Source of the DNA: Isoptericola cucumis
GTDB taxonomy: Bacteria; Actinomycetota; Actinomycetes; Actinomycetales; Cellulomonadaceae
Assembly: GCF_014635665.1 (NCBI RefSeq)
Contig: NZ_BMDG01000012.1
Location: 1 to 64,000 of the forward strand
Length of the DNA: 64,000 nucleotides
Direction of reading: 5' to 3'
Both the position numbers and the translations under genes were made by a program. Positions 1-64,000 of this stretch are shown here, piece after piece (positions within the stretch are counted from its first letter, which is position 1; every line of letters starts with the position of its first letter). Below the pieces are notes generated by a model that did not search any database, was not told the DNA's origin, and saw only the letters and a list, made by a program, of their open reading frames with translations.

Positions 1-48
1 GCCCGAGACCTCTACCACCTACTCGAACGGGGACCGATCGTCGCTTGA
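1..48 (+). CDS. C-terminal tail of an upstream gene (partial)
   Basis: Frame 1 is open from the left edge and reads ARDLYHLLERGPIVA before a TGA stop at 46-48. Fifteen residues are too few to identify a family. It is listed because the downstream heptad-repeat gene is preceded by a TetR-like operator, and such genes often sit beside a TetR regulator; this could be that regulator's end, but nothing here proves it. Confidence 0.3.
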   Translation, partial: ARDLYHLLERGPIVA

Positions 49-144
49 CATCCATAGGAGCGTCCCCTCGGCCGGCCCGGCCCGGCGCTGCGGCGCGGCG
101 GTCTCTCAGATCGTGTCCTGATCGTGACGCACCGCCGGCCCCGT

Positions 145-163
145 TACTGAGGGATCCTCAGTA
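145..163. promoter_or_regulatory. Putative TetR-type operator upstream of the heptad-repeat gene
   Basis: A perfect inverted repeat with 8-bp arms, TACTGAGG and CCTCAGTA, separated by GAT. It lies about 90 bp upstream of the ATG at 254, in the only gene-free stretch at the left edge (49-253). Size and symmetry are typical of a TetR-family dimer site. The regulator is not in the window unless the partial gene at 1-48 is it. Nothing else was recognised in 49-253. Confidence 0.5.
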
Positions 164-253
164 GTCTCCTGCTCAGCCCCGTCGACGGCGACGGGCCACG
201 GCCGTGCCGTGCTGGACTGCGCCGACGGCGGCGCGGACTGGAATGAGGCTCCG

Positions 254-2221
254 ATGAACTCGACCACCCCTGCCATCCGCGGGTCCCGCGGCCCGACCGT
301 CTCCACGATCGCGGCCGTCGCCGCCCTGGCACTCGCCGCGCTCGTCGCGCTCGTGGTGCTCGTCTCCCTCAACAGCCAGGTGGCCGACGGCGCCGTCCGG
401 CTCGACACCGGCGCGGACCAGGTCTCCGACGGGGCCGGCCAGCTCGCCGACGGGAGCACGCAGCTCGCCGACGGCGCGACCGACCTGTCCGACGGCGCCA
501 CCGACCTGTCCGACGGGGCCGCGCTGCTGTCCGACGGCGGTGGCGAGCTCGTGGCCGGCACCACCCGCCTCGTCAAGGGCTCGGGCGAGCTCCGCGACGG
601 CCTGGTCGGCAAGCTCCAGCCCGGCACGCTCGAGGCCCTCGACGGCATCATCGTGCTGGAGGACGGCACCCGGCAGCTGCGCGACGGTTCCGCCGAGCTC
701 GGCGCCGGCATCGTCCAGGCCGACGACGGCGCGGGTGATCTGGCGGACGGCACCAGCAGGCTCGCCGCGGGTTCTGGCGTCCTCGCCGATGGCACGGCCC
801 AGGTCGCGGGCGGTGCCTCTGCCGTCGCGGACGGCAACAAGGTGCTCGCCGACGGCTCGGCCGTCCTCGCCGACGGCAACTCCCAGGTCGCGGCCGGCGC
901 CGGCACCGTGGCCGCGGGCCTCGACGACCTCGTCACCTCGGGCGGCGAGCTCGCGGCCGGGGCCCGGGCCGCAGCCGGCGGCGCCGTGAAGCTCGACGAG
1001 GGTGCTGCCACGCTCGCGGAAGGCGGTGACGCCCTGGCGACCGGGACGGCGACAGCCGCCGCGGGCGCGGACGAGCTCTCCGCGGGCGCGGCCCACCTCG
1101 CGGCGGGGATCACCACCGCCGCCGACGGCAGCGGCGCCCTCGTGGAAGGCCTCGGCCAGGTGGCCGGCGGCGCCGAGCAGGTCGCCGGCGGGGCCGGCTC
1201 GCTCCGCGACAAGCTCACCGCTCTCGCGGCCGCGACCGAGGACGCCACGCTCAAGGCCACGCTGCAGCAGCTGGCCGCCGGCGCCTCGGACGTCGCTGCG
1301 GGCGCGACGGGCGTCAGCAACGGTGCAGCCGAGAGCCACGCCGGCGCGGTCCGGCTCCACGGCGGCTTCACCGCCGACGAGGGCCTCGTCAACGGTTCCC
1401 AGGCGCTCAGCGCGGGTGCGTCGTCGCTGAAGGAGGGCACGGCGAAGGCCGCCGCCGGGGCCGCGGCGGTCTCGACGGGCGCCGACGACCTCGCGCAGGG
1501 CGCGAGCGACCTGCGTGTCGGGACCGCGAAGGTCAGCGGCGGGATCACCGCCGTGCTGGACGGCGGGTCCCGGCTGCGCGACGGCGCCCATCAGGTGGCC
1601 ACCGGGGCCGGGCAGACCGCCGCCGGGGCCGAGGAGCTCGCCGGCGGCGCGACGACGCTGGCGGACGGGTCCGCGCGCGTCTTCGCCGGGTCGTACGACG
1701 CCGCGGTGGGTGCCGCGACGGTCGCGGCGGGCAACTCCGACGCCGCGGCGGGCGCCGCGGCGCTCGCCGACGGGCTCCCGCAGCTCGTCGACGGCAGCGC
1801 GACGCTCACCAGCAAGCTCGGCGACGCGCGGACCGGCGCCGGCAAGCTGGTGGACGGCCTGGACCGGATCGCGGTGGGCACGAACGACGCCGCCGAGGGG
1901 ATCCGCAAGCTCGCGGGCGGCGCCGTGGAGCTGGACGAGGGCGCCGCCGACCTCGCGGACGGGACCACCGAGCTGGCCTCGGGCGCGGACCTGGTGTCCG
2001 CGGGCGCGACGCGCCTGGCCACCGGCAGCGCCGACCTGTCCGTCGGGGCGGCGACACTCTCCGACGGCACGGTCGAGCTCGCCGACGGCACCGGCACCCT
2101 GCGGTCCGAGATGGAGGCCAGCCCGGCCGGCACGATGTCGGTGGCCAGCAGCATCCTGCTCGGGATCGGGCTGCTCGCCGGCGTGGCGGCGGTCGCGCTG
2201 CTGATGCGGCGCCGCATCTGA
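254..2221 (+). CDS. Membrane-anchored xxxLxxG heptad-repeat protein (YhgE/Pip-like)
   Basis: The 655-residue product has one hydrophobic helix near the N-terminus (about residues 18-40) and one at the C-terminus (last 25 residues, ending MRRRI). Almost everything between is short degenerate repeats of the form LADG-x-x-x-L-x-x-G, matching the X-X-X-Leu-X-X-Gly heptad repeats of YhgE/Pip-type envelope proteins. The two ends probably anchor a long extracytoplasmic coiled stalk. The conserved YhgE N-terminal domain is missing, so this is mostly stalk. ATG 254 is chosen over the frame-open start at 209 because the family-like N-terminus (basic stretch then membrane helix) begins there. Role unknown; perhaps a cell-envelope scaffold or export-associated protein. 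A strong hairpin follows the stop. Confidence 0.8.
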   Translation: MNSTTPAIRGSRGPTVSTIAAVAALALAALVALVVLVSLNSQVADGAVRLDTGADQVSDGAGQLADGSTQLADGATDLSDGATDLSDGAALLSDGGGELVAGTTRLVKGSGELRDGLVGKLQPGTLEALDGIIVLEDGTRQLRDGSAELGAGIVQADDGAGDLADGTSRLAAGSGVLADGTAQVAGGASAVADGNKVLADGSAVLADGNSQVAAGAGTVAAGLDDLVTSGGELAAGARAAAGGAVKLDEGAATLAEGGDALATGTATAAAGADELSAGAAHLAAGITTAADGSGALVEGLGQVAGGAEQVAGGAGSLRDKLTALAAATEDATLKATLQQLAAGASDVAAGATGVSNGAAESHAGAVRLHGGFTADEGLVNGSQALSAGASSLKEGTAKAAAGAAAVSTGADDLAQGASDLRVGTAKVSGGITAVLDGGSRLRDGAHQVATGAGQTAAGAEELAGGATTLADGSARVFAGSYDAAVGAATVAAGNSDAAAGAAALADGLPQLVDGSATLTSKLGDARTGAGKLVDGLDRIAVGTNDAAEGIRKLAGGAVELDEGAADLADGTTELASGADLVSAGATRLATGSADLSVGAATLSDGTVELADGTGTLRSEMEASPAGTMSVASSILLGIGLLAGVAAVALLMRRRI

Positions 2222-2231
2222 CCGACGCACC

Positions 2232-2280
2232 ACGGACGGACGGCCTGGCCCGACATCATCGGGCCAGGCCGTCCGTCCGT
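2232..2280. terminator. Bidirectional terminator between convergent genes
   Basis: A perfect 22-bp inverted repeat (arms 2232-2253 and 2259-2280) with a 5-nt loop sits exactly between the convergent heptad-repeat gene and the phosphoesterase gene. It would stop transcription from both sides. No long T tract follows, which is common in high-GC actinobacteria. Confidence 0.85.
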
Positions 2281-2299
2281 CTCTGCCGTCGTCGCTCGG

Positions 2300-4675
2300 T
2301 CAGCCGCGGCTGCCGAAGATGATCTCCCACAGGCTCTTGACCCGGACGGTGGTGGTCGTCGTGGCCGGCTCGGTGGCGTCGTCGCCCGAGTACCGCACCT
2401 CCACCTCGACCGTGCCGGGCTTGAACGGGCCGACCCGCAGCCGGCCGTCGCCCTTCGCGTTCAGCCGGTCGGTGTCCGCCGCCTTGCCGTTGACGGTCGC
2501 GGTGACGGTGCCGGCCGGGGTGCCGGCGGGCGACGCGACCGTCACGTCGAGGCGGGCACGCTGGAACCACGCGACGACCGTCTCGGGCGCGTCGACGGTG
2601 ATCGTCGGCTCCGCCTTCGCCGGCTCCGACACCTCGACCGGCACGGCGACCTCGGTGCCGGTCGCCGCCCCGGCGAGCGTGAGCGTCGCGGTGCCTGCGG
2701 GCGTGTCCGGCGGCAGGGTGACCTGGACGGACGCGGTGCCCGCCTCGTCGTCGGCCGCGCGGCCGATCGTGCTGTCCACCGCCGCGGAGCCGAGCGTCCG
2801 GTCGCCGAGGGACACGGTCAGCTCCGGGTCGGTGACGTCGTCCGACCCGGTCATGGCCCAGGACGACACGTCGAACGCGACGGTGCCGCCGGGCTCGTAC
2901 GCCTCCGGGGCACCGGCCGGGAAGGAGACACCGACGGCGTGCTGGGCGGCGTCGACGGGCAACGGCTCGGACGCCGCGAAGGCCGCCATGTAGTCGACGA
3001 AGGCCGTGAGGTCGCTCTTGCCGGTGTCACGGGCGCCGGTGCCCTCGGCGAAGGCGCGGAAGTTGTCGCCGCCGGTGGCCAGGAACGAGTTGACCGTCAC
3101 GGAGTAGGACGTGGCCTCCTCGATCGGCTCGCCGTCGAGCCACATGCCCGTGATCCGGTCGCCCTCGGGGCGCGCCGGGTCGTAGGTGTGCTCGAAGCCG
3201 GCCGAGACGCCGAGGCGCAGGAACGGGCGGCTCAGCACGTTGCCGTCGGCGTCGCGCTGCCACTGCTGCTCGAGCACGGCCTTGATCTGCGCTCCGGTGA
3301 GCTGCATGTTCACCAGCGTGTTGGCGAACGGCTGCACGGTCGCCGCCTGCTTGTACGTGACCGTGCGGGGGAACGCGTCGTCGCCGCTGCCGACCAGGTC
3401 GGCACGCAGGCCGCCGGGGTTCATGAACGCGATCTGGGCACCGCCGGACTCGGGAGCCTCGGTGGCCCAGCGCTGCACCTCGGCGACGAGGTTGCCGAGC
3501 GTGGACTCGCCGCCCCGGTTCTCCGCGAGCACGTCCTGCCCGGTCTCGGAGTCGACGGTCCACCGCTGCGCACGGTCCAGCTCGCCCGCGATCTGCCCCA
3601 GCGGCTCGGCGCCCAGCACGTCCGCCTCCGCGACGGCGTCCGCGACGAGCTTCTCGACCTCCGCGTCGGCCGGGTAGTTCCCCGCGAGCGGCAGCACGGC
3701 CGTCTCGACGCCCGCGACCTCGCCGGTCGCGGCGTCGACCGAGTACACGAGCCGGTTGAGGTTGTAGCCGTACTGGCCGGCCGACACGACGGGGCGCTCG
3801 GTGACGGCCTCCCCCGCCCACTCCTCGACGGGGAACGCGCAGTCGTAGGCGAGGTGGGTGTGCCCGGAGACGATGGCGTCCACCTCGGGGCCGACACCGC
3901 CCACGATGCCCGCGAACGCGTCGCCCGCCGTCGGCATCGCGGCGCACTCCGTGGACGCCGCACCCTCGTGCACCAGCAGGACGACGACGTCGGCGCCCGC
4001 GGCCTTGAGCGCGTCGGCCTCCTCGTTGGTCGTCTCGACGACGCTGCGCACCTCCAGGTCGGCGATGCCCGACGGGCTGACGAGCGTCTCGAGCTCCTCC
4101 GTGACGGCGCCGACGAAGCCGACCTGCACCTCGCCGAAGTCCTTGATCCAGCTGGCGGGGACGGCGTCCTCGCCGGTCGCCCGCACCTTGAGGTTGGCCG
4201 CGAGGTACTGCCACTGCGCGCCGCCGTACGGGTTGGTCTCGGCGTCGTACGGGGCGAGCACGCGGTCCATGAGGTCGTCGTGACCCTGGTCGAGCTCGTG
4301 GTTGCCGACCGCGGAGACGTCGAGGCCCGCGGCGTTGAGGGCGTCGATCGTCGGCTTGTCCTGCTGGATGAACGACTCGAACGTCGAGGCGCCGATGAGG
4401 TCGCCCGCCGCCGCGAACACGGTGTTCGGGTTCTGGGCGCGCAGCTGGTTCACGGCCCCGGACAGCACCGCGGCGCCGGCCTCGCTGCCGTTCGCCTGGA
4501 TGCGGCCGTGGAAGTCGTTGGTGGCGAGGATCTGGACGTCGACGACGTCCTGCGCGCTGACGTCGTCGTCAGCGGCGGCGGACGAGGCACCGGCCGCCGT
4601 GAGCCCGGCGACGGCGAGGCTCAGGGACGCGACGGCGGCGGTGCGCCGTCGCGCGGTAGGACGAGGGGAAACCAT
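2300..4675 (-). CDS. Secreted bifunctional metallophosphatase/5'-nucleotidase family protein
   Basis: The 791-residue protein begins with a twin-basic leader and hydrophobic stretch ending in an Ala-rich cleavage region (about residue 35). The calcineurin-like metallophosphatase domain follows: NDFHGR near residue 53, GNHELDQG near 125 and SGHTH near 275 are the metal-binding motifs. The 5'-nucleotidase C-terminal domain contains NSFLATGGDNFRAF, the nucleotide-binding loop region. The last ~100 residues look like an Ig-like (Big) beta domain, ending SLWEIIFGSRG. Expected role: extracellular hydrolysis of nucleotides or similar phosphoesters to scavenge phosphate and nucleosides. The start at 4675 has GGAG about 8 nt upstream; the GTG at 4705 lacks a ribosome site. 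No LPXTG anchor is visible. Confidence 0.9.
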   Translation of the reverse strand: MVSPRPTARRRTAAVASLSLAVAGLTAAGASSAAADDDVSAQDVVDVQILATNDFHGRIQANGSEAGAAVLSGAVNQLRAQNPNTVFAAAGDLIGASTFESFIQQDKPTIDALNAAGLDVSAVGNHELDQGHDDLMDRVLAPYDAETNPYGGAQWQYLAANLKVRATGEDAVPASWIKDFGEVQVGFVGAVTEELETLVSPSGIADLEVRSVVETTNEEADALKAAGADVVVLLVHEGAASTECAAMPTAGDAFAGIVGGVGPEVDAIVSGHTHLAYDCAFPVEEWAGEAVTERPVVSAGQYGYNLNRLVYSVDAATGEVAGVETAVLPLAGNYPADAEVEKLVADAVAEADVLGAEPLGQIAGELDRAQRWTVDSETGQDVLAENRGGESTLGNLVAEVQRWATEAPESGGAQIAFMNPGGLRADLVGSGDDAFPRTVTYKQAATVQPFANTLVNMQLTGAQIKAVLEQQWQRDADGNVLSRPFLRLGVSAGFEHTYDPARPEGDRITGMWLDGEPIEEATSYSVTVNSFLATGGDNFRAFAEGTGARDTGKSDLTAFVDYMAAFAASEPLPVDAAQHAVGVSFPAGAPEAYEPGGTVAFDVSSWAMTGSDDVTDPELTVSLGDRTLGSAAVDSTIGRAADDEAGTASVQVTLPPDTPAGTATLTLAGAATGTEVAVPVEVSEPAKAEPTITVDAPETVVAWFQRARLDVTVASPAGTPAGTVTATVNGKAADTDRLNAKGDGRLRVGPFKPGTVEVEVRYSGDDATEPATTTTTVRVKSLWEIIFGSRG

Positions 4676-4810
4676 GAGGCGCTCCAGGGGGCGAGAGGGC
4701 GGCACAAGGTGTGACCGACGCCACCGTAGCGGCGGCGGGCGACACGCGCGTGTCGCGCGCGAGAACGCCCCGGGAACGCCCGTCCCGGACCTGACCCGGC
4801 CTCAGCGCGC

Positions 4811-5215
4811 TCAGCGCGCGGCGAGCTCCTGCGCCGCGTCGCCGGACTCGTCGCCGGACCGGTCGCCCGCGCCCCCGCGGGACAGGGCCGGGTCGCTCAG
4901 GTGCCCGCTGCGGCGCAGCCACCACTCGGCCAGCAGGGTCGTCAGCGGCGGGACGGCGGCCGCGAGCGCCACGAGCGTGCGGAACCAGCCCCAGCGCAGC
5001 TTCACCGCCACGACCAGCGCGACCACGACGTAGGCCACGAACGCGGCGCCGTGCAGGCGACCGAACAGCCACACGCCCGCCTCCGTCGTCTCGGTGACGT
5101 ACTTGAGGAACATGCCCACGAGCAGGCCCGCCCAGGTGAAGGCCTCGATCACGGCGACGACGGCGAAGACGCGGCCGGTGCGGGAGAGCGGCGGGCGGGC
5201 GGGCGATGCGGGCAT
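4811..5215 (-). CDS. DUF3817 family membrane protein
   Basis: A 134-residue protein with about three membrane segments: AVVAVIEAFTWAGLLVGMFLK, a His-containing stretch FGRLHGAAFVAYVVVALVVA, and TLVALAAAVPPLTTLLAEWWL. This pattern (E-x-F-T/S-x-x-L-L near the N-terminus, RLHGxxF in the middle) matches DUF3817, a small integral membrane family common in actinobacteria. Function unknown. The ATG is preceded by GAGAGGT at a good distance. It sits alone between the phosphoesterase and a hemerythrin gene. Confidence 0.8.
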   Translation of the reverse strand: MPASPARPPLSRTGRVFAVVAVIEAFTWAGLLVGMFLKYVTETTEAGVWLFGRLHGAAFVAYVVVALVVAVKLRWGWFRTLVALAAAVPPLTTLLAEWWLRRSGHLSDPALSRGGAGDRSGDESGDAAQELAAR

Positions 5216-5319
5216 GGCAGACCTCTCGTGGTGCGGGCGGTGGCCCCAGTCTGCCCGACCCGGCCGCGCACCCGCCCCGACGAGATGACAGCCCGTCTGC
5301 TCCCGGCGGCGGCCGTGCC

Positions 5320-5913
5320 TCAGGCGAGCGGGCCCAGCACCTCACGGCGGTCCGTGCCCGCGAGCGCCGCGGCGACGGCCGGCTCGTCCAGCACCTCGAC
5401 GAGCCGCTTCTCCTCGTACCGGAAGTGCGTCTCCATGACGGCGTCGATGCCGTCGAGGTGACGTTCCAGCGTCGCGGCGTCGGCATGGTCGTCCACCGCA
5501 CGGGCGAGGTTGCCGAGCAGGTGGTCGAGCATCGAGTGGTCGCGCTTCAGCTCCGCGACCACGTCGGCGAGGTCGGGGCGCAGCTCCAGGAGCGCGGTGA
5601 AGACGCTGGCGTCCTCGCCACGGTGGTGCCCCTCGAGCGCCTGGCAGAAGCCGTGGCAGAACAGGCCGAGCTCGCGGCGGGGGTCGACGGCCCCGGGTAC
5701 CGAGGTGGCGTGGTCGGCGACCGCCTCCCGCGCGACCTCGAGCGCGTCGCGCAGGCGGGAGTGGACGGAGCGCAGCTCTTGGCCCCACGCGACGAGGCGG
5801 GCGGCGTCGTCGGGAGACGTACGGGCCGAGGGTGGGTCGGACGACGGCGTGGCAGGAGACGTCGTGGCAGGAGTGGTGGCGGGGGTCGGGGCGTCACGGT
5901 GCGGGTGGGTCAC
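5320..5913 (-). CDS. Hemerythrin domain-containing protein
   Basis: A 198-residue protein. After a Thr/Pro-rich leader of about 35 residues comes a four-helix hemerythrin/HHE domain. Candidate di-iron ligands are in FCHGFCQALEGHHRGED, KRDHSMLDHLL and METHFRYEEKRL. Such domains bind oxygen or nitric oxide, or sense iron and redox state. No sensory or effector domain is attached, so it is probably a small cytoplasmic oxygen/NO-handling or detoxification protein. GTG at 5913 is taken as start because the longer open frame upstream reads as low-complexity intergenic sequence. The exact start is uncertain. Confidence 0.8.
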   Translation of the reverse strand: MTHPHRDAPTPATTPATTSPATPSSDPPSARTSPDDAARLVAWGQELRSVHSRLRDALEVAREAVADHATSVPGAVDPRRELGLFCHGFCQALEGHHRGEDASVFTALLELRPDLADVVAELKRDHSMLDHLLGNLARAVDDHADAATLERHLDGIDAVMETHFRYEEKRLVEVLDEPAVAAALAGTDRREVLGPLA

Positions 5914-6061
5914 GATGGGGCCGAGCGTAGCCGCAGGCCACCCGGGTCGGCCGGTGCGCCGGTCACGGGCTCGTCGTCCGCCGGCCACCTGCCGTCCGCC
6001 GCGCGGTCATCCGCCCACGATGGGATGGTCGGGCAATCAACCCACCCTCCTGGAGGACGAC

Positions 6062-7030
6062 ATGGACCACCGCAGCTCCGCCGCCCCCGGCATCTCCCGA
6101 CGCGCCGCCCTCGGCGCCGTCGGCACCCTGGGCGCCGTCGGCGCCGCCGGCGCGCTCGCCGCACCGGCCGGCGCGTCCCCGGCCGCGACGACCGGGCGGC
6201 GCCCGGCCGGCGACCCGCTGATCGGTGCCGCGAAGGGCTCGACGATCCACGCGATGAGCTTCAACATCCGCCTCGACCGCAGCGACACGACGCAGCCGGG
6301 CGAGCCGGACCACTGGCCGGACCGCGCGCCCCTGGTCACGGCGTTCCTCGCGCTGGAGCAGCCGACGATCCTCGGCGTGCAGGAGGCGGAGTTCCAGCAG
6401 CTCGTCGCCGTGGAGGAGGGTCTCGGCCGGCACTACCGGACCGTGGGCTACGGCCGCGACGGCGGCGCGGGCGGCGAGTACTCGGCGATCTTCTACGACG
6501 CGCGCCGGCTCACGCTGCTGTGGTGGGACCAGTACTGGCTGTCGGACACGCCGGACCTCATCGGCTCGGCGACCTGGGGCAACTCCGTCACCCGCATCGT
6601 CACGTGGGCCCGGTTCCGCGACGAGCGCACGGGCACCGAGTTCCTGCACGTCAACTCCCACTTCGACCACGAGTCCGAGAACGCCCGGGTGCGCAGCGCC
6701 CGGGTGGTGCGCGACCAGGTCGCCGAGGCGGGCCTGCCCGCCGTGGTCAGCGCCGACTTCAACGCGGTCGCCGGCGCCTCCGCGCCGTACGACGTCCTCG
6801 TCACCGACGGCGGGCTGCTCGACACGTGGGATGCCGCCGACCGGCAGCTCACCCCCGACGTGGGCACCTTCCCGAACTACGGCGACCCCGTGCCCGGCGG
6901 CGAGCGCATCGACTGGATCCTCGCCAGCGGCGGCGTCGAGGTCCTGGCCGCGACGGTGAACACATGGACGTCGGGCGGGCGGTACCCGAGCGACCACACC
7001 CCGGTCCAGGCCCTGCTCCGCCTCGCCTGA
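6062..7030 (+). CDS. Tat-exported endonuclease/exonuclease/phosphatase family hydrolase
   Basis: A 322-residue protein. Its N-terminus carries a twin-arginine signal (SRRAALGAVG then a hydrophobic Ala/Gly stretch), so it is exported folded. The EEP fold motifs follow: MSFNIRLD (Asn of the active site), GVQEAE (metal-binding Glu), NSHFDH (catalytic His), SADFNAV (Asp/Asn) and SDHTPV at the end (Asp/His). Members cleave phosphodiester or phosphomonoester bonds; the substrate here is unknown but could be extracellular nucleic acid or a phospholipid head group. GGAGGA lies 5 nt before the ATG, which fixes the start. Confidence 0.9.
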   Translation: MDHRSSAAPGISRRAALGAVGTLGAVGAAGALAAPAGASPAATTGRRPAGDPLIGAAKGSTIHAMSFNIRLDRSDTTQPGEPDHWPDRAPLVTAFLALEQPTILGVQEAEFQQLVAVEEGLGRHYRTVGYGRDGGAGGEYSAIFYDARRLTLLWWDQYWLSDTPDLIGSATWGNSVTRIVTWARFRDERTGTEFLHVNSHFDHESENARVRSARVVRDQVAEAGLPAVVSADFNAVAGASAPYDVLVTDGGLLDTWDAADRQLTPDVGTFPNYGDPVPGGERIDWILASGGVEVLAATVNTWTSGGRYPSDHTPVQALLRLA

Positions 7031-7152
7031 CGCGCCTGGCTCGCCGGGCTCGCCGGGCTCGGTTCCCCGGGCCCGAGCGATGAGTCCGGCAGGCTGTCCC
7101 CGTCTGACGTGACGACCCGCCCACCCCGGGCGACGGACCGCAAGGGAGCACC

Positions 7153-7437
7153 ATGTCGTTCCAGGCGTACCTCGACGCCGTCGAGACCACGACCGGCCAC
7201 ACCCCGCGCCAGCTGGTGGAGCAGGCCACGGCCAAGGGCTTCGGCCCCGGCACCAAGGCCGGCCCGATCCTCGCGTGGCTGAAGGAGGACTACGGCCTCG
7301 GGCGGGGGCACGGCATGGCGATGGTGCACGTCATCACCAAGGGGCCGTCGATCAGCACGAAGCACGTCGGCTCGGACGGGGTGCACCGCGACGAGTCGGC
7401 CACCCTGTGGCTCGACGGCAAGGCGACCCGCCCGTGA
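7153..7437 (+). CDS. DUF4287 domain-containing protein
   Basis: A 94-residue protein matching DUF4287: SFQAYLDAVETTTG-x-TPRQL at the start, then an ILAWLKEDYGLGRGHGMAMVHV core. The family is small and cytoplasmic, common in actinobacteria, often in stress or conjugation-unrelated contexts, with no established activity. GGGAG precedes the ATG. Its stop overlaps the GTG start of the next gene by 4 bp, so the two are translationally coupled. Confidence 0.85.
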   Translation: MSFQAYLDAVETTTGHTPRQLVEQATAKGFGPGTKAGPILAWLKEDYGLGRGHGMAMVHVITKGPSISTKHVGSDGVHRDESATLWLDGKATRP

Positions 7438-8372
7438 CGGCGGGCGTGCCGGGCGTCGGGCCCGCGGACGGCGACGCGCTCGGGCCGGAGCGCTACGCCG
7501 AGGCCGACGGCGTGCGGCTGTGCTACCAGTCCCTCGGCGACCCGGCCGACCCCACGGTGCTGCTCGTCGGCGGTGTGGGGTCGCCGATGGACTGGTGGCC
7601 CGCCGACCTGTGCGTGGCCCTCGCGGACCTCGACGGCCCCCACCGCCGGCACGTCGTGCGCTACGACCACCGCGACACCGGCCGGTCGACGACCTGCCCG
7701 CCGGGGGCGCCGGACTACACCGGCCGCGACGTCACCGAGGACGCGCTGCGCGTGCTCGACGCCGCCGGTGTCCGCTCCGCGCACGTCGTCGGCCTGTCGA
7801 TGGGCGGCGCCATCGCGCAGGAGCTCGCGCTGGAGCACCCCGACCGCGTCACGACGGCCACCCTGGTCGCCACCACCCGCGCGGTGTCGGGTCCCGACGA
7901 CGCCGAGCTGCCGCCGTCGGCGCCGGAGCTCGACGGGCTCTGGGACGGCCCCGCCCCCGATCCCGCGGACACCGCGGCGCTCGTCGAGGCGGCCGTCGCC
8001 GAGGACCGCGCGCTCACCGGCCGCGGCACCTTCGACGAGGGCCGGACGCGCGCCGTCGCGACCCGCGGCGTCGAGCGCTCCATCGACCCGACAGCCGGCG
8101 GCAACCACTTCGCTGCCGAGCCCGGGGAGCCGTTCGCGGGCACGCTCGCCGACATCGCCGTGCCGACCCTGGTCGTGCACGGCACCGAGGACCCGCTGTT
8201 CCCCGGCCACGGGGAGGCCCTCGCGGCCGCGATCCCCGGCGCCCGGCTGCTGCTGCTCGAGGGGATGGGGCACCAGGCGCCGCCGCCGGAGACGTGGGAC
8301 GTGCTGCTGCCGGAGCTCGCCCGGCACACCGGCTCGTCGGACCCGGGCGCCGTCCCGCGGCAGGATGGGTGA
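7434..8372 (+). CDS. Alpha/beta hydrolase
   Basis: A 312-residue alpha/beta hydrolase. The nucleophile elbow is GLSMGG with Ser at residue 122. The oxyanion region is LLVGGVGSPMDWW near residue 46. The acid is likely the Asp in HGTEDPLF and the catalytic His in GMGHQAP near the C-terminus. Related proteins are esterases, lactonases or hydrolases of the aclacinomycin-methylesterase-like group (long insert with RYDHRDTGRST). Substrate not predictable. The GTG start at 7434 overlaps the preceding DUF4287 stop, so an operon of two or three genes with the downstream MBL hydrolase is likely. Confidence 0.88.
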   Translation: MTAGVPGVGPADGDALGPERYAEADGVRLCYQSLGDPADPTVLLVGGVGSPMDWWPADLCVALADLDGPHRRHVVRYDHRDTGRSTTCPPGAPDYTGRDVTEDALRVLDAAGVRSAHVVGLSMGGAIAQELALEHPDRVTTATLVATTRAVSGPDDAELPPSAPELDGLWDGPAPDPADTAALVEAAVAEDRALTGRGTFDEGRTRAVATRGVERSIDPTAGGNHFAAEPGEPFAGTLADIAVPTLVVHGTEDPLFPGHGEALAAAIPGARLLLLEGMGHQAPPPETWDVLLPELARHTGSSDPGAVPRQDG

Positions 8373-8407
8373 CGACACGTCGTGACGGCGACCGAGAGGA
8401 GAGCGAC

Positions 8408-9073
8408 ATGTCCACCGTCGCGATGACGGTGTGGGGCCACGCCGGGATCCGGCTCGAGCGCGACGGGCGGGCGCTCGTCGTCGACCCCGGCACGTTCACC
8501 GACCCGGGCATCCTGGCCGGCGCCGACGCCGTCCTGGTGACGCACGAGCACGCCGACCACGTCGACGTCGAGGGTGTGGTCACGGCACTCGCGGACGGGT
8601 CGTCGGCCGAGGTGTGGGCGCCGGGCGCCGTCGTCGACCTCCTGGCCGGGGCGGGCGCGCCCGCCGGGCGGCTGCACGCCGTCGACGGCGGCGACGTCGT
8701 CGAGGCGGCCGGGTTCGCCGTGCAGGTCGTGGGCCACCGCCACGCGACCATCCACCCCGACCTGGAGCCGCCCGCCAACGTCGGCTACCTCGTCGACGGC
8801 GCGGTGCTGCACCCGGGCGACGCCTTCGTCCCGGTGCCGGACGGCGCCCGGGTGCAGGTGCTCGCCCTGCCCGTCAGCGGGCCGTGGCTCAAGCTGGCCG
8901 AGGCCGTGGACTACCTGCGGCAGGTGGCCCCCGGCACCGCCGTCCCGGTCCACGACGCCATCCTCAGCGACGCCGGGAGAGCCGTCGTCGACCGGATCAC
9001 GGCGTCGCTCGCCGGCGACGTGCCGTACCGGCGCCTGGCCCCCGGCGAGGTGCTGGCGGTCCCGGCGGACTGA
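8408..9073 (+). CDS. MBL-fold metallo-hydrolase (UlaG-like)
   Basis: A 221-residue protein with the metallo-beta-lactamase fold: GHAGIRLE and DPGTF near the start, then THEHADHVD, the HxHxDH zinc motif, at about residue 45. Later HPGDAF and PVHDAI supply further ligands. It resembles the short UlaG/MBL-like phosphoryl-lactone hydrolase group that is usual in actinobacteria. Cytoplasmic (no signal). GAGGAG lies upstream of the ATG. It follows the alpha/beta hydrolase by 35 bp on the same strand. Confidence 0.87.
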   Translation: MSTVAMTVWGHAGIRLERDGRALVVDPGTFTDPGILAGADAVLVTHEHADHVDVEGVVTALADGSSAEVWAPGAVVDLLAGAGAPAGRLHAVDGGDVVEAAGFAVQVVGHRHATIHPDLEPPANVGYLVDGAVLHPGDAFVPVPDGARVQVLALPVSGPWLKLAEAVDYLRQVAPGTAVPVHDAILSDAGRAVVDRITASLAGDVPYRRLAPGEVLAVPAD

Positions 9074-9076
9074 CGG

Positions 9077-10234
9077 TCACCCCCGGCACATCGACGCGAC
9101 CTCGACGAGGGGCGCCTGCAGCTCGGCCGACCCGCCGGCGGGCCGGAAGCCCAGCGCCACGTTGATGGCCAGCATCGGGCCGTTCGTCTCGTTGTTCCAG
9201 GTGGAGATCCGCCGCGTCGCCGGCCGGACGCGGGCGTGCTCGCGCAGGTTGACCGCCTTGACCAGCATCCCCAGCCGGTGGCCGCGGTGCTCGGGCAGCA
9301 CGACGGTGCTCTCCTGCTCGGTGAGCCCGGGCCGGTCGTGGGCGTACTCGAGGATCGTCATCCCGGCGAGCGTGCCGGTGGCGACGTGCTCGGCGGCGGT
9401 CACCAGCAGGCCCTCGCCGCGCTCGGCGCGCTTGCCCTCCTCGACCCGGAACCGGACGCCGTCCCACGCCTCCGGCTCCAGCGCGAGCCCGCCGTTCGGC
9501 TCGTCCAGCGACAGCCGCCCCTCGAGGGCCGCGAGCTGGTCCACCCAGGCGTCGGGCACCGGGGCCTGCCACGTGTGCACGCGGTAGGCGTCCCCGGCGT
9601 GCGCGGCGGCCTCGGCCACGAACCCCTCGACCGCCCCCGCCGGCAGCGGCAGGTCGAGCACCGACCGCCGCGAGACGATCTCCAGAGCCAGCCCGGCGCG
9701 CCGGGCGAACGCCATGCCGGGCAGGTCGGCGGCCACCCGCCCGTCGCCCTCGCGCGGGACGACGGCGCCCGCGGCGCCCGCCGGCGGCTCGGCCGCGAAC
9801 TCGACCTCCGCGAAGAGCGTGCTGCGCCCCTCGAGGAGGGCCGCGCGCCGCAGGTGCTCCGCCAGCGCGGCCCCGATGCCGCGCCGGCGGTGCGACGGCA
9901 GCACCGCCACCCGCGCCATCGCCAGGTGCCGGTTGTCGACCACCGGCAGGGCCAGCGCGCCGTGCCCGACGACGCGCCGCGCGCCTGCGCCACCCTGCTC
10001 GTCACCCGTCTCGACGGCCACCACCCGCACCTGCCGCACGTGCTCTTGGTGGGCCGACTCGACCCACAGGTCGACAGGTCGGGGCGCGAGGTCGTCGTGC
10101 CCCAGGTCGGCGAGGCCGACGGCCCGCTCGAGGTCCGCGATGCCGTGGTAGGCCCAGGCGTCGGGATGGTCGACCCCCGGTGCGTGCGGGGCGTCCACGA
10201 GGCGCCACGTCGGTGCGTCCGGTGCGGTGGTCAT
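9077..10234 (-). CDS. GNAT family N-acetyltransferase (two-domain)
   Basis: A 385-residue protein with two GNAT-like halves. The first half holds LPSHRRRGIGAALAEHLR, a classical acetyl-CoA pyrophosphate-binding motif (RxxGxG/A). The second half has LPEHRGHRLGMLVKAVNL, a second such motif, followed by STWNNETNGPMLAINVALGF, typical of the GNAT motif B. This arrangement is found in actinobacterial mycothiol-synthase-like or uncharacterised tandem acetyltransferases. Substrate unknown. ATG 10234 begins MTTAPDAPTWR; the longer open frame is unlikely. A CACCGT box 6 nt upstream suggests a leaderless start. Convergent with the MBL gene with only 3 bp between stops. Confidence 0.83.
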   Translation of the reverse strand: MTTAPDAPTWRLVDAPHAPGVDHPDAWAYHGIADLERAVGLADLGHDDLAPRPVDLWVESAHQEHVRQVRVVAVETGDEQGGAGARRVVGHGALALPVVDNRHLAMARVAVLPSHRRRGIGAALAEHLRRAALLEGRSTLFAEVEFAAEPPAGAAGAVVPREGDGRVAADLPGMAFARRAGLALEIVSRRSVLDLPLPAGAVEGFVAEAAAHAGDAYRVHTWQAPVPDAWVDQLAALEGRLSLDEPNGGLALEPEAWDGVRFRVEEGKRAERGEGLLVTAAEHVATGTLAGMTILEYAHDRPGLTEQESTVVLPEHRGHRLGMLVKAVNLREHARVRPATRRISTWNNETNGPMLAINVALGFRPAGGSAELQAPLVEVASMCRG

Positions 10235-10318
10235 GGGGCCACGGTGCTCCCCGCACGCCGCCTGCGCCACGGCTTTTCCGCACGGGCCCGCGCCTGCCGC
10301 ACCGGCGCCGTCGTGCCG

Positions 10319-11527
10319 TCAGGCCGGGAGCAGGCGCTCCTGGGCCGCCTCGGGCAGCTTCGCCCACCAGTGGTCGTAGCGCCGGAACGGATGCGGGTCA
10401 CGACCGGCGAGCACGGCCAGGAACGACGCCGCCTCGTCGGCGAGCGCCGACCACACCTCGTCGGGCAGTCTCGTGAACGACCGCGCCTCCACGACCGGCG
10501 CGCCGCCGGCGCCGTCGACCGTGCGCCACACGCCCGCCACGTACCCGTCGACCAGCAGCGTGGGCAGGACGTCGCCGTTGACCCGCGTCACGACGCGCCG
10601 GAGCGCGGGCGGGACGATGCGGCTGCGGTCCAGGTGCGCCAGCAGGACGTTGTCCCACATGCCGAGCAGCCGCGGCGGGGCCGGGGTGTCGGCTGCGGGC
10701 CGCGGCGCGCCGGGCACGTCGTAGAGCACGGTGCCGTCGGGCCCCTCGAGCTCCTCGAGCTCGCCGGCGAGGGCGGCGACGGCCGCGCGGGCCCGCGCAC
10801 GCTGCACCGTGAGGAAGTGGGCGACGTCGGCCACCGACGCCGGCCCGAACCCGGCCAGATAGCGCCGCGCCAGGGGCACGAGCGCGGCGTCCGGCTCGCC
10901 GTCGAGGCCCATGCCGGTCAGGCCGGGGGCGTCGAGACCGGGCCCGGGCAGCCACGAGACGCGCGCCGGGAACGACCAGGGGTCGCCCGTCGGGGCGTGC
11001 ACGAACGGCCCGTAGTGCCGCAGCGCCCACCAGGCCCGCTTGCCGCCGCCGGGGTGCAGCGCCTCGATCCACGCGACCAGCTCGTCGCCGGTGCGGGGCC
11101 GGTCGAGCTGGGCGAGCAGCCCCGGCTGGAGCGCGTCCGCGTCGGCCGCCGTGAGGCCCGTGTCGGTGAACCGGCGGTCGCCGAGCCGGGCGCCGCGCAA
11201 CGTCGGCTGCATCGCGGTGCGGTACCCGGCGTGGTCCGCGGCGTGCACCGCGTGCAGCGTGATGCGCAGCGACGTGCCCCGCACGAGCAGGCGGTCGGCG
11301 TAGGCGACGTCGAGGTCGGCGGGGTCGAACCCGTCGACCCGGTTCCACAGCGCGACGTAGGGCGCGGCGGGGAGCTGGGCCTGGAGCGCGACGAGCTCGC
11401 GCACGGTGTCCGCCACCCCGTGGGCCCCGCGGTCGGCGCCGTCGTCAGCCCCGTCGAGGACCCGCCGGCGCACGAGGAGCTGCCGGGCGAGCGTGGCCCG
11501 GTTGAGCTCCCGGGAGGTCAGCGGCAC
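10319..11527 (-). CDS. Winged-helix (HTH_42) protein, AlkZ/YcaQ-like DNA glycosylase family
   Basis: A 402-residue protein of the HTH_42 family (winged helix DNA-binding domain-containing). N-terminal region LVALQAQLP contains Gln49-Ala-Gln51, the QxQ motif that in AlkZ-type glycosylases is catalytic. The body shows tandem winged helices (TLHAVHAADH, LTVQRARARAAVAAL) and a C-terminal beta region with LLVDGYVAGVWR. AlkZ proteins excise alkylated bases or unhook interstrand crosslinks produced by DNA-damaging natural products, so this may be a self-resistance or housekeeping repair enzyme. GTG 11527 has a CACACT box 6 nt upstream, suggesting leaderless translation. Divergent from a GNAT gene 58 bp away. 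Confidence 0.82.
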   Translation of the reverse strand: MPLTSRELNRATLARQLLVRRRVLDGADDGADRGAHGVADTVRELVALQAQLPAAPYVALWNRVDGFDPADLDVAYADRLLVRGTSLRITLHAVHAADHAGYRTAMQPTLRGARLGDRRFTDTGLTAADADALQPGLLAQLDRPRTGDELVAWIEALHPGGGKRAWWALRHYGPFVHAPTGDPWSFPARVSWLPGPGLDAPGLTGMGLDGEPDAALVPLARRYLAGFGPASVADVAHFLTVQRARARAAVAALAGELEELEGPDGTVLYDVPGAPRPAADTPAPPRLLGMWDNVLLAHLDRSRIVPPALRRVVTRVNGDVLPTLLVDGYVAGVWRTVDGAGGAPVVEARSFTRLPDEVWSALADEAASFLAVLAGRDPHPFRRYDHWWAKLPEAAQERLLPA

Positions 11528-11549
11528 GGCAGCAGTGTGGCACCAGGTT

Positions 11550-11578
11550 CTGACAATCCGGGCGGGGGCGGTTACCGT
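11550..11578 (+). promoter_or_regulatory. Leaderless promoter of the GNAT gene at 11586
   Basis: CTGACA (11550-11555), 17 bp, then TACCGT (11573-11578). The GTG start codon begins 7 nt after the -10 box, so transcription would begin at or next to the start codon. No Shine-Dalgarno is present, consistent with leaderless translation. Confidence 0.6.
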
Positions 11579-11585
11579 CGTCGTC

Positions 11586-12140
11586 GTGACGACCGAGACC
11601 CCCCTGCCGGTGACGACGGACCGGTTGGTCCTGCGCGCCCACCAGCCGGAGGACCTCGAACCCCTTCTCGCGTACTACGCGAGCCCTGAGGTCTCGCGGT
11701 TCCTCCTCGAGGAACCGTGGACCCCCGACGACGCCGCAGCCCAGCTCGCCAAGCGGCTGGCGCGCACCGGCATCGACGAGCCCGGGTCCGCGCTGGCGCT
11801 GGTCGTGACGCACGACGGGCAGGTCGTGGGCGACGTCGTCCTGTGGACGACGGGCGACACCGTGTCGCGCGGGGAGATCGGCTGGGTGTTCCACCCCGAG
11901 CACACCGGGCAGGGCTTCGCGACGGAGGCCGTGCGCGCCGTCCTCGGTCTCGCCTTCGACTTCTACGGCATGCACCGCGTGGTGGCGCAGCTCGACGCCC
12001 GCAACGAGGCGTCCGCCCGCCTGTGCGAGCGGGTCGGGATGCAGCGCGAGGGGCACCTGCGCCAGGACTGGTACTCCAAGGGCGAGTGGACCGACACCCT
12101 CGTCTACGGCCTGCTGGCCTCCGACCGCGCCGCCGCCTGA
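11586..12140 (+). CDS. GNAT family N-acetyltransferase (RimJ/RimL type)
   Basis: A 184-residue acetyltransferase. The start PVTTDRLVLRAHQPEDLEPL is characteristic of the Acetyltransf_3 (RimJ/RimL, spermidine or aminoglycoside-like) subgroup. GEIGWVFHPEHTGQGFATEA carries the acetyl-CoA-binding loop, and LDARNEASARLCERVGM is the conserved C-terminal motif. It ends EWTDTLVYGLLASD, also typical. Substrate unknown; N-terminal protein acetylation or small-molecule resistance are possible. GTG 11586 fits the leaderless promoter just upstream. Divergent from the AlkZ-like gene. Confidence 0.88.
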   Translation: MTTETPLPVTTDRLVLRAHQPEDLEPLLAYYASPEVSRFLLEEPWTPDDAAAQLAKRLARTGIDEPGSALALVVTHDGQVVGDVVLWTTGDTVSRGEIGWVFHPEHTGQGFATEAVRAVLGLAFDFYGMHRVVAQLDARNEASARLCERVGMQREGHLRQDWYSKGEWTDTLVYGLLASDRAAA

Positions 12141-12167
12141 CGGCGTCGCTCGCGCGGGCCCGACCGC

Positions 12168-12965
12168 TCAGCGGCGGCCCGGGCCGGCCTCCGCCGCGAG
12201 GAACTCCGCCCACGTCTGTTTGCCGACGGCGCGGTCGGGGGCCAGGTTGGCGCCCGCCGCGTACGCGCGCGACGCGCCGCCCGGGACGCGGACCGGCACG
12301 GTCGGGCGCCGGGAGCCGACGGCGTCGAGGTAGCCGCGGATCATGGCGCGGAACGTGTGCACCTCGGGGCCCGCGAGGTCGGGCACCCTGCCCTGCGGGC
12401 TCCCGAGCGCCAGCTCGACCAGCCGCGCCGCGACCTCGTCCGCGGCGATCGGCTGCGCCTGCCACCCGGTGGGCGCCGGCACGACGGGGAGCTTCCCCAA
12501 CCCCCGGGCGGCGATGAGCACCAGCTCGTGGAACTGGGTGGCGCGCAGGTTCGTCCACGGCAGGCCGGAGCCCTCCAGGACCCGCTCCGCGGCGTACTTG
12601 CTCGGCATGTAGCCGAGCACCCGGCGGTCGAACCCGGTGCGCACGGGCACCCGCTCCGCGCCCACCACCGAGACGTTCACCAGGTGCGGCCGGTGGCCCG
12701 CCTCGCGGACGGCGCGCAGCAGCGCCTGCGCCGTCGCCTCGTTGTGCAGCTGGTCGCCGGCCAGGTGCACGACGACGTCCGCGCCGCGCACCGCCTCGGT
12801 CAGGCCCTCGCCCGTCGTCCAGTCCGCCACGACGTACTCGATGCCGTCGCCCGACGCGTGCGGGCTGCGGCTGACCACCCGCACCTCGTCGACCGCTTCG
12901 ACCAGCCGCGGCACGACCAGCCTGCCGAGGTGCCCCGTGCCGCCGGTGACCAGGGTCCGTGCCAT
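12168..12965 (-). CDS. NAD(P)H-binding atypical SDR family oxidoreductase
   Basis: A 265-residue protein with an N-terminal Rossmann motif TGGTGHLG (residues 6-13) and NmrA/atypical-SDR features: VVVHLAGD, LVNVSVVGAERV, YMPSKYAAERVLEGSGLPWTNLRATQF. The KYAAE segment replaces the classical YxxxK. Such proteins bind NAD(P)H and are oxidoreductases, epimerases or redox sensors. No substrate can be assigned. ATG 12965 has GGAGG 6 nt upstream; the extended frame above it is not coding-like. Confidence 0.87.
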   Translation of the reverse strand: MARTLVTGGTGHLGRLVVPRLVEAVDEVRVVSRSPHASGDGIEYVVADWTTGEGLTEAVRGADVVVHLAGDQLHNEATAQALLRAVREAGHRPHLVNVSVVGAERVPVRTGFDRRVLGYMPSKYAAERVLEGSGLPWTNLRATQFHELVLIAARGLGKLPVVPAPTGWQAQPIAADEVAARLVELALGSPQGRVPDLAGPEVHTFRAMIRGYLDAVGSRRPTVPVRVPGGASRAYAAGANLAPDRAVGKQTWAEFLAAEAGPGRR

Positions 12966-13103
12966 GTCGTCCTCCGTGGGTCGCGGCCGCGCCCGGTGCC
13001 GGCCGTCGTCCTCCCGACGAGCCGACGCCCTCGGACGTGACGGCCCCACGACACGGTCGGCGAAGCAGCAGCGCACCGGCCGGCCCTCGCCTAGCGTGGC
13101 CGC

Positions 13104-13475
13104 ATGAGCCAACTCACGCTGGACCGGCTGCTAGAGCTCGAGCACGCAGGATGGGCGTCGCTGTGCGAGAGCCGCGGCGGCACGTTCTACGGCCGGCTCA
13201 TGACGCCCGACGGGCTCATGGTGCTCGTCAACGGGATGACGATGGACCGCAGCACCGTCGCCGCGTCGCTCGACGGCTCGCCCGCCTGGGACTCGTACGA
13301 GATCGCCGACCCGCGCCACGTGGACCTCGGCGACGGCGCGGGGGCGCTGGTCTACCGCGCCGAGGCGGTCCGCGACGGGGAGGAACCGTTCGTCGCGCTG
13401 ATGTCGAGCACCTACCGCGTCGTCGACGGCGAGCCGCGGCTCGCCCTCTACCAGCAGACGACGGTCACGCACTGA
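13104..13475 (+). CDS. NTF2-like (DUF4440-type) protein
   Basis: A 123-residue protein with the NTF2-like cone fold pattern: short N-terminal helix LLELEHAGWASLCE, then GTFYGRLMTPDGLMVLVNG, helix MDRSTVAASL, and the C-terminal strands LVYRAEA, ALMSSTYR and PRLALYQQTT. This family covers small-molecule isomerases, hydrolases and binding proteins; many actinobacterial members are of unknown role. TAGCGT (13092-13097) lies 7 nt before the ATG, suggesting a leaderless transcript. Confidence 0.8.
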   Translation: MSQLTLDRLLELEHAGWASLCESRGGTFYGRLMTPDGLMVLVNGMTMDRSTVAASLDGSPAWDSYEIADPRHVDLGDGAGALVYRAEAVRDGEEPFVALMSSTYRVVDGEPRLALYQQTTVTH

Positions 13476-13493
13476 CCGGCCGGCGGTGCGCCG

Positions 13494-14293
13494 TCAGCGG
13501 CCCAGCCGGCCCAGCGCGGCCGACGGGCCGGCCAGCACCCCGCCGTCCACGGGGAGCGTGACGCCGGTGACCCACGCCCCGTCGTCGGAGGCCAGGAAGG
13601 CGACGGCGGCGGCGATGTCCTCCGGCTCCCCCACGCGCCCGAGCGGGTACAGCGGCGCCATCACGTCGGCGCCGCCCTGCCCGTCCCACACGCGGGTGCG
13701 GACGGTGCCGGGCGCAACGACGTTGATGCGCACCCGATCGGGCCCGAGCCGGACCGCGAGGTTCTGCGCGAGGGAGCTGAGGCCGGCCTTCGCGGCGGAG
13801 TAGGCCTCGTCGCCGAACGCCTGCAGGCCGTTGACGGAGCCGACGAGGACGATCGCCCCGCCGCGGCGCGACAGGTGCGGCGCCGCGGCCCGGACGACGC
13901 GCATCGGGCCGGCGAGGTTGAGGTCGACGGTCCCGGCCCAGTCGTCGTCCGTCATCCCGTCGACGACGCCGGGGTGCGGGCGGGCCCCGCCCGCCACGTT
14001 GACCAGCGCGTCGAGGCGCCCGTGGCGGCGCACGGCGTCAGCGACGGCCGCGTCGACCGACGTGGGGTCGGTGATGTCGCAGGCGACGGCCGTGGCCCGG
14101 CTGTCCTCGCGCTCGTCCTCGCGCCCTTCGTCCAACCCCGCCGCGACGGCCTCGGCCGCTGCGAGGTCGACGTCGGCCAGCACGACCGCGGCGCCCTCGG
14201 CGTGCAGCCGCCGGGCGGTGGCGGCGCCGATCCCGTGGCCCGCGCCCGTCACGAGCGCGACCCGCCCGGCGAAGCGCTCCAGCACGCGGCCCA

Positions 14294-14294
<1 letters not shown>
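13494..14294 (-). CDS. SDR family NAD(P)-dependent oxidoreductase
   Basis: A 266-residue classical short-chain dehydrogenase. Coenzyme motif TGAGHGIG at about residue 16, NVAGG (NNAG equivalent) near 98, catalytic Ser in VGSVNG and YSAAK (Tyr-x-x-x-Lys) near 163. The C-terminal PLGRVGEPEDIAAAVAFLASDDGAWVTG is typical of the FabG-like group. Substrate unknown. Its ATG overlaps the TGA of the upstream UvrA-like gene (TGATG), so it is translationally coupled as the last gene of the MOSC/UvrA-like/SDR operon. Confidence 0.92.
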
Positions 14295-16663
<2,369 letters not shown>

Positions 16664-16742
16664 CGTGAGGCTCCTTCGGTCGTGACGGCGCGGGCGCGCC
16701 GGGGGCGTGGGCGTGCGTGGGACGGTCGTGGTGGGACGGCGG

Positions 16743-17330
16743 TCATACGCGGGTGAGCGGGAGGTGCGGCGAGGCCGGCAGCTCGACGTCGACCGTGTCC
16801 CCGGGGCGGACGGTGCCACCGCGCGACACGATCCCCATGACGCCGGTGAGGCGCTCGACCTCGCCGTCGTCGCGGCGGCGCAGCACCTGCTTCAGCAGCC
16901 CGGGCCGGAAGTCGTTGATCTGCTGGCACGGGTTGCGCAGCCCGGTCACCGTCACGACCGCGCCGCCGACGGCCAGGCGCGCACCGACCGGCAGGGCGAG
17001 CAGGTCGAGCCCGCGGGTGGTGACGTTCTCCCCCAGGTCCCCGGGCCCGACGTCGTGGCCCGCCGCGCGCAGCTCGTCGAAGAGCTCGGCCTGGATGAGG
17101 TGCACCTGGCGCAGGTTCGGCTGCGAGGGGTCGACGGCGACCCGGCTGCGGTGCTGCACGGTCACGCCGGCGTGGGCGTCCCCCTCGACCCCGACGCCCT
17201 CGACCAGGACGATCCGGTCAACGGGCGGCTTGCTGAAGCCGTGGTCGGGGCTCACGTGCACGGAGACGACGCGGCCCGGGGCCGGGCCAGGGGACGTCGG
17301 TGCGGTGATCGAGGGCTCCGTGACGGTCAC
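16743..17330 (-). CDS. MOSC domain-containing protein
   Basis: A 195-residue MOSC-domain protein. GVEGDAHAG near residue 50, DLGENVTTRGLDL near 100 and the conserved Cys in LRNPCQQIN near 135 mark the family, which transfers sulfur to or binds molybdenum cofactor; related proteins (YiiM, mARC) detoxify N-hydroxylated bases and compounds. GTG start with GAAGGAG upstream, an almost identical leader to the following UvrA-like gene. The pairing with a UvrA-like ATPase suggests a common role in resisting base-analogue or DNA-damaging compounds (inference). Confidence 0.9.
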   Translation of the reverse strand: MTVTEPSITAPTSPGPAPGRVVSVHVSPDHGFSKPPVDRIVLVEGVGVEGDAHAGVTVQHRSRVAVDPSQPNLRQVHLIQAELFDELRAAGHDVGPGDLGENVTTRGLDLLALPVGARLAVGGAVVTVTGLRNPCQQINDFRPGLLKQVLRRRDDGEVERLTGVMGIVSRGGTVRPGDTVDVELPASPHLPLTRV

Positions 17331-17375
17331 CGGGGTGCTCCTTCGGTCGGAGGTTCAGCCGTGGGGGAAGAGAAT

Positions 17376-17388
17376 CGTACGCCGTACG
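17376..17388. promoter_or_regulatory. Palindrome upstream of the MOSC/UvrA-like operon
   Basis: CGTAC-GCC-GTACG, a perfect inverted repeat about 46 bp upstream of the MOSC start, in the 155-bp gap after the VOC gene. On the minus strand it overlaps TACGAT, a plausible -10 box. It could be an operator for an unlinked TetR-like regulator. Confidence 0.4.
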
Positions 17389-17486
17389 GGAGGCAGGTCG
17401 TGCCGCCACGACCCGGGCGAGGTCCTCCGGCTCGTCGACGACCGCGCTCCGGGCGGGGCGAGGCAGCCCGGGGACGCACACCGTGC

Positions 17487-17897
17487 TCACCGGACCTCGT
17501 CGATGCGGACCATGTTGCCCGCGGGGTCGCGGAACGCGCAGTCGCGCACGCCCCACGGCTGCTCGGTGGGCTCGGAGACGACCTCCGCGTCGGCGGCCTG
17601 GAGCTTCGCGAACGCGCCGTCCAGGTCCTTCGTGGCGAGGATGATCGACTGGTAGCTGCCCTTGGCCATCAGCTCGACGATGGTGCGGCGCTCGTCGTCG
17701 GTGACCCCGGGGTCGGCGGCCGGCGGCGTGAGGACGAGCCGGACGTCGGGCTGCGCCGGGGAGACGAACGTCAGCCAGCGCATGGCGCCCTGGCCGACGT
17801 CCTGGGCCAGCTCGAACCCGAGGAGGTCGCGGTAGAAGCCCAGGGAGGCCTCCGGGTCGGTGTGCGGGAGGAACGTGGTGTGAATGGTGATGTCCAT
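17487..17897 (-). CDS. VOC family protein (glyoxalase/bleomycin resistance fold)
   Basis: A 136-residue VOC protein: TFLPHTDPEASLGFYRDLLGFEL at the start, VRLVLTPP in the middle and CAFRDPAGNMVRIDEV at the end. VOC proteins are metal-dependent lyases, dioxygenases or antibiotic-binding proteins. It lies 5 bp after the AraC regulator on the same strand, a common actinobacterial pair. TAGCGT (minus strand, 17905-17910) sits 7 nt before the ATG, so the gene may also have its own leaderless promoter inside the end of the regulator gene. Confidence 0.9.
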   Translation of the reverse strand: MDITIHTTFLPHTDPEASLGFYRDLLGFELAQDVGQGAMRWLTFVSPAQPDVRLVLTPPAADPGVTDDERRTIVELMAKGSYQSIILATKDLDGAFAKLQAADAEVVSEPTEQPWGVRDCAFRDPAGNMVRIDEVR

Positions 17898-17902
17898 GGA
17901 TC

Positions 17903-18348
<446 letters not shown>

Positions 18349-18352
<4 letters not shown>

Positions 18353-19005
18353 GTAGGCGATCCTCCTACGGCCCGACCGGCCAGGCCACCCCCGTCCCTC
18401 ACCGGCCCGCTCACCGGCCCGTCCACCGGCTCAGGCGCCCCGCGCGTGCGGGCGTGCAGGTGCATGTCGTGCCAGCCGTCGGCGTGGCGCACGGACTGGC
18501 GCAGCACGGCCTCGCCCGGGATGCCCGCCTTCTCGGCGACGCGGCACGACGCAGCGTTGTCGCTCGAGTGCACCAGCTCCACGCGGTGGAAGCCGGCGTC
18601 GAAGGCCCAGTCCGTGGCGACCTGCGCCGCGGCGGGGGCCACCCCGCGACCGCGCGCCGCGGGGGCGGTCCAGTAGGCGAGGGCGCCCACGCCGTGCGGG
18701 TCGAAGAGCTTGACCGCGACCCGCCCGAGCAGCGCGTCCGACGCCGCGTCGACGACCGCCCAGCTCGACTCGCTGCCGTTCGACCAGCCCTCGCGCCAGC
18801 CCTCGAGCATCGCGCGCGCCTCCTCGTCCGAGTCGAAGGTGCGCGCGTGCCAGCGCCGGACCGCGTCGTCCGCGTAGACGGCGCGGACGGCCGGCGCGTC
18901 GTCCCCGCTCCAGGGGCGCAGCCGGGCGCCGACGGCGGGGACGTCGAGCACGGGCTGCTCGGCGGCGGCGAAGGGCGCGAACGTCACGGGGAGCAGCAGG
19001 GGCAT
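18349..19005 (-). CDS. GNAT family N-acetyltransferase
   Basis: A 218-residue acetyltransferase with LRPWSGDDAPAVRAVY at the start of the fold, AYWTAPAARGRGVAPAA (acetyl-CoA loop RGRGVA) and VELVHSSDNAASCRVAEKAGI (motif B). Acetyltransf_3-like. The 35-residue N-terminal extension and C-terminal Gly/Pro-rich tail are unusual. CAGGAT lies 6 nt before the ATG, a possible leaderless start. First gene of a GNAT-AraC-VOC run. Confidence 0.87.
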
Positions 19006-19091
19006 GGCGCGATCCTGGCAGCGGCCCCGGGCACGCGCCAGCGCAATTCCCTCGCTCCGGACGGCGGTGCGGCGGCCTGCCGCGACCCGGC

Positions 19092-19553
19092 TCAGTCCTC
19101 CGGCACCGGGTCGACGCGCGTCGTGCGCAGGTGCTCGAACACCACGGAGGTGCGGACGTCCGCGACGGCCCGGTGCTGGGTGAGGCGGTCGATGACGAAC
19201 GCGTAGAGCCGGTCGTTGTCGGGGACGGCGACGTGCAGGACGAAGTCGGCCGTGCCGGTCGTGACGAACACGCCGAGCGTCTCCGGCAGGTCCTGCGCCC
19301 AGTCGCGGAACTCCTCGATGACGTCGCGCGACGGCGGGCGGATGCGGACCGACACGAGCGCCTGCACCGGCCGCCCGATCGCGCCCAGGTCGACGTCGAG
19401 CAGCGCGCCGCGGATCACCCCGCGGCGGCGCAGGGCGCGCGTGCGCTCCAGCGCGGTGCTCGGCGAGACGCCGACGGCCGCCGCGACGTCCCGGTTGGTC
19501 CGCCGAGCATCCGACTGGAGCTCGCGCAGGATGGCCCGATCAAGTTCGTCCAT
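19092..19553 (-). CDS. Lrp/AsnC family transcriptional regulator
   Basis: A 153-residue Lrp/AsnC protein: N-terminal HTH (MDELDRAILRELQSDARRTNRDVAAAVGVSPSTALERTRALRRRGVI) followed by the RAM/AsnC ligand-binding ferredoxin-like domain (VSVRIRPPSRDVIEEF, VFVTTGTADFVLHVAV, VADVRTSVVFEHL). Such regulators sense amino acids. It is divergent from the DUF2000 gene 110 bp away and is its probable regulator. Start chosen at MDELDRAI because HTH begins there. Confidence 0.93.
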   Translation of the reverse strand: MDELDRAILRELQSDARRTNRDVAAAVGVSPSTALERTRALRRRGVIRGALLDVDLGAIGRPVQALVSVRIRPPSRDVIEEFRDWAQDLPETLGVFVTTGTADFVLHVAVPDNDRLYAFVIDRLTQHRAVADVRTSVVFEHLRTTRVDPVPED

Positions 19554-19663
19554 GACGGGGATTCTCCCACTCTTCCCGAACGTCGTACGGATCCGCGGCG
19601 CCACGGCCGACGGACGTCGTAGCGTCGCGCTGCACGACCGCACGAACGGACGGAGGAGTACGC

Positions 19664-20125
19664 ATGAGTGACATCGGGTTCGCCCCGGAGGAGATCGATA
19701 CCGCCACCCCGACCCGCAGGGCGCGGCTCAAGTGGGTGATCGCCGTGCGGGACACCCTGGCCCCGGGGCTGGCGGCGAACGCGGCGATCTGCGTCGCGGC
19801 GGCCACCGTGCCCCGCGTCGACGGCCTGCTCGGCCCGGACGCGAAGGACGCGGACGGCACCGTGCACCCGGGGCTGCCGTGGACCGGCTGCACGGTCGTC
19901 GCCGCGGACGCCGCCACCCTGCGGGAGATCAGGGCGAGGGCGGCGGCGCACGAGCAGACCTTCGTCGCCGACATGCCGGCCGTCGGGCAGGCGGTCCGGG
20001 TCTACGACGAGTACCTCGACGCCGTCGCGCGCACCCCCGTCGACGAGTTCGACTACGCCGCCGTCGGGATCGTCGGGCCGCGGAACAAGGTCGACCGCAT
20101 CATCCGGAGCCTGCCGCTGCTGTGA
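19664..20125 (+). CDS. DUF2000 family protein
   Basis: A 153-residue protein of the DUF2000 (peptidyl-tRNA hydrolase-like fold) family: KWVIAVRDTLAPGLAANAAICVAAATVP near the N-terminus and YAAVGIVGPRNKVDRI near the C-terminus. Function unknown. GGAGGAG precedes the ATG. Divergent from an Lrp regulator, the usual genomic neighbour, which suggests amino-acid-linked control. Confidence 0.87.
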   Translation: MSDIGFAPEEIDTATPTRRARLKWVIAVRDTLAPGLAANAAICVAAATVPRVDGLLGPDAKDADGTVHPGLPWTGCTVVAADAATLREIRARAAAHEQTFVADMPAVGQAVRVYDEYLDAVARTPVDEFDYAAVGIVGPRNKVDRIIRSLPLL

Positions 20126-20146
20126 GCACCGGGCGGGCCGCGCCGG

Positions 20147-21760
20147 TCAGCCGTGGTCGTGGGTGGGGGCGGCCCGTCGCGGGCCGTACCCGTCGCCGAC
20201 CTGACGCGCGCCGGCGTCGTGCGCGGCGTGGCCGTCGTCCGCGCCGTCGTCCGGGCCGGCGTGGCCGGCGAGGTGCCCCGCCCGCCCGGGCGCGGCGTCC
20301 GACCCCGGCTCGACGACGAGGAACTGGCCCATCATCCCCTCGTCCTCGTGCAGCAGCATGTGGCAGTGGTACATGTACGGCAGCCGGTCGTCGGTGTAGT
20401 CGTCGAACCGCATGAGCAGCCGGTACGTGCGCCGCGGCTCCAGGTAGACGGTGTCCTTGGGGCCGGCGAGCTCGGGCGGCGGTGCCTCGCCGTCGATCGT
20501 CAGGACGCGGAACTGGACGTCGTGCACGTGGAAGCTGTGCGGCATGGGGATGGTGTTGCGCACCTCCCAGATCTCGGTCGCCCCCGCCGTGGCCACCTCG
20601 TCGATGCGGCCCATGTCCATCCGCTCGCCGTTGATGGTGCGCTCGTCGAGGTCGAACGTGCGGGTCACGCTGGCGTCCTGCTCGTGGAGCGCGTCGCCGG
20701 CCGCATGCCGCGACGGCCCCCACGCGGGCTCCGGCGACGGCGCGAGCTCGTCGGCCGCCCGCAGCTCCAGCACGTCGAACGCGTCGTTGCCGCCCATCGC
20801 GAACGGCGCGGCGACGCCGCCGAGGTCGGCCTCCGACGAGCGCAGCCGCGTCGTCTCGCCGGGGGCCATCTCGACCACCACCTCGGCCCGCTCCCCCGGC
20901 GCGAGGCGCACCTCGTCCAGCCGCACCGGCGCGTCGAGCAGCCCGCCGTCGGTGGCGACGAGGTCCAGCTGACGATCGGCGAACCCGAGGGAGTACGTGC
21001 GCGCCGTGGAGCCGTTGAGCAGCCGCAGCCGCACCCGCTCGGTCGTGACCTCCTGGTAGGCGCCGACCGTGCCGTTGGTCATGACCGTGCCGCCGAGCGT
21101 GCCCGGCTCGCCGCCGTCGTCGGACAGCTCCAGCTGCCCGTCGTCGTCGAACACCTTGTCCTGCACGACCACGGGCACGTCGTCGACGCCGTAGGTGCTC
21201 GGCAGGTCGGCCGCGCGCGAGGCGTCGTCGTCGAGGATGAACATCCCCGCGAGCCCGCGGTACACGTGCTCCTCGGTCTGCCCGTGGGGGTGCGGGTGGT
21301 ACCAGAGCGTCGCGGCGGGCTGGTCGATCGTCCAGGCGGGCCGCCACGTCCCGCCCGGTTCGACCGCCTGGTGCGGGCCGCCGTCCATCGCGGCCGGCAG
21401 GTGCATCCCGTGCCAGTGCACGCTCGTCGTCTCGCCGAGGTCGTTGGTGACCTCGACCGCGACCTTCTCGCCGCGCTCGGCGCGCAGCGTCGGGCCCAGG
21501 TACGCGCCGTCGAAGCCCCACGTCTCGGTCGCCGTGCCGGCGTCCGTGGCGGGCGCGAACGACGTCGTGCCCTCCTGCGCGGTCAGGGAGAAGGTCCGCA
21601 CGCCGTCGACGACGCGGGACTCCGCGAGCGGCGGGACCGCCAGCTCCTGGGCGAACTCCGGCTCGTCGACCGGCGTCACCGAGCCGGGGACGCCGCTGCA
21701 CCCGGCGGCGACGAGGGTCGTGACGGCCGCGAGCGCGGCCGCCGTCGCGCGTCGTCTCAT
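20147..21760 (-). CDS. Multicopper oxidase lipoprotein
   Basis: A 537-residue three-cupredoxin multicopper oxidase. The lipoprotein signal ends VAAGCSG, so it is membrane-anchored outside the cell. All four copper-binding motifs are present: HWHGMHLP, WYHPHPHG, HSFHVHDVQF and YHCHMLLHEDEGMMG; the last contains the T1 Cys-His and an axial Met. CueO-like members oxidise Cu(I), phenols or metals. The C-terminal tail is Asp/His-rich (GHAGPDDGADDGHAAHDAG), possibly an extra metal-binding tail. ATGA overlap with the preceding membrane-protein gene shows translational coupling. Divergent two-component genes are likely regulators. Confidence 0.93.
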   Translation of the reverse strand: MRRRATAAALAAVTTLVAAGCSGVPGSVTPVDEPEFAQELAVPPLAESRVVDGVRTFSLTAQEGTTSFAPATDAGTATETWGFDGAYLGPTLRAERGEKVAVEVTNDLGETTSVHWHGMHLPAAMDGGPHQAVEPGGTWRPAWTIDQPAATLWYHPHPHGQTEEHVYRGLAGMFILDDDASRAADLPSTYGVDDVPVVVQDKVFDDDGQLELSDDGGEPGTLGGTVMTNGTVGAYQEVTTERVRLRLLNGSTARTYSLGFADRQLDLVATDGGLLDAPVRLDEVRLAPGERAEVVVEMAPGETTRLRSSEADLGGVAAPFAMGGNDAFDVLELRAADELAPSPEPAWGPSRHAAGDALHEQDASVTRTFDLDERTINGERMDMGRIDEVATAGATEIWEVRNTIPMPHSFHVHDVQFRVLTIDGEAPPPELAGPKDTVYLEPRRTYRLLMRFDDYTDDRLPYMYHCHMLLHEDEGMMGQFLVVEPGSDAAPGRAGHLAGHAGPDDGADDGHAAHDAGARQVGDGYGPRRAAPTHDHG

Positions 21761-22278
21761 CGGGGCCCCGCCCCGCGCGCCCTCTGGACGCCGAGCGCGA
21801 CGACGCCGGCGAGCGCGCCCCAGCCGGCGTCCATCGCCAGCGCGGGGACCGCCGTCCACGCGGCCGCTCCCCCGCCGCCGATCCCGACACCGCCGACGAG
21901 CATCGACACGGCCAGCGCGACGACGCCGAACCCGAGGCCGGCGAGGGTGAGGGTGGCGACCGGGCGCGGCACGCGGCCGAGGCCGACGACGCCGATCCAC
22001 ACGACGGCGGTGACGGCGACGATGGTGAACGCCCGCGGCGCGCCCGTGCCGCCGATGCCGGTGAGCGCGGTGAGCGGCCACAGGAGCGCCATCGACGCCA
22101 GGCCGGCGACCAGCGGCCACGAGATGCCGGCCGGCTGCCCGGTGGGCGGCGGGCCGGGCTGCCCCGCGGGCGGCGGGCCGGGCTGCCCCGCGGGCGGCGG
22201 GCCGGGCTGCGACGACGAGGGCGGGACGGGCTGCGAGGCGGACGGGTACCGGGGGTCGGGCTGCTGTGGTGAGGTCAT
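21757..22278 (-). CDS. Hypothetical four-helix membrane protein with Pro/Gln-rich N-terminus
   Basis: A 173-residue protein, not recognised beyond its topology. The first ~50 residues are Pro/Gln/Gly-rich with repeats of GQPGPPPA, reflected in the DNA as near-identical 24-bp repeats around 22130-22220. Four hydrophobic segments follow (about residues 50-170). It probably helps supply or stabilise the multicopper oxidase, whose gene follows with a 4-bp ATGA overlap. The start ATG at 22278 faces the divergent histidine kinase start at 22426. Confidence 0.7.
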   Translation of the reverse strand: MTSPQQPDPRYPSASQPVPPSSSQPGPPPAGQPGPPPAGQPGPPPTGQPAGISWPLVAGLASMALLWPLTALTGIGGTGAPRAFTIVAVTAVVWIGVVGLGRVPRPVATLTLAGLGFGVVALAVSMLVGGVGIGGGGAAAWTAVPALAMDAGWGALAGVVALGVQRARGAGPR

Positions 22279-22425
22279 GGCTCGACGATCCCGCCCGGAC
22301 CGGGGCCGCCACATCGGCCCGGGAGCGTCTCCTGGTGTCGCCCGGGAGCGACACCGACCCCGACTCGCCCCTGATCCGTCCCCCTTCCGGGCCGGGCGCT
22401 GGCCCGGTCGCCTAGCCTGGTCGGC

Positions 22426-23637
22426 ATGACCTCGCGCGCGACGGCAGGCCCGAGCCCGTGGGTCGCCGACGTGGTGCTCGGCCTGGCGATGACGCTGGTC
22501 GTCGCGGTCGTCATCGCCGCCGACCCGGACGGGACGGGCAGCACCGGCCCCGTCGCCTACCTGTTCGCCCTCGGGTTCGGCGCCCTCGTGCTGCTGCGGC
22601 GGCGCCTGCCGCGCCTCATGCTCGTCGCGACCTTCCTGGCCGTGTGCGCCTACTACGCGCTCGGCTTCGCGCCCATCGGGATGGTGCTGCCCGCGGTCGC
22701 CGCCCTCTACTCCGCGGCGGAGCTGGGCCGCACCGCCTGGGCGGTCGCCACGGGCGTCGTCCTCATCGCCGTCGCCACGTACTTCCGGGTGGTGGACGAC
22801 GACCCCGCCGCGGCCCTGCCCGCCTACGACCTGGTCACCAACGTCGCGCTGACGGCCGCGGCGATCGCGCTGGGGGTGGCCGTCCGGCTCGCGCGCGAGG
22901 CCCGCGAGCGCACCGAGCAGGTGCGGGCGCTGACCGCCGCGGAGGAGGCGAGCGCCGCCGCCCGGCGGCTGCAGGAGGAGCGCCTGCGCATCGCGCGCGA
23001 CCTGCACGACACGATCGGGCACACGCTCTCGGTCGTCGCCCTGCACTCGGGCGTCGCGGCGGAGGCCGTGGGGCGCGACGACGACGCGGCGCGGGGTGCG
23101 CTCGCGCGCGTGCGCGACGCGACGTCGGGCACCCTGGCCGAGCTGCGCGCCACCGTGAAGGTGCTGCGTGCCGCGCCCGGCCCGGACCGCGACGCCCCGC
23201 GGGGGTCGCTCGGCCTCGCCGGCCTGGACGCCCTCGTCGCGCCGGCGACGGCGGCCGGGCTCGCGGTCGACGTCGCCGTCGACGTGCCTCCCGGGGCCGT
23301 GTCGGACACGATCGACGCCGCCGCGTACCGCGTGGTGCAGGAGTCCCTCACGAACGTGCTGCGGCACTCCGGGGCGACCCGCGCCGGCGTCCGGGCGGTC
23401 GTGGCGGACGGGCGGCTGCGGCTGACGGTCGTCGACGACGGGCACGGCGCGCCGGACGGCCCGGCAGGCGGGTCCGGCGGGTCCGGACCCGCTCCTGGCT
23501 CCGGCACCGGCATCGCCGGGATGCGGGAACGGGTCGCGCTGCTGGGCGGCACCCTGGACGCGAGCGACGCCGCCGGCGGCGGGTTCGTCGTCACGGCCGA
23601 CCTGCCGGCGAGGCTCGACGACGAGGAGGCGCGATGA
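22426..23637 (+). CDS. Sensor histidine kinase (NarL/DesK-type, HisKA_3)
   Basis: A 403-residue kinase. Five or six membrane helices fill the first ~165 residues; then a coiled linker (EARERTEQVRALTAAEEAS), HisKA_3 dimerisation domain with RDLHDTIGHTLSVV (phospho-acceptor His in RDLHD), and an HATPase_c domain with N-box LTNVLRHSG and G-boxes DDGHGAP and GTGIAGMRERV. It senses a membrane or envelope signal and phosphorylates the response regulator encoded with a 4-bp overlap. TAGCCT (22413-22418) is 7 nt before ATG: likely leaderless. Possibly regulates the divergent copper oxidase genes. Confidence 0.93.
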   Translation: MTSRATAGPSPWVADVVLGLAMTLVVAVVIAADPDGTGSTGPVAYLFALGFGALVLLRRRLPRLMLVATFLAVCAYYALGFAPIGMVLPAVAALYSAAELGRTAWAVATGVVLIAVATYFRVVDDDPAAALPAYDLVTNVALTAAAIALGVAVRLAREARERTEQVRALTAAEEASAAARRLQEERLRIARDLHDTIGHTLSVVALHSGVAAEAVGRDDDAARGALARVRDATSGTLAELRATVKVLRAAPGPDRDAPRGSLGLAGLDALVAPATAAGLAVDVAVDVPPGAVSDTIDAAAYRVVQESLTNVLRHSGATRAGVRAVVADGRLRLTVVDDGHGAPDGPAGGSGGSGPAPGSGTGIAGMRERVALLGGTLDASDAAGGGFVVTADLPARLDDEEAR

Positions 23638-24323
23638 CGGTCGACGCGGGCGAGGCGCCGGCGATCCGGGTCGTCCTGGTCGACGACCAGGAGCTGGTGC
23701 GTGCCGGGCTGCGTCCGCTGGCGGAGCACGACGGCGACATCACGGTCGTCGGCGAGGCGGCCGACGGGCGCGCGGGGCTGGCCCGCGTGCGCGAGCTGCG
23801 GCCCGACGTCGTGCTCATGGACGTGCGCATGCCGCTCCTGGACGGCATCGAGGCGACGCGCGCGATCGTCGCCGACCCGGCGCTGCGCGGCGTGCGGGTG
23901 CTCGTGCTGACGACGTTCGACGAGGACGAGCACGTCGTCGAGGCCCTGCGCGCGGGGGCCGCCGGCTACCTGCTCAAGGACGTCTCCCCTGGCGACCTGC
24001 GCGCCGCCGTGCGCACCGTCGCCGCCGGCGACTCGCTCCTCGCCCCCGCGGTGACGGCCACGGTCATGCGCGCGGCCGCGGGCTCGCGCGCGGTCGACGC
24101 CCGCCTCGCCGCCCTCGTCGACGACCTCACCGGGCGCGAGCGCGAGGTCCTGGAACGCGTGGGACGGGGCCTGACCAACGACGAGATCGCCCGCGACCTC
24201 TACCTCAGCCCCGCGACGGCGCGCACCTACGTCAGCCGGCTGCTCACCCGGCTGGACGCGCGGGACCGCGCCGCGCTCGTCGTCCTCGCCTACGAGTCGG
24301 GGCTGGTGCGGCCGGGCGGCTGA
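23634..24323 (+). CDS. LuxR/NarL-family response regulator
   Basis: A 229-residue response regulator. Receiver domain: DDQ at residues 17-19, phospho-acceptor Asp in VVLMDVRMP (about residue 62), Thr in LTTFDE and Lys in LLKDVSP. C-terminal LuxR HTH: LTGREREVLERVGRGLTNDEIARDLYLSPATARTYVSRLLTRL. Overlaps the kinase gene by 4 bp, so the pair is co-expressed. Confidence 0.95.
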   Translation: MTVDAGEAPAIRVVLVDDQELVRAGLRPLAEHDGDITVVGEAADGRAGLARVRELRPDVVLMDVRMPLLDGIEATRAIVADPALRGVRVLVLTTFDEDEHVVEALRAGAAGYLLKDVSPGDLRAAVRTVAAGDSLLAPAVTATVMRAAAGSRAVDARLAALVDDLTGREREVLERVGRGLTNDEIARDLYLSPATARTYVSRLLTRLDARDRAALVVLAYESGLVRPGG

Positions 24324-24435
24324 CCGCCCGGACCAAGACCGCCGCAGCGCCTGCGCGACGGCAGCAGCGGGCTGGCCGCCGGCGGCGGATGCCCGAGACC
24401 GTCGTGAGAGCCACGGTCGGTCCTGACGGACATGT

Positions 24436-24464
24436 TTGACCCGCCCGCCGAGCGGACATAGTCT
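24436..24464 (+). promoter_or_regulatory. Promoter of the TetR/oxidoreductase operon
   Basis: TTGACC (24436-24441), 17 bp, TAGTCT (24459-24464): an excellent consensus-like promoter, rare in this GC-rich window. The first operator copy overlaps the -10 box, as expected for autorepression. Confidence 0.65.
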
Positions 24465-24495
24465 CCGCTTGCATGGATGCGGAGAGAGTCTCCGC
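24452..24495. promoter_or_regulatory. Tandem TetR-type operators
   Basis: Two inverted repeats of the same type: GCGGACA-tag-TCTCCGC (24452-24468, one mismatch) and GCGGAGA-gag-TCTCCGC (24479-24495, perfect). Their centres are 27 bp apart. The first covers the -10 box; the second covers the transcript start. Most likely bound by the TetR protein encoded just downstream. Confidence 0.65.
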
Positions 24496-24518
24496 TATAT
24501 CGGCAGAGGTGCGTGGTG

Positions 24519-25154
24519 ATGCACAGAACGACGGACAGGGCTCGCGCTCCGCGGGCCGATGCCCAGCGCAACAGGGACCGGATCCTCGACACGGCGGAGC
24601 AGTACTTCTCCGAGCACGGAGTCACCGGCTCACTCGACGCGATCGCCAAGCGGGCCGGGATCGGCGCAGGGACGCTCTACCGGCACTTCCCGAACCGGGA
24701 GACGTTGATCGCCGCGTTGCTCACCGCTCGCGACGACGCGCTCGTGGCTCGGCGTGATCACCTCCGCAGCGGATCGGTGAGCGCGGCCGACGCACTGGAC
24801 GGGTGGCTCGACGCGATCGCCGCGTGGGCGGGAGCGTTCGACGGCCTGCCTGAGCCGCTGCGGGCCGCGACCACGACCGGATCGTCCCCGCTGTCGGTGA
24901 CCTGCCAGGGGTTCATCACGACGACCGAGGAGTTCCTGCACGCCGCGCAGGACGACGGGAGCGCACGCCGGGACGTCCGGGCTCGCGACCTGTTCCTGGC
25001 CGCACTGGCCACCAGCTGGGTGGGCGGTGCGGCCCTGGCCGACGACGCGTCCGCGGCGGCTCTGGCCGAACTGACCAGGAACGGGTGGGCGACGACGGCA
25101 CCACCCGAGAGACATGACACCGACCACCACGACGAAGTTCAGGAGAGACCATGA
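24519..25154 (+). CDS. TetR/AcrR family transcriptional regulator
   Basis: A 211-residue regulator. HTH: NRDRILDTAEQYFSEHGVTGSLDAIAKRAGIGAGTLYRHFPNRETLIAALL, typical of TetR. The ligand domain carries the SBP-like pattern seen in TetR_C_36/33 type members. ATG 24519 with AGAGG upstream is preferred; ATG 24477 is in frame but lies inside the operator region. It overlaps the oxidoreductase start by 4 bp, so it represses its own operon. Base composition of this pair is slightly less GC-extreme than neighbours, hinting at acquisition. Confidence 0.9.
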   Translation: MHRTTDRARAPRADAQRNRDRILDTAEQYFSEHGVTGSLDAIAKRAGIGAGTLYRHFPNRETLIAALLTARDDALVARRDHLRSGSVSAADALDGWLDAIAAWAGAFDGLPEPLRAATTTGSSPLSVTCQGFITTTEEFLHAAQDDGSARRDVRARDLFLAALATSWVGGAALADDASAAALAELTRNGWATTAPPERHDTDHHDEVQERP

Positions 25155-25858
25155 CACGCATCGGCATCATCGGCAGCGGAGCCATCGGCAGCGCGATCGC
25201 CCGCCTGGCCGTCGCAGCCGAGGACGAAGTCCTCATCGCGAACTCTCGAGGACCGGAGTCCCTCACTGCCCTGATCGACGAGCTCGGTCCCCTCGCACGG
25301 GCCGGCGATGCGCGAGCGGCTGCGGAGTTCGGCGACGTCCCGGTGCTGGCCGTGCCTCTGAGCGCCTACCCGAACCTGCCCGTCGACGCCCTCTCCGGAA
25401 AGACGATCCTCTCGACCGGCAACTACTACCCCCACCGTGACGGTCGCATCGAACCGCTGGACACGCTTGCGAGCACCACGGCCGAGCACGAGCAGGCGCT
25501 CCTGCCCGGCTCCGTCGTCGTGAAGGCCTTCAACAACATCGTCTCCCACCACATCCCCCACCTCGCGCACTCCTCCCCGCGGACTGCGCTGCCGGTCGCC
25601 GGTGACGACAGCGAGGCGAAGGCGAGCGTCTCCCGGATCGTGAGCACGCTCGGTTTCGACACCGTCGACGCCGGGACGCTCGCCGAGTCGTGGTGCTTCG
25701 AGCCCGAGTCGGGCGCCTACACCCCGATCTACGCCGCCGACCTCGACGGCTTCGCGAAGAACTACCTCGGCGACCCGGGCGCCCCCGTCTCCGCAGCTCG
25801 CCTCCGCGAGCTGCTTGCGTCGTCACACCGCCCGGACGTCGCTGCACGGCAATTCTGA
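25151..25858 (+). CDS. NAD(P)-binding oxidoreductase (F420-dependent NADP reductase-like fold)
   Basis: A 235-residue protein. N-terminal Rossmann GIIGSGAIGSAIARLA (NADP binding), then the NADP_oxidoreductase_F420-type pattern: DVPVLAVPLSAYPNLP, ILSTGNYYPHRDG, VVKAFNNIVSHHI and a C-terminal WCFEPESGAY. Homologues reduce or oxidise small quinones or F420; enzymatic role here unknown. Encoded with 4-bp overlap after TetR, so it is the regulator's target. Confidence 0.88.
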   Translation: MTRIGIIGSGAIGSAIARLAVAAEDEVLIANSRGPESLTALIDELGPLARAGDARAAAEFGDVPVLAVPLSAYPNLPVDALSGKTILSTGNYYPHRDGRIEPLDTLASTTAEHEQALLPGSVVVKAFNNIVSHHIPHLAHSSPRTALPVAGDDSEAKASVSRIVSTLGFDTVDAGTLAESWCFEPESGAYTPIYAADLDGFAKNYLGDPGAPVSAARLRELLASSHRPDVAARQF

Positions 25859-25982
25859 TCGAGGACCGGTGGACCAGCGGGTTCGGAACCGGGCAGGTGG
25901 CCACCTCGTGCGGCCACGGCGCCCCGGGGCGAAGATCGAGTTCAGTGCACAGCTCGCACTCCACCACCGAAGGAGACCTGTC

Positions 25983-26249
25983 GTGAGCGGCCCCAAGAAC
26001 CCCGGTCCCACCGAGCCGGCGAGTCCCGGCAATCCCACCCGCCCGGGCGCACGTCGCCCCGACGACTCCTCCGACGAGCCCAAGAGCCCGGGCCCGCCGG
26101 CACATGAAGGGACCCCGTCGCCCGACTCCCCCGACGAGCCCAAGAGCCCCGGCCCGCCGGCACATGAAGGGACCCCGTCGCCCGACTCCCCCGACGAGCC
26201 CAAGACCCCCGGCCCGCCGCCGGGCTCGATCCCCGGAGAATCGGACTAG
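25983..26249 (+). CDS. Small proline-rich repeat protein
   Basis: An 88-residue acidic, Pro/Ser-rich protein beginning VSGPKNPGPTEPASPGNP. Two full copies of a 20-residue unit (DEPKSPGPPAHEGTPSPDSP) and a partial third make up the C-terminal half. No hydrophobic core, so it is expected to be disordered. A perfect-looking GAAGGAG site 7 nt before GTG 25983 argues strongly that it is translated. No family recognised. It lies between the TetR/oxidoreductase pair and a convergent RibD-like gene. Confidence 0.65.
   Translation: MSGPKNPGPTEPASPGNPTRPGARRPDDSSDEPKSPGPPAHEGTPSPDSPDEPKSPGPPAHEGTPSPDSPDEPKTPGPPPGSIPGESD
26073..26222 (+). repeat. 60-bp in-frame tandem repeat
   Basis: Two copies (26073-26132, 26133-26192) are almost identical at the DNA level, differing at one or two positions, and a third is partial (26193-26222). 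Near identity of synonymous positions points to recent duplication. Confidence 0.85.
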
Positions 26250-26296
26250 ATGCACCCGGGCCGACGGCGGCCGCGAGCCCGCTGGCAAGGAGCGGT

Positions 26297-26881
26297 TCAG
26301 GACCGATCGTCGTCGCCGGGCGGACCGTCGAGCACCGTCGGCACGTACTCGAGCAGCTGGAGCCGGCCGTCGAAGAGGCGGCTCTCCACCAGCTCCAGGG
26401 CGACGTCGGGGTAGCCGTCGAAGATGCGCTCGCTCCCCGTCGCGCCCGTGATCACGGGGAACACGACCACCCGGTAGCGGTCCACGAGGCCGGCCAGGAG
26501 CAGGGACCGGGCGAGGCTGAGGCTGCCGATCGTGCGCAGCGGCCGCGGGTGACTCTCCTTCAGCTCCCGCACCGCCTCGACGGCGTCCCCGCGGACCAGC
26601 TCCGTGTTGGCCCAGGTCAGGGGCTCCTCCAGGCTGGCGGAGAACACGACCTTGGGCATCGCCGTCAGCTCGGCGAGCCCGGCCTCGCCGGGCGCCTCCT
26701 GCGCGAACCCCGACATCAGCCGGTACGTCGTCGCGCCCATGAGCGACGTGTGCGCGTTCTGGGCCGGGTCCCCGATCCACGCGAGGTACCCCGGGCCCTC
26801 CAAGCCCCAGAACCCCGGCCACCCCTCCGCCGAGGCGTAGCCGTCGAGGGAGATGATGAGGTCCACGGTCAGGTTCGACAT
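26297..26881 (-). CDS. Dihydrofolate reductase family protein (RibD C-terminal type)
   Basis: A 194-residue protein of the RibD_C/DHFR-like family: MSNLTVDLIISLDGYASAEGW at the start, LMGATTYRLMSGF (nucleotide-binding loop) and LLLAGLVDRYRVVVFPVITGATG near the C-terminus. These reductases use NADPH; the substrate of this group is not known. GGAAGGA lies 7 nt before the ATG at 26881. Convergent with the repeat protein. Confidence 0.92.
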   Translation of the reverse strand: MSNLTVDLIISLDGYASAEGWPGFWGLEGPGYLAWIGDPAQNAHTSLMGATTYRLMSGFAQEAPGEAGLAELTAMPKVVFSASLEEPLTWANTELVRGDAVEAVRELKESHPRPLRTIGSLSLARSLLLAGLVDRYRVVVFPVITGATGSERIFDGYPDVALELVESRLFDGRLQLLEYVPTVLDGPPGDDDRS

Positions 26882-26965
26882 CGATCCGTCCTTCCGCTTC
26901 GGTGCGTGCTCGTCCTCGGTGGACGGCACCGGGACCGGGAAGTCATCGACGCGCGCCGTCGCCCC

Positions 26966-27619
26966 TCAGACGAGCCCGAGCTCCCGCGCCCGGACCCCTG
27001 CCTGGAACCTCGACTCGGCGCCGAGGGCGTCCATGAGCTCCGCCACGCGCCGGCGGTAGGTGCGGACGCCGAGCCCGAGCCGCCGGGCCGCCGTCTCGTC
27101 CTTGATCCCCTGCCCGAGCAGGTCCAGCACCCGCGGCGCCAGCTGCCGGATCTCGGCGATCCGGGCGTCGTACAGGGCGAGGTCGGTCGCCGTGCGCCAC
27201 GCCACCTCGAACAGCGAGACGACGCCCTGCACCACCTCCGGCTGGGTGACGACGCTGTAGCTGCGCCGCCCCGCCCGCACGTCGCCCGCGAGGACCGCGA
27301 GCCGGCGGTCGAGGATGATCGTCTCGTTGATCTCGTCGGCGGTGATGCGGATCTGGGCGCCGTGCAGGTCGCGGACCGTCTCGAGGTGGTGGGCGGCCAC
27401 CGGGTCGAGCAGCATGCCCGCCCGGTAGACCTTGCGCACGCGGACGTCCGGCCGCGCAGGGCAGAGCGCCGAGGCCTCCTGCGCGGGGTGGGTCGACTGC
27501 CAGGTGAACAGGTCGTTGGCCGCGCAGGCGACGTCGGTCGCCGTGGCGAAGAGGTGGGCGGTGCGGGCGAGGAGCTCCTCCTCGCCGCGCACGATCGTGA
27601 CGGCCTCGCCTGTCTGCAT
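26966..27619 (-). CDS. Helix-turn-helix transcriptional regulator (PLD-like domain with LuxR-type HTH)
   Basis: A 217-residue regulator. C-terminal HTH: LLGQGIKDETAARRLGLGVRTYRRRVAELMDALGA, LuxR-like. The N-terminal 140 residues (RGEEELLARTAHLFATATDVACAANDLFTW; VYRAGMLLDP; IILDRRLAVLAG; FEVAWRTAT) resemble the phospholipase-D-like sensor part of actinobacterial TrmB-like or LuxR regulators. ATG 27619 follows CAGAAT by 7 nt (leaderless). Divergent from the aldo/keto reductase gene, with two repeated motifs in the shared promoter region. Confidence 0.83.
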   Translation of the reverse strand: MQTGEAVTIVRGEEELLARTAHLFATATDVACAANDLFTWQSTHPAQEASALCPARPDVRVRKVYRAGMLLDPVAAHHLETVRDLHGAQIRITADEINETIILDRRLAVLAGDVRAGRRSYSVVTQPEVVQGVVSLFEVAWRTATDLALYDARIAEIRQLAPRVLDLLGQGIKDETAARRLGLGVRTYRRRVAELMDALGAESRFQAGVRARELGLV

Positions 27620-27640
27620 GCCCTCGATTCTGCTCCCCGT

Positions 27641-27674
27641 GGCAACCTGCTGCCAGGGGCGGCAACAAGCTGCC
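27641..27674. promoter_or_regulatory. Two operator-like direct repeats, 20 bp apart
   Basis: GGCAACCTGCTGCC (27641-27654) and GGCAACAAGCTGCC (27661-27674). Each is itself a nearly symmetric GGCAAC/GCTGCC site. Exact 20-bp spacing puts both on one helix face, as for a dimer-of-dimers regulator. They lie between the HTH regulator and the aldo/keto reductase. Confidence 0.55.
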
Positions 27675-27715
27675 ACCGCGGCGGGCGCGCGCCGGGCGCG
27701 GCGCAGGCTGGCCGC

Positions 27716-28684
27716 ATGACCACGCACACCACCACCACCCGCACCGACCTTGCCGCCGTGTCCACCGCGTCCACCGCCCCGGACGCCGCCGCGGCCGGCA
27801 CCTGGCAGCTCGGCGACCGCACCGTCAACCGCGTCGGCTTCGGCGCGATGCGGCTCATGGGCACCTTCGGCGACCCCGTCCCCCGCGACCGGGCCGACGC
27901 GATCGCCGTCCTGCGCCGCGCCGTCGAGCTCGGCGTGAACCACGTCGACACCGCCGCCTTCTACTTCTTCCCCACCCGCTCGGCCAACGAGCTCATCGGG
28001 GCGGCGCTCCAGCCGTACCCGGACGACCTGGTGATCACCACCAAGATCGGCGCGTCCGCCTCGCGCGACGGCAGCTTCGAGCCCTACGCCCGCCCCGACC
28101 AGCTCCGCAGCCACGTGGAGGAGAACATCCGTCAGCTCGGCCTCGACCAGCTCGACGTCGTGAACCTGCGCTGGGGCGCGGGCCTCGACCGCGAGCCCGG
28201 GTCGGTGGCCGAGCACGTGGGCGCGCTCGCGGACCTGCGCGACGCCGGCCTGGTGCGGAACATCGGCGTCTCCAACGTGCTGCCGGAACAGCTCGACGAG
28301 GCGCTGCAGATCGCGCCCGTCGTCTGCGTGCAGAACCGGTACGGCCTCACCGACCGCGCCGACGACGGGCTGCTCGCGCGGTGCGGAGAGCTCGGCATCG
28401 CGTTCGTGCCGTTCTTCTCCATGGGCGCGGCCCTGCCCGGGGCCGTCCCCGGTGGCACCCCGCACGAGGCCGGGCGGGCCGAGGTCGAGTCGGTCGCCGC
28501 GGCGCACGGCGCGACGCCGTCCCAGGTGCGGCAGGCGTGGACCCTGCACCGCGGGCCGCACGTCCTCACCATCCCCGGCACCGGCGACCTCGGGCACCTG
28601 GAGCAGAACGTCGCCGCCGGCGCCCTCCGGCTGAGCGACGACGAGCTCGCGCTCCTCGACGGGATCGCCCCGCCCGCCGCCTGA
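27716..28684 (+). CDS. Aldo/keto reductase
   Basis: A 322-residue AKR with a 25-residue Thr/Ala-rich N-terminus. VGFGAMRLMG, NHVDTAAFYFFP (catalytic Asp and Tyr), TTKIG (Lys) and IGVSNV, TIPGTGDLGHLEQNV (NADPH site) mark the fold. The usual catalytic His position reads VVNLRWG, with Leu-Arg instead of IH. Several actinobacterial AKRs share this LR variant, so it is a subfamily trait and not necessarily inactive. Reduces an unknown carbonyl substrate with NADPH. Divergently paired with the HTH regulator. Confidence 0.92.
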   Translation: MTTHTTTTRTDLAAVSTASTAPDAAAAGTWQLGDRTVNRVGFGAMRLMGTFGDPVPRDRADAIAVLRRAVELGVNHVDTAAFYFFPTRSANELIGAALQPYPDDLVITTKIGASASRDGSFEPYARPDQLRSHVEENIRQLGLDQLDVVNLRWGAGLDREPGSVAEHVGALADLRDAGLVRNIGVSNVLPEQLDEALQIAPVVCVQNRYGLTDRADDGLLARCGELGIAFVPFFSMGAALPGAVPGGTPHEAGRAEVESVAAAHGATPSQVRQAWTLHRGPHVLTIPGTGDLGHLEQNVAAGALRLSDDELALLDGIAPPAA

Positions 28685-28756
28685 TCGGTTCGGCAGTGGG
28701 TGGATCGGTTCGGCACGGAGGCTTGCCGAACCGATCCACCCACTGCCGAACCGATC
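28683..28756. terminator. Long perfect hairpin after the aldo/keto reductase
   Basis: A perfect 33-bp inverted repeat (28683-28715 / 28724-28756) with an 8-nt loop, starting within the stop codon. Each arm contains GATCGGTTCGGCA twice, so the element is also an internal direct repeat. It probably ends transcription, or is a copy of a dispersed intergenic palindrome. Confidence 0.75.
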
Positions 28757-28770
28757 CGACAGGCGTCATG

Positions 28771-28790
28771 AGTACAGGTTTCCATGTACT
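28771..28790. promoter_or_regulatory. ArsR-family operator upstream of the CDF operon
   Basis: AGTACA-N8-TGTACT, a perfect inverted repeat 10 bp upstream of the ArsR start. Position over the promoter fits metal-releasable repression by the ArsR protein. Confidence 0.6.
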
Positions 28791-28799
28791 GTCGGCCTC

Positions 28800-29204
28800 A
28801 TGGGAACCGTGACGCTCACGCACACCGCCGCGCTCGCGCGGCTCGGGCACGCGTTGTCGGACGGGACGCGGGCGCGCATCCTGCTCGCGCTGCGGGACGC
28901 GCCGGCGTACCCGTCCGACCTCGCACAGGCGCTCGGCGTCTCCCGCCAGGTGATGTCCAACCAGCTCGCGTGCCTGCGCGGGTGCGGGCTGGTCGTGGGT
29001 GTCCCGTCCGGCCGGCACACGGAGTACCGGCTGTCCGACCCGCACCTGGCGCACGCCCTCGGCGACATGCTGCGCCTCGCCCTGGTCGTCGACCCCGACT
29101 GCTGCGGCCCGGACTGCACGTGCGCGACGCCCGGCGCCCACGGGCACGACGGCCGCGCCGACACCGGTGCCGACGGTCATGCCGACGCCAGGGGTGCGGC
29201 ATGA
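28800..29204 (+). CDS. ArsR/SmtB family metal-sensing repressor (CmtR-like)
   Basis: A 134-residue repressor with winged HTH (ALGVSRQVMSNQLACLRGCGLVVGVPSGRHTEYRLSDP). Cys residues occur in LACLRGCG of the recognition helix region and in DPDCCGPDCTC near the C-terminus, the arrangement used by CmtR for Cd/Pb binding. A His/Asp-rich tail (GAHGHDG...GADGHADA) may add metal binding. Overlaps the first CDF gene by 4 bp, so it is autoregulated with two transporters. Confidence 0.92.
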   Translation: MGTVTLTHTAALARLGHALSDGTRARILLALRDAPAYPSDLAQALGVSRQVMSNQLACLRGCGLVVGVPSGRHTEYRLSDPHLAHALGDMLRLALVVDPDCCGPDCTCATPGAHGHDGRADTGADGHADARGAA

Positions 29205-29848
29205 CCGTCGCCGTCGAGCACGAGCACCTCACCCGCCGCGGCCTGCGGCTGGCGCAGGCGACGGTGGCGTACAACGTCGTCGAGGGCGTGGTGGCGATCG
29301 GCGCCGGCGTGGCGGCCGGGCTGGTCTCGGTCGTGGGCTTCGGAGTCGACTCCGCGATCGAGTCGTTCGCGGCCGTGCTGGTCGCGCTGCGGCTGTCCGC
29401 CCGGCTGCGGCACGGCGACCACGACCCGCGCAAGGAGCGCCGCGCCCTGCGGCTCGTGGCCGTCACGTTCTTCCTGCTCGCCGCGTGGGTCACCGTCGAG
29501 GGGGTGCGGTCGCTCGTCGGCGGGGAGACGCCGGACGGGTCGCCGGTGGCGGTCGTCGTCCTGGTCGCGTCGCTGGTCGTCATGCCGCTGCTCGCCGCCG
29601 CCAAGATGCGGGTCGGCAGGGCGCTGCGCGACCCGCTGATCCTCGCCGACGCCGCCGAGACCCGCATCTGCGTGCTCCTGTCCGTCTCGACGCTGGCCGG
29701 CCTCGTCGCCTTCCAGCTCACCGGAGCGGCCTGGCTCGACCCGGTCGCCGGCTTCGTCATCGCGGCGTTCGCGGTCCACGAGGGGCGCGAGGCGTGGGAG
29801 GGCGAGCTCGTGCACGACCACGACCACCACGACGAGGCCCACCCATGA
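29201..29848 (+). CDS. Cation transporter (short CDF-like)
   Basis: A 215-residue protein with about six membrane helices. VGFGVDSAIESFAAV resembles the TM2 metal site of CDF transporters; KERRALRLVAVTFFLLAAWV and LADAAETRICVLLSVSTLAG form the later helices. The C-terminal cytoplasmic domain is missing and replaced by a short His tail (VHDHDHHDEAHP). It probably exports a divalent metal. ATGA overlaps on both sides place it in the middle of the ArsR/CDF/CDF operon. Confidence 0.87.
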   Translation: MTVAVEHEHLTRRGLRLAQATVAYNVVEGVVAIGAGVAAGLVSVVGFGVDSAIESFAAVLVALRLSARLRHGDHDPRKERRALRLVAVTFFLLAAWVTVEGVRSLVGGETPDGSPVAVVVLVASLVVMPLLAAAKMRVGRALRDPLILADAAETRICVLLSVSTLAGLVAFQLTGAAWLDPVAGFVIAAFAVHEGREAWEGELVHDHDHHDEAHP

Positions 29849-30762
29849 GCCACGACCACGGCCACGCGCACGCCGCCACGGACCACCGCGGCCGGCTCGC
29901 CGTCGCCTTCGGCATCACCGCGCTCATCCTGCTCGCGCAGGCCGTCGGCGCGGTGATCACCGGCAGCCTCGCGCTGCTGGTCGACACCGCGCACATGCTC
30001 ACCGACGCCGGCGGGCTCGCCCTCGCGCTGTTCGCCGCCCACCTGTCCCTGCGCCCGCCGTCGGCGCAGCGCACGTGGGGCTACCGGCGGGCGGAGGTGC
30101 TCGCCGCGCTCGCGCAGGCGGCCGTGCTGCTCGTCGTCGGCGTGTACGTGCTGGTGGAGGCCGTGCTCCGGCTCGCCGACCCGCCCGAGGTGCCGTCCAC
30201 CGAGCTCGTCGTCTTCGGCGTCGTCGGCCTCGTCGGCAACCTCGCGGCGATGGCGGTCCTCGCGAGCCGCCGCGACGCGAACCTCAACCTGCGCGCCGCG
30301 TTCCTCGAGGTCCTCAACGACGCCCTGGGCTCCGTCGGCGTGATCGTCGCGGCGATCGTCATCGCCACGACGGGCTGGCAGCGTGCCGACGCCGTCGCCG
30401 CGCTGTTCATCGGCGCGCTCATCCTGCCGCGAGCCGTGCGCCTGCTGCGGTCGGCCGGGTCGGTGCTGCTGGAGTCGGCCCCGCCCGGGCTCGACCTGGA
30501 CGAGGTGCGCACCCACCTGCTGCGGGTGGAGCACGTGCGCGACGTGCACGACGTGCACGCCTCCCTCATCGCCACCGGCCTGCCCATCCTGTCCGCGCAC
30601 GTGGTGGTCGACTCCGCCTGCTTCAACGACGGGCACGCCGGGCGCATCCTGGACGAGCTGCAGGAGTGCGTCGCCACCCACTTCGACGTCGCCGTCGAGC
30701 ACTCCACCTTCCAGGTGGAGCCCGACACCCACCCCGAGCACGAGCACCCGACCCACGCCTAG
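29845..30762 (+). CDS. Cation diffusion facilitator family transporter (ZitB-like)
   Basis: A 305-residue CDF protein. His-rich N-terminus, six membrane helices, TM2 metal motif AHMLTDAGG (HxxxD), and in TM5 FLEVLNDALGS, where CDF zinc exporters usually have HxxxD; here it is ExxxD. The C-terminal domain has RDVHDVHASLI, LSAHVVVDS and ends with a His-rich tail. Exports Zn, Co or Cd. The ExxxD change may shift specificity. Last gene of the metal operon. Confidence 0.93.
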   Translation: MSHDHGHAHAATDHRGRLAVAFGITALILLAQAVGAVITGSLALLVDTAHMLTDAGGLALALFAAHLSLRPPSAQRTWGYRRAEVLAALAQAAVLLVVGVYVLVEAVLRLADPPEVPSTELVVFGVVGLVGNLAAMAVLASRRDANLNLRAAFLEVLNDALGSVGVIVAAIVIATTGWQRADAVAALFIGALILPRAVRLLRSAGSVLLESAPPGLDLDEVRTHLLRVEHVRDVHDVHASLIATGLPILSAHVVVDSACFNDGHAGRILDELQECVATHFDVAVEHSTFQVEPDTHPEHEHPTHA

Positions 30763-30779
30763 GGCCGAGAATCGGCGAG

Positions 30780-30805
30780 ATACCGCGGTATACAAGAAGT
30801 CTTGT
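30780..30805. promoter_or_regulatory. Two adjacent palindromes upstream of ArsR/MFS pair
   Basis: ATACCGCGGTAT (30780-30791, perfect 12-bp palindrome) followed directly by ACAAGA-AG-TCTTGT (30792-30805). The second overlaps the -35 box at 30802. Likely operators for the downstream ArsR-like regulator. Confidence 0.55.
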
Positions 30806-30830
30806 GGACCTGGTGGGGCGCCCGTAGCGT
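30802..30830 (+). promoter_or_regulatory. Leaderless promoter of the ArsR-like gene
   Basis: TTGTGG (30802-30807), 17 bp, TAGCGT (30825-30830); ATG follows 7 nt later at 30838. Confidence 0.6.
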
Positions 30831-30837
30831 CGACGGC

Positions 30838-31386
30838 ATGGAGCCGATCGAAGCGATCACCGCCGTCCACCACCCGGTGCGTCGCCGCATGTGCGACTAC
30901 CTCGGCCTGCACGGGGCGACCCAGGTCACGACGCTGGCGCGGGCCCTCGACCAGCAGGTCGGCAGCATCAGCCATCACCTGCGGATCCTGGCGCGGGCGG
31001 GCCGCGTCGAACGTGTCGAGGACCCGACCGGGGACCGGCGCACCAGCTGGTGGCAGCTGGCGCGCCAGGGCATGAGCTGGTCGGCCGAGGACTTCCCCGA
31101 CTCCCCCGCCGACGCCCTGCTCGCCCGCGAGGCCGAGCGGGCCAACGTCCGCACGCACGTCGACCGGCTGCGGGCCTGGCACCACCGCACCGGCTCCACG
31201 CCCGAGTGGAACCGCGCGGCGTTCAGCATCGACTGGCTCGCCTGGGCCACCCCCGAGGAGCTGGCGGCCCTGTCCGAGGCGATGCGCGAGACGTTCGCCG
31301 CCTGGCAGGCCGGGATCGACACCGACGACGGGGCCGAGCGCCGCCCGGTCTTCGTCTTCGGCCACGGCTTCCCCACGGCGCCATGA
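30838..31386 (+). CDS. ArsR-like winged-helix regulator
   Basis: A 182-residue regulator with an N-terminal wHTH (HHPVRRRMCDYLGLHGATQVTTLARALDQQVGSISHHLRILARAGRVERV), ArsR/HTH_20 type. The C-terminal half is a helical effector part (ANVRTHVDRLRAWHHRTGS... LAWATPEELAALSEAM). No metal motifs, so it likely senses a drug or small molecule. It overlaps the MFS gene by 4 bp (ATGA), which it presumably represses. Confidence 0.9.
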   Translation: MEPIEAITAVHHPVRRRMCDYLGLHGATQVTTLARALDQQVGSISHHLRILARAGRVERVEDPTGDRRTSWWQLARQGMSWSAEDFPDSPADALLAREAERANVRTHVDRLRAWHHRTGSTPEWNRAAFSIDWLAWATPEELAALSEAMRETFAAWQAGIDTDDGAERRPVFVFGHGFPTAP

Positions 31387-32648
31387 GCGCCACGAGCGGT
31401 GCCGAGAGCGCCACGAGCAGCGCGCCGCAGCCCGTGCTCCTGCGCGAGCCGCCGCGGTTCGCGCGCGACCGCGCTGTCCACGCGTGGATCGGCGTCAAGG
31501 CCCTCTCCGACGCCGGCGACGCGCTGTGGACGATCGCGCTGGCGTGGACGGCCGTGCAGGTCGCGTCCCCGGCGGTCGCCGGCTTCGTCGTCGCCGCGGG
31601 CACCGTCCCGCGGGCCGCCGTCCTGCTGTTCGGCGGCGTGCTCGCCGACCGGGCGAACGCGCGGCACGTCATGCTCCTGTTCAACCTCCTGCGGGTCGGC
31701 GTGCTGGTCGCCACCGCGCTGTGGGCCCTGTCGTCGGCGCCGTCGGTGGGGCTGCTCGCCGTCGCCGCCGTCGCGTTCGGCGTCTGCGACGCCTTCTACG
31801 AGCCGTCCGCCGCCACGATCGCGCGCCAGCTCGTCCGCACGGAGGACCTCCCGTCGTACAGCGCGGTGTCGCAGACGGCGTCGCGGCTGGCCACGATGGC
31901 GGGTGCCGCGGCCGGCGGGTTCCTCGTCGCGCACACGGGGCTCGCGGGCAGCGCGTCGGTCAACGCGGTCACCTTCACCCTCGTCGTCGCCTTCGTGGTC
32001 GTCTGGCTGCGGCCGCGGTTCGGGCTCCCCCGCGCCGAGCCGGAGTCCCCGTGGCGCGGGATCCGGCGCGGCTTCGGGCACCTGCGGGGCGCGCCGGCGA
32101 CGCGCACGCTCGTGCTCGCGCTGTCGGGCCTCAACCTCGCCGTCGGGCCCGCGGTCGGCATCGGGATCGCGCTGCGCGCGCACGACGAGGGCTGGGGCGC
32201 CCCGGCCGTCGGGATCCTGGAGGCCTGCATCGGGCTGGGCGCGGCGCTCGGCGCCCTGTCGGTCGCCCGCTGGCGGCCCCGGCACGAGGCGCGGGCCGGG
32301 TTCCGCGCGCTCGTCGTGCAGGGTGCGGCGATCTGCGCCCTCGGCGTCGGCCCGCTCCCGCTCGGCGGCGCGGCGTGCCTCCTGATCGGGCTCACGGCCG
32401 GGTACGCCTCGGCGCTGCTCGGCGCGACGTTCGCCGGCACCGTCGACCCCTCGTACCTGGGGCGGATGGCGTCGATCACCCGGCTCGGCGACGACGTGCT
32501 CATGCCGCTGGCGATGGCCGCGTTCGGCGCGCTGGCCTCCGTGACCGCCCTCTGGGTGCCGTTCGTGCTGTACGGCTCCGCCATGGTCCTGCTGATGACG
32601 GTCCCGTTGCGCAACCCCCTGTTCCGCGAGCTCTCCCTGCGGACCTGA
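31383..32648 (+). CDS. MFS transporter
   Basis: A 421-residue protein with 10-12 membrane helices of the MFS_3/enterobactin-exporter-like type: FGGVLADRANARHVMLLFNLLRVGV is the loop 2-3 motif (GxxADRxxxR). Acts as an efflux pump for an unknown drug or metabolite. Transcribed with the ArsR-like regulator. Confidence 0.92.
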   Translation: MSATSGAESATSSAPQPVLLREPPRFARDRAVHAWIGVKALSDAGDALWTIALAWTAVQVASPAVAGFVVAAGTVPRAAVLLFGGVLADRANARHVMLLFNLLRVGVLVATALWALSSAPSVGLLAVAAVAFGVCDAFYEPSAATIARQLVRTEDLPSYSAVSQTASRLATMAGAAAGGFLVAHTGLAGSASVNAVTFTLVVAFVVVWLRPRFGLPRAEPESPWRGIRRGFGHLRGAPATRTLVLALSGLNLAVGPAVGIGIALRAHDEGWGAPAVGILEACIGLGAALGALSVARWRPRHEARAGFRALVVQGAAICALGVGPLPLGGAACLLIGLTAGYASALLGATFAGTVDPSYLGRMASITRLGDDVLMPLAMAAFGALASVTALWVPFVLYGSAMVLLMTVPLRNPLFRELSLRT

Positions 32649-32707
32649 CCGGCGCGCGCCGCCCGTCCTCGCTGGCGGACCTCCGCGCCCGGTGCTGTAC
32701 TGGGGTC

Positions 32708-33445
32708 ATGTCGGTCGGTGAGGACGAGCGCCGGGGCACCGGGCACCCGGACGAGCCGCACGGCGGCGGGCTCGCGCAACGCCTGAACTGGTTGCGCGCG
32801 GGCGTGCTGGGCGCCAACGACGGGATCGTCTCCGTCGCCGCCGTCGTGGTCGGCGTGGCGGCGGCGACGTCGGCGCACAGCGCGATCCTCACGGCCGGGC
32901 TGGCGGCCCTCGTCGGCGGCGCGATCTCGATGGCGCTCGGCGAGTACGTCTCCGTCTCCAGCCAGTCGGACTCCGAGAAGGCGCTCATCGCGCTCGAGAA
33001 GCACGAGCTCGCGACCATGCCCGAGGAGGAGTTCGACGAGCTCGTCGGCATCTACCGGGAGAAGGGGCTCAGCGAGGGCACGGCACGCCAGGTCGCCACG
33101 GAGCTCACCGCGCACGACCCGCTGCGCGCCCACCTGTCGGCCGAGCTGAACATCGACACCGACGACGTCGTGAGCCCGTGGCACGCCGCGATCGCGTCGT
33201 TCGCGGCCTTCACCATCGGCGGGATCCTGCCGTTCGCAGCCGTGCTCCTCATCCCGGAGCCGGCCAAGATCGTCGCGACGTTCCTGGTCGTGCTCGTGGC
33301 GCTCGCGGTCACCGGCGCGACCGCGGCGTGGATCGGCGGCGCCCCGCGGCTGCGGGCGACGGCGCGCGTCGTCGTCGGCGGGGCAGCCGCCCTGGGCGCG
33401 ACCTTCGCGATCGGCTCCTGGCTGGACACCACCGGCACGGTCTAG
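32708..33445 (+). CDS. VIT1/CCC1 family iron/manganese transporter
   Basis: A 245-residue protein of the VIT/CCC1 group: LNWLRAGVLGANDGIVSVAAVVVGV (first helix), GALVGG-type GGAISMALGEYVSVSSQSDSE (second helix), and HDPLRAHLSAELNID within the cytosolic metal-binding region, then three more helices. Moves Fe(II) or Mn(II) out of the cytoplasm. Ends TGTV-TAG, sharing the CTAG tetranucleotide with the stop of the convergent PucR gene. Confidence 0.93.
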   Translation: MSVGEDERRGTGHPDEPHGGGLAQRLNWLRAGVLGANDGIVSVAAVVVGVAAATSAHSAILTAGLAALVGGAISMALGEYVSVSSQSDSEKALIALEKHELATMPEEEFDELVGIYREKGLSEGTARQVATELTAHDPLRAHLSAELNIDTDDVVSPWHAAIASFAAFTIGGILPFAAVLLIPEPAKIVATFLVVLVALAVTGATAAWIGGAPRLRATARVVVGGAAALGATFAIGSWLDTTGTV

Positions 33446-34953
33446 CTGGCCGGCGCCGCCGCCCGGCACGCGAGGTGCACGGCGAGGCGGGCCTCGGGGT
33501 CGTCGAGGTCGATCCCGAGCGCCTCCTGGATGCGCTGCATGCGGCCCGTCACGGTGTTGCGGTGGACGCCGAGCGCGGTCGCGGTGGCCGCCACCTGCGA
33601 CTCGTGGTCGAGGAACGCGGTGAGGGTCGCCCGCTCCGCCGCGGTCAGCGGGGCGAGCAGCGCCTGCGCCGTCGGCACGAACGTGTCGTTGCCGGTCCAC
33701 GCCAGGAGCAGCTGCTCCAGCCCGAGCCGGTCGATGTGCAGGAACCAGGAGGACGACGACCGGGACACGGCGAGCCGCGCCGCGTCCGCCGCCTCCTCCA
33801 GCGTCGACACCATGCCCTGGCCGCCCTCCTGGAGCGAGCCGACGCCGGTCGCGACGGGGAACTGGTCGCCCGCCGTCGCGTGCAGGTCGCGCAGCGCGGC
33901 GATGCGCCGCTCCAGGTCGGTGGGCGACGGCCGGTCGGCGAACGTCAGCCAGCCCAGGACGCCGCGGCCGCGCGTGGTGACGTGCGAGTCCACCGGCAGC
34001 CGGCCCAGCTCGCGCCGCACGGCCCGCACGAGCTCGAAGGGGTCGAGCCGGCCGCGCGCCAGCATGCGGAACCCCACGTGGAAGCCGCTGGTGCGCCAGC
34101 CGCGCTCGCGCATCCGCCGCTCGACGTCCGGGTCCGGCGCGCCCTTCTGCTCCAGGAAGTCGCTCAGCAGCCCGGACGACAGCGAGACGTCGCTGACGGC
34201 GGCGATCTCGTCGAGCAGCAGCCGGGCCGCGACCATGGGCATGGCCACCTCCGCGGCGGTGGTGAGGGCGGCGAGCTGGGCGTCGGTCAGGGCCGCGCCG
34301 TGCACCACCAGGCGCAGGCCCTCGCGGCTCGGGCTCTCGACCCGCACCGATGCGCACGCGCCGGCGTCGGTGCGCACCGTGTCCGCCCAGCCGGAGAACG
34401 AGATCTCCTCGAGCACGCCCTGCGCCAGCGGCGGCCCCGCGCTGACGAGCACGCCGGCCCGGTCGACGAGCGCGACGCCGTACCCGAGGTTGGCGGCCAC
34501 GTGCCGCAGCTGGTCCGGCAGGTCCTCGGCGTGGTACTCGATCGACTGCGCCACGTGCCGCACCAGCGACAGCGTCATCGCGTCCCGCTGCTCGAGCATC
34601 TCCCAGCAGGTCCGGGCGAGCTCCCACGGCCGGTCGACCACCAGCAGCACCAGGCCCAGCCGGTCGGCGAGGCTCGCGGACTCGTGCACGGCCGCGGCGT
34701 CGGGCAGCACCAGCCCGGTGAAGCCCCGGTCCCGCACGCGCCGCAGCAGCGCGTCGAGCTGCCAGGGCGCGGACGGCGGCCCCGAGACGATGACCGCCAG
34801 GGCGGAGTCGGCCGACGGCGGGAGCGCGTCCTCGCTCGTCTCGACGACCGCGCTCGACCACGTCCGCTCCGTCCGCCCGCCGCCCGCGACGTGCCGGGTG
34901 CCGCCGTTGCGGGGGTGGGCCAGCAGGGCGGAGAGGGTCAGGCCGTCGCTCAT
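33442..34953 (-). CDS. PucR family transcriptional regulator
   Basis: A 503-residue regulator. N-terminal PucR/purine-catabolism-like domain (LTLSALLAHP, VIVSGPPSAPWQLDALLRRVRDRGFTGLVL, WELARTCWEMLEQRD), a central GGDEF-like/CdaR region, and C-terminal HTH_30: AFLDHESQVAATATALGVHRNTVTGRMQRIQEALGIDL. PucR proteins activate catabolic operons when substrate or intermediate is present. GGGAGG precedes the ATG at 34953. Last gene of the NCS1/HyuA/DUF917 operon, overlapping the third DUF917 gene by 4 bp, so it probably controls that operon. Confidence 0.93.
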   Translation of the reverse strand: MSDGLTLSALLAHPRNGGTRHVAGGGRTERTWSSAVVETSEDALPPSADSALAVIVSGPPSAPWQLDALLRRVRDRGFTGLVLPDAAAVHESASLADRLGLVLLVVDRPWELARTCWEMLEQRDAMTLSLVRHVAQSIEYHAEDLPDQLRHVAANLGYGVALVDRAGVLVSAGPPLAQGVLEEISFSGWADTVRTDAGACASVRVESPSREGLRLVVHGAALTDAQLAALTTAAEVAMPMVAARLLLDEIAAVSDVSLSSGLLSDFLEQKGAPDPDVERRMRERGWRTSGFHVGFRMLARGRLDPFELVRAVRRELGRLPVDSHVTTRGRGVLGWLTFADRPSPTDLERRIAALRDLHATAGDQFPVATGVGSLQEGGQGMVSTLEEAADAARLAVSRSSSSWFLHIDRLGLEQLLLAWTGNDTFVPTAQALLAPLTAAERATLTAFLDHESQVAATATALGVHRNTVTGRMQRIQEALGIDLDDPEARLAVHLACRAAAPAS

Positions 34954-36062
34954 GTCGCCTCCCGGGTGTCGGTGCTCGTGCCGGCCGGGTCGGTGGCCGG
35001 GTCGGTAGCCGGGTCGGTGCCCGGGTCGGTGGCCAGGTCGAGGCCCTCGACGCCGAAGTGCGACGGGGTGACCGCGGCGAGCCGGTGGTCCGCGGCGCGC
35101 CACCACGCCGGCGCGGGCAGCGCGAGGACGAAGACGTTCCGCCCCGGCGTGAGCTCCGAGATCTGCACCACCTCGCGCGTCACGGCGTCCACGGCGGCGA
35201 CGACGGTCGGCGCCGCCGCGACGACGACCCCGTCCCGCAGCACCGCGAGGAGCTCGGTGCGCGCCACCAGGCGCACCACCGCGCCGTCGACGGCGCGCAG
35301 GTCGACGCTCGTCACCCCCGCGTGCGGGGTGGCCTGCGGGGCCCGCTGCACCCGCCCTTCGGCGAGGAACGTGCCGCCGATCGCCCGCGCGACGTCGTGC
35401 GGCTCGCCGAACCGGGCGTCGGCGAACCCCCGGCCCACCGACAGCACCCGCTCGTAGGCGCCGAGGACGGCGTGCCGGGCGAGGTCGCCCACCGTGAACC
35501 CGCCGAGCACGATCCCCGCCCAGCCGCCCGCCGTGGTGATCGCCGTGCGCAGCAGCCGTTCGACGTCGGCCGGGCGGGCCTGGGAGACCACGGCGACCCC
35601 GTCGGCACCCGTCGCGCAGCCGAGCACCACGCCCGGCACGCCGTCCACCAGCAGCGAGACCTGGTCGAACCCGGGGAACGCCCGCCCCATGAGGTCGGCG
35701 TCGACGAGCGTGCGCCCGGCGGCGGCGCCGAGCGTCGTCAGCCCGTTCATCCCGCCGATCTCCATCGAGCACAGCGCCGGGATCTCGGTGCCGACCCACC
35801 GCTCCACCGCGTCCGTCGCGATCCCGAACGGGTCGAGCGACGGCAGGCGCTCGCCGAGCAGCTCCGGCGACCCGGAGTACGCCACGGCCATGCAGGGCGT
35901 GGCGGGGTCGACGTCCGCGACGTCGTGCAGGGTGACCGGCCACGGCGCGCCACGACGGACCATCAGCTCGACAGGCCACGTCGCGCCGCCGCCGCCGGCA
36001 CCGAACAGCGCGCAGCCGGCCGCCAGGGCGGGCAGGTCGCTGGACCGAAGGACGTGGGCCAC
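34950..36062 (-). CDS. DUF917 (S-Me-THD-like) protein, divergent paralog C
   Basis: A 370-residue protein with the DUF917 glycine-rich start (CALFGAGGGGATWP), MEIGGMNGLTTLGAAAG and DADLMGRAFPGFDQ. It lacks the TTEGLRYGQRVRV box found near the end of its two neighbours; instead the equivalent reads ELTPGRNVFVLALPAP. The MGAPTVMVEK motif is also altered to VAYSGSPELLGERL. So it may have a different activity or be a partner subunit. A 12-bp DNA repeat near the end encodes TDP-type repeats. Start GTG 36062. ATGA overlap with PucR. Confidence 0.85.
   Translation of the reverse strand: MAHVLRSSDLPALAAGCALFGAGGGGATWPVELMVRRGAPWPVTLHDVADVDPATPCMAVAYSGSPELLGERLPSLDPFGIATDAVERWVGTEIPALCSMEIGGMNGLTTLGAAAGRTLVDADLMGRAFPGFDQVSLLVDGVPGVVLGCATGADGVAVVSQARPADVERLLRTAITTAGGWAGIVLGGFTVGDLARHAVLGAYERVLSVGRGFADARFGEPHDVARAIGGTFLAEGRVQRAPQATPHAGVTSVDLRAVDGAVVRLVARTELLAVLRDGVVVAAAPTVVAAVDAVTREVVQISELTPGRNVFVLALPAPAWWRAADHRLAAVTPSHFGVEGLDLATDPGTDPATDPATDPAGTSTDTREAT
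34987..35034. repeat. Four 12-bp tandem repeats at the 3' end of DUF917 paralog C
   Basis: Four copies of GGGTCGGTGGCC (two with one substitution). Being 12 bp, copy number changes keep frame. They encode repeated ATDP on the minus strand. Confidence 0.85.
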
Positions 36063-36087
36063 GCCCTGCAGCCTAGGAGGCCGCGCA

Positions 36088-37221
36088 CTACGGGAGCGCG
36101 GCGTCCTGCAGGGCGAGCTCCTCGACGGGCACGAACTCCTCCGTCAGCCCGAAGGCCTGCGGGCCGAAGGCGTCCAGCGCCGCCGGGGTGCGCATCATCG
36201 CGGGGGTCGAGATCCCGAGCACGCGCACGCGCTGCCCGTAGCGCAGCCCCTCCGTCGTGATCGGCTCGGCGGTCTCCGCCTCCAGCACGCACACCAGGTC
36301 GGGCACGAGGGCGACGGTACGGCCGTCGACGCGCGCGACGACGTTCTCGTTCTGGAACTCCAGCTCGCACACCCGCTCGTCCTGCGAGGACCCGTCTCCC
36401 GAGGACAGGGGGACGATGCGGGCGCTGCCCTGCGCGAACCCGTCGGTGGTACGCCGCTCGACGTCCCGCACCTTGCCGACGAACAGCTCCCGCACGTGGC
36501 TGTAGGGCGTGCGGGCCAGGGTGTCGGCGATCGCGTCGAACGGCGAGCGCTTCTCCTCCCGGGCGAGCCGGATCGCCCGGCCCAGGTCCAGCGCCATCGA
36601 CACGGTGCGCGGGACGGCGGTGCGCCGCACGTCGGCGCCGGTCATCGCGTACTCCGCGATGTGTCCCACCCCGCCCAGCCGGATCGTCACGGCCCTCGCG
36701 AGCCACTCCATCTGGCGGTCGTCGTCGCCGGTGTCGATCACCACCTGCTCGCCCCGCTCGCCGGCGAGCGCCAGCGGCGAGCCGTGCACGCCGTAGACGG
36801 CGAACGTCTCCATCGACAGCTCGGGGAACGCGCGCCCCATGCCGTCCGCGTCGACCACCGGCAGGCCCGTCTCCGCCGCCACGACCAGCGGGATCATGGA
36901 GTTGATCCCGCCGCACTCGATGGGCATGGTGGCGTCCGCCGTCCGGCCCAGGTGCCGCTCCAGCGTCCGCAGGGCCAGCAGCGGCTCCGTGCCGGCCGGG
37001 ATCTTCTCGACCATGACGGTGGGCGCGCCCATCTGCGCGGTCGGGACGACGAACAGGTCGTCGGCGAGGTCGTCGGGGTCGAGCATCGTGATCGTCCGGT
37101 CCCCGAGCACCTGCTCCACGAGCCGGCGGCCGATGTACGGGTCTCCCCCGCCCCCGGTGCCGAGCAGGGTGGCGCCCCGGGCGAGGTCGGGCAGGTCGCG
37201 GGCGGTCAGCTCCCAGCTCAT
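36088..37221 (-). CDS. DUF917 (S-methylthiohydantoin desulfurase-like) protein, paralog B
   Basis: A 377-residue protein with full family motifs: LGTGGGGDPYIG (residues 20-31), QMGAPTVMVEKIP, ECGGINSMIPL, DADGMGRAFPE, ELEFQNENVVAR and TTEGLRYGQRVRV. The family, formerly DUF917, is now linked with thiohydantoin desulfurases of ergothioneine-type breakdown (established knowledge, from memory). Conserved Cys/His/Asp residues suggest metal-dependent hydrolysis. Overlaps the next gene by 4 bp. Expected to act on the same pathway as HyuA. Confidence 0.9.
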   Translation of the reverse strand: MSWELTARDLPDLARGATLLGTGGGGDPYIGRRLVEQVLGDRTITMLDPDDLADDLFVVPTAQMGAPTVMVEKIPAGTEPLLALRTLERHLGRTADATMPIECGGINSMIPLVVAAETGLPVVDADGMGRAFPELSMETFAVYGVHGSPLALAGERGEQVVIDTGDDDRQMEWLARAVTIRLGGVGHIAEYAMTGADVRRTAVPRTVSMALDLGRAIRLAREEKRSPFDAIADTLARTPYSHVRELFVGKVRDVERRTTDGFAQGSARIVPLSSGDGSSQDERVCELEFQNENVVARVDGRTVALVPDLVCVLEAETAEPITTEGLRYGQRVRVLGISTPAMMRTPAALDAFGPQAFGLTEEFVPVEELALQDAALP

Positions 37222-38297
37222 GCCGCGACCGCCGCCGCCCCGTCGAACCGGTGGGGCGCGACGTCGTACCCGAAGTACCCGGGCCCGACCATGGCGAGCG
37301 CCTCGTCGGAGTGCCAGCGGGGGTCGGCGGGGGCGGCGACCACGCGCACGCGCTGGCCGTAGCGCAGCCCCTCGGTGGTGATCGCCTCGCCGGTGTCGTG
37401 CTCGAGCACGATGATCAGGTCGGGGGTCGTGACGAGCACCCGGTCGTCGTGGCGGGCCAGGAGGTGCTCGTTCTGGAACTCCAGGACGAGGTCGCCGCCG
37501 GCCCCCTCGATGCGGGCGCGGCCGCGCGCGAACCCGGTGGTCGTCGCCCGCTCGACGTCGACGACCTTGCCGGCGAACAGCTCCCGGCCGCCGAGCCGCT
37601 CGACGATGCGCCGCACGGGGTCGTCGTGCTCGGCGCGGGCGGCCGCGATCTCCTCGCCGAGGCCGACGCAGGTGCTCAGGGAGCCGCGCACGAGGCTCTC
37701 GCGGGCCTGGGCGCCGCTCATCGGGAAGCCGGCGATCATCACCGAGCAGCCCATCTCGACGCAGGCGACGCGGGCGATGCGCTCGGTCCAGGTGTTGTCG
37801 ACGGTGGTCAGCACGCCGGTGTTGCCCTTGTCGTCGGCGAACGACAGCGGCGACGCCGTGACGCCGTAGAGGGTGGGCAGCACCATCTGCAGCTCCGGGA
37901 ACGCCCGGCCCATGCCGTCGGCGTCGAGCAGCGGCACGCCGAGGGCGGCCGCGGCCGCCACGGGGACCGTCGAGTTCACCCCGCCCACCTCGGCGCAGGC
38001 GACGTGGCTGACGGTGCGGCCCAGCACGTGCTCGAGGGCGCGCACGGACGCGACGACCTCGTCGAGGTTGGGCAGCTTCTCGACCATCACGGTGGGGGCG
38101 CCCATCATCGCCGCGGTGACGACGAGCGCGTCGTCACCGAGCTCGTCCAGGCCGACGACCGTGACGGGGCCGTGCTCGCGGATCGCCTGGGCGGCGAGCA
38201 GCGAGCCGATGTACGGGTCGCCGCCGCCGCCGGTGCCGAGGATCGCGGCGCCGCGCGCCAGCGGGCGGACCTGGTCGACGTCGATCGTCCAGCTCAT
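37218..38297 (-). CDS. DUF917 (S-methylthiohydantoin desulfurase-like) protein, paralog A
   Basis: A 359-residue protein with LGTGGGGDPYIGSLLAAQ, MMGAPTVMVEKLP, AEVGGVNSTVPVAAAA, DADGMGRAFPELQMV, LEFQNEHLLARHDD and TTEGLRYGQRVRV, all shared with paralog B. GGAGG lies before the ATG, and the preceding HyuA-like stop is 1 bp away. The first of three tandem copies; their divergence from each other implies an old duplication with specialised roles (hetero-oligomer or different substrates). Confidence 0.9.
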   Translation of the reverse strand: MSWTIDVDQVRPLARGAAILGTGGGGDPYIGSLLAAQAIREHGPVTVVGLDELGDDALVVTAAMMGAPTVMVEKLPNLDEVVASVRALEHVLGRTVSHVACAEVGGVNSTVPVAAAAALGVPLLDADGMGRAFPELQMVLPTLYGVTASPLSFADDKGNTGVLTTVDNTWTERIARVACVEMGCSVMIAGFPMSGAQARESLVRGSLSTCVGLGEEIAAARAEHDDPVRRIVERLGGRELFAGKVVDVERATTTGFARGRARIEGAGGDLVLEFQNEHLLARHDDRVLVTTPDLIIVLEHDTGEAITTEGLRYGQRVRVVAAPADPRWHSDEALAMVGPGYFGYDVAPHRFDGAAAVAA

Positions 38298-38298
38298 C

Positions 38299-39846
38299 TC
38301 AGGCCTCCATGTCCAGGTCGCCGACGGCCTTGGCCCGGATGCGGGTGGCGTTGCCCGGCAGGTACGGGATCGGCACCTCGTCGAAGTCGACGAGCTTGAC
38401 CGACTCGGGCAGGGCGCCCGCGGCGATGGTCTTGTCGACGGTCTCCTGGCGGACGGCCGCCAGCGCGTCCTCCCGGCCGCCGGGGGCGATCGAGTAGATC
38501 TTGTCGACCTCGCCGCCGACCTGCGCGATCGAGGCCCCGATCGCGTTGGCCACGGAGTAGTGGCCGGGCCGGTGCACCTCGCCGAACTCGCCGAGCGTGT
38601 CGGGCAGCAGGACCGAGCCGCCGCCGACGGCGACGACGGGGATGCGCTCCGCGCTGGTGCGCATGCGGTCCACGGTCTCCTCCACCCGCTGCGCGACCCG
38701 CTTGAGCACGGCGTCGACGAACGCCGGGTCCAGGTGGGCGACGCGGCCCGGGTCGCCGATCTCGGCGCGGCCCGCGGCCACGGCGACGTCCGTGGCGGTG
38801 AGCGTCGTGCCGCCGAAGACGAGCGCCTCGCTCGTCAGGCGGTAGCCGACCGACTGCGGGCCGACCTCCGCCGTCTGCTCGTCGACCAGAGAGCCGCCGC
38901 CGATGCCGAGGGACAGCACGTCCGGCATCCGGAAGTTCGTGCGCACCCCTGCCACCGTCACGTCCGTCGTGGTCTCGCGGGGGAAGCCGTTGACGAGCAG
39001 GCCGACGTCGGCCGTCGTGCCGCCGACGTCGATGACCGCGCAGGTCTCCAGCCCGCTGGTGGACGCCGCGCCGCGCATCGAGTTGGTCGGGCCGGAGGCG
39101 AACGTCGCCACCGGGTACCGGCGCACGTAGTCCTCGTCCATGAGGGTGCCGTCGTTCTGGCTGAGGAAGATCGGCGCGGCGATGCCCTCCGCGCGCACGG
39201 CCGAGGTGAGGCCGTCGACGATCTCGGTCGCCAGCTCGCGCAACGCCGCGTTGATCACGGTCGCGTTCTCGCGCTCGAGCAGGCCGATGCGGCCGATCTC
39301 GTGGGACAGCGAGATGGCCACGTCGTCGCCCAGCTCGGACCGGAGCACCTCCGCGGCCCGGAGCTCCAGGTCGTGGTTGACGGGGCTGAACACCGAGGAG
39401 ATCGCGACGGACCGGACCCCGTGGGCGGCCATGTCGCCGGCGTGCCGGCGCAGCTCGTCCGGGTCGAGCGGCGAGATGGGCCGCCCGTCGAACTCGTAGC
39501 CGCCGTGGGCCAGGTAGGTGCGCGCCGAGATCGCCTCGGAGAGCTTCTCCGGCCAGTCGACCAGCGGGGGCAGCGCCCGCGTGGCGGGCAGGCCCAGGCG
39601 CAGCGCGGCCGTCGGCGCGAGGCGGCGGGCCTCCACGAGGGCGTTGATGAAGTGGGTCGTGCCGATCATGACGGCCGAGACCTGCCCGCCGTCGAACGGG
39701 TGCTGCTCCCGCAGGCCGCGGAGCGCGTCGACGATCCCGCCGGTCACGTCCGAGCTCGTCGACTTCTTCACCCCGGCGAGCACGGTCGTGCCCGCCATGA
39801 GGACGGCGTCGGTGTTGGTGCCACCGACATCGATTCCGATGTGCAT
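38299..39846 (-). CDS. Hydantoinase/oxoprolinase (HyuA-like) family protein
   Basis: A 515-residue protein of the HyuA/acetophenone-carboxylase-alpha fold. Hydantoinase N-terminal motif GIDVGGTNTDAVL (ATP phosphate binding), TTHFINALVEARRL, central DVGGTTADVGLL (second phosphate loop) and a C-terminal GIGGGSLVD. HyuA subunits use ATP to activate cyclic amides or hydantoins before hydrolysis. No HyuB partner is adjacent, unusual since HyuA and HyuB normally pair; the three DUF917 proteins may take over. GAGGAG precedes the ATG. Confidence 0.92.
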   Translation of the reverse strand: MHIGIDVGGTNTDAVLMAGTTVLAGVKKSTSSDVTGGIVDALRGLREQHPFDGGQVSAVMIGTTHFINALVEARRLAPTAALRLGLPATRALPPLVDWPEKLSEAISARTYLAHGGYEFDGRPISPLDPDELRRHAGDMAAHGVRSVAISSVFSPVNHDLELRAAEVLRSELGDDVAISLSHEIGRIGLLERENATVINAALRELATEIVDGLTSAVRAEGIAAPIFLSQNDGTLMDEDYVRRYPVATFASGPTNSMRGAASTSGLETCAVIDVGGTTADVGLLVNGFPRETTTDVTVAGVRTNFRMPDVLSLGIGGGSLVDEQTAEVGPQSVGYRLTSEALVFGGTTLTATDVAVAAGRAEIGDPGRVAHLDPAFVDAVLKRVAQRVEETVDRMRTSAERIPVVAVGGGSVLLPDTLGEFGEVHRPGHYSVANAIGASIAQVGGEVDKIYSIAPGGREDALAAVRQETVDKTIAAGALPESVKLVDFDEVPIPYLPGNATRIRAKAVGDLDMEA

Positions 39847-39886
39847 CTCACTCCTCGGTTGGTGCGCGGGCCGGTCCGGCCCCAGG

Positions 39887-41227
39887 TCAGTCGGCGAGCG
39901 CCGGCTCCGGGCGAGCGCCCGGCTGCGTCGTGACGGCCCGCCCGACGCCGCGGACGAGGCCGAGCTTCCCGGCGACGACGTAGAGCAGCATGGCCAGCAC
40001 GACGGAGTTGATCGACGGGATGCCCACGTGGACGAAGTAGCCCACCAGGGACGACACGAGCCAGACGACGAGCGTCGCGGGCACCACGCGGGGCGCCGAG
40101 GCGGGCAGCGTGCCCTCCGCGCGGCTGGCGTCCAGGTCGCCGCGCCACCGGCGCACGACGAAGTACTCCGCGACCATGATCCCGGCGATCGGCGGGAAGG
40201 CGACGCCGAGGACCGTGAGGAAGTCGGTGAACCTCCCGAGGATCCCGGCGGCGGCCAGGACGGACCCCACCACGCCGAGCACGACGGTCGTGATCGTGCG
40301 GGACAGGGTGCGGCCGAACGTCGTGGACACGAAGTTCACGAGGCCGAGCGACGACGAGTAGAGGTTCCAGTCGTTGATCTTCAGCGTGCCCGTCAGCACG
40401 ATGAGCAGCCCGACGAAGCCGATCGACGACGTGATGATGGCGACGACGTTGCCGGTGCCGGCGGCGTGCGCGAGCAGCACCCCGGCGAGCCCGATGACGA
40501 ACTCGCCGAGCGTGACGCCGACGACGGTCTGCTTGACGACGTCCTTGCCGGACCGGTTGAAGCGGGTCATGTCGGCGGTGATGATGGCGCCGACGATGAG
40601 GCCGCCCGCGACGATCCCGGTCCCGGCGGCGATGCTCAGCTCGGGCCCGGGCGGCGGCGAGGTGAGCAGCTCGTCGAGCGGGTGCCGGGTCAGCTCGGTG
40701 ACGATCGACCAGCCGACGAGCACGAGGAACAGCGGCACGGTGATGTTGGCGAGCCACTGCATGCCGCCGAAGCCGACGGCCACGATCGCGGTGACCAGGA
40801 GGCCGAAGATCAGGCACCAGGCCCAGACGGGCAGCACGCCCGGCATGAGCGCCTCCAGCGACTCGGCCGAGATCGCGCTCTGGATGCCGAACCAGCCGAT
40901 CAGGCTGATGCCGATGGCGAGGCCGACCAGCGACGCGCCCACCTCGCCGAACCCGGTCCAGCGGGCCAGGAGCGCCGTGTTGAGGCCCTCCTTCTGGCCC
41001 ACGATCCCGACGACGCACATGATCACCTCGAGGATGATCGAGCCGAAGAGGAAGGCGAGCACCGCGTTCCCGAACGTCATCCCGTAGCCGAGCGTGGCGC
41101 CCATGAGGAACTGGGACAGGGCCGACACCTGGCCGAACCGCTGGACCGCGATCGCGAACCAGTGGCGCTGCGCGTGCGTCGCCACCCGCGCGAGCGCGAA
41201 GTCGTCCGACTCCGGGTGTTGTGCCAT
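39887..41227 (-). CDS. NCS1 family permease (purine/cytosine/hydantoin type)
   Basis: A 446-residue transporter with about 12 helices, CodB-like. Typical features: LGYGMTFGNAVLAFLFGSIILE (helix 1), GWFGIQSAISAESL (helix 3) and TADMTRFNRSGKD (helix 6 loop). NCS1 proteins import nucleobases, allantoin and hydantoins with Na+ or H+. AGGAG 5 nt before the ATG. First gene of the operon; gap of 40 bp to HyuA. Its promoter region has a TAGCGT box (41270-41275, minus strand) and a palindrome at 41328-41344. Confidence 0.93.
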   Translation of the reverse strand: MAQHPESDDFALARVATHAQRHWFAIAVQRFGQVSALSQFLMGATLGYGMTFGNAVLAFLFGSIILEVIMCVVGIVGQKEGLNTALLARWTGFGEVGASLVGLAIGISLIGWFGIQSAISAESLEALMPGVLPVWAWCLIFGLLVTAIVAVGFGGMQWLANITVPLFLVLVGWSIVTELTRHPLDELLTSPPPGPELSIAAGTGIVAGGLIVGAIITADMTRFNRSGKDVVKQTVVGVTLGEFVIGLAGVLLAHAAGTGNVVAIITSSIGFVGLLIVLTGTLKINDWNLYSSSLGLVNFVSTTFGRTLSRTITTVVLGVVGSVLAAAGILGRFTDFLTVLGVAFPPIAGIMVAEYFVVRRWRGDLDASRAEGTLPASAPRVVPATLVVWLVSSLVGYFVHVGIPSINSVVLAMLLYVVAGKLGLVRGVGRAVTTQPGARPEPALAD

Positions 41228-41327
41228 CGGGACTCCTGTGGCTGAGAGGGCTGGGCGTGTCGCGTGCCGACGCTAGACAGCGCAGCCACACCCGCCCAGA
41301 GACACTCTGCACAAGTTCCGCAGCGAT

Positions 41328-41344
41328 CTGTGCGACCCGCACAG
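41328..41344. promoter_or_regulatory. Palindrome upstream of the NCS1/HyuA/DUF917 operon
   Basis: CTGTGCG-ACC-CGCACAG, perfect 7-bp arms with 3-nt spacer. It lies about 55-75 bp upstream of the proposed -10 box on the minus strand, a usual position for an activator such as PucR. A related half-site, CTGCACAAG, is at 41307-41315. Confidence 0.5.
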
Positions 41345-41416
41345 TTCGCCCGCCCGCGGGCTCGGTCCCCCGGAGGCACCGTCGCGACGGCACGGTCGAC
41401 GACGGTGCCCCGGGCG

Positions 41417-43594
41417 TCAGCGGCGGACGGCGCCCGGCCGCAGGTCCAGCCGCCGCAGGAGCTGCGCGTTCAGCGCCACCACCACGGTGGACGCCGACAT
41501 CAGCAGCGCGCCGACCGACATCGGCAGCACGAACCCGACCGGCGCGAGCACGCCTGCCGCCAGCGGCACGGACAGCAGGTTGTAGCCCGCCGCCCACCAC
41601 AGGTTCTGCTTCATCTTGCGGTAGCTGGCACGCGACAGCTCGATCACCGAGAGCACCGACCGCGGGTCGTCGCTGGCGAGGATGACGCCCGCCGAGGCGA
41701 TGGCGACGTCGGTGCCCGCGCCGATCGCGATGCCGACGTCGGCCTGGGCCAGCGCCGGGGCGTCGTTGACGCCGTCCCCCACCATCGCGACCTTCCGCCC
41801 CTCGTGCTGCAGCTCGAGGACCTTCGCGGACTTTTCCTCGGGCCGCACCCCGGCGAAGTACCGGTCCACGCCGAGCTCGTCCGCGACCGACCGGGCCACG
41901 GCTTCCGCGTCGCCGGTGATCATCACGACCTGCACGCCGAGCCGGTGCAGCGCCTCGACCGCCTCCGCGGACTCCTGGCGCACCTCGTCCGCGAGCTTCA
42001 GCCCGCCGACGACGACGCCGTCGCGCAGCACGTGCAGGATGATCGCGCCGTCGGCGCGCCAGGCCTCGGCCTCGCGGACCTCCGCCGCCCCCTGCTCCTC
42101 CAGGAGCCGCGGCCCGCCGACGCGCACCTCGTGCCCGTCGACCGTCGCGACGACGCCCACCGCGGGGGACGACGAGAAGTCGCGCGCCCGCGGCACCGTC
42201 AGCCCGCGCTCGGCGGCGGCCCGGACGATCGCCTTCGCGAGCGGGTGCTCGCTGTCCGACTCGGCGGCGGCGGCGAGCGCCAGCACGCCGTCGGCGTCCG
42301 GGCCGTCCGCGCCGCCGGACGCGGTGACGACGTCGGAGACGGTCGGCTCGCCCTTGGTCAGCGTCCCGGTCTTGTCGAACAGGACGGTGTCGACGGTGCG
42401 CATGCTCTCGAGGGCCAGGCGGTCCTTGACGAGGACACCGCCGCGGGCAGCGCGCTCGGTCGCGATGGAGACGACCAGCGGGATGGCCAGGCCCAGGGCG
42501 TGGGGGCAGGCGATCACGAGGACGGTGACGGTGCGCACGACGGCGTCGTCCGGCATCCCGAGCGCCGACCACACGATCGCGGTGACCACCGCGGCGCCGA
42601 GCGCGAACCAGAACAGCCAGCCCGCGGCGACGTCCGCCAGGCGCTGGGCCCGGGACGAGGAGGCCTGCGCCTCGGTGACGAGCCGCTGGATGCCGGCGAG
42701 GGCAGTGTCGTCGCCGGTCGCGCTGACCTCGACGCGAAGGCCGGAGTCCGTGGCGACGGTGCCGGCGGTGACGGTGTCGCCGGTCGTGCGGGCGACGGTG
42801 CGCGACTCCCCCGTGACCATCGACTCGTCCATCTCCGCGCGGCCGTCGACCACCCGGCCGTCGGCGGGGACGCTGCCGCCCGGGCGCACGAGGACGACGT
42901 CGCCCACGGCCAGCTCCGTCGGGGACACGGTGACCACCTGGTCGCCGTCGGGCCCGTGCTCGACGCGCTCCGCCTCGTCCGGCAGCAGCGCGGCCAGGGA
43001 GTCGAGTGCCGACGTGGTCTGCGCGAGGGAGCGCATCTCGACCCAGTGGCCGAGCAGCATGATGACGACCAGCAGCGCGAGCTCCCACCAGAAGTCGAGC
43101 TGGTGGTCCAGCAGCCCGAGGCTCGCGCCCATCGAGGCGACGAACGCGACCGTGATCGCCAGGCCGATGAGCAGCATCATCCCGGGCTGGCGGGCCTTGA
43201 TCTCGTCCACCGCGCCGGTGAGGAACGGGCGCCCGCCCCAGGCGAAGATCACCGTGCCGAGCACCGGCGACACCCAGGGCACCCAGGCCGCGTCGGGAAG
43301 CTCGTAGCCCAGCAGCATCGCGAACATGCCGGACAGCGCCACGGTGGGCACCGCGAGCGCCAGCATGATCCAGAACAGCCGCCGGAACTGCGCCACGTGG
43401 TCGCCGTGACCCGCATGCCCGCCGTGGCCGCCGTGGCCTTCGTGATCACCGTGGCCCTCATGAGCGCCGTGGCCTTCGTGGCCACCGTGGCCCTCGTGAC
43501 CACCGTGGCCCTCGTGCCCGGCGACCTCCGCGTGCTGGTGGTGCTCGTGCTCGCGGACGTCGTCGGCGACGTCGTGGCCGTGCTCGCGCGACAT
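41417..43594 (-). CDS. Copper-translocating P1B-type ATPase (CopB-like, CPH motif)
   Basis: A 725-residue heavy-metal ATPase. The first ~65 residues are a His-rich leader of repeated HEGHGG units, replacing CXXC metal-binding domains. Then eight membrane helices, TGES-like MVTGESR, CPH in [15 protein letters not shown] (membrane metal site), [11 protein letters not shown] (phosphorylation), and [20 protein letters not shown] (hinge). CPH-type P1B-3 pumps export Cu(II)/Cu(I). Ribosome site GAGGAG before ATG. Two CsoR-like boxes sit just upstream, so copper-induced expression is likely; no csoR gene is in this window. Confidence 0.95.
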
Positions 43595-43617
43595 GGGGCC
43601 TCTCCTCTCGCTCGCTG

Positions 43618-43669
43618 ATACCCCCTAGGGGTATGTCCGTATCGAGAACGCTATACCTCCTGAGGGTAT
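43618..43669. promoter_or_regulatory. Two CsoR-like copper operators
   Basis: Box 1 ATACCCC-CTA-GGGGTAT (43618-43634, perfect) and box 2 ATACC-N7-GGTAT (43653-43669). Both match the TACCCC/GGGGTA symmetry of actinobacterial CsoR sites. Their centres are 35 bp apart, between the copper ATPase and the divergent acetyltransferase. Confidence 0.75.
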
Positions 43670-43767
43670 TCCGCCAGGGCGGACACGCACGCCGACGTCC
43701 GCCGCCCACCGCCCGCGACCGGGCAGGATCGCGGGTGCCCCGACCGACGACGCACGGAGAGACGCCC

Positions 43768-44418
43768 ATGACCGCTGTCCCGGACCCGGACCGGCTCACC
43801 CCCAGCACCCGCGACGACCTCACCAACGTCGTCTTCCTCAGGAACCAGGTGACGTCGCCGTTCCTCGAGGTGGGCGAGTTCACCTACTACGACGACGAGG
43901 GCACCCGCCCGCCGTTCGAGCAGGCGAACGTGCGCTACCTGTACGGCCCGCAGCGGCTCGTCATCGGCCGCTTCACGACCATCGCCCCCGGGGCGAGCTT
44001 CCTCATGCCGGGCGGCAACCACCCGATGGTCGGCCCCTCGACGTACCCGTTCACGATGTTCGGCGGCGCCTGGGCCGACGCCACGCTCGACACCTTCCTC
44101 GCCATCGAGCAGCCCGGGGACACGGTCGTCGGGAACGACGTGTGGATCGGGCGGGACGCGACCGTGCTGCCCGGCGTGACGATCGGCGACGGCGCGGTGG
44201 TCGGCGCGCACGCCGTCGTGACCAAGGACGTCGGCCCGTACGAGGTCGTCGCGGGCAACCCGGCACGGGTGGTCCGCTCCCGCTTCTCCGACGAGGACGT
44301 GGCGCGGCTGCTGCGGGCGCGCTGGTGGGACTGGCCCGTCGAGCGGATCACCGCCCACGCGGCGACGATCATGGCCGGCACGCCCGCGGAGCTGGAGCGG
44401 ATCGCCGACGCCGGCTGA
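43768..44418 (+). CDS. Xenobiotic acyltransferase (Vat/CatB-like hexapeptide O-acetyltransferase)
   Basis: A 216-residue left-handed beta-helix acetyltransferase. Hexapeptide repeats ([34 protein letters not shown]), NHP in [16 protein letters not shown] (Vat and CatB catalytic His region) and C-terminal [13 protein letters not shown]. Vat enzymes acetylate streptogramin A; CatB relatives acetylate chloramphenicol. Resistance is plausible but not proven by sequence. ATG 43768 chosen: the upstream in-frame extension is not coding-like. Divergent from the copper ATPase. Confidence 0.9.
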
Positions 44419-44444
44419 GGCGCCAGGCCCGACGACGACCCGAG

Positions 44445-45419
44445 CTAGAGCCAGCCCACCCGCCGGAAGACCCGGTACAGCACGACGCAGCCGACGATCA
44501 TCAGCACCAGCGAGAACGGGTAGCCGAGCAGCCAGTGCAGCTCGGGCATGTGCGTGAAGTTCATGCCGTACACGCCGGCGACGACCGTCGGGTAGACGAG
44601 GATGGCCGCCCACGCGGAGATCTTCCGCATGTCCTCGTTCTGCCGCACCGACACTTGGGCCAGGTGCACCTGCAGCATGTCCGAGAGCAGGTCGTCGTGG
44701 GCGTCGAGATGGCGGTCGATGCGCTCGACGGTCGCGACCAGCCGGTCCAGCGCCCGGCGGTCCACGAGCGCGTGCCGCTCGTCCCCGGGGTCCACCAGCT
44801 CCGGGAGCTCGGCGGTCACCGGGAGCAGCGCGCGGCGCGCCTCCGTGATCTCGCGCTTGAGGCCGTAGACCTGCTCCACCGGGTCCGGCACCCCGCGGTC
44901 GAAGACGAGCTGCTCGGTCTCGGCGACGGCGTCCCCCAGCGCCACCTCGACCCGCGAGGCGACGCCCACGAGCGCGAGGACCAGGGCGAGCGTCACGCGG
45001 CGCGGCGCCGGCGCCTCGGCGCCGCGGTGGCCGTCCAGCCGCTCGAGGGCGGCGTCGTGCACGCCGGCGCCGCCGTCCTCGAAGGTGACGACGGCGTCGG
45101 TCCCGACGAGCAACCCCAGCTCGCCGGTGTGCACCTGCCGGTCGTCCTGCGTGAACCAGACGGTCGGGGTGAGCACGAGGACGTGGTCGTCGTCGACCCA
45201 GCGCACGACGGCGACCGGGCGGAACCGCGCGTCGCGGGCTCCGTCGCCGCCGAGCCCGGGCGCCAGCTCGCGGGCCGCGGCGAAGAACGCCTCGCGGTCC
45301 GCGACGTGCTCCCACGGCGTGCGGTGCGCGTCGTCACGGGTACCGGCGGCCGGTCCCCGGGTCCCCACGTACCGCAGCTCCCGCCCGTCGGACGGCCCTG
45401 AGCTCTCGTCGTCGCCCAC
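44445..45419 (-). CDS. corA: CorA family magnesium/divalent cation transporter
   Basis: A 324-residue CorA-type channel. The N-terminal cytosolic domain carries a SFT-like beta region (VLVLTPTVWFTQDD, HTGELGLLVGTDAVVTFEDG), then long helices, and the C-terminus has YGMNFTHMPEL (the GMN selectivity motif) between two membrane helices. Imports Mg2+ or Co2+. CAGAAT (45426-45431, minus strand) is 6 nt before GTG 45419; an in-frame GTG at 45470 is the alternative start, giving 341 residues. Follows the MFS gene by 63 bp on the same strand. Confidence 0.88.
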   Translation of the reverse strand: MGDDESSGPSDGRELRYVGTRGPAAGTRDDAHRTPWEHVADREAFFAAARELAPGLGGDGARDARFRPVAVVRWVDDDHVLVLTPTVWFTQDDRQVHTGELGLLVGTDAVVTFEDGGAGVHDAALERLDGHRGAEAPAPRRVTLALVLALVGVASRVEVALGDAVAETEQLVFDRGVPDPVEQVYGLKREITEARRALLPVTAELPELVDPGDERHALVDRRALDRLVATVERIDRHLDAHDDLLSDMLQVHLAQVSVRQNEDMRKISAWAAILVYPTVVAGVYGMNFTHMPELHWLLGYPFSLVLMIVGCVVLYRVFRRVGWL

Positions 45420-45482
45420 CCCTGCATTCTGGGGCGGGAGCGACCGGACGGCACGGCGGGGTCGGGCCACGCGCCCCGGCCG

Positions 45483-46760
45483 TCAGCTGCCGGCCCGGAC
45501 CGCCTCCGCGCCGGCCCGGGCGCCCGCCGCCCGCCGGGCGACCTCGGCGGCGGCGGCACCCGCGACGGCGAAGACCGCGCCCAGCGCGAGCCAGCCGGGC
45601 GTGCCGAACCGCACGGGCAGGGCGGTGACGACGACGGGCGCGGCCATGGCCGCGAGCGCGTAGCCGGTCTGCGACAGGCCCTGGTAGGCGCCCGCGCGTC
45701 GCGGGTCGGCGAGCTCGAAGGCCATGCCCCACCCGCCGGCCTCGGACAGCACCTCGCCGAGGGAGTGCGCGGCTGCGGCGAGCACCAGCAGCGCCGTCGC
45801 CGCGGCGAGGCTGCCGTGGCCTGCCGCCGCGTACAGCACGCACGCCGCGGCCAGCAGCACACCGCCACGACGCACGGCACGCCCCGCCGCGCGCACGTCG
45901 TGGGTGCCGCGCGAGGCGCGCACCTGCAGCAGCGCCACCAGCACCGTGTTGACCACGAGCAGCGCGGACACGACCGCGGTGGGGGCGTCGGTGGTCGCGA
46001 CCCAGAGCGGCACGCCCACGGTCATGACGCCGAACTGCATGGCCATGACGGCGTTGAGGACGACGCTCGCCACGTACGTCCGGTCGCGCAGCGGGTGCGG
46101 GGCACCCTCGGCTCCGCCGTCGTCGCCCGGGCCGGCCGAGGCCGGCGCGTCCTCGAGCATCCGCGCGGCCAGCTCGGGCACCCGGCGCGGCAGCCGGAGG
46201 AGCGGGACGACGGCGCCGAGCAGCAGCACCGCCGTCGCGACCATCGCGGTGCGGTACGCGGTCGCCGTGTCCAGGAGCAGGGCGACGGCGGCGGCCAGTG
46301 TGCCGAGGCCGATGAGGACGTTCGTCACGACGCGCAGCCGGGCGCGCACCTCGACGCGCTCGGGGCCGGTGAACCACCGGGCGAGCAGCGCCTGCCGTGC
46401 GGTGCCCTGCACGCCGCGGCCGGCGCTGGCGGCGACGGCCACCAGGGTGAAGCTCACGGCGTCGGCGGTGAACGAGTACGCCGCGAGCGCCACCGCCTGC
46501 ACCACGAGGCCCCACACCTGCACCCGGTGGGCGCCGAGCCGGTCCGACCACCGGCCCGCGAGGAACGACCCGACGACGCCCGCCCCGCCCGCGATCCCCA
46601 GCCCGAGCCCGACCGTGCCGGCGGAAAGCCCGATCACGCGCGTGAAGTACAGGACGGACACGGTGTAGAAGACGCCGGTCGACGCGGCGAACGCCATGGT
46701 CGAGAAGGTGAGGGCACGCGCCACCGGGTCCCGGGGAAAGACGGTCTGGATCACGGGCAC
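45483..46760 (-). CDS. MFS transporter
   Basis: A 425-residue 12-helix protein. GRWSDRLGAHRVQVWGL (loop 2-3 MFS motif), RQALLARWFTGPERVEVRARLRVVTNVLIG, and SEAGGWGMAFELADPRRAGAYQGLSQTGYAL are typical of actinobacterial drug-efflux MFS. Divergent from the DUF5937/ArsR regulator across a palindromic operator. Start is GTG 46760 or GTG 46754; both are in frame. Confidence 0.88.
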   Translation of the reverse strand: MPVIQTVFPRDPVARALTFSTMAFAASTGVFYTVSVLYFTRVIGLSAGTVGLGLGIAGGAGVVGSFLAGRWSDRLGAHRVQVWGLVVQAVALAAYSFTADAVSFTLVAVAASAGRGVQGTARQALLARWFTGPERVEVRARLRVVTNVLIGLGTLAAAVALLLDTATAYRTAMVATAVLLLGAVVPLLRLPRRVPELAARMLEDAPASAGPGDDGGAEGAPHPLRDRTYVASVVLNAVMAMQFGVMTVGVPLWVATTDAPTAVVSALLVVNTVLVALLQVRASRGTHDVRAAGRAVRRGGVLLAAACVLYAAAGHGSLAAATALLVLAAAAHSLGEVLSEAGGWGMAFELADPRRAGAYQGLSQTGYALAAMAAPVVVTALPVRFGTPGWLALGAVFAVAGAAAAEVARRAAGARAGAEAVRAGS

Positions 46761-46794
46761 CAGTAGGCGACACCCGTCCGGTCCGGCGAACTGA

Positions 46795-46811
46795 TGTAGC
46801 GCTGGGCTACA
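46795..46811. promoter_or_regulatory. Operator between MFS gene and ArsR-like regulator
   Basis: TGTAGC-GCTGG-GCTACA, perfect 6-bp arms, 5-nt spacer. It lies in the shared divergent promoter region and fits control of both genes by the wHTH regulator. Confidence 0.6.
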
Positions 46812-46871
46812 CCTATGCTCACGGTGTGGGACGAGCGGCGGGACGGACGCACTGAGGGGACGGACACGCTG

Positions 46872-47843
46872 ATGGGATGGATGCGCTACGAGCTGGCGGG
46901 CATGGACCTGGCCGACGTCCGGTTCGCCGTCTCCCCGCTGAACGAGCTGGTCCTGTCGCTGCGCACCTGGCGTGAACCGGGCCGCTACCCGCTCCACCTG
47001 CCGTGGCTGCGCCGCACCCAGGAGGCCCGCTCGCGTCTCGACGGCGAGATGCTGCTCGCGCTGACCAACGAGGTGCTGTGGACGCCGGACTTCCTCACCC
47101 CGCGCCCGCGCAGCCCGCTCACCCGCATCGACGACGAGCTGGCCGCCGTCGCCGCGACCCCGGACGGCGTCGTCGCCCGCGAGCTCGCCGCCCTGCACCC
47201 CGGCGGCCGGCCCGCTCCGTTCCGCGACCCGCTCCCCCGCGTGCGGCGACGGCTGCTCGACGCGCTGACCGCCTACTGGGACGCGTGCTTCGCGCCGTAC
47301 TGGCCGCGGATGCGCGCCGTGCTCCAGGCCGACGTCGTGCACCGCGGCGCGGTGATCTCCGCGCGCGGCGCGGGCGCGATGTTCGCCGACCTGTCACCCC
47401 GCGTGTCCTTCGCCGACGGCGTGGTGAGCGTGCGGCTCGGGAGCTCGACGACGGACCTCCGACGGCCCACGACCGGCGAGGGCCTGACGCTGGTGCCCAC
47501 CCTCTTCACGGGTGGCGCGTCGGCCCCCATCTCCGCCGAGGAGCCGCCGATGATCATGTACGGCGTCCGCGGCACGGGCACGCTGTGGCAGGCGGAACGG
47601 CACGTGGCGGGTGCCGCGCTCGTCGCGGTGCTGGGACGGGCGCGGGCGGGGCTGCTCACGGCGCTCGAGCACCCCGCGTCGTCCACCGAGCTGGCCCGCC
47701 GGCTGGACGTCACCACGAGCGCCGTCAACCAGCACCTGCGCGTGCTGCGCGACGCCGGGCTCCTGACCTCCGCCCGCTCCGGCCGGTCCGTGCTGTACCT
47801 GCGCTCCGAGGTCGGCGACGCGCTGGTGGGTCCGACGGGCTGA
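46872..47843 (+). CDS. DUF5937/ArsR-type winged-helix regulator
   Basis: A 323-residue regulator. N-terminal DUF5937 domain: MRYELAGMDLADVRFAVSPLNELVLSLRTW; C-terminal ArsR wHTH: ALEHPASSTELARRLDVTTSAVNQHLRVLRDAGLLTSARSGRSVLYLRSE. Regulators of this type repress divergent MFS drug pumps in actinobacteria. ATG 46872 is preferred; the frame is open back to 46815, and ATG 46881 is also possible. Confidence 0.87.
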   Translation: MGWMRYELAGMDLADVRFAVSPLNELVLSLRTWREPGRYPLHLPWLRRTQEARSRLDGEMLLALTNEVLWTPDFLTPRPRSPLTRIDDELAAVAATPDGVVARELAALHPGGRPAPFRDPLPRVRRRLLDALTAYWDACFAPYWPRMRAVLQADVVHRGAVISARGAGAMFADLSPRVSFADGVVSVRLGSSTTDLRRPTTGEGLTLVPTLFTGGASAPISAEEPPMIMYGVRGTGTLWQAERHVAGAALVAVLGRARAGLLTALEHPASSTELARRLDVTTSAVNQHLRVLRDAGLLTSARSGRSVLYLRSEVGDALVGPTG

Positions 47844-47846
47844 GTC

Positions 47847-48419
47847 TCAGCCCGCGGCGACGCCGGCCAGGTGCGCGTCGAGCACGTCCAACGACCAGGC
47901 GGAGTCGGCGTCCGGCTCCTGCCGCACCACGTGCAGCGCGAGCCCGTCGACGAGGGCGTGCACGCGCCGCACCTCGACGTCGCTCGGTCGCCGGCCGCCG
48001 CCGAGCGCCGCGAGCGCACGGGCGCAGACGTCCCGCACGCCCTCCTGCGCGGCGCGGTGCGCGACCCGCAGGGAGGGGTCGGTCATCGCCGCGGTGCCGA
48101 GCGCGAGGTAGACCTCCATCTCGGTGCGGCGCTCCTCGTCGAGCGGGAGGAGCTCGGCCAGGACCGCCCGCCCCCAGTCCGGTCGGGCGGGGTCGACGGC
48201 GGCGACCCGCTCGGCCAGCCGCTCGACGACCAGGGCGACGGCGCGCTCGCGGACGGTCGCCACGGTGGGGAACGTGTACCGCAACGAGCTCTGCGGCAGT
48301 CCGGCCTCGGCGGCGACGTTGCGCACGGACAGGGCCTCGAGCCCGTCGCGCACGAGGACGCGCCACGCGGCCTCGGAGACCTGGCGCTGGCGTTCCTCGC
48401 GATCGAGACGTGGGGGCAC
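47847..48419 (-). CDS. TetR family transcriptional regulator (QacR-like partner of SMR pumps)
   Basis: A 190-residue regulator. HTH: RQRQVSEAAWRVLVRDGLEALSVRNVAAEAGLPQSSLRYTFPTVATVRERAV. Ligand-domain residues EMEVYLALGTAAMTDPSLR. GTG 48419 is the probable start; an ATG nearby is out of frame. Divergent from the SMR genes, with two inverted repeats between them. Stop is only 3 bp from the convergent DUF5937 regulator. Confidence 0.92.
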   Translation of the reverse strand: MPPRLDREERQRQVSEAAWRVLVRDGLEALSVRNVAAEAGLPQSSLRYTFPTVATVRERAVALVVERLAERVAAVDPARPDWGRAVLAELLPLDEERRTEMEVYLALGTAAMTDPSLRVAHRAAQEGVRDVCARALAALGGGRRPSDVEVRRVHALVDGLALHVVRQEPDADSAWSLDVLDAHLAGVAAG

Positions 48420-48429
48420 GGCCCCATGT

Positions 48430-48480
48430 TCGCACAGTCGTGCGACGTGTGCTAGAACTGTCTTCGCACGATCGTGCGAA
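48430..48480. promoter_or_regulatory. Two TetR operators controlling the SMR pair
   Basis: TCGCAC-AGTC-GTGCGA (48430-48445) and TTCGCACGATCGTGCGAA (48463-48480, perfect 18-bp palindrome). Same core, centres about 34 bp apart. They flank the start of both divergent transcripts and fit repression by the adjacent TetR protein. Confidence 0.8.
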
Positions 48481-48518
48481 CGAATCAGACCCCACCGAAC
48501 CGAGAGGAAGTGAGAGCC

Positions 48519-48833
48519 GTGGACTGGCTGATCCTGATCGCCGCCGGCGTCATGGAGGCCGTGTGGGCGACCGCGCTGGCGGCGTCGCACGGGTTCCGGC
48601 GCCCGGTGCCGACGGCGGTGTTCGTCGTCGGCCTGGCCCTGAGCATGTGGGGGCTGGCGCACGCGATGCTCACCATCCCCGTGGGCACCGCCTACGCGGT
48701 CTGGGTGGGCATCGGCGCCGTGCTCACGGTGCTGGTCGCCATCGTGCGCGGCGACGAGCGACTGACGGTCGCGCGCGCCCTGCTGCTGGTCGGCCTGGTC
48801 GGGTCGGTCGTCGGACTGAAGGTGGTGAGCTGA
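48519..48833 (+). CDS. Small multidrug resistance (SMR) protein, subunit 1
   Basis: A 104-residue four-helix SMR protein (SugE/QacE group). VMEAVWATALAAS contains the essential membrane Glu (E-x-x-W-A). Later helices: VFVVGLALSMWGLAHAMLTIPVGTAYAVWVGIG, with the conserved GTAYAVW. GTG 48519 has AGGAAG upstream. Paired with a second SMR gene 1 bp later, so it probably works as a heterodimer exporting quaternary amines or guanidinium. Confidence 0.93.
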   Translation: MDWLILIAAGVMEAVWATALAASHGFRRPVPTAVFVVGLALSMWGLAHAMLTIPVGTAYAVWVGIGAVLTVLVAIVRGDERLTVARALLLVGLVGSVVGLKVVS

Positions 48834-48834
48834 C

Positions 48835-49275
48835 ATGGCGGCGAAGGACATGAGCCCGAAGAAGAACGCGAGGAACGCGAGCACCGTCGCCTGGGTCGTG
48901 CTGCTGGCCAGCGCGCTGCTGGAGGCGGTGTGGGCCACGGCGCTCGGCGCGAGCGAGGGATTCACCGTGCTCGGCGACACGATCGTCTTCGTGGTCGCGC
49001 TGGCCTTCAGCATGCTCGGCCTGGGCTACGCGGCCAAGCACATCCCGATCGGCACGGCCTACGCCATCTGGACGGGCGTCGGCGCGGCCCTCACGGTCGC
49101 GTGGGCGATGCTCACCGGCACCGAGACGGCGTCGCTCCTCAAGGCCCTGTTCCTCGTCGGCATCATCGGCTGCGCCATCGGCCTCAAGATGGTCGGCCAC
49201 GGCGAGGACGACGCCGGGGCGCCGGCCGTCAGCGCCGATGGATCGTCTGCGCCGCAGCCTGGTCGCGGGGCATGA
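48835..49275 (+). CDS. Small multidrug resistance (SMR) protein, subunit 2
   Basis: A 146-residue SMR protein with a 15-residue basic N-terminal extension and a 30-residue polar C-terminal tail. The essential Glu lies in LLEAVWATALGAS, and GTAYAIWTGVG is conserved. Longer than subunit 1; the two probably form an antiparallel pair with fixed orientation. Its 3' end overlaps the convergent SDR gene by 47 bp. Confidence 0.92.
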   Translation: MAAKDMSPKKNARNASTVAWVVLLASALLEAVWATALGASEGFTVLGDTIVFVVALAFSMLGLGYAAKHIPIGTAYAIWTGVGAALTVAWAMLTGTETASLLKALFLVGIIGCAIGLKMVGHGEDDAGAPAVSADGSSAPQPGRGA

Positions 49276-49987
49276 GCAGGATCTGGTCCACGTTGACGTG
49301 CGCCGGGCGGGTGGCGACCCACGCCACCGTCTCGGCGACGTCCTCGGCCGTGAGCGCCTCGACGCCGGCGTAGACGGCGTCGGCCCGTTCCTGGTCGCCC
49401 TTGAAGCGCACCAGCGAGAAGTCGGTGTGCACCATGCCGGGGTCGATCTCGCTGACCCGCACCGGCTGGCCGAGCAGCTCCAGGCGCAGCACCCGGGTGA
49501 GCGCGGCCTCGGCGTGCTTGGCGGCGTTGTACCCCCCGCCGCCCTTGTAGGGCTCGCGGCCGGCGATCGAGCCGATGGTGATGACCTGGCCGTCGCCGCT
49601 GGCGATCAGCTTCGGCAGCAGCGCCTGGGTGACCCGCACCGTGCCGAGCACGTTGATGTCGTACATCCGCTGCCAGTCGGCGAGGTCGGCGCCGGCCACG
49701 GGGTCCGCCCCCAGGGCGCCGCCCGCGTTGTTGACGAGCAGGTCGCAGCGGCCGTGCCGCTCGTCGACCGCGCGGGCGAACGCCTCCACCGAGGCGTCGT
49801 CGGTGACGTCGAGCGCGATCGCGGTGCCACCGGTCTCGGCGGCCACCTGCTCCAGGCGGTCCAGCCGGCGGGCGCCCAGCACGACGTCGAACCCCGCGGC
49901 CGCGAGCGCGCGGGCACTGGCCGCCCCGATCCCGCTGCTGGCTCCGGTGACGACGGCGACGCGGGGGGAGCTCGGCACGCTCGACAT
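49229..49987 (-). CDS. SDR family oxidoreductase (YdfG-like)
   Basis: A 252-residue classical SDR: TGASSGIG (residues 12-19), NNAGG, SIAG and YNAAKHAEAAL (catalytic Tyr/Lys). Sequences such as RVSEIDPGMVHTDFSLVRFKGD and NVDQILLMPRDQ resemble the YdfG/serine-3-dehydrogenase-like group that oxidises 3-hydroxy acids with NADP. GAGGAGG precedes the ATG. Confidence 0.92.
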   Translation of the reverse strand: MSSVPSSPRVAVVTGASSGIGAASARALAAAGFDVVLGARRLDRLEQVAAETGGTAIALDVTDDASVEAFARAVDERHGRCDLLVNNAGGALGADPVAGADLADWQRMYDINVLGTVRVTQALLPKLIASGDGQVITIGSIAGREPYKGGGGYNAAKHAEAALTRVLRLELLGQPVRVSEIDPGMVHTDFSLVRFKGDQERADAVYAGVEALTAEDVAETVAWVATRPAHVNVDQILLMPRDQAAAQTIHRR

Positions 49988-50166
49988 GGTGATGGCCTCC
50001 TCGGGGGACGGGATCGGCCCGGCGGCACGACGGCCACGAGCCCCCACGATCGTAGTGGCCGAACGGAGCATGACCTCGAAAGTCATGGCGAAACCTCCCG
50101 ACGTCGGGCACCGTGGCTCTCGCCGCCCGACTCCTGGCGGCCCCGAGAACAGGGAGAGACGTCGCC

Positions 50167-50508
50167 TTGGCTGCCTACGTGATCGCGCACCTGCAAGAAG
50201 CCGCTCCGCACCCCGAGGTCGCCGAGTACATGGAGAGGATCAGCGGGACCTTCGCGCCGTACGGCGGGCACTTTCTCGTCCACGCGACGCAGCACGAGGT
50301 CAAGGAGGGCAGCTGGCCCGGCCACGTGGTGATGATCGGCTTCCCGGGGATCGACGAGGCGCGGGACTGGTGGGCGTCACCGGCGTACCAGGAGATCGCG
50401 CCCCTGCGTTCGCGCCACATCGACGGCGACATCATCGTGGTCGACGGCGTCCCGGCGGGCTATGACCCGACCACCACCGCGGAGGCGATCCGAGGCGCCG
50501 TGGCCTGA
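50167..50508 (+). CDS. DUF1330 domain-containing protein
   Basis: A 113-residue protein with AAYVIAHLQEAAPHPEVAEYMERI, YGGHFLVHA, GSWPGHVVMIGFPGIDEARDWWASPAYQEI, typical of DUF1330 (dimeric alpha/beta barrel). Function unknown. TTG 50167 is chosen because GGGAGAG lies 8-9 nt upstream; the extended frame from 50113 has no family similarity. Confidence 0.8.
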   Translation: MAAYVIAHLQEAAPHPEVAEYMERISGTFAPYGGHFLVHATQHEVKEGSWPGHVVMIGFPGIDEARDWWASPAYQEIAPLRSRHIDGDIIVVDGVPAGYDPTTTAEAIRGAVA

Positions 50509-50604
50509 CCAGGGGCTCGTCCCCCGCGCCCTCTCCCCGGCGCCGGCGTCACCGACGGCCGGCGCTGGTCGTCGAGGCGTTCGTGCTGCTGACCCTCTGA
50601 GCGA

Positions 50605-51240
50605 TCACGCGCCGCCGCGCGGGACGCCCGCCGTGGCCAGCAGGTCCTCGTGCAGCTCCATCCACACCCCGTGGACGGACGCCGCGCCGAGGCCGGCCAT
50701 ACGGCTGCCGTCACCCGCCCGCGCGGCCGCCAGCGCGTCGTCCAGCCGCGCGTCGTAGCCCTCGAAGCGCGCCAGGACCGCCACGAGCCCGGCCAGCAAC
50801 GGGGCCACCCCGTCGACGACGGCGCCGAGCTCGTCGAGCACGCGGCCGTCCCAGGCGGCGTCGTCGTGGTCGTTGACGGCGAGCCGGCCGCCGGCGACCG
50901 GCCGGAGCTGCCAGTCGGTGCACGCCTGCCGCAGCCGGGCGTTGAGCGGGTCGAACCCCGCGAGCACCTCGCGCACGACGGCGGGGGCGCGGGGGACGGC
51001 GGCGAGCTCCGCCGCGAGCCGACGACCGTCCTCGGCGCGGCCGCGCTCGGTGAGCGACCAGCCACCGGTGCCGGCGAACTCCGCCCACGTGACGAGCCCG
51101 AACGCCTCGAGGTCGAGCAGCTCCTCGTGCACCTCGGCGGCGTCGAGCCCGTACCGCGCGGCGACGGCCCGGTCGTCGCCGGTGCCGAGCACCCGCACCG
51201 CGTGCAGCACCAGCAGCCCCGGGTCGGAGGCCCGGCTCAC
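50605..51240 (-). CDS. Winged-helix transcriptional regulator (MarR-like)
   Basis: A 211-residue protein. N-terminal wHTH-like region: LLVLHAVRVLGTGDDRAVAARYGLDAAEVHEELLDLEAFGLVTWAEF followed by TGGWSLTERGRAEDGRRL (a MarR/PadR-like wing). The remaining helical domain is unfamiliar. GTG 51240 overlaps the upstream gene's TGA by 4 bp. Pairs with the small upstream protein and faces the dikinase-like gene, so it likely regulates it. Confidence 0.78.
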   Translation of the reverse strand: MSRASDPGLLVLHAVRVLGTGDDRAVAARYGLDAAEVHEELLDLEAFGLVTWAEFAGTGGWSLTERGRAEDGRRLAAELAAVPRAPAVVREVLAGFDPLNARLRQACTDWQLRPVAGGRLAVNDHDDAAWDGRVLDELGAVVDGVAPLLAGLVAVLARFEGYDARLDDALAAARAGDGSRMAGLGAASVHGVWMELHEDLLATAGVPRGGA

Positions 51241-51659
51241 GCGTCGTCCTCCGCGGCGGCGCCCGACCGCGCCACGAGACGGTCGAGGCGCTGCTGCACG
51301 GCCTGGGGCGACCCGAGCCCGCGCGCCGCCGCCATCCGGCCGAACGTGTGCCCGGCCGCGCGCGCGGAGAACAGGGCCGCGGTCTCGAGCTGGTCGGCCT
51401 CGGCCCGCGCCGCGGGGACGAGGGCGAGCGCCGCGAGGGCGCCCGCGGCGTCCTGCTCCGGCGTGAGGTCGCCGCGGGCCGAGCGCCACAGGTAGTGCCG
51501 CACGAGGTCGGCCGCCGACGGCGGCACCCCCGCCGGCTGCCACGGTCGCGGCGCGAGCGCGTCCGCGCCCAGGGCGAGCAGCGTGGCGCGGGCCCGCGCC
51601 TCGGCGTCCGCGGCGCCCTGGTCGCCCGCGGCGTCGGGGAGGTCGTGCTTGCTTTCCAT
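51237..51659 (-). CDS. Hypothetical small helical protein upstream of the wHTH regulator
   Basis: A 140-residue, Ala-rich, all-helical protein without a membrane segment. The last stretch GRMAAARGLGSPQAVQQRLDRLVAR looks like a single helix-turn-helix, so it may be a DNA-binding partner of the downstream regulator. Family not recognised. ATG 51659. Encoded by GTGA overlap with the regulator; its promoter contains two inverted repeats. Confidence 0.7.
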   Translation of the reverse strand: MESKHDLPDAAGDQGAADAEARARATLLALGADALAPRPWQPAGVPPSAADLVRHYLWRSARGDLTPEQDAAGALAALALVPAARAEADQLETAALFSARAAGHTFGRMAAARGLGSPQAVQQRLDRLVARSGAAAEDDA

Positions 51660-51677
51660 CCCGCGACCGTGGACCAT

Positions 51678-51705
51678 CAACACTCTGTTGTCAACACGGT
51701 GTTGA
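51678..51705. promoter_or_regulatory. Paired inverted repeats in the divergent promoter
   Basis: CAACA-CTC-TGTTG (51678-51690) followed immediately by TCAACAC-G-GTGTTGA (51691-51705). Both contain the CAACA/TGTTG core. They lie between the small helical protein start (51659) and the dikinase start (51756), the place expected for regulator binding. Confidence 0.7.
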
Positions 51706-51755
51706 ACGCGGAGGACGTCGTCCCGCGCACGGCACGAGGACCCGGAGGTGGGCAG

Positions 51756-52949
51756 GTGGGCACGATCGTCCCGCTGGCGGACGCACGACCGCAGGACGCG
51801 GGCGCGAAGGCCGCGACGCTCGGGCGGCTGCGGCGCGCGGGCCTGCCCGTCCCCGACGGCGTCGTCGTGCCCGCCGACGCCGACCTGAGCGGTGCCGTTG
51901 TCCACGATCTCGCCGCCGCGCTGGACCGGCTCGGCGGAGGCCCGTTCGCGGTGCGCTCCTCCGCCGCGGACGAGGACGGGGCCGGCGCCTCCGCGGCAGG
52001 TCAGTACGACAGCGTGCTCGGCGCCTCCGGGATCGACGCGGTCGTCGCGGCCGTGCACGCCTGCCGCGCGTCGGCCGCGGGCCCCCGCGCCACGACCTAC
52101 CGGGCCGCCCGCGGCCGGACGGAGGTGGCGGGCGTCGCCGTCCTCGTGCAGCGCATGGTCGCCGCGCACGTCGCGGGCGTGATGTTCACCCCGGACCCCG
52201 GCCCCGCTCCGGGCAGATCGGCCGGGACGACCGGGGGCCGGCCTGCCGTGATCGAGGCGTCCTGGGGTCTGGGCCAGAGCGTGGTGCAGGGCGCCGTCGA
52301 CCCGGACCGGTTCACCGTCACGGCCGGGCAGGTCGGCCGCCGCCACGTCGGCTCCAAGCACACCCGCGTCGACGGCTCGTCCCACGGCACCACGACCCGC
52401 GACGTCGCCCCCGCCGACCGGCGACGGCCCTGCCTCGACGACGACGGCGTGCTGCGGGTGGCCGGCCTCGGCGCGCGGGTCGCCGCGCTGCTCGGCGGGG
52501 CGCAGGACGTGGAGTGGGCGGTCGACGCCGCGGGCACGGTCTGGCTGCTCCAGGCGCGCCCCGTCACCGCCGCCCTGCCCGCCACCGACCGCGCTCCCGC
52601 GCGCGGAAGGACGGGGGTGCTGCACGGGGTGGCGGGGAGCGGCGGCCGGGCGCACGGCCCCGCGCGGGTGGTGCGCGGCCCGGACGACTTCGCCGCGGTG
52701 CGCCCCGGCGACGTCCTGGTGTGCCGCGAGACAGACCCGGCCTGGACCCCGCTGTTCGGCGTCGTCGCCGCCGTCGTCACCGAGACGGGCGGCCTGCTGT
52801 CGCACGCCGCGATCGTCGCGCGCGAGGCGGGGCTCCCCGCGGTGCTCGGCGTCCCCCGCGCCACCGAGGCCCTGCGCGGCACCGTCGCCGTGGACGGCGA
52901 CGCCGGCACCGTCGAGATCCTCCCGGCCCGCCGCGCGGGCCAGGGGTGA
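51756..52949 (+). CDS. Compact PEP/pyruvate-binding (PEP-synthase/Rph-like) dikinase
   Basis: A 397-residue protein with only two domains. PPDK_N ATP-grasp: conserved Lys18 in GAKAATLGRL, VRSSAADEDG at 66-75 and GQYDSVLG, then EVAGVAVLVQRMV. The swivelling phosphohistidine domain is at the C-terminus: GGLLSHAAIVARE with the phospho-acceptor His350. The middle substrate domain (rifampin-binding in Rph, PEP-binding in PpsA) is absent, so it is about half the usual size. It may phosphorylate an unknown substrate, perhaps a drug. GGAGG precedes GTG 51756. Confidence 0.88.
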   Translation: MGTIVPLADARPQDAGAKAATLGRLRRAGLPVPDGVVVPADADLSGAVVHDLAAALDRLGGGPFAVRSSAADEDGAGASAAGQYDSVLGASGIDAVVAAVHACRASAAGPRATTYRAARGRTEVAGVAVLVQRMVAAHVAGVMFTPDPGPAPGRSAGTTGGRPAVIEASWGLGQSVVQGAVDPDRFTVTAGQVGRRHVGSKHTRVDGSSHGTTTRDVAPADRRRPCLDDDGVLRVAGLGARVAALLGGAQDVEWAVDAAGTVWLLQARPVTAALPATDRAPARGRTGVLHGVAGSGGRAHGPARVVRGPDDFAAVRPGDVLVCRETDPAWTPLFGVVAAVVTETGGLLSHAAIVAREAGLPAVLGVPRATEALRGTVAVDGDAGTVEILPARRAGQG

Positions 52950-53003
52950 CACCCAGGCCCGGCACCCGTGGACGCCGGCGACCTGCGGTGGGAGCATCCA
53001 GCC

Positions 53004-54131
53004 ATGACGACGACGGTCGGGCAGCCGCCGCTCGCCCCGGCCCCACCCGCGCCCGGGCCGCCCGCCACGGACGACCTCGGGCCGTTCACCCCGGAGCGCC
53101 CCCGGGCGCCGTGGGGGAACCGCGTGCTCGCGACGCTGCTCGACTCGGCCGTGGTGGCGTCCGTGGCGTTCCTCGCCACCGGCGACGCACCGTCGCTCGC
53201 CGCCGTCCCGGGGCCCGGCGAGACCGCCGACGCGGGCGGCGCCGGCTGGACCGCCGGCACCCTGCTGGTCCTCGGCGTCCTGCAGGCGTACACGGGGGCG
53301 ACGCCGGGCAAGCGCGTCGCAGGGATCTCGGTGGTCGACGCCGCGTCCGGACGCCCGATCGGGCTCCTCGGCACGGTGCTGCGCTGGCTCGCGCACCTGC
53401 TCGACGCGATCCTCCTGATCGGCTACCTCCGCGCGGCGGTCCACCGTGAGGGGCGCACCTTCGCCGACTCCCTGCTCGGCACGGTCGCGGTGCGCACCAC
53501 CAGGCCGGAGCCGCACCCCTGGGTCGCCCACGCCCGGCGGTCCCGCGACACCCACGCGCCGTGGCTGCGCTGGCCGCCGCGTGTCACGGGCGCCGTCGCG
53601 CTCGTGCTCTGCGCCGCCTCGGCGGCGATGAGCCTGGTCCAGGGCAGCGCCGGCGGCATCACGACGGCGGAGTCCGAGTCCTCGTGCGAGGTCCCGGGTA
53701 CCAGCCCGTACATCGCGCTGATCGGCAGCTCCTCCAGCGAGAGGAACGAGTCGCGGGCCGGGATCTGGCGCACGACCGAGAAGAGCTGGCAAGCCGTGGT
53801 CGGCTGGTCGATCGCCACGGCCGGGACGGACCCCGACGCGCGCATGCCCCTGGATGCGCGGGCGGGGCTCACCGTGCACTCCCCCGACGGCCGGCAGTAC
53901 ACCCCACGAGGAGAACCGACCGCCCCCGACGGTGCCGACGACACGTGGTGGTCCATGCCGGGCGACGACGTCGCGTCGGCCGTCGTCGACGCCGATGAGG
54001 ACCTGTCGGGCTGGACGGTGACGTCGACTCTCGTGGACGGCGCAGGCAAGGTCCTCGCCGAGTTTGTGGGTGCGGTACCCCTGCTCGACCCCGACACGGC
54101 GCCGTGGGGTCCCGGCACCGGGCCGTCCTGA
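53004..54131 (+). CDS. RDD family membrane protein with C-terminal extracellular domain
   Basis: A 375-residue protein. A Pro-rich N-terminus precedes an RDD domain (WGNRVLATLLDSAVVASVAF; TPGKRVAGISVVDA; GLLGTVLRWLAHLLDAILLIGYL). Another helix (VTGAVALVLCAASAAMSLV) then leads to about 150 residues of non-membrane sequence with DPDARMPLDARAGLTVHSPDG, unfamiliar. RDD proteins are Na+/Li+-related or unknown. GGGAG before ATG 53004. Confidence 0.85.
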   Translation: MTTTVGQPPLAPAPPAPGPPATDDLGPFTPERPRAPWGNRVLATLLDSAVVASVAFLATGDAPSLAAVPGPGETADAGGAGWTAGTLLVLGVLQAYTGATPGKRVAGISVVDAASGRPIGLLGTVLRWLAHLLDAILLIGYLRAAVHREGRTFADSLLGTVAVRTTRPEPHPWVAHARRSRDTHAPWLRWPPRVTGAVALVLCAASAAMSLVQGSAGGITTAESESSCEVPGTSPYIALIGSSSSERNESRAGIWRTTEKSWQAVVGWSIATAGTDPDARMPLDARAGLTVHSPDGRQYTPRGEPTAPDGADDTWWSMPGDDVASAVVDADEDLSGWTVTSTLVDGAGKVLAEFVGAVPLLDPDTAPWGPGTGPS

Positions 54132-54164
54132 GCCGGTGGGCCACCGGGCCTCACGTCCACCCGG

Positions 54165-54659
54165 TCAAGGGCGGAACGCCGTCTGCCCGTGCGGGGACTT
54201 GGCGAAGGCCAGGACCTTGTCGGTGACCACGCGGTAGACGAGGGCCCGCTGGCCGTGCGGGTCGAACGACTCGTCGTCGTTCTCGAAGTCCCAGGCGTCG
54301 CCGTACCTGTCGCGGAAGCCGTCGGCGAGGCGCCGCAGCTCCGGCCCGCCGACGACGCGCTCCGCCGTGCCCTCCACGACGACGTCGAGCCCGTCGTCCC
54401 ACGCCGCCGAGCCGATGGTGACCGCCACGCGCGGGGCGTGCGCCAGGTTGCGGGCCTTCTGCTCGGCGGGGCCCGTGCAGAAGACGAACCCGCCGTCCGT
54501 CCACAGGCCCACGAGCGGGGTGACGTGCGGGCGCCCGTCCGCGCGCACGGTGACGAGCAGGTAGCCGGTGGCGCCGGCGAGCGCGGCGTCGACCTCCGCC
54601 CACGGGGTGGGGGCGGAGGCCTCGCTGAAGCGGGGGTCGAGCTGTCCGGTGAGGTTCAT
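54165..54659 (-). CDS. Pyridoxamine 5'-phosphate oxidase family protein
   Basis: A 164-residue PNPOx-like split-barrel protein: GYLLVTVRADGRPHVTPLVGLWTDGGFVFCTG, QKARNLAHAPRVAVTIG and GTAERVVG. Binds FMN, haem or F420 in related proteins. It is likely an F420 or flavin-dependent reductase or a general stress protein, not a true PNP oxidase. Ends 48 bp downstream of nothing else on the strand; separate from the ABC permease gene. Confidence 0.87.
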   Translation of the reverse strand: MNLTGQLDPRFSEASAPTPWAEVDAALAGATGYLLVTVRADGRPHVTPLVGLWTDGGFVFCTGPAEQKARNLAHAPRVAVTIGSAAWDDGLDVVVEGTAERVVGGPELRRLADGFRDRYGDAWDFENDDESFDPHGQRALVYRVVTDKVLAFAKSPHGQTAFRP

Positions 54660-54707
54660 GACGGGCAGACCCGCCGGGGCGGGGAAACTCGTCGCCGGCT
54701 TCGGTCG

Positions 54708-55595
54708 CTACTTGATCGCGCCCATCGACAGGCCGCGCACCAGCTGCTTCTGAGCGATCCACCCGGCGAGGATCACCGGCAGCGACGCGAGCAGCGCGGC
54801 GGCGCACAGCCGAGCGAGGAACAGACCTTCGCTGGTCATGGTCGACACGATGAAGATCGGCACGGTCGCCGCCTGCGAGGCGGTGAGGTTGAGGGCGAAG
54901 AAGAACTCGTTCCACGCGAAGATCACGCAGATCAGCGCCGTCGCCGCGATGCCGGGCGCCACCATGGGGATGAGCACCGACCGCAGGGTCTTCATCAGGC
55001 CCGCGCCGTCGACGGCCGCGGCCTCGAGCACCTCGGCCGGGATCTCCTGGAAGAACGAGCGCATCATCCACACCGCGATGGGCAGGTTCATCGCCGTGTA
55101 CAGCACGACGAGCGTCCAGACGTTGTCGAGCACCTTGAGCTGCCCGGCGATGACGTAGATCGGCACGATGACGGCCACGACCGGCAGCATCTTGGTGGAG
55201 ATGAAGAAGAACAGCACGTCGCTGACCTTCTCCACCGGCCGGATCGACAGGGCGTACGCGGCGGGGATGCCGAGCAGCAGCACGAGGACCGTCGAGACGC
55301 CGGTGGCGATCGCCGAGTTCGCGACGTAGGTGCCGGACTCGCCGACCACCGCCCGGAACTGGTCGAGCGTCGGCGTGAAGAACCAGGTGGGCGGGCTCGA
55401 CGACGCCTCGTTCTCCTGCTTGAAGGCCGTCATCGCCATCCAGAGCACGGGGAAGAAGAACCCGAGCGACAGGATCCAGGTGAGCGTGGTCAGCAGGCTC
55501 CCGGTGACACGGCCGCGCGACGCACCGCGGCGCGGCGCCACGTCAGGCGCGGGCCGGCCGGCGGGCGGAGCGGGGGTTGCGGTGGCGGTGCTCAT
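54708..55595 (-). CDS. Carbohydrate ABC transporter permease (MalG-like)
   Basis: A 295-residue inner-membrane permease with six helices and the EAA loop EAAAVDGAGLMKTLRSVLIPMVAPG. AAGG-motif features match MalG/SmoG-type permeases. AAGGAG precedes the ATG. Last gene of the binding-protein/permease/permease operon; no ATPase gene adjacent, so a shared MsiK-like ATPase is presumed. Confidence 0.95.
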   Translation of the reverse strand: MSTATATPAPPAGRPAPDVAPRRGASRGRVTGSLLTTLTWILSLGFFFPVLWMAMTAFKQENEASSSPPTWFFTPTLDQFRAVVGESGTYVANSAIATGVSTVLVLLLGIPAAYALSIRPVEKVSDVLFFFISTKMLPVVAVIVPIYVIAGQLKVLDNVWTLVVLYTAMNLPIAVWMMRSFFQEIPAEVLEAAAVDGAGLMKTLRSVLIPMVAPGIAATALICVIFAWNEFFFALNLTASQAATVPIFIVSTMTSEGLFLARLCAAALLASLPVILAGWIAQKQLVRGLSMGAIK

Positions 55596-55602
55596 GACCT
55601 GC

Positions 55603-56559
55603 TCACTCCTTGACGTCGAAGCTGCGGAAGATGAGCCGCAGCGCGAGGGAGGCGACGATGATCGTGGCGATGACGACGACGACGCCCATCGCGGCGGCCT
55701 GCCCGACGTCGAAGCCCAGGAAGGCGCGCTGGTAGATGTAGAACGGCAGGTTGGCGCTGGCCGTCCCGGGGCCGCCGGCGGTCATGAGGTAGATCTGGTC
55801 GAACGTGTTGACCACGTAGATGATCCCCAGCAGGATCCCGAGCTCGATGTACCGGCGCAGCTGCGGCAGCGTGATCGACGCGAACGTGCGCCACCAGCCG
55901 GCGCCGTCCATCGCGGCGGCCTCGAGCACGTCCTTCGGCTGCGCCTGCAGCCCGGCGAGCACCAGCAGCATCATGAACGGCGTCCACTGCCACACGAGGG
56001 CCATGAGGATGGCGACGATCGGGTAGGTCGACGTCCAGTCGACGGGGTCGATGCCCACCAACCCGAGGGTCCAGTTGAACAGCCCGTACGTCGGGTTCAG
56101 CATCGCCATCGACCACAGCACGGAGGTCGCGACCGGCATGATGAGGAACGGCGTGATGAGCAGCGTGCGCGCCACCCCGCGCCCCCGGAACGGGCGGTCC
56201 AGCAGGATCGCGAGCACGATGCCGAGCACCATCGCCACGAGCACGCACCCGAGCGTGATGACGACCGAGTTCAGCGCCGTCTGGCGGAACACCGAGTCGC
56301 GCGCGATGTCCAGGTAGTTCGAGAGCCCGACGAAGATGTCGGAGTCGGGCCGCAGCAGGTTCCGCGAGTGCAGCGAGTACCAGATCGTCACGAGGAACGG
56401 GATCTGCGTGACGACGATCGTGAAGATCAGCGCGGGCAGCAGCGGCGCCCGGCGGCGCCACCGCTCGGCGGACGGGTACTGGTGCTTGTCGGCGCGGCGG
56501 GCCGCCCGCTGCGACTCGGCACGGCGGGCGCTGCCGGCGTGCGCGGCGACGGTGGTCAT
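55603..56559 (-). CDS. Sugar ABC transporter permease (MalF-like)
   Basis: A 318-residue permease with six helices, EAA loop EAAAMDGAGWWRTFASITLPQL, and a basic 35-residue N-terminus. MalF/SmoF-type. Starts with a 4-bp overlap with the binding-protein gene; 7 bp before the second permease. Together they form the membrane channel for a sugar or polyol. Confidence 0.95.
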   Translation of the reverse strand: MTTVAAHAGSARRAESQRAARRADKHQYPSAERWRRRAPLLPALIFTIVVTQIPFLVTIWYSLHSRNLLRPDSDIFVGLSNYLDIARDSVFRQTALNSVVITLGCVLVAMVLGIVLAILLDRPFRGRGVARTLLITPFLIMPVATSVLWSMAMLNPTYGLFNWTLGLVGIDPVDWTSTYPIVAILMALVWQWTPFMMLLVLAGLQAQPKDVLEAAAMDGAGWWRTFASITLPQLRRYIELGILLGIIYVVNTFDQIYLMTAGGPGTASANLPFYIYQRAFLGFDVGQAAAMGVVVVIATIIVASLALRLIFRSFDVKE

Positions 56560-58007
56560 CGGGGGCCTCCGGGCTCGGGGTCGGACGCGGCGTCCTGCTC
56601 GTTCCGGTACGTCTCGGCGACGGTCTCGGCGTACCGCTGCGACTGCTCGAGCGCCTCGTCCACCGTCTTCTGGCCGGCGACGGCGGCCGAGATCTGCTGG
56701 CCGACGCGGGTGCCGAGGTCCTGGAACTCCGGGATCCCGACGAACTGGATCCCCGGGTACGGGACGGGCTGGAGCATCGTGTCCTCCTGGGTGGCCTCGC
56801 CCATCGCGGTCAGGGTCGCGTCGGCGTACGCCTCGGAGACCTCCGCGTACTCGGGGATCTCGTAGGTCGACAGCCGGCTGCCGGGGGGCACGCGCTCCCA
56901 GGACAGCTTCTCGCCGACGAGCTGGATGTAGTCCTTGTCGGTCATCCAGGAGACGAAGTCCCAGGCGGCGTCCTTGTGCTCGCTCGTCGACGGGATCGCC
57001 AGCGACCAGGAGTACAGCCAGCCGGCTGCGTCGGTCTTCTCCACCGGCGCGGGCACGTAACCGGTCTTGCCCGCGACGGTGGACGACGCGGGGTCCTCGA
57101 TGGAGGAGACCATCGACGTCGCGTCGTACCACATGGCCGCGTTGCCCTGCGCGAAGCGGGTGAGGCAGTCGCCGAAGCCGGACGTCGCCGCGCCGGGCTG
57201 GCCGTGCTCGCGGACGGTGTCGACGTAGGTCTGCACGGCCTCCTTCACCTCGGGCGAGTCGAGCCGCGCGTTCCAGCCCTCGTCGAACCACTGCCCGCCG
57301 AACGTGTTCATCACGGTGCTCAGCGGCGCCATCACCTCGCCCCAGCCGGCGAGGCCGCGCAGGCAGATGCCGGAGAAGTCCTGGGCCGGGTCTTCCAGCT
57401 CGGCGGCGAGCTCCTGCACGTCGTCCCAGGTGGGCCGGTCGGGCATCTCGAGCCCGGCCTCGGCGAAGACGTCCTCGCGGTAGGCGAGGAACGACGACTC
57501 GCCGTAGAACGGCACGGAGTACAGGTCGCCGTCGACGGACAGCGCGTCGCGCACGCTCGGCACGAAGTCGTCCGGGTCGTAGCCCTCGGTCTCCTCGGCG
57601 TACGGCTGCAGGTTCTCGATCCAGCCGTTCTCGGCCCACATCGGGGTCTCGTAGTTGGAGATCATCACGACGTCGAACTCGCCGCCGCCCGTCGCGACGG
57701 AGGCCGTGATCTTGGCGCGGGCCTCGTTCTCCGGCAGCGACACGAACTGCACGTCGATGCCGGGGTGCTCCGCCCGGAACTCGTCCTGGAGGGAGATCGC
57801 GTCCTGCATCTGCGGGTTGGAGACGATGGCGACGACGATCTGCTCGCCGTCTCCCCCGCCCACCGCGCCCGCCCCGGCGCAGGCGGTGGCGCCGAGGCTC
57901 AGGGCGACGAGGCCGGCGGCGGCCGCCGAGGCGCGCCGTCGCCCACGGGGTCGGGACGCGCGGGGTCGGCGGGTGGTGCGGGCCGGTGCGCCGGGTGGTC
58001 GGAACAT
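56556..58007 (-). CDS. ABC transporter substrate-binding lipoprotein (sugar/polyol)
   Basis: A 483-residue solute-binding protein. Signal and lipobox GATACAG place Cys near residue 44. Family SBP_bac_1: VVAIVSNPQMQDAISLQDEF, PFYGESSFLAYREDVFAEAGL, MWYDATSMVSSIEDP, WLYSWSLAIPSTSEHKDAAWDFVSWM. Resembles sorbitol/mannitol-type binding proteins in having SWSLAI... and TMLQPVPYPGIQFVGIPEFQDLGTRVGQQI. GAGGAC precedes ATG 58007. Divergent from SorC. Confidence 0.93.
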   Translation of the reverse strand: MFRPPGAPARTTRRPRASRPRGRRRASAAAAGLVALSLGATACAGAGAVGGGDGEQIVVAIVSNPQMQDAISLQDEFRAEHPGIDVQFVSLPENEARAKITASVATGGGEFDVVMISNYETPMWAENGWIENLQPYAEETEGYDPDDFVPSVRDALSVDGDLYSVPFYGESSFLAYREDVFAEAGLEMPDRPTWDDVQELAAELEDPAQDFSGICLRGLAGWGEVMAPLSTVMNTFGGQWFDEGWNARLDSPEVKEAVQTYVDTVREHGQPGAATSGFGDCLTRFAQGNAAMWYDATSMVSSIEDPASSTVAGKTGYVPAPVEKTDAAGWLYSWSLAIPSTSEHKDAAWDFVSWMTDKDYIQLVGEKLSWERVPPGSRLSTYEIPEYAEVSEAYADATLTAMGEATQEDTMLQPVPYPGIQFVGIPEFQDLGTRVGQQISAAVAGQKTVDEALEQSQRYAETVAETYRNEQDAASDPEPGGPR

Positions 58008-58052
58008 CGCTGTCCTCACGTGTCTCGGTGCGTCGAGCGCGCCCGCCGTGCA

Positions 58053-58130
58053 CAGATGAGAGGCGGCGCTGCGCTCATCTGTCACGACAGTAGCCCGCTA
58101 TGCTCAGGTGAGCAAGACACCGCGCTCATC
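58053..58130. promoter_or_regulatory. SorC operator cluster
   Basis: CAGATGAG (58053-58060) with CTCATCTG (58074-58081), TGCTCA-gg-TGAGCA (58101-58114) and GCTCATC (58124-58130). All share the GCTCA/TGAGC core, giving five half-sites between the two divergent promoters. This suits a tetrameric SorC regulator. Confidence 0.65.
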
Positions 58131-58180
58131 CGGTCGCACGCAGGCGTGCGCCGCTCGCTCCGCCGCTCACAGGAGACTCC

Positions 58181-59122
58181 GTGACCCATCCCGCCCACGC
58201 CAGGCTCCTCGTCGACGTGAGCCGCGACTACTACCTCGACGGCCGGTCCAAGGTGGAGATCGCCCAGCACCGCGGCATCTCCCGCTTCCAGGTGGCCCGG
58301 CTGCTCACGGAGGCCCGCGAGTCCGGCGTGGTGCGCATCGAGATCGCGCCGCCGGCCCATCTCGACGGCGACCGGGCGGGGCGGCTCGCCGACCTGCTGG
58401 GCGCGCGCGACGTGGTGATCGTGCCGTCCGGGGCCGACCCGGCGGCGACGCGCGACGCGGCCGCCCACGCCCTCGCGAGCATCCTGGCCGCCCGCGTGCA
58501 CGCGGGCATGACGGTCGGCGTGTCCTGGTCGCGCACCATCGAGACCGCGGTCGGCCTCCTCGGTGCCCTGCCGCCCTGCGAGGTCGTCCAGCTCGTCGGC
58601 GCCCTGCCGGTCAGCGGCGCCGGCGACTCGCTCGGCCTGATCGAGCGGTTCCGCGGCATGGAGGGGGTGCGCACCTGGCCCGTGTGGTCGCCGATGCTCG
58701 TGGGCGACCCGGCCACCGCCGCCGGGATGCGGCGGCAGACGGAGATCGCCGCCGCGCTCGACCGGGCGGACGCCCTCGACCTCGCCGTGGTCGCCGTCGG
58801 TGCCTGGACGAGCGACGGCTCCACCGTCTACCCCCTCATCACCGAGGAGGACCGGCGCGCCGCGACCGAGGCCGGGGCCGCCGCCGAGTGCTCCGGGCGA
58901 CTCCTCGCCGCCGACGGGAGCGCCGTGCTCACCCCGCTCGACGCCCGGGTCGTCGGCGTGACGCTGGAGCAGCTCGCCCGGACGCCCGAGGTGCTCGCCG
59001 TCGGGTACGGGGCGCACACGGCGACGGCGCTCCGCGCGGCCGTGGCCGGGATCGGCGTCACGACGCTGGTGTGCGACGAGGCCGCGGCCCTGGCCCTCGA
59101 GGAACAGGCCCCCTCGACCTGA
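58181..59122 (+). CDS. SorC family transcriptional regulator
   Basis: A 313-residue regulator. N-terminal HTH SRDYYLDGRSKVEIAQHRGISRFQVARLLTEAR and a SorC sugar-binding domain (VGVSWSRTIETAVGLLGALPPCEVVQLVGAL; VGAW; VVGVTLEQLARTPEVLAVGYG). Responds to phosphorylated sugars. AGGAG precedes GTG 58181. Divergent from the ABC operon and thus its expected regulator. Confidence 0.93.
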   Translation: MTHPAHARLLVDVSRDYYLDGRSKVEIAQHRGISRFQVARLLTEARESGVVRIEIAPPAHLDGDRAGRLADLLGARDVVIVPSGADPAATRDAAAHALASILAARVHAGMTVGVSWSRTIETAVGLLGALPPCEVVQLVGALPVSGAGDSLGLIERFRGMEGVRTWPVWSPMLVGDPATAAGMRRQTEIAAALDRADALDLAVVAVGAWTSDGSTVYPLITEEDRRAATEAGAAAECSGRLLAADGSAVLTPLDARVVGVTLEQLARTPEVLAVGYGAHTATALRAAVAGIGVTTLVCDEAAALALEEQAPST

Positions 59123-59241
59123 GCGCCGCGGGCACGGTGCGGCCACGGTGCGGGCACGGTGCGGCCGCCTTGCGGACATGCGCCGGCCGTCCGAGCCTGG
59201 GACTGACCGCGGCAGGGTGCCGCACGCACGAGGAGGTCGCC

Positions 59242-60336
59242 ATGGCCGACACCGGCGAGCAGCACAGGAGCCCGGACGCCGACGCCGGACCGGGCGTGGG
59301 CGTGCCCGACACCCCCCGCACTCCCGCCGAGGCACCGCCGCCGTCGTGGGGGCGGGCGCTCAAGGGCAGCGTCCGGGAGTTCGGCGCAGACCAGTGCACC
59401 GACCTCGCCGCCGGGCTCACGTACTACGCCGTCCTGGCCTCGGCCCCCGCGCTGCTGGCCCTCGTGTCGCTCCTCGGGTTCGTGGGCGACGCCGAGAAGG
59501 CGCTCGACTCCGTGATGAGCACCGTCTCGGAGTTCCTCCCGCAGGACATGATCGACATCGTCGAGCCCCTCGTGGAGAACGCCGTGGGCAACACCGGTGC
59601 GGGGATCGCGTTCGTCGTCGGGCTGGTGCTGGCGCTGTGGTCCGCCTCCGGCTACGTGGGCGCCTTCGGCCGGGCCATGAACCGCGTGTACGACGTCCCC
59701 GAGGGCCGCCCGGTGTGGAAGCTGCGGCCCGCGATGCTCGGGGTCACCCTGGTCGTCGTGATCATCGCCGCGCTGGTCGTGGCGAGCCTGGTGCTGTCCG
59801 GCCCCGTCGCCCGCGCGGTGGGCTCGGCGGTCGGGCTGGGCGACGCCGCGATCACGGTGTGGAGCATCGCGAAGTGGCCGGTCGCGCTGCTGCTCGTGGT
59901 GGTCGCGATCGCGATGCTCTACCACTTCACGCCCAACGTGAAGCGCCCGCGGTTCCGCTGGGTGAGCGCCGGCGCGCTGGTCGCGATCGTGGTCGCGGCG
60001 ATCGCCTCCGCGGCGTTCGGGCTGTACGTCGGCAGCAGCTTCTCCAGCTACGGCTCGTACGGCATCCTCGCCACGTTCATCGTGCTGCTCCTGTGGCTGT
60101 GGATCATCAACCTCGTCCTGCTGTTCGGCGCCGAGCTCGACTCCGAGCTGGAGCGCACCCGCGAGCTGAACGACGGCATCGCGGCCGAGGAGCGCGTCCA
60201 GCTCCCGCCCCGCGACACGAAGGCCAGCGACAAGAAGGCCGCCAAGCGCGCCGACGCCGTGGCCGAGGCGCGCAAGGTGCGCGAACGGGCCGCCCGCGAC
60301 GACGCGGCACACGACGAGGCTCCGACGCGGCCCTGA
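59242..60336 (+). CDS. YihY/BrkB family inner-membrane protein
   Basis: A 364-residue protein with six helices. LAAGLTYYAVLASAPALLALVSLLGF is the diagnostic first motif, and VGSSFSSYGSYGILATFIVLLLWLWIINLVLLFGAELDSELERTR the last. Function poorly known; early claims of RNase BN activity were withdrawn for this family. C-terminal Lys/Arg-rich tail. GAGGAGG ribosome site. A short 11-bp tandem repeat (three copies) lies upstream at 59133-59164. Confidence 0.92.
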   Translation: MADTGEQHRSPDADAGPGVGVPDTPRTPAEAPPPSWGRALKGSVREFGADQCTDLAAGLTYYAVLASAPALLALVSLLGFVGDAEKALDSVMSTVSEFLPQDMIDIVEPLVENAVGNTGAGIAFVVGLVLALWSASGYVGAFGRAMNRVYDVPEGRPVWKLRPAMLGVTLVVVIIAALVVASLVLSGPVARAVGSAVGLGDAAITVWSIAKWPVALLLVVVAIAMLYHFTPNVKRPRFRWVSAGALVAIVVAAIASAAFGLYVGSSFSSYGSYGILATFIVLLLWLWIINLVLLFGAELDSELERTRELNDGIAAEERVQLPPRDTKASDKKAAKRADAVAEARKVRERAARDDAAHDEAPTRP

Positions 60337-60372
60337 GCGACCGCCGACGCAGCCCCGCGCGGGCGGGACGGG

Positions 60373-60855
60373 TCAGGCCCTGGGCAGGTCGCCTGGCAGG
60401 TCGCCCGCCGGCCCGGCCTCGGGGTCCAGCCGGGCCCAGACGTCGGCCAGGCACCGCAGCCGGTCGTCGTCGAGGCGGTCGAAGAACAGCTCCCGCAGGT
60501 CGCCGTGATGCTGCCGCCAGGCGCGGCGCATCAGCGCCCGTCCCTCGTCGGTCAGGGCCGCGTCGACGCTCCGGCCGTCGACCCGCGACCGGCGACGCTC
60601 GATCAGCCCGCGCCGCTCCAGCCGGTCGGCCAGGCGGGTGAACCCACCGGTCGTCATCAGGCGACGCCGGGCGAGCTCCGACATCCGCATGCCCTCGGGG
60701 CCGGCCTCGCCGAGCAGGGCCAGGACGCTGTACTCCGCCATGCTGACGTTCATCGTCGCGAGCCGTGACTCCAGCTCGCGCCAGATCCGGTCGTGGGCGT
60801 AGAGGAACCCGCGCCACGCCTCCTGCTCGAGGTCCTGCAGCCCGTCGGTCGCCAT
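60373..60855 (-). CDS. MarR family transcriptional regulator
   Basis: A 160-residue MarR protein. wHTH core: SMAEYSVLALLGEAGPEGMRMSELARRRLMTTGGFTRLADRLERRGLIERRRSRVDGRSVDAALTDEGR. ATG 60855 follows TACCGT (60863-60868, minus strand) by 7 nt: leaderless. Divergent from the LLM oxidoreductase gene, with a palindrome between them. Confidence 0.93.
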   Translation of the reverse strand: MATDGLQDLEQEAWRGFLYAHDRIWRELESRLATMNVSMAEYSVLALLGEAGPEGMRMSELARRRLMTTGGFTRLADRLERRGLIERRRSRVDGRSVDAALTDEGRALMRRAWRQHHGDLRELFFDRLDDDRLRCLADVWARLDPEAGPAGDLPGDLPRA

Positions 60856-60920
60856 GGCGAGCACGGTATCCGGACGTCGTGGGCGGAACCAGCCGGCCAC
60901 CCACGGCTCGGCGGAATATC

Positions 60921-60934
60921 TGTCTGCGCAGACA
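60921..60934. promoter_or_regulatory. MarR operator
   Basis: TGTCTGCGCAGACA, a perfect 14-bp palindrome between the MarR and LLM genes, typical of a MarR dimer site. Confidence 0.65.
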
Positions 60935-60980
60935 AGTTATGCGGCGGACCCGGCAGCACCGTCCGACGAGAGGAAGAGCG

Positions 60981-62042
60981 ATGCCCTTCGAGATCGGGAT
61001 CATGACGTTCGGAGAGGTCACCACCGACCCCCGCACGGGTTCCACGCCGTCCCCGCGCCAGCGGGTCCGCGAGACCGTCGAGCAGGCACGGGTCGCCGAC
61101 CAGGTCGGCCTCGACGTCTTCGGGGTCGGGGAGCACCATCGGACCGACTTCGTCGGCTCCGCCCCGACCGTCCTGCTCGCGGCGGCCGCGGAGCACACCG
61201 AGAACATCAGGCTCACGAGCTCCGTGACCGTGCTCAGCTCGGACGACCCCGTGCGGGTCTGGGAACAGTTCGCCACGATCGACCAGCTGTCCGGCGGGCG
61301 GGCGGAGATCATCGCCGGCCGAGGGTCGTACTCCGAGTCGTTCCCGCTCTTCGGGTACGACCTCGGCGACTACGCGGAGCTCTTCCGGGAGAAGCTCGAC
61401 CTGCTCCTGGCGATCCGCGAGCAGAACCCGCTGACCTGGCAGGGGCGGCTGCGTCCCTCGCTGGTGGACGCCGACATCGCGCCCCGCGCCTTCGGCGACA
61501 CCATCCCGGTCTGGGTGGGGGTCGGCGGCTCGCCGGCCTCGGCCGTCAGCACCGGCAGGCTCGGGCTGCCCATGGCGATGGCCCTCCTGCTGGGCCCCAT
61601 CACCTTCCACGAGCGGACGCTCGCGCTGTACCGGGAGGCGGCCGCGTCCGCGGGCCACGACGCCGACGCGCTGCCGGTGAGCATCAACACCCACGGCTAC
61701 GTCGGCGCCACGAGCCAGGGGGCGAGGGACCTCATGTACCCCTCCTTCGTGCAGGGCATGGCGGAGAACAACCACCAGCGCGGCGCGGGGTTCCCCCTGT
61801 CCCGCCCGTCGTTCGACGCGCTCTCGGCCCCCGGCGCCGGGCTGCTCGTCGGCAGCCCCCAGGAGGTCGTCGACAAGCTGCTCGCCTACCACGAGCTCTA
61901 CGGGCTGGACCGCGCCATCGTCCACATGGGGTTCGGAGGGATGGCGCAGAAGGACCACCTGGAGGCGATCGAGCGGCTGGGCACCGAGGTGGCGCCGGTC
62001 GTGCGCCGCGAGGTGGCCGCCGCCGAGAGGAGCGCGGCATGA
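60981..62042 (+). CDS. LLM class flavin-dependent oxidoreductase
   Basis: A 353-residue luciferase-like monooxygenase: GIMTFGEVTTDPRTG, FGVGEHHRTDFVGSAP, RLTSSVTVLSSDDPVRVWEQFATIDQLSGGRAEIIAGRGSY and PVWVGVGGSPASAV. Uses FMN or F420. AGAGGAAG before ATG 60981. Its stop overlaps the FMN reductase by 4 bp, so the reductase likely supplies reduced flavin. MarR-regulated pair. Confidence 0.94.
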   Translation: MPFEIGIMTFGEVTTDPRTGSTPSPRQRVRETVEQARVADQVGLDVFGVGEHHRTDFVGSAPTVLLAAAAEHTENIRLTSSVTVLSSDDPVRVWEQFATIDQLSGGRAEIIAGRGSYSESFPLFGYDLGDYAELFREKLDLLLAIREQNPLTWQGRLRPSLVDADIAPRAFGDTIPVWVGVGGSPASAVSTGRLGLPMAMALLLGPITFHERTLALYREAAASAGHDADALPVSINTHGYVGATSQGARDLMYPSFVQGMAENNHQRGAGFPLSRPSFDALSAPGAGLLVGSPQEVVDKLLAYHELYGLDRAIVHMGFGGMAQKDHLEAIERLGTEVAPVVRREVAAAERSAA

Positions 62043-62695
62043 CCACGACCTCCGCCACCACGACCTCGGCCGGCGCGACGGCGGTCCCGCGTCCCACGAC
62101 GGCCGGCGGCGCGTCGTCCGCCGACACCGCGCCCACCCCGGACCCCGGGAGCGCGCGGCTGCGGGTCGTCGTCGTCAACGGCAGCCCGAGCCGGCCGTCC
62201 AAGACGATGGGGCTCACCTCCGTGGTCCTGGACACGCTGGCCGAGATGCTCCCGACCGAGGCGTCGCAGGTCGACGTCTACCGGCTCGGCCACGGGTTCA
62301 CCGACGCGACCTCGCGGGACGAGGTCACGCCGGACGTCGAGTCCGCGCTGCACCGTGCCGAGGAGGCCGACCTGCTCGTCGCCGCCGCGCCGGTCTTCCG
62401 CGGGTCCTACCCGGGCATGTTCAAGCACTTCTTCGACCTGGTGGACCAGTACGCGCTCGCCAACAAGGCCGTGCTCCTCGTGGCCACCGGCGGCAGCGAC
62501 CGCCACGCCCTCGTGCTGGAGCACGCCATGCGCCCCCTCTTCGCCTTCTTCCAGGCGATGACCGTGCCGGTCGCGTTCTACGCGTCGTCCGGGGACTTCG
62601 ACGGCACGCTCCTGCTCAACCCCCGCGTCTACGGGCGCGTCCAGATGGGCCTCCAGGACGTCGCGGGACTGCTCAGGTCCCGCGCGACCGGCTGA
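62039..62695 (+). CDS. NADPH-dependent FMN reductase (CE1759-like)
   Basis: A 218-residue flavodoxin-fold reductase. After a Thr/Ala-rich N-terminus of 40 residues: VVVVNGSPSRPSKTMGLTSVVLDTL (FMN phosphate loop), VAAAPVFRGSYPGMFKHFFDLVD and ATGGSDRHALVLEHAMRPLFAFF. Matches the CE1759 FMN reductase family often partnered with LLM monooxygenases. ATGA overlap with the LLM gene. Confidence 0.93.
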   Translation: MTTTSATTTSAGATAVPRPTTAGGASSADTAPTPDPGSARLRVVVVNGSPSRPSKTMGLTSVVLDTLAEMLPTEASQVDVYRLGHGFTDATSRDEVTPDVESALHRAEEADLLVAAAPVFRGSYPGMFKHFFDLVDQYALANKAVLLVATGGSDRHALVLEHAMRPLFAFFQAMTVPVAFYASSGDFDGTLLLNPRVYGRVQMGLQDVAGLLRSRATG

Positions 62696-62697
62696 GG

Positions 62698-64000
62698 TCA
62701 GCGGGCGACGAGCTCCTCCACCGTGGCCCGCGCGCCGCGCGCGTGCAACGAGGCCAGCGCGGCGGTGTAGGCCTCGACGAAGCGCGGCTGGGACGCCAGG
62801 TCGCCGAACAGCTCCTCGTCGCGCACGAACGCGAGCGGGTCCTCGTGGTTGCGGGCGGCGGCGGCCTTCAGCCGGTCGGCGTACCGGTCCACGATCTCGA
62901 TGGGCTCGCCCTGCTCGTCGACGCCCTCGTCGTAGCGGGCCCACGAGGCGACGACCGCGGCGGAGCGGTGGACCTCCCCGCCGGCGGCGAGGTTGGCCCG
63001 GATCACGGGGACCAGCCACTTCGGGATCCGGTCGGACGACTCGGCGCACAGCCGGGCGAGGGTGTCGCGCACGTGCGGGTTCGCGAACCGCTCGATGAGG
63101 GTGTCCTGGTACTCCGCCAGGTCGATGCCCGGCACGGGCAGCAGGGTCGGCTCCCCCTCGCGGGCCATGTAGTCGCGCAGGAACTGCACGAACGTCTCGT
63201 CGGCGCACACCTCGTGCGCGTACCGGTAGCCGGCGAGGTAGCCGACGTAGCACAGCGCCTGGTGGCTGGAGTTGAGCAGCCGGAGCTTCATGAGCTCGTA
63301 CGGCTCGACGTCGTCGACCAGCTGCGCGCCGACCTCCTCGTACGGCGGGCGGCCGTTCGTGAACCGGTCCTCGATCACCCACTGCGTGAACGGCTCCGCC
63401 ACCACCGGCCACGCGTCGTCGACGCCGAACCGCTCGGCGACCATCGCCCGGTCGTCGTCCGTCGTCACCGGGGTGATGCGGTCGACCATCGAGTTGGGGA
63501 ACGGCACGTGCGCCTCGATCCAGTCCGCGAGGGCGGGGTCCTTGAGGCGCGCGAACGCGACGAACATGCGGTGCGCGACGTCGCCGTTGCCCTGGATGTT
63601 GTCGCAGCTGGCCACCGTGAACGGGGTGACCCCGCGGTCGCGACGACGCCGCAGCGCCTCCGTGACCAGCCCGAACGACGTGGCGGGGACGGCGCCGGGC
63701 GCGAGGTCGGCGACGACCGCCGGGTCCTCGGCGTCGAACTCCCCCGTCACCGGGTTGACGTTGTAGCCGCCCTCGGTGACGGTCAGCGACACGATCCGGA
63801 TCTCCGGGGACGCCATCTTCTCGATGACGGCCTCGGGGTCGTCGGGGGCGAGCAGGAAGTCCACGATCGACCCGATCACACGGCCCTCGAGCGTGCCGTC
63901 CGGGTGCTTCAGCACGAGGGTGTACAGCCCGTCCTGGCTGGTGAGCGCGTCGCGCATGCGCGCGTCGTGGGGCAGCACGCCGACGCCGCAGATCGCCCAG
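62698..64000 (-). CDS. Mannitol dehydrogenase family protein (partial, N-terminus beyond window)
   Basis: At least 433 residues are visible; the frame stays open to the right edge, reading WAICGVGVLPHDARMRDALTS, so the N-terminus lies beyond 64000. Motifs of long-chain polyol dehydrogenases: VASCDNIQGNG (Rossmann-linked), FPNSMVDRITP and KLRLLNSSHQALCY with the catalytic Lys-Asn-His. Oxidises D-mannitol to fructose (or related polyols/uronates) with NAD. With the SorC/ABC cluster upstream it suggests polyol use. Confidence 0.92.
   Translation of the reverse strand, partial: WAICGVGVLPHDARMRDALTSQDGLYTLVLKHPDGTLEGRVIGSIVDFLLAPDDPEAVIEKMASPEIRIVSLTVTEGGYNVNPVTGEFDAEDPAVVADLAPGAVPATSFGLVTEALRRRRDRGVTPFTVASCDNIQGNGDVAHRMFVAFARLKDPALADWIEAHVPFPNSMVDRITPVTTDDDRAMVAERFGVDDAWPVVAEPFTQWVIEDRFTNGRPPYEEVGAQLVDDVEPYELMKLRLLNSSHQALCYVGYLAGYRYAHEVCADETFVQFLRDYMAREGEPTLLPVPGIDLAEYQDTLIERFANPHVRDTLARLCAESSDRIPKWLVPVIRANLAAGGEVHRSAAVVASWARYDEGVDEQGEPIEIVDRYADRLKAAAARNHEDPLAFVRDEELFGDLASQPRFVEAYTAALASLHARGARATVEELVAR

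Follow-up and report, generated by a model that had tools for sequence, protein, structure and literature searches.

An operon with three DUF917 genes and a PucR gene

Within the window, that is the 64,000-nucleotide stretch of Isoptericola cucumis DNA analysed here, six genes on the minus strand form one operon, encoding a permease, a short HyuA-like protein, three DUF917 proteins (DUF917-A, -B and -C) and a PucR regulator. The features are as follows:

41329–41343, no strand: palindrome TGTGC-N5-GCACA, candidate operator, conserved upstream of the permease gene
41227–39887, minus strand: NCS1 permease (PF02133); 40 bp gap before the HyuA-like gene
39846–38299, minus strand: short HyuA-like protein of 515 aa, ASKHA ATPase type (PF05378 and PF01968); 1 bp before DUF917-A
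38297–37218, minus strand: DUF917-A, S-Me-THD-like, probable catalytic partner of HyuA (PF06032 and PF20906)
37221–36088, minus strand: DUF917-B, second probable catalytic partner of HyuA (PF06032 and PF20906)
36062–34950, minus strand: DUF917-C, decayed paralog, probable PucR co-sensor (PF06032 and PF20906)
34953–33442, minus strand: PucR-family transcription regulator of 503 aa (PF13556 and PF17853)

The coordinates agree with the initial annotation, which had described six genes on one strand, separated by gaps of 40 bp or less or by 4-bp overlaps, and Pfam matches bear out the family assigned to each of them. The reading frames of DUF917-A and DUF917-B overlap by 4 bp, whereas 25 bp separate DUF917-B from DUF917-C, which starts with GTG and is joined to the PucR gene by an ATGA overlap. 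As to the annotated span (33442–41344), the operon stands but its last part, 41228–41344, is not coding, since the permease gene begins at 41227; this part is the upstream region that carries the conserved palindrome. All three DUF917 proteins exceed the Pfam cut-offs for PF06032 and PF20906, DUF917-A being 46% identical to DUF917-B and 28% to DUF917-C.

The gene order recurs at many other actinobacterial loci (numbered with an L below), and the arrangement is therefore more than chance. Carriers of the operon include Kribbella and Microbacterium testaceum strains. All three DUF917 genes occur at no fewer than 44 of 80 named actinobacterial loci, which is a lower bound, as L144, L152, L174, L183 and L214 are under-labelled owing to identical or split sequences dropped from the tree; gene calls are split at L164 and L183, and A and B are read as one ORF at L152. 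Thus, the DUF917 triplet, initially regarded as unusual, is normal for this class of operon. No single ORF combining DUF917 with PucR or HyuA was found in the 187 loci scanned.

Divergence of DUF917-C and its linkage with PucR

The C-type DUF917 proteins form one clade (support 99/92). Of the residues invariant in A/B proteins, DUF917-C of the window keeps 92% in the N-domain and 52% in the C-domain, as compared to clade averages of 78% and 64%, respectively; these residues were defined on A/B proteins, a choice that favours the latter. For 24 invariants common to at least four of five outgroup DUF917s, retention is 99% in A/B versus 82% in C. The divergence of the third paralog, one of three traits singled out as unusual by the initial annotation, is thus real, as seen from its own clade and residue loss, and is the most informative of the three. 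It suggests a regulatory role and not another degradation step.

C proteins nevertheless keep D125, D127, G130, R131 and E277 nearly or fully, and four little-decayed Lentzea/Nocardia members of the clade have kept all N-domain and 81% of the C-domain invariants. Therefore, some C proteins may be active. Retention of D125, D127, R131 and E277, the Lentzea/Nocardia members, the preserved DUF917 fold (model pLDDT 91.7, top Foldseek match 2O3I) and locus L213, where C is the sole DUF917 called behind HyuA, favour an alternative in which all three DUF917 proteins are enzymes. In this case C, its C-terminal domain altered, would catalyse a separate step or turn over the inducer, and it would precede PucR only because the third gene happened to be inserted there. 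We regard this as rather unlikely, since operons with A or B but no C exist (L169, L177, L196, L201, L205, L211, L218), C remains with PucR in other arrangements, and relatives of C pair with HyuA-like proteins lacking ATP motifs.

A PucR gene lies next to the C-type DUF917 gene on the same strand in 85 of 88 cases, the other three running off contigs, as compared to only 5 of 215 A/B-type cases, which include five outgroup DUF917s. The corresponding held-out numbers are 7/7 and 0/43, with near ties between the C and A/B models for L308 (353 to 351) and L316 (306 to 310). PucR without C was found in five entries representing four distinct loci (L117=L214, L205, L211, L218). Could the adjacency be inherited gene order devoid of functional meaning? 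A single operon type inherited en bloc accounts for a large share of these cases, and the training loci count four contigs twice (L074=L144, L109=L180, L111=L174, L117=L214). However, the C-PucR pair is also found apart from the permease-HyuA unit, on other strands or in other contexts (L120 and L188, L209, L306, L308). In addition, nine loci, L140 included, retain the link in triads in which a HyuA-like gene without ATP motifs directly precedes C-type DUF917 and PucR, and neither A nor B is present. As the held-out cases follow the same rule, even with the near tie L308 among them, we judge mere inheritance improbable.

The window PucR possesses the HTH_30 and GGDEF_2 domains (PF13556 and PF17853), while its N-terminal 270 residues have no Pfam match; PF07905 is detected below cut-off in three of seven relatives. 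We read DUF917-C as a probable decayed co-sensor of PucR. More generally, HyuA and DUF917 may have been recruited as a sensing device in which a decayed DUF917 protein binds the substrate and signals to the neighbouring PucR, a proposal that we put forward tentatively, at rather less than even confidence. In some lineages, HyuA without ATP motifs would also be part of this sensor. The window would then represent a stage at which only a DUF917 copy has decayed, and the nine triads one at which both DUF917 and HyuA have.

The palindrome TGTGC-N5-GCACA (41329–41343) has its centre 109 bp ahead of the permease start and recurs with at most one mismatch upstream of the permease in 61 of 89 operons. 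In 61 more distant operons, which played no part in finding it, it ranks first among all 1024 five-letter arms, and only the 5-bp spacer stands out. Its presence tracks C: 58 of 73 operons having C carry it, versus 2 of 15 lacking C (window left out), a comparison whose Fisher value takes related operons as independent and in which one of the two C-less cases, L149, is cut off by the contig end directly behind B. It is missing from 13 of 70 operons having both C and PucR. A scan of C-PucR units outside the operon and of triads showed the exact palindrome only in L306; versions with two mismatches precede L308, L209 and L120, and none was found before L188, L083, L303 and L312. PucR would be the protein acting at this site. 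A wider regulon was also considered and rejected: the own genome holds 6 exact sites versus 13 for the reversed control pattern, and the palindrome alone therefore predicts no further targets.

Permease, short HyuA and DUF917-A/B

Among solved structures, the permease is closest to CodB (90.5 bits), followed by Mhp1 (35 bits). Its Gln116, Asn288 and Trp112 align with Gln121, Asn318 and Trp117, the hydantoin-binding residues of Mhp1 (available text of PMC9379551). The Asn288/Asn318 match derives from an alignment with both solved sequences (CodB, Mhp1) and, in three MAFFT modes, depends on a gap of one residue, whereas pairwise HMMER alignment places Mhp1 Asn318 against a different permease residue. 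W112, Q116, K283 and N288 are invariant in 92 of 92 operon-type permeases, the window's included. The Gln/Asn/Trp equivalents are also kept by 15 or 16 of 16 distant NCS1 relatives, and the match is therefore not hydantoin-specific. While these three places carry the same residues as in Mhp1, the permease is closer to CodB overall and differs from Mhp1 at the second aromatic stacking position (Mhp1 Trp220, CodB Phe204), which is Leu in the window and Phe, Leu or another residue in 58, 28 and 6 of the 92 permeases, respectively. In all of them, Lys283 replaces the Na+ ligand Thr278 of CodB, from which transport is predicted not to depend on Na+. Five distinct related loci contain an Asp/Glu/hydantoin racemase gene or have one as a neighbour; the four racemases tested against NCBIfam gave no match. 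In the own genome, no TIGR01879 carbamoylase, the next step of the hydantoin route, scores above cut-off. The permease residues fit a hydantoin-like substrate, and the operon can fairly be read as one for import and degradation of a hydantoin-like ring.

The resemblance to CodB, the closest solved structure, and the name of the PucR family, which refers to purine catabolism as the process its regulon serves, could also suggest cytosine or purine salvage. We consider this very unlikely: in all 92 operon-type permeases, Leu, Ala or Cys stands where CodB has its cytosine-binding Gln105, the window permease, with a score of 170, falls short of the cytosine permease cut-off (326), and Pfam reveals no deaminase or purine enzyme among the six genes.

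The short HyuA-like protein matches PF05378 with 124.7 bits and PF01968 with 107.9 bits, both above cut-off, its Hydantoinase_A match covering positions 1–177 of 291. It contains the phosphate motifs P1 (DxGGTxTD) and P2 (DxGGT), as defined in the available text of PMC8453981. ATP use is uncertain, because the GxxPGP adenosine motif of long HyuA proteins is missing. The stretch following VGPQSVG reads YRLTSEALVFGG and is mostly invariant in 12 proteins compared.

On the A/B side, 45 residues are invariant to at least 97%, and both DUF917-A and DUF917-B, the latter in a separate clade of the tree, have kept every one of them (45 of 45). The DUF917-A model (pLDDT 95) has a fold like PDB 2O3I. 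Of the A/B-type DUF917 genes, 205 of 215 in the training loci and 35 of 43 in the held-out set have an intact full-length short HyuA nearby, while HyuB, searched with one query sequence, occurs at 4 of 140 and 0 of 37 such loci, respectively; in the own genome, HyuB (PF02538) gave no match. Missing HyuB, also deemed unusual at first, is therefore the rule for this operon class, and DUF917-A/B probably fill its place beside short HyuA. A HyuB fold for DUF917 was considered and rejected: in Foldseek searches of the PDB with the A and C models, only 2O3I appeared at E < 0.001, and no HyuB entry was among the best 50 of 794 (A) and 635 (C) matches with E up to 10.

Import and degradation of a (thio)hydantoin had been proposed for the operon, and it is the hydantoin-like part that endures, in view of the permease residues and racemase neighbours. 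Degradation of thiohydantoins, e.g. from ergothioneine breakdown, is very unlikely even though DUF917 owes its Pfam and NCBIfam names to (S-methyl) thiohydantoin desulfurase and the own genome has one urocanase-family gene, since the three DUF917 proteins remain far below the cut-offs for both desulfurases (S-methyl thiohydantoin desulfurase, NF058532: 128.7, 85 and 46 bits, cut-off 450; thiohydantoin desulfurase, NF058529: 88.7, 67 and 34 bits, cut-off 440) and a single urocanase is what the ordinary histidine route has.

Proposed mechanism and known systems

Taken together, we propose an inducible catabolic operon in which DUF917-A/B substitute for HyuB and PucR acts together with C at the palindrome, a reading to which we assign a little less than an even chance. 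The NCS1 permease would import a small cyclic imide or ureide, hydantoin-like in nature. Short HyuA may activate the ring by phosphorylation, as proposed for the long HyuA enzymes, and DUF917-A and/or DUF917-B, presumably in complex with HyuA, would open it in place of a HyuB subunit. DUF917-C, with its fold kept and its conserved site partly lost, may serve as ligand-sensing partner of PucR, and both would act at TGTGC-N5-GCACA upstream of the permease. If so, a widespread family that is still often DUF-numbered gains a division of labour, with A/B as HyuB substitute and C as regulator partner, which would account for HyuA genes without HyuB. C or C-PucR with bound ligand could provide a route to the substrate, and the palindrome an operator sequence usable in reporter assays.

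As regards known enzymes, CapAB caprolactamase, 5-oxoprolinase and N-methylhydantoinase likewise contain a HyuA-type protein with DxGGTxTD and DxGGT. In these HyuA/HyuB hydrolases, one subunit is proposed to perform the activation and the metal subunit to open the ring (available text of PMC8453981). In contrast, HyuA of the window is short and lacks GxxPGP, and DUF917 stands where HyuB would be. The NF058532/NF058529 desulfurases share PF06032/PF20906 with the window proteins but differ from them as judged by scores of 34–129 bits against cut-offs of 440–450.

Sets of permease, DUF917 and hydantoinase are known from Firmicutes: C. difficile CDR20291_1615-1617 have consecutive locus tags (PMC12915319), and L. 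rhamnosus WP_005715297-299 have consecutive accession numbers, adjacency not being stated (PMC7513527). In E. limosum, PucR lies beside DUF917 (PMC9503626). The available text of these three papers, our only source on the sets, mentions neither a triplet nor a PucR-linked C paralog. No description of a DUF917-PucR link was found in the literature searched, which covered few subscription journals.

A similar regulatory scenario is provided by DhaK and DhaL, catabolic enzyme subunits that are likewise partners of their operon's regulator, DhaR, and control it (available text of PMC6643234, citing Bachler 2005). DhaK and DhaL act as corepressor and coactivator in this system. The proteins are unrelated to those described here, and in the window a distinct paralog that has decayed would take the partner's role.

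Operon layout and distribution

The initial annotation had described a six-gene, one-strand operon, which is confirmed by the coordinates and by Pfam matches to the named family for each gene:

41329-41343, exact TGTGC-N5-GCACA palindrome, candidate operator
41227-39887, minus strand, NCS1 permease
39846-38299, minus strand, short HyuA-like protein
38297-37218, minus strand, DUF917-A
37221-36088, minus strand, DUF917-B
36062-34950, minus strand, DUF917-C
34953-33442, minus strand, PucR

From permease to PucR, the genes lie head to tail at distances of 40, 1, -4, 25 and -4 bp. The previously proposed end at 41344 falls into the upstream region, the permease starting at 41227. A VIT1-family gene (31484-33445, plus strand) converges on PucR with overlapping stop codons (33442-33445), and a P-type ATPase gene (E1-E2_ATPase by Pfam; 41417-43594, also minus strand) is located upstream of the operon at a distance of ~190 bp.

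Within the genus, DUF917 (PF06032) was detected in a single genome out of 18, namely the window's own, where matches are limited to the three copies in the operon. It is further present in 9/221 genomes of the family, 40/396 of the order, 42/394 of the class sample and 18/396 of the phylum sample. That the 17 congeners lack it points to horizontal gain or to repeated loss.

GTDB contigs searched with 12 aligned HyuA proteins as query yielded 543 confirmed relatives. Among the best 80 of these, whose record titles name actinobacteria, 44 loci (38 + 3 + 2 + 1) carry A, B and C; the loci L144 and L174, which are the contigs of L074 and L111, respectively, also have all three but fall outside the 44. 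Other loci carry A and C, B and C, A and B, or A or B. Thus, judged by gene content, the triplet is a standard arrangement of this operon class, from which A or B can be absent, and the triple arrangement is ordinary rather than unusual as had been supposed. On a metagenome-assembled contig (L152:9377-11662), A and B share one open frame with no intervening stop, a possible A-B fusion.

DUF917-A and -B, HyuA and the substrate

In the training loci, 205 of 215 A/B-type DUF917s, a total that includes five outgroup proteins, have a full-length HyuA within 2.6 kb on their own strand; in the 39 held-out class-sample loci, 35 of 43 do; the 18 exceptions include the five outgroup proteins, contig ends and partially matched HyuA. 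HyuB occurs in 4 of 140 training and 0 of 37 held-out loci with A/B-type DUF917, and the own genome gave no match, so that its absence, previously noted as unusual, is ordinary for the class. We infer that DUF917 substitutes for HyuB. The four loci with HyuB are L121, L128, L129 and L133; L128 and L129 have the order permease-DUF917-HyuA-DUF917 with HyuB within each locus.

For caprolactamase, PMC8453981 proposes that the HyuA-type subunit activates the lactam with ATP and that the HyuB-type metal subunit opens the ring, and assigns the motif GxxPGP to adenosine. The short HyuA of the operon has both phosphate motifs but lacks GxxPGP, and its use of ATP is therefore not certain. Predicted models of DUF917-A (pLDDT 95.0) and DUF917-C (pLDDT 91.7) gave 2O3I as the sole structural match with E < 0.001. 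DUF917 is termed uncharacterised, with a hydantoinase suggested, in a paper on cyclodipeptide oxidase (PMC11055893).

The permease is closest to CodB (90.5 bits), followed by Mhp1 (35 bits). According to PMC9379551, CodB binds cytosine by the side chains of Gln105, Trp108 and Phe204, and in Mhp1 hydantoin is hydrogen-bonded mainly by Gln121 and Asn318. In three MAFFT modes including both solved sequences, Gln116, Asn288 and Trp112 of the window align with Mhp1 Gln121, Asn318 and Trp117, although the Asn288-Asn318 match requires a one-residue gap and pairwise alignment pairs Asn318 with another residue; the corresponding CodB residues are Gly112, Ala283 and Trp108. All 92 operon-type permeases, the window's included, have Gln, Asn and Trp at these places, and Leu (84), Ala (5) or Cys (3) at that of CodB Gln105. 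The retained Mhp1-like residues and the replaced Gln105 favour a cyclic imide or ureide over cytosine as substrate. The three residues do not single out hydantoin, since among 16 distant NCS1 relatives, 15 or all 16 have them as well. At the place of the second stacking aromatic, the window's permease has Leu. Lys283, conserved in 92/92 operon-type permeases, replaces the Na+ ligand Thr278 of CodB, which suggests Na+-independent transport.

A PF01177 racemase lies within or beside five distinct loci among 148 scanned (L120, L188, L216, L217 and L109=L180; Pfam on four), which suits a chiral ring compound. For the carbamoylase TIGR01879, the own genome yielded two partial matches alone, both below cut-off (39.5 and 27.3 bits versus 204), which counts against the usual hydantoin route. 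Of the proposed (thio)hydantoin import and degradation, the hydantoin-like reading is plausible; thiohydantoin is not supported, DUF917 scoring 34-129 bits against desulfurase cut-offs of 440-450. The desulfurase families take their names from the ergothioneine route.

Eleven loci with a HyuA-DUF917 pair (L079, L080, L087, L091, L104, L105, L113, L121, L125, L133, L134) share a solute-binding protein family, identified as SBP_bac_5 in L079, the sole member checked, with an ABC permease beside it; some of these relatives may therefore act on peptide-derived rings. Another neighbour family is common to the DUF917 loci L123, L130, L132, L135, L137 and L138, the one member checked (L123) matching peptidase M29, and some of the loci also have a DUF1177 gene (identity checked in L115).

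Decay of paralog C, its link to PucR and a candidate operator

Retention was scored at 45 positions whose invariance among A/B-side proteins reaches 97% or more, a choice that tilts the comparison against C. A and B of the window retain all 45; for C, the figures are 92% (N-terminal domain) and 52% (C-terminal domain), with C clade means of 78% and 64%. For the 24 residues common to at least four of five outgroup DUF917s, the means are 99% versus 82% in C. Four Lentzea/Nocardia members of C are little decayed (100% and 81%). Faster change is also seen in the maximum-likelihood tree, where the end branch of the window's C measures 0.69 versus 0.19 (A) and 0.17 (B). D125, D127, G130 and R131 are nearly or fully invariant in C, which would suit a retained binding pocket.

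In a 294-protein DUF917 tree, 82 of the 84 other C-clade members are directly followed on their own strand by PucR, two running off contigs, as compared to 4 of 202 on the A/B side. Support of the full C clade is low in this quick tree (47; core of 81, 93); in a 73-protein maximum-likelihood tree, C forms one branch (99/92), as do A (100/99) and B (100/100). With a model reaching distant PucRs, the counts are 85/88 for C (three at contig ends) versus 5/215 for A/B, and in the held-out loci 7/7 versus 0/43. The association persists where the layout differs: the C-PucR pair lies upstream of the permease in L188 (Brevibacterium) and L120, is divergent in L209 (Arthrobacter bambusae) and L306, and is on the other strand in L308. 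Since PucR occurs without C (L117=L214, L205, L211, L218), C is tied to PucR more strictly than PucR to C. No earlier description of a link between a decayed DUF917 and PucR was found in the literature searched, within which it is new.

The palindrome TGTGC-N5-GCACA was first suggested by the sequences ahead of 28 operons, namely the window's and those of close relatives. If no more than one mismatch is allowed, 61 of 89 operons (24/28 close, 37/61 far) have it 60-190 bp before the permease start, 19 sites being exact; outside these regions, the loci give a background of 0.0041 per 130 bp. The 61 far operons played no part in the discovery; there, TGTGC scores highest among all 1024 five-letter arms with 37, ahead of an arm differing by one letter with 15 (median 0), and spacers other than 5 bp give at most 3 instead of 37. 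The palindrome is present in 58/73 operons with C versus 2/15 without, one of the two cut by a contig end, and in 0/5 operons (four distinct loci) with PucR but no C. Among four held-out operon permeases, the sole C locus has a one-mismatch site and the three without C have none. The own genome contains six exact sites, the one in the window among them, no more than from a control pattern. The palindrome is a putative operator and new within the literature searched, where no earlier description was found.

HyuA-like proteins without ATP motifs in loci with C and PucR

Seven order-level loci (L082, L083, L086, L092, L094, L099, L140) lack A and B but have PucR and a C-type DUF917, with a HyuA-like gene of ~440-495 aa directly before the latter. 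Six of these HyuA-like queries returned seven matches with E < 1e-150 in 392 order genomes, namely L140 and the loci of the six queries themselves; the best match after these was at 1e-39. The same set occurs in the held-out loci L303 (ORF at most 327 aa) and L312. The triad HyuA-like proteins (eight aligned together, L140 separately) have lost the phosphate and GGGS motifs, while intact HyuA retain the three tested motifs in 133, 134 and 135 of 135. All seven order-level loci contain HyuB, for which L303 and L312 gave no match; L083 additionally has a binding protein, an ABC ATPase and a permease.

Taken together, HyuA without ATP motifs, decayed DUF917 and PucR, placed next to a full system with HyuB, have the look of a sensor assembled from enzyme parts. 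The association of decayed HyuA with PucR is new within the literature searched, in which no earlier description was found. A published case of similar logic is DhaR, which is controlled by its kinase subunits, as reportedly described by Bachler in 2005.
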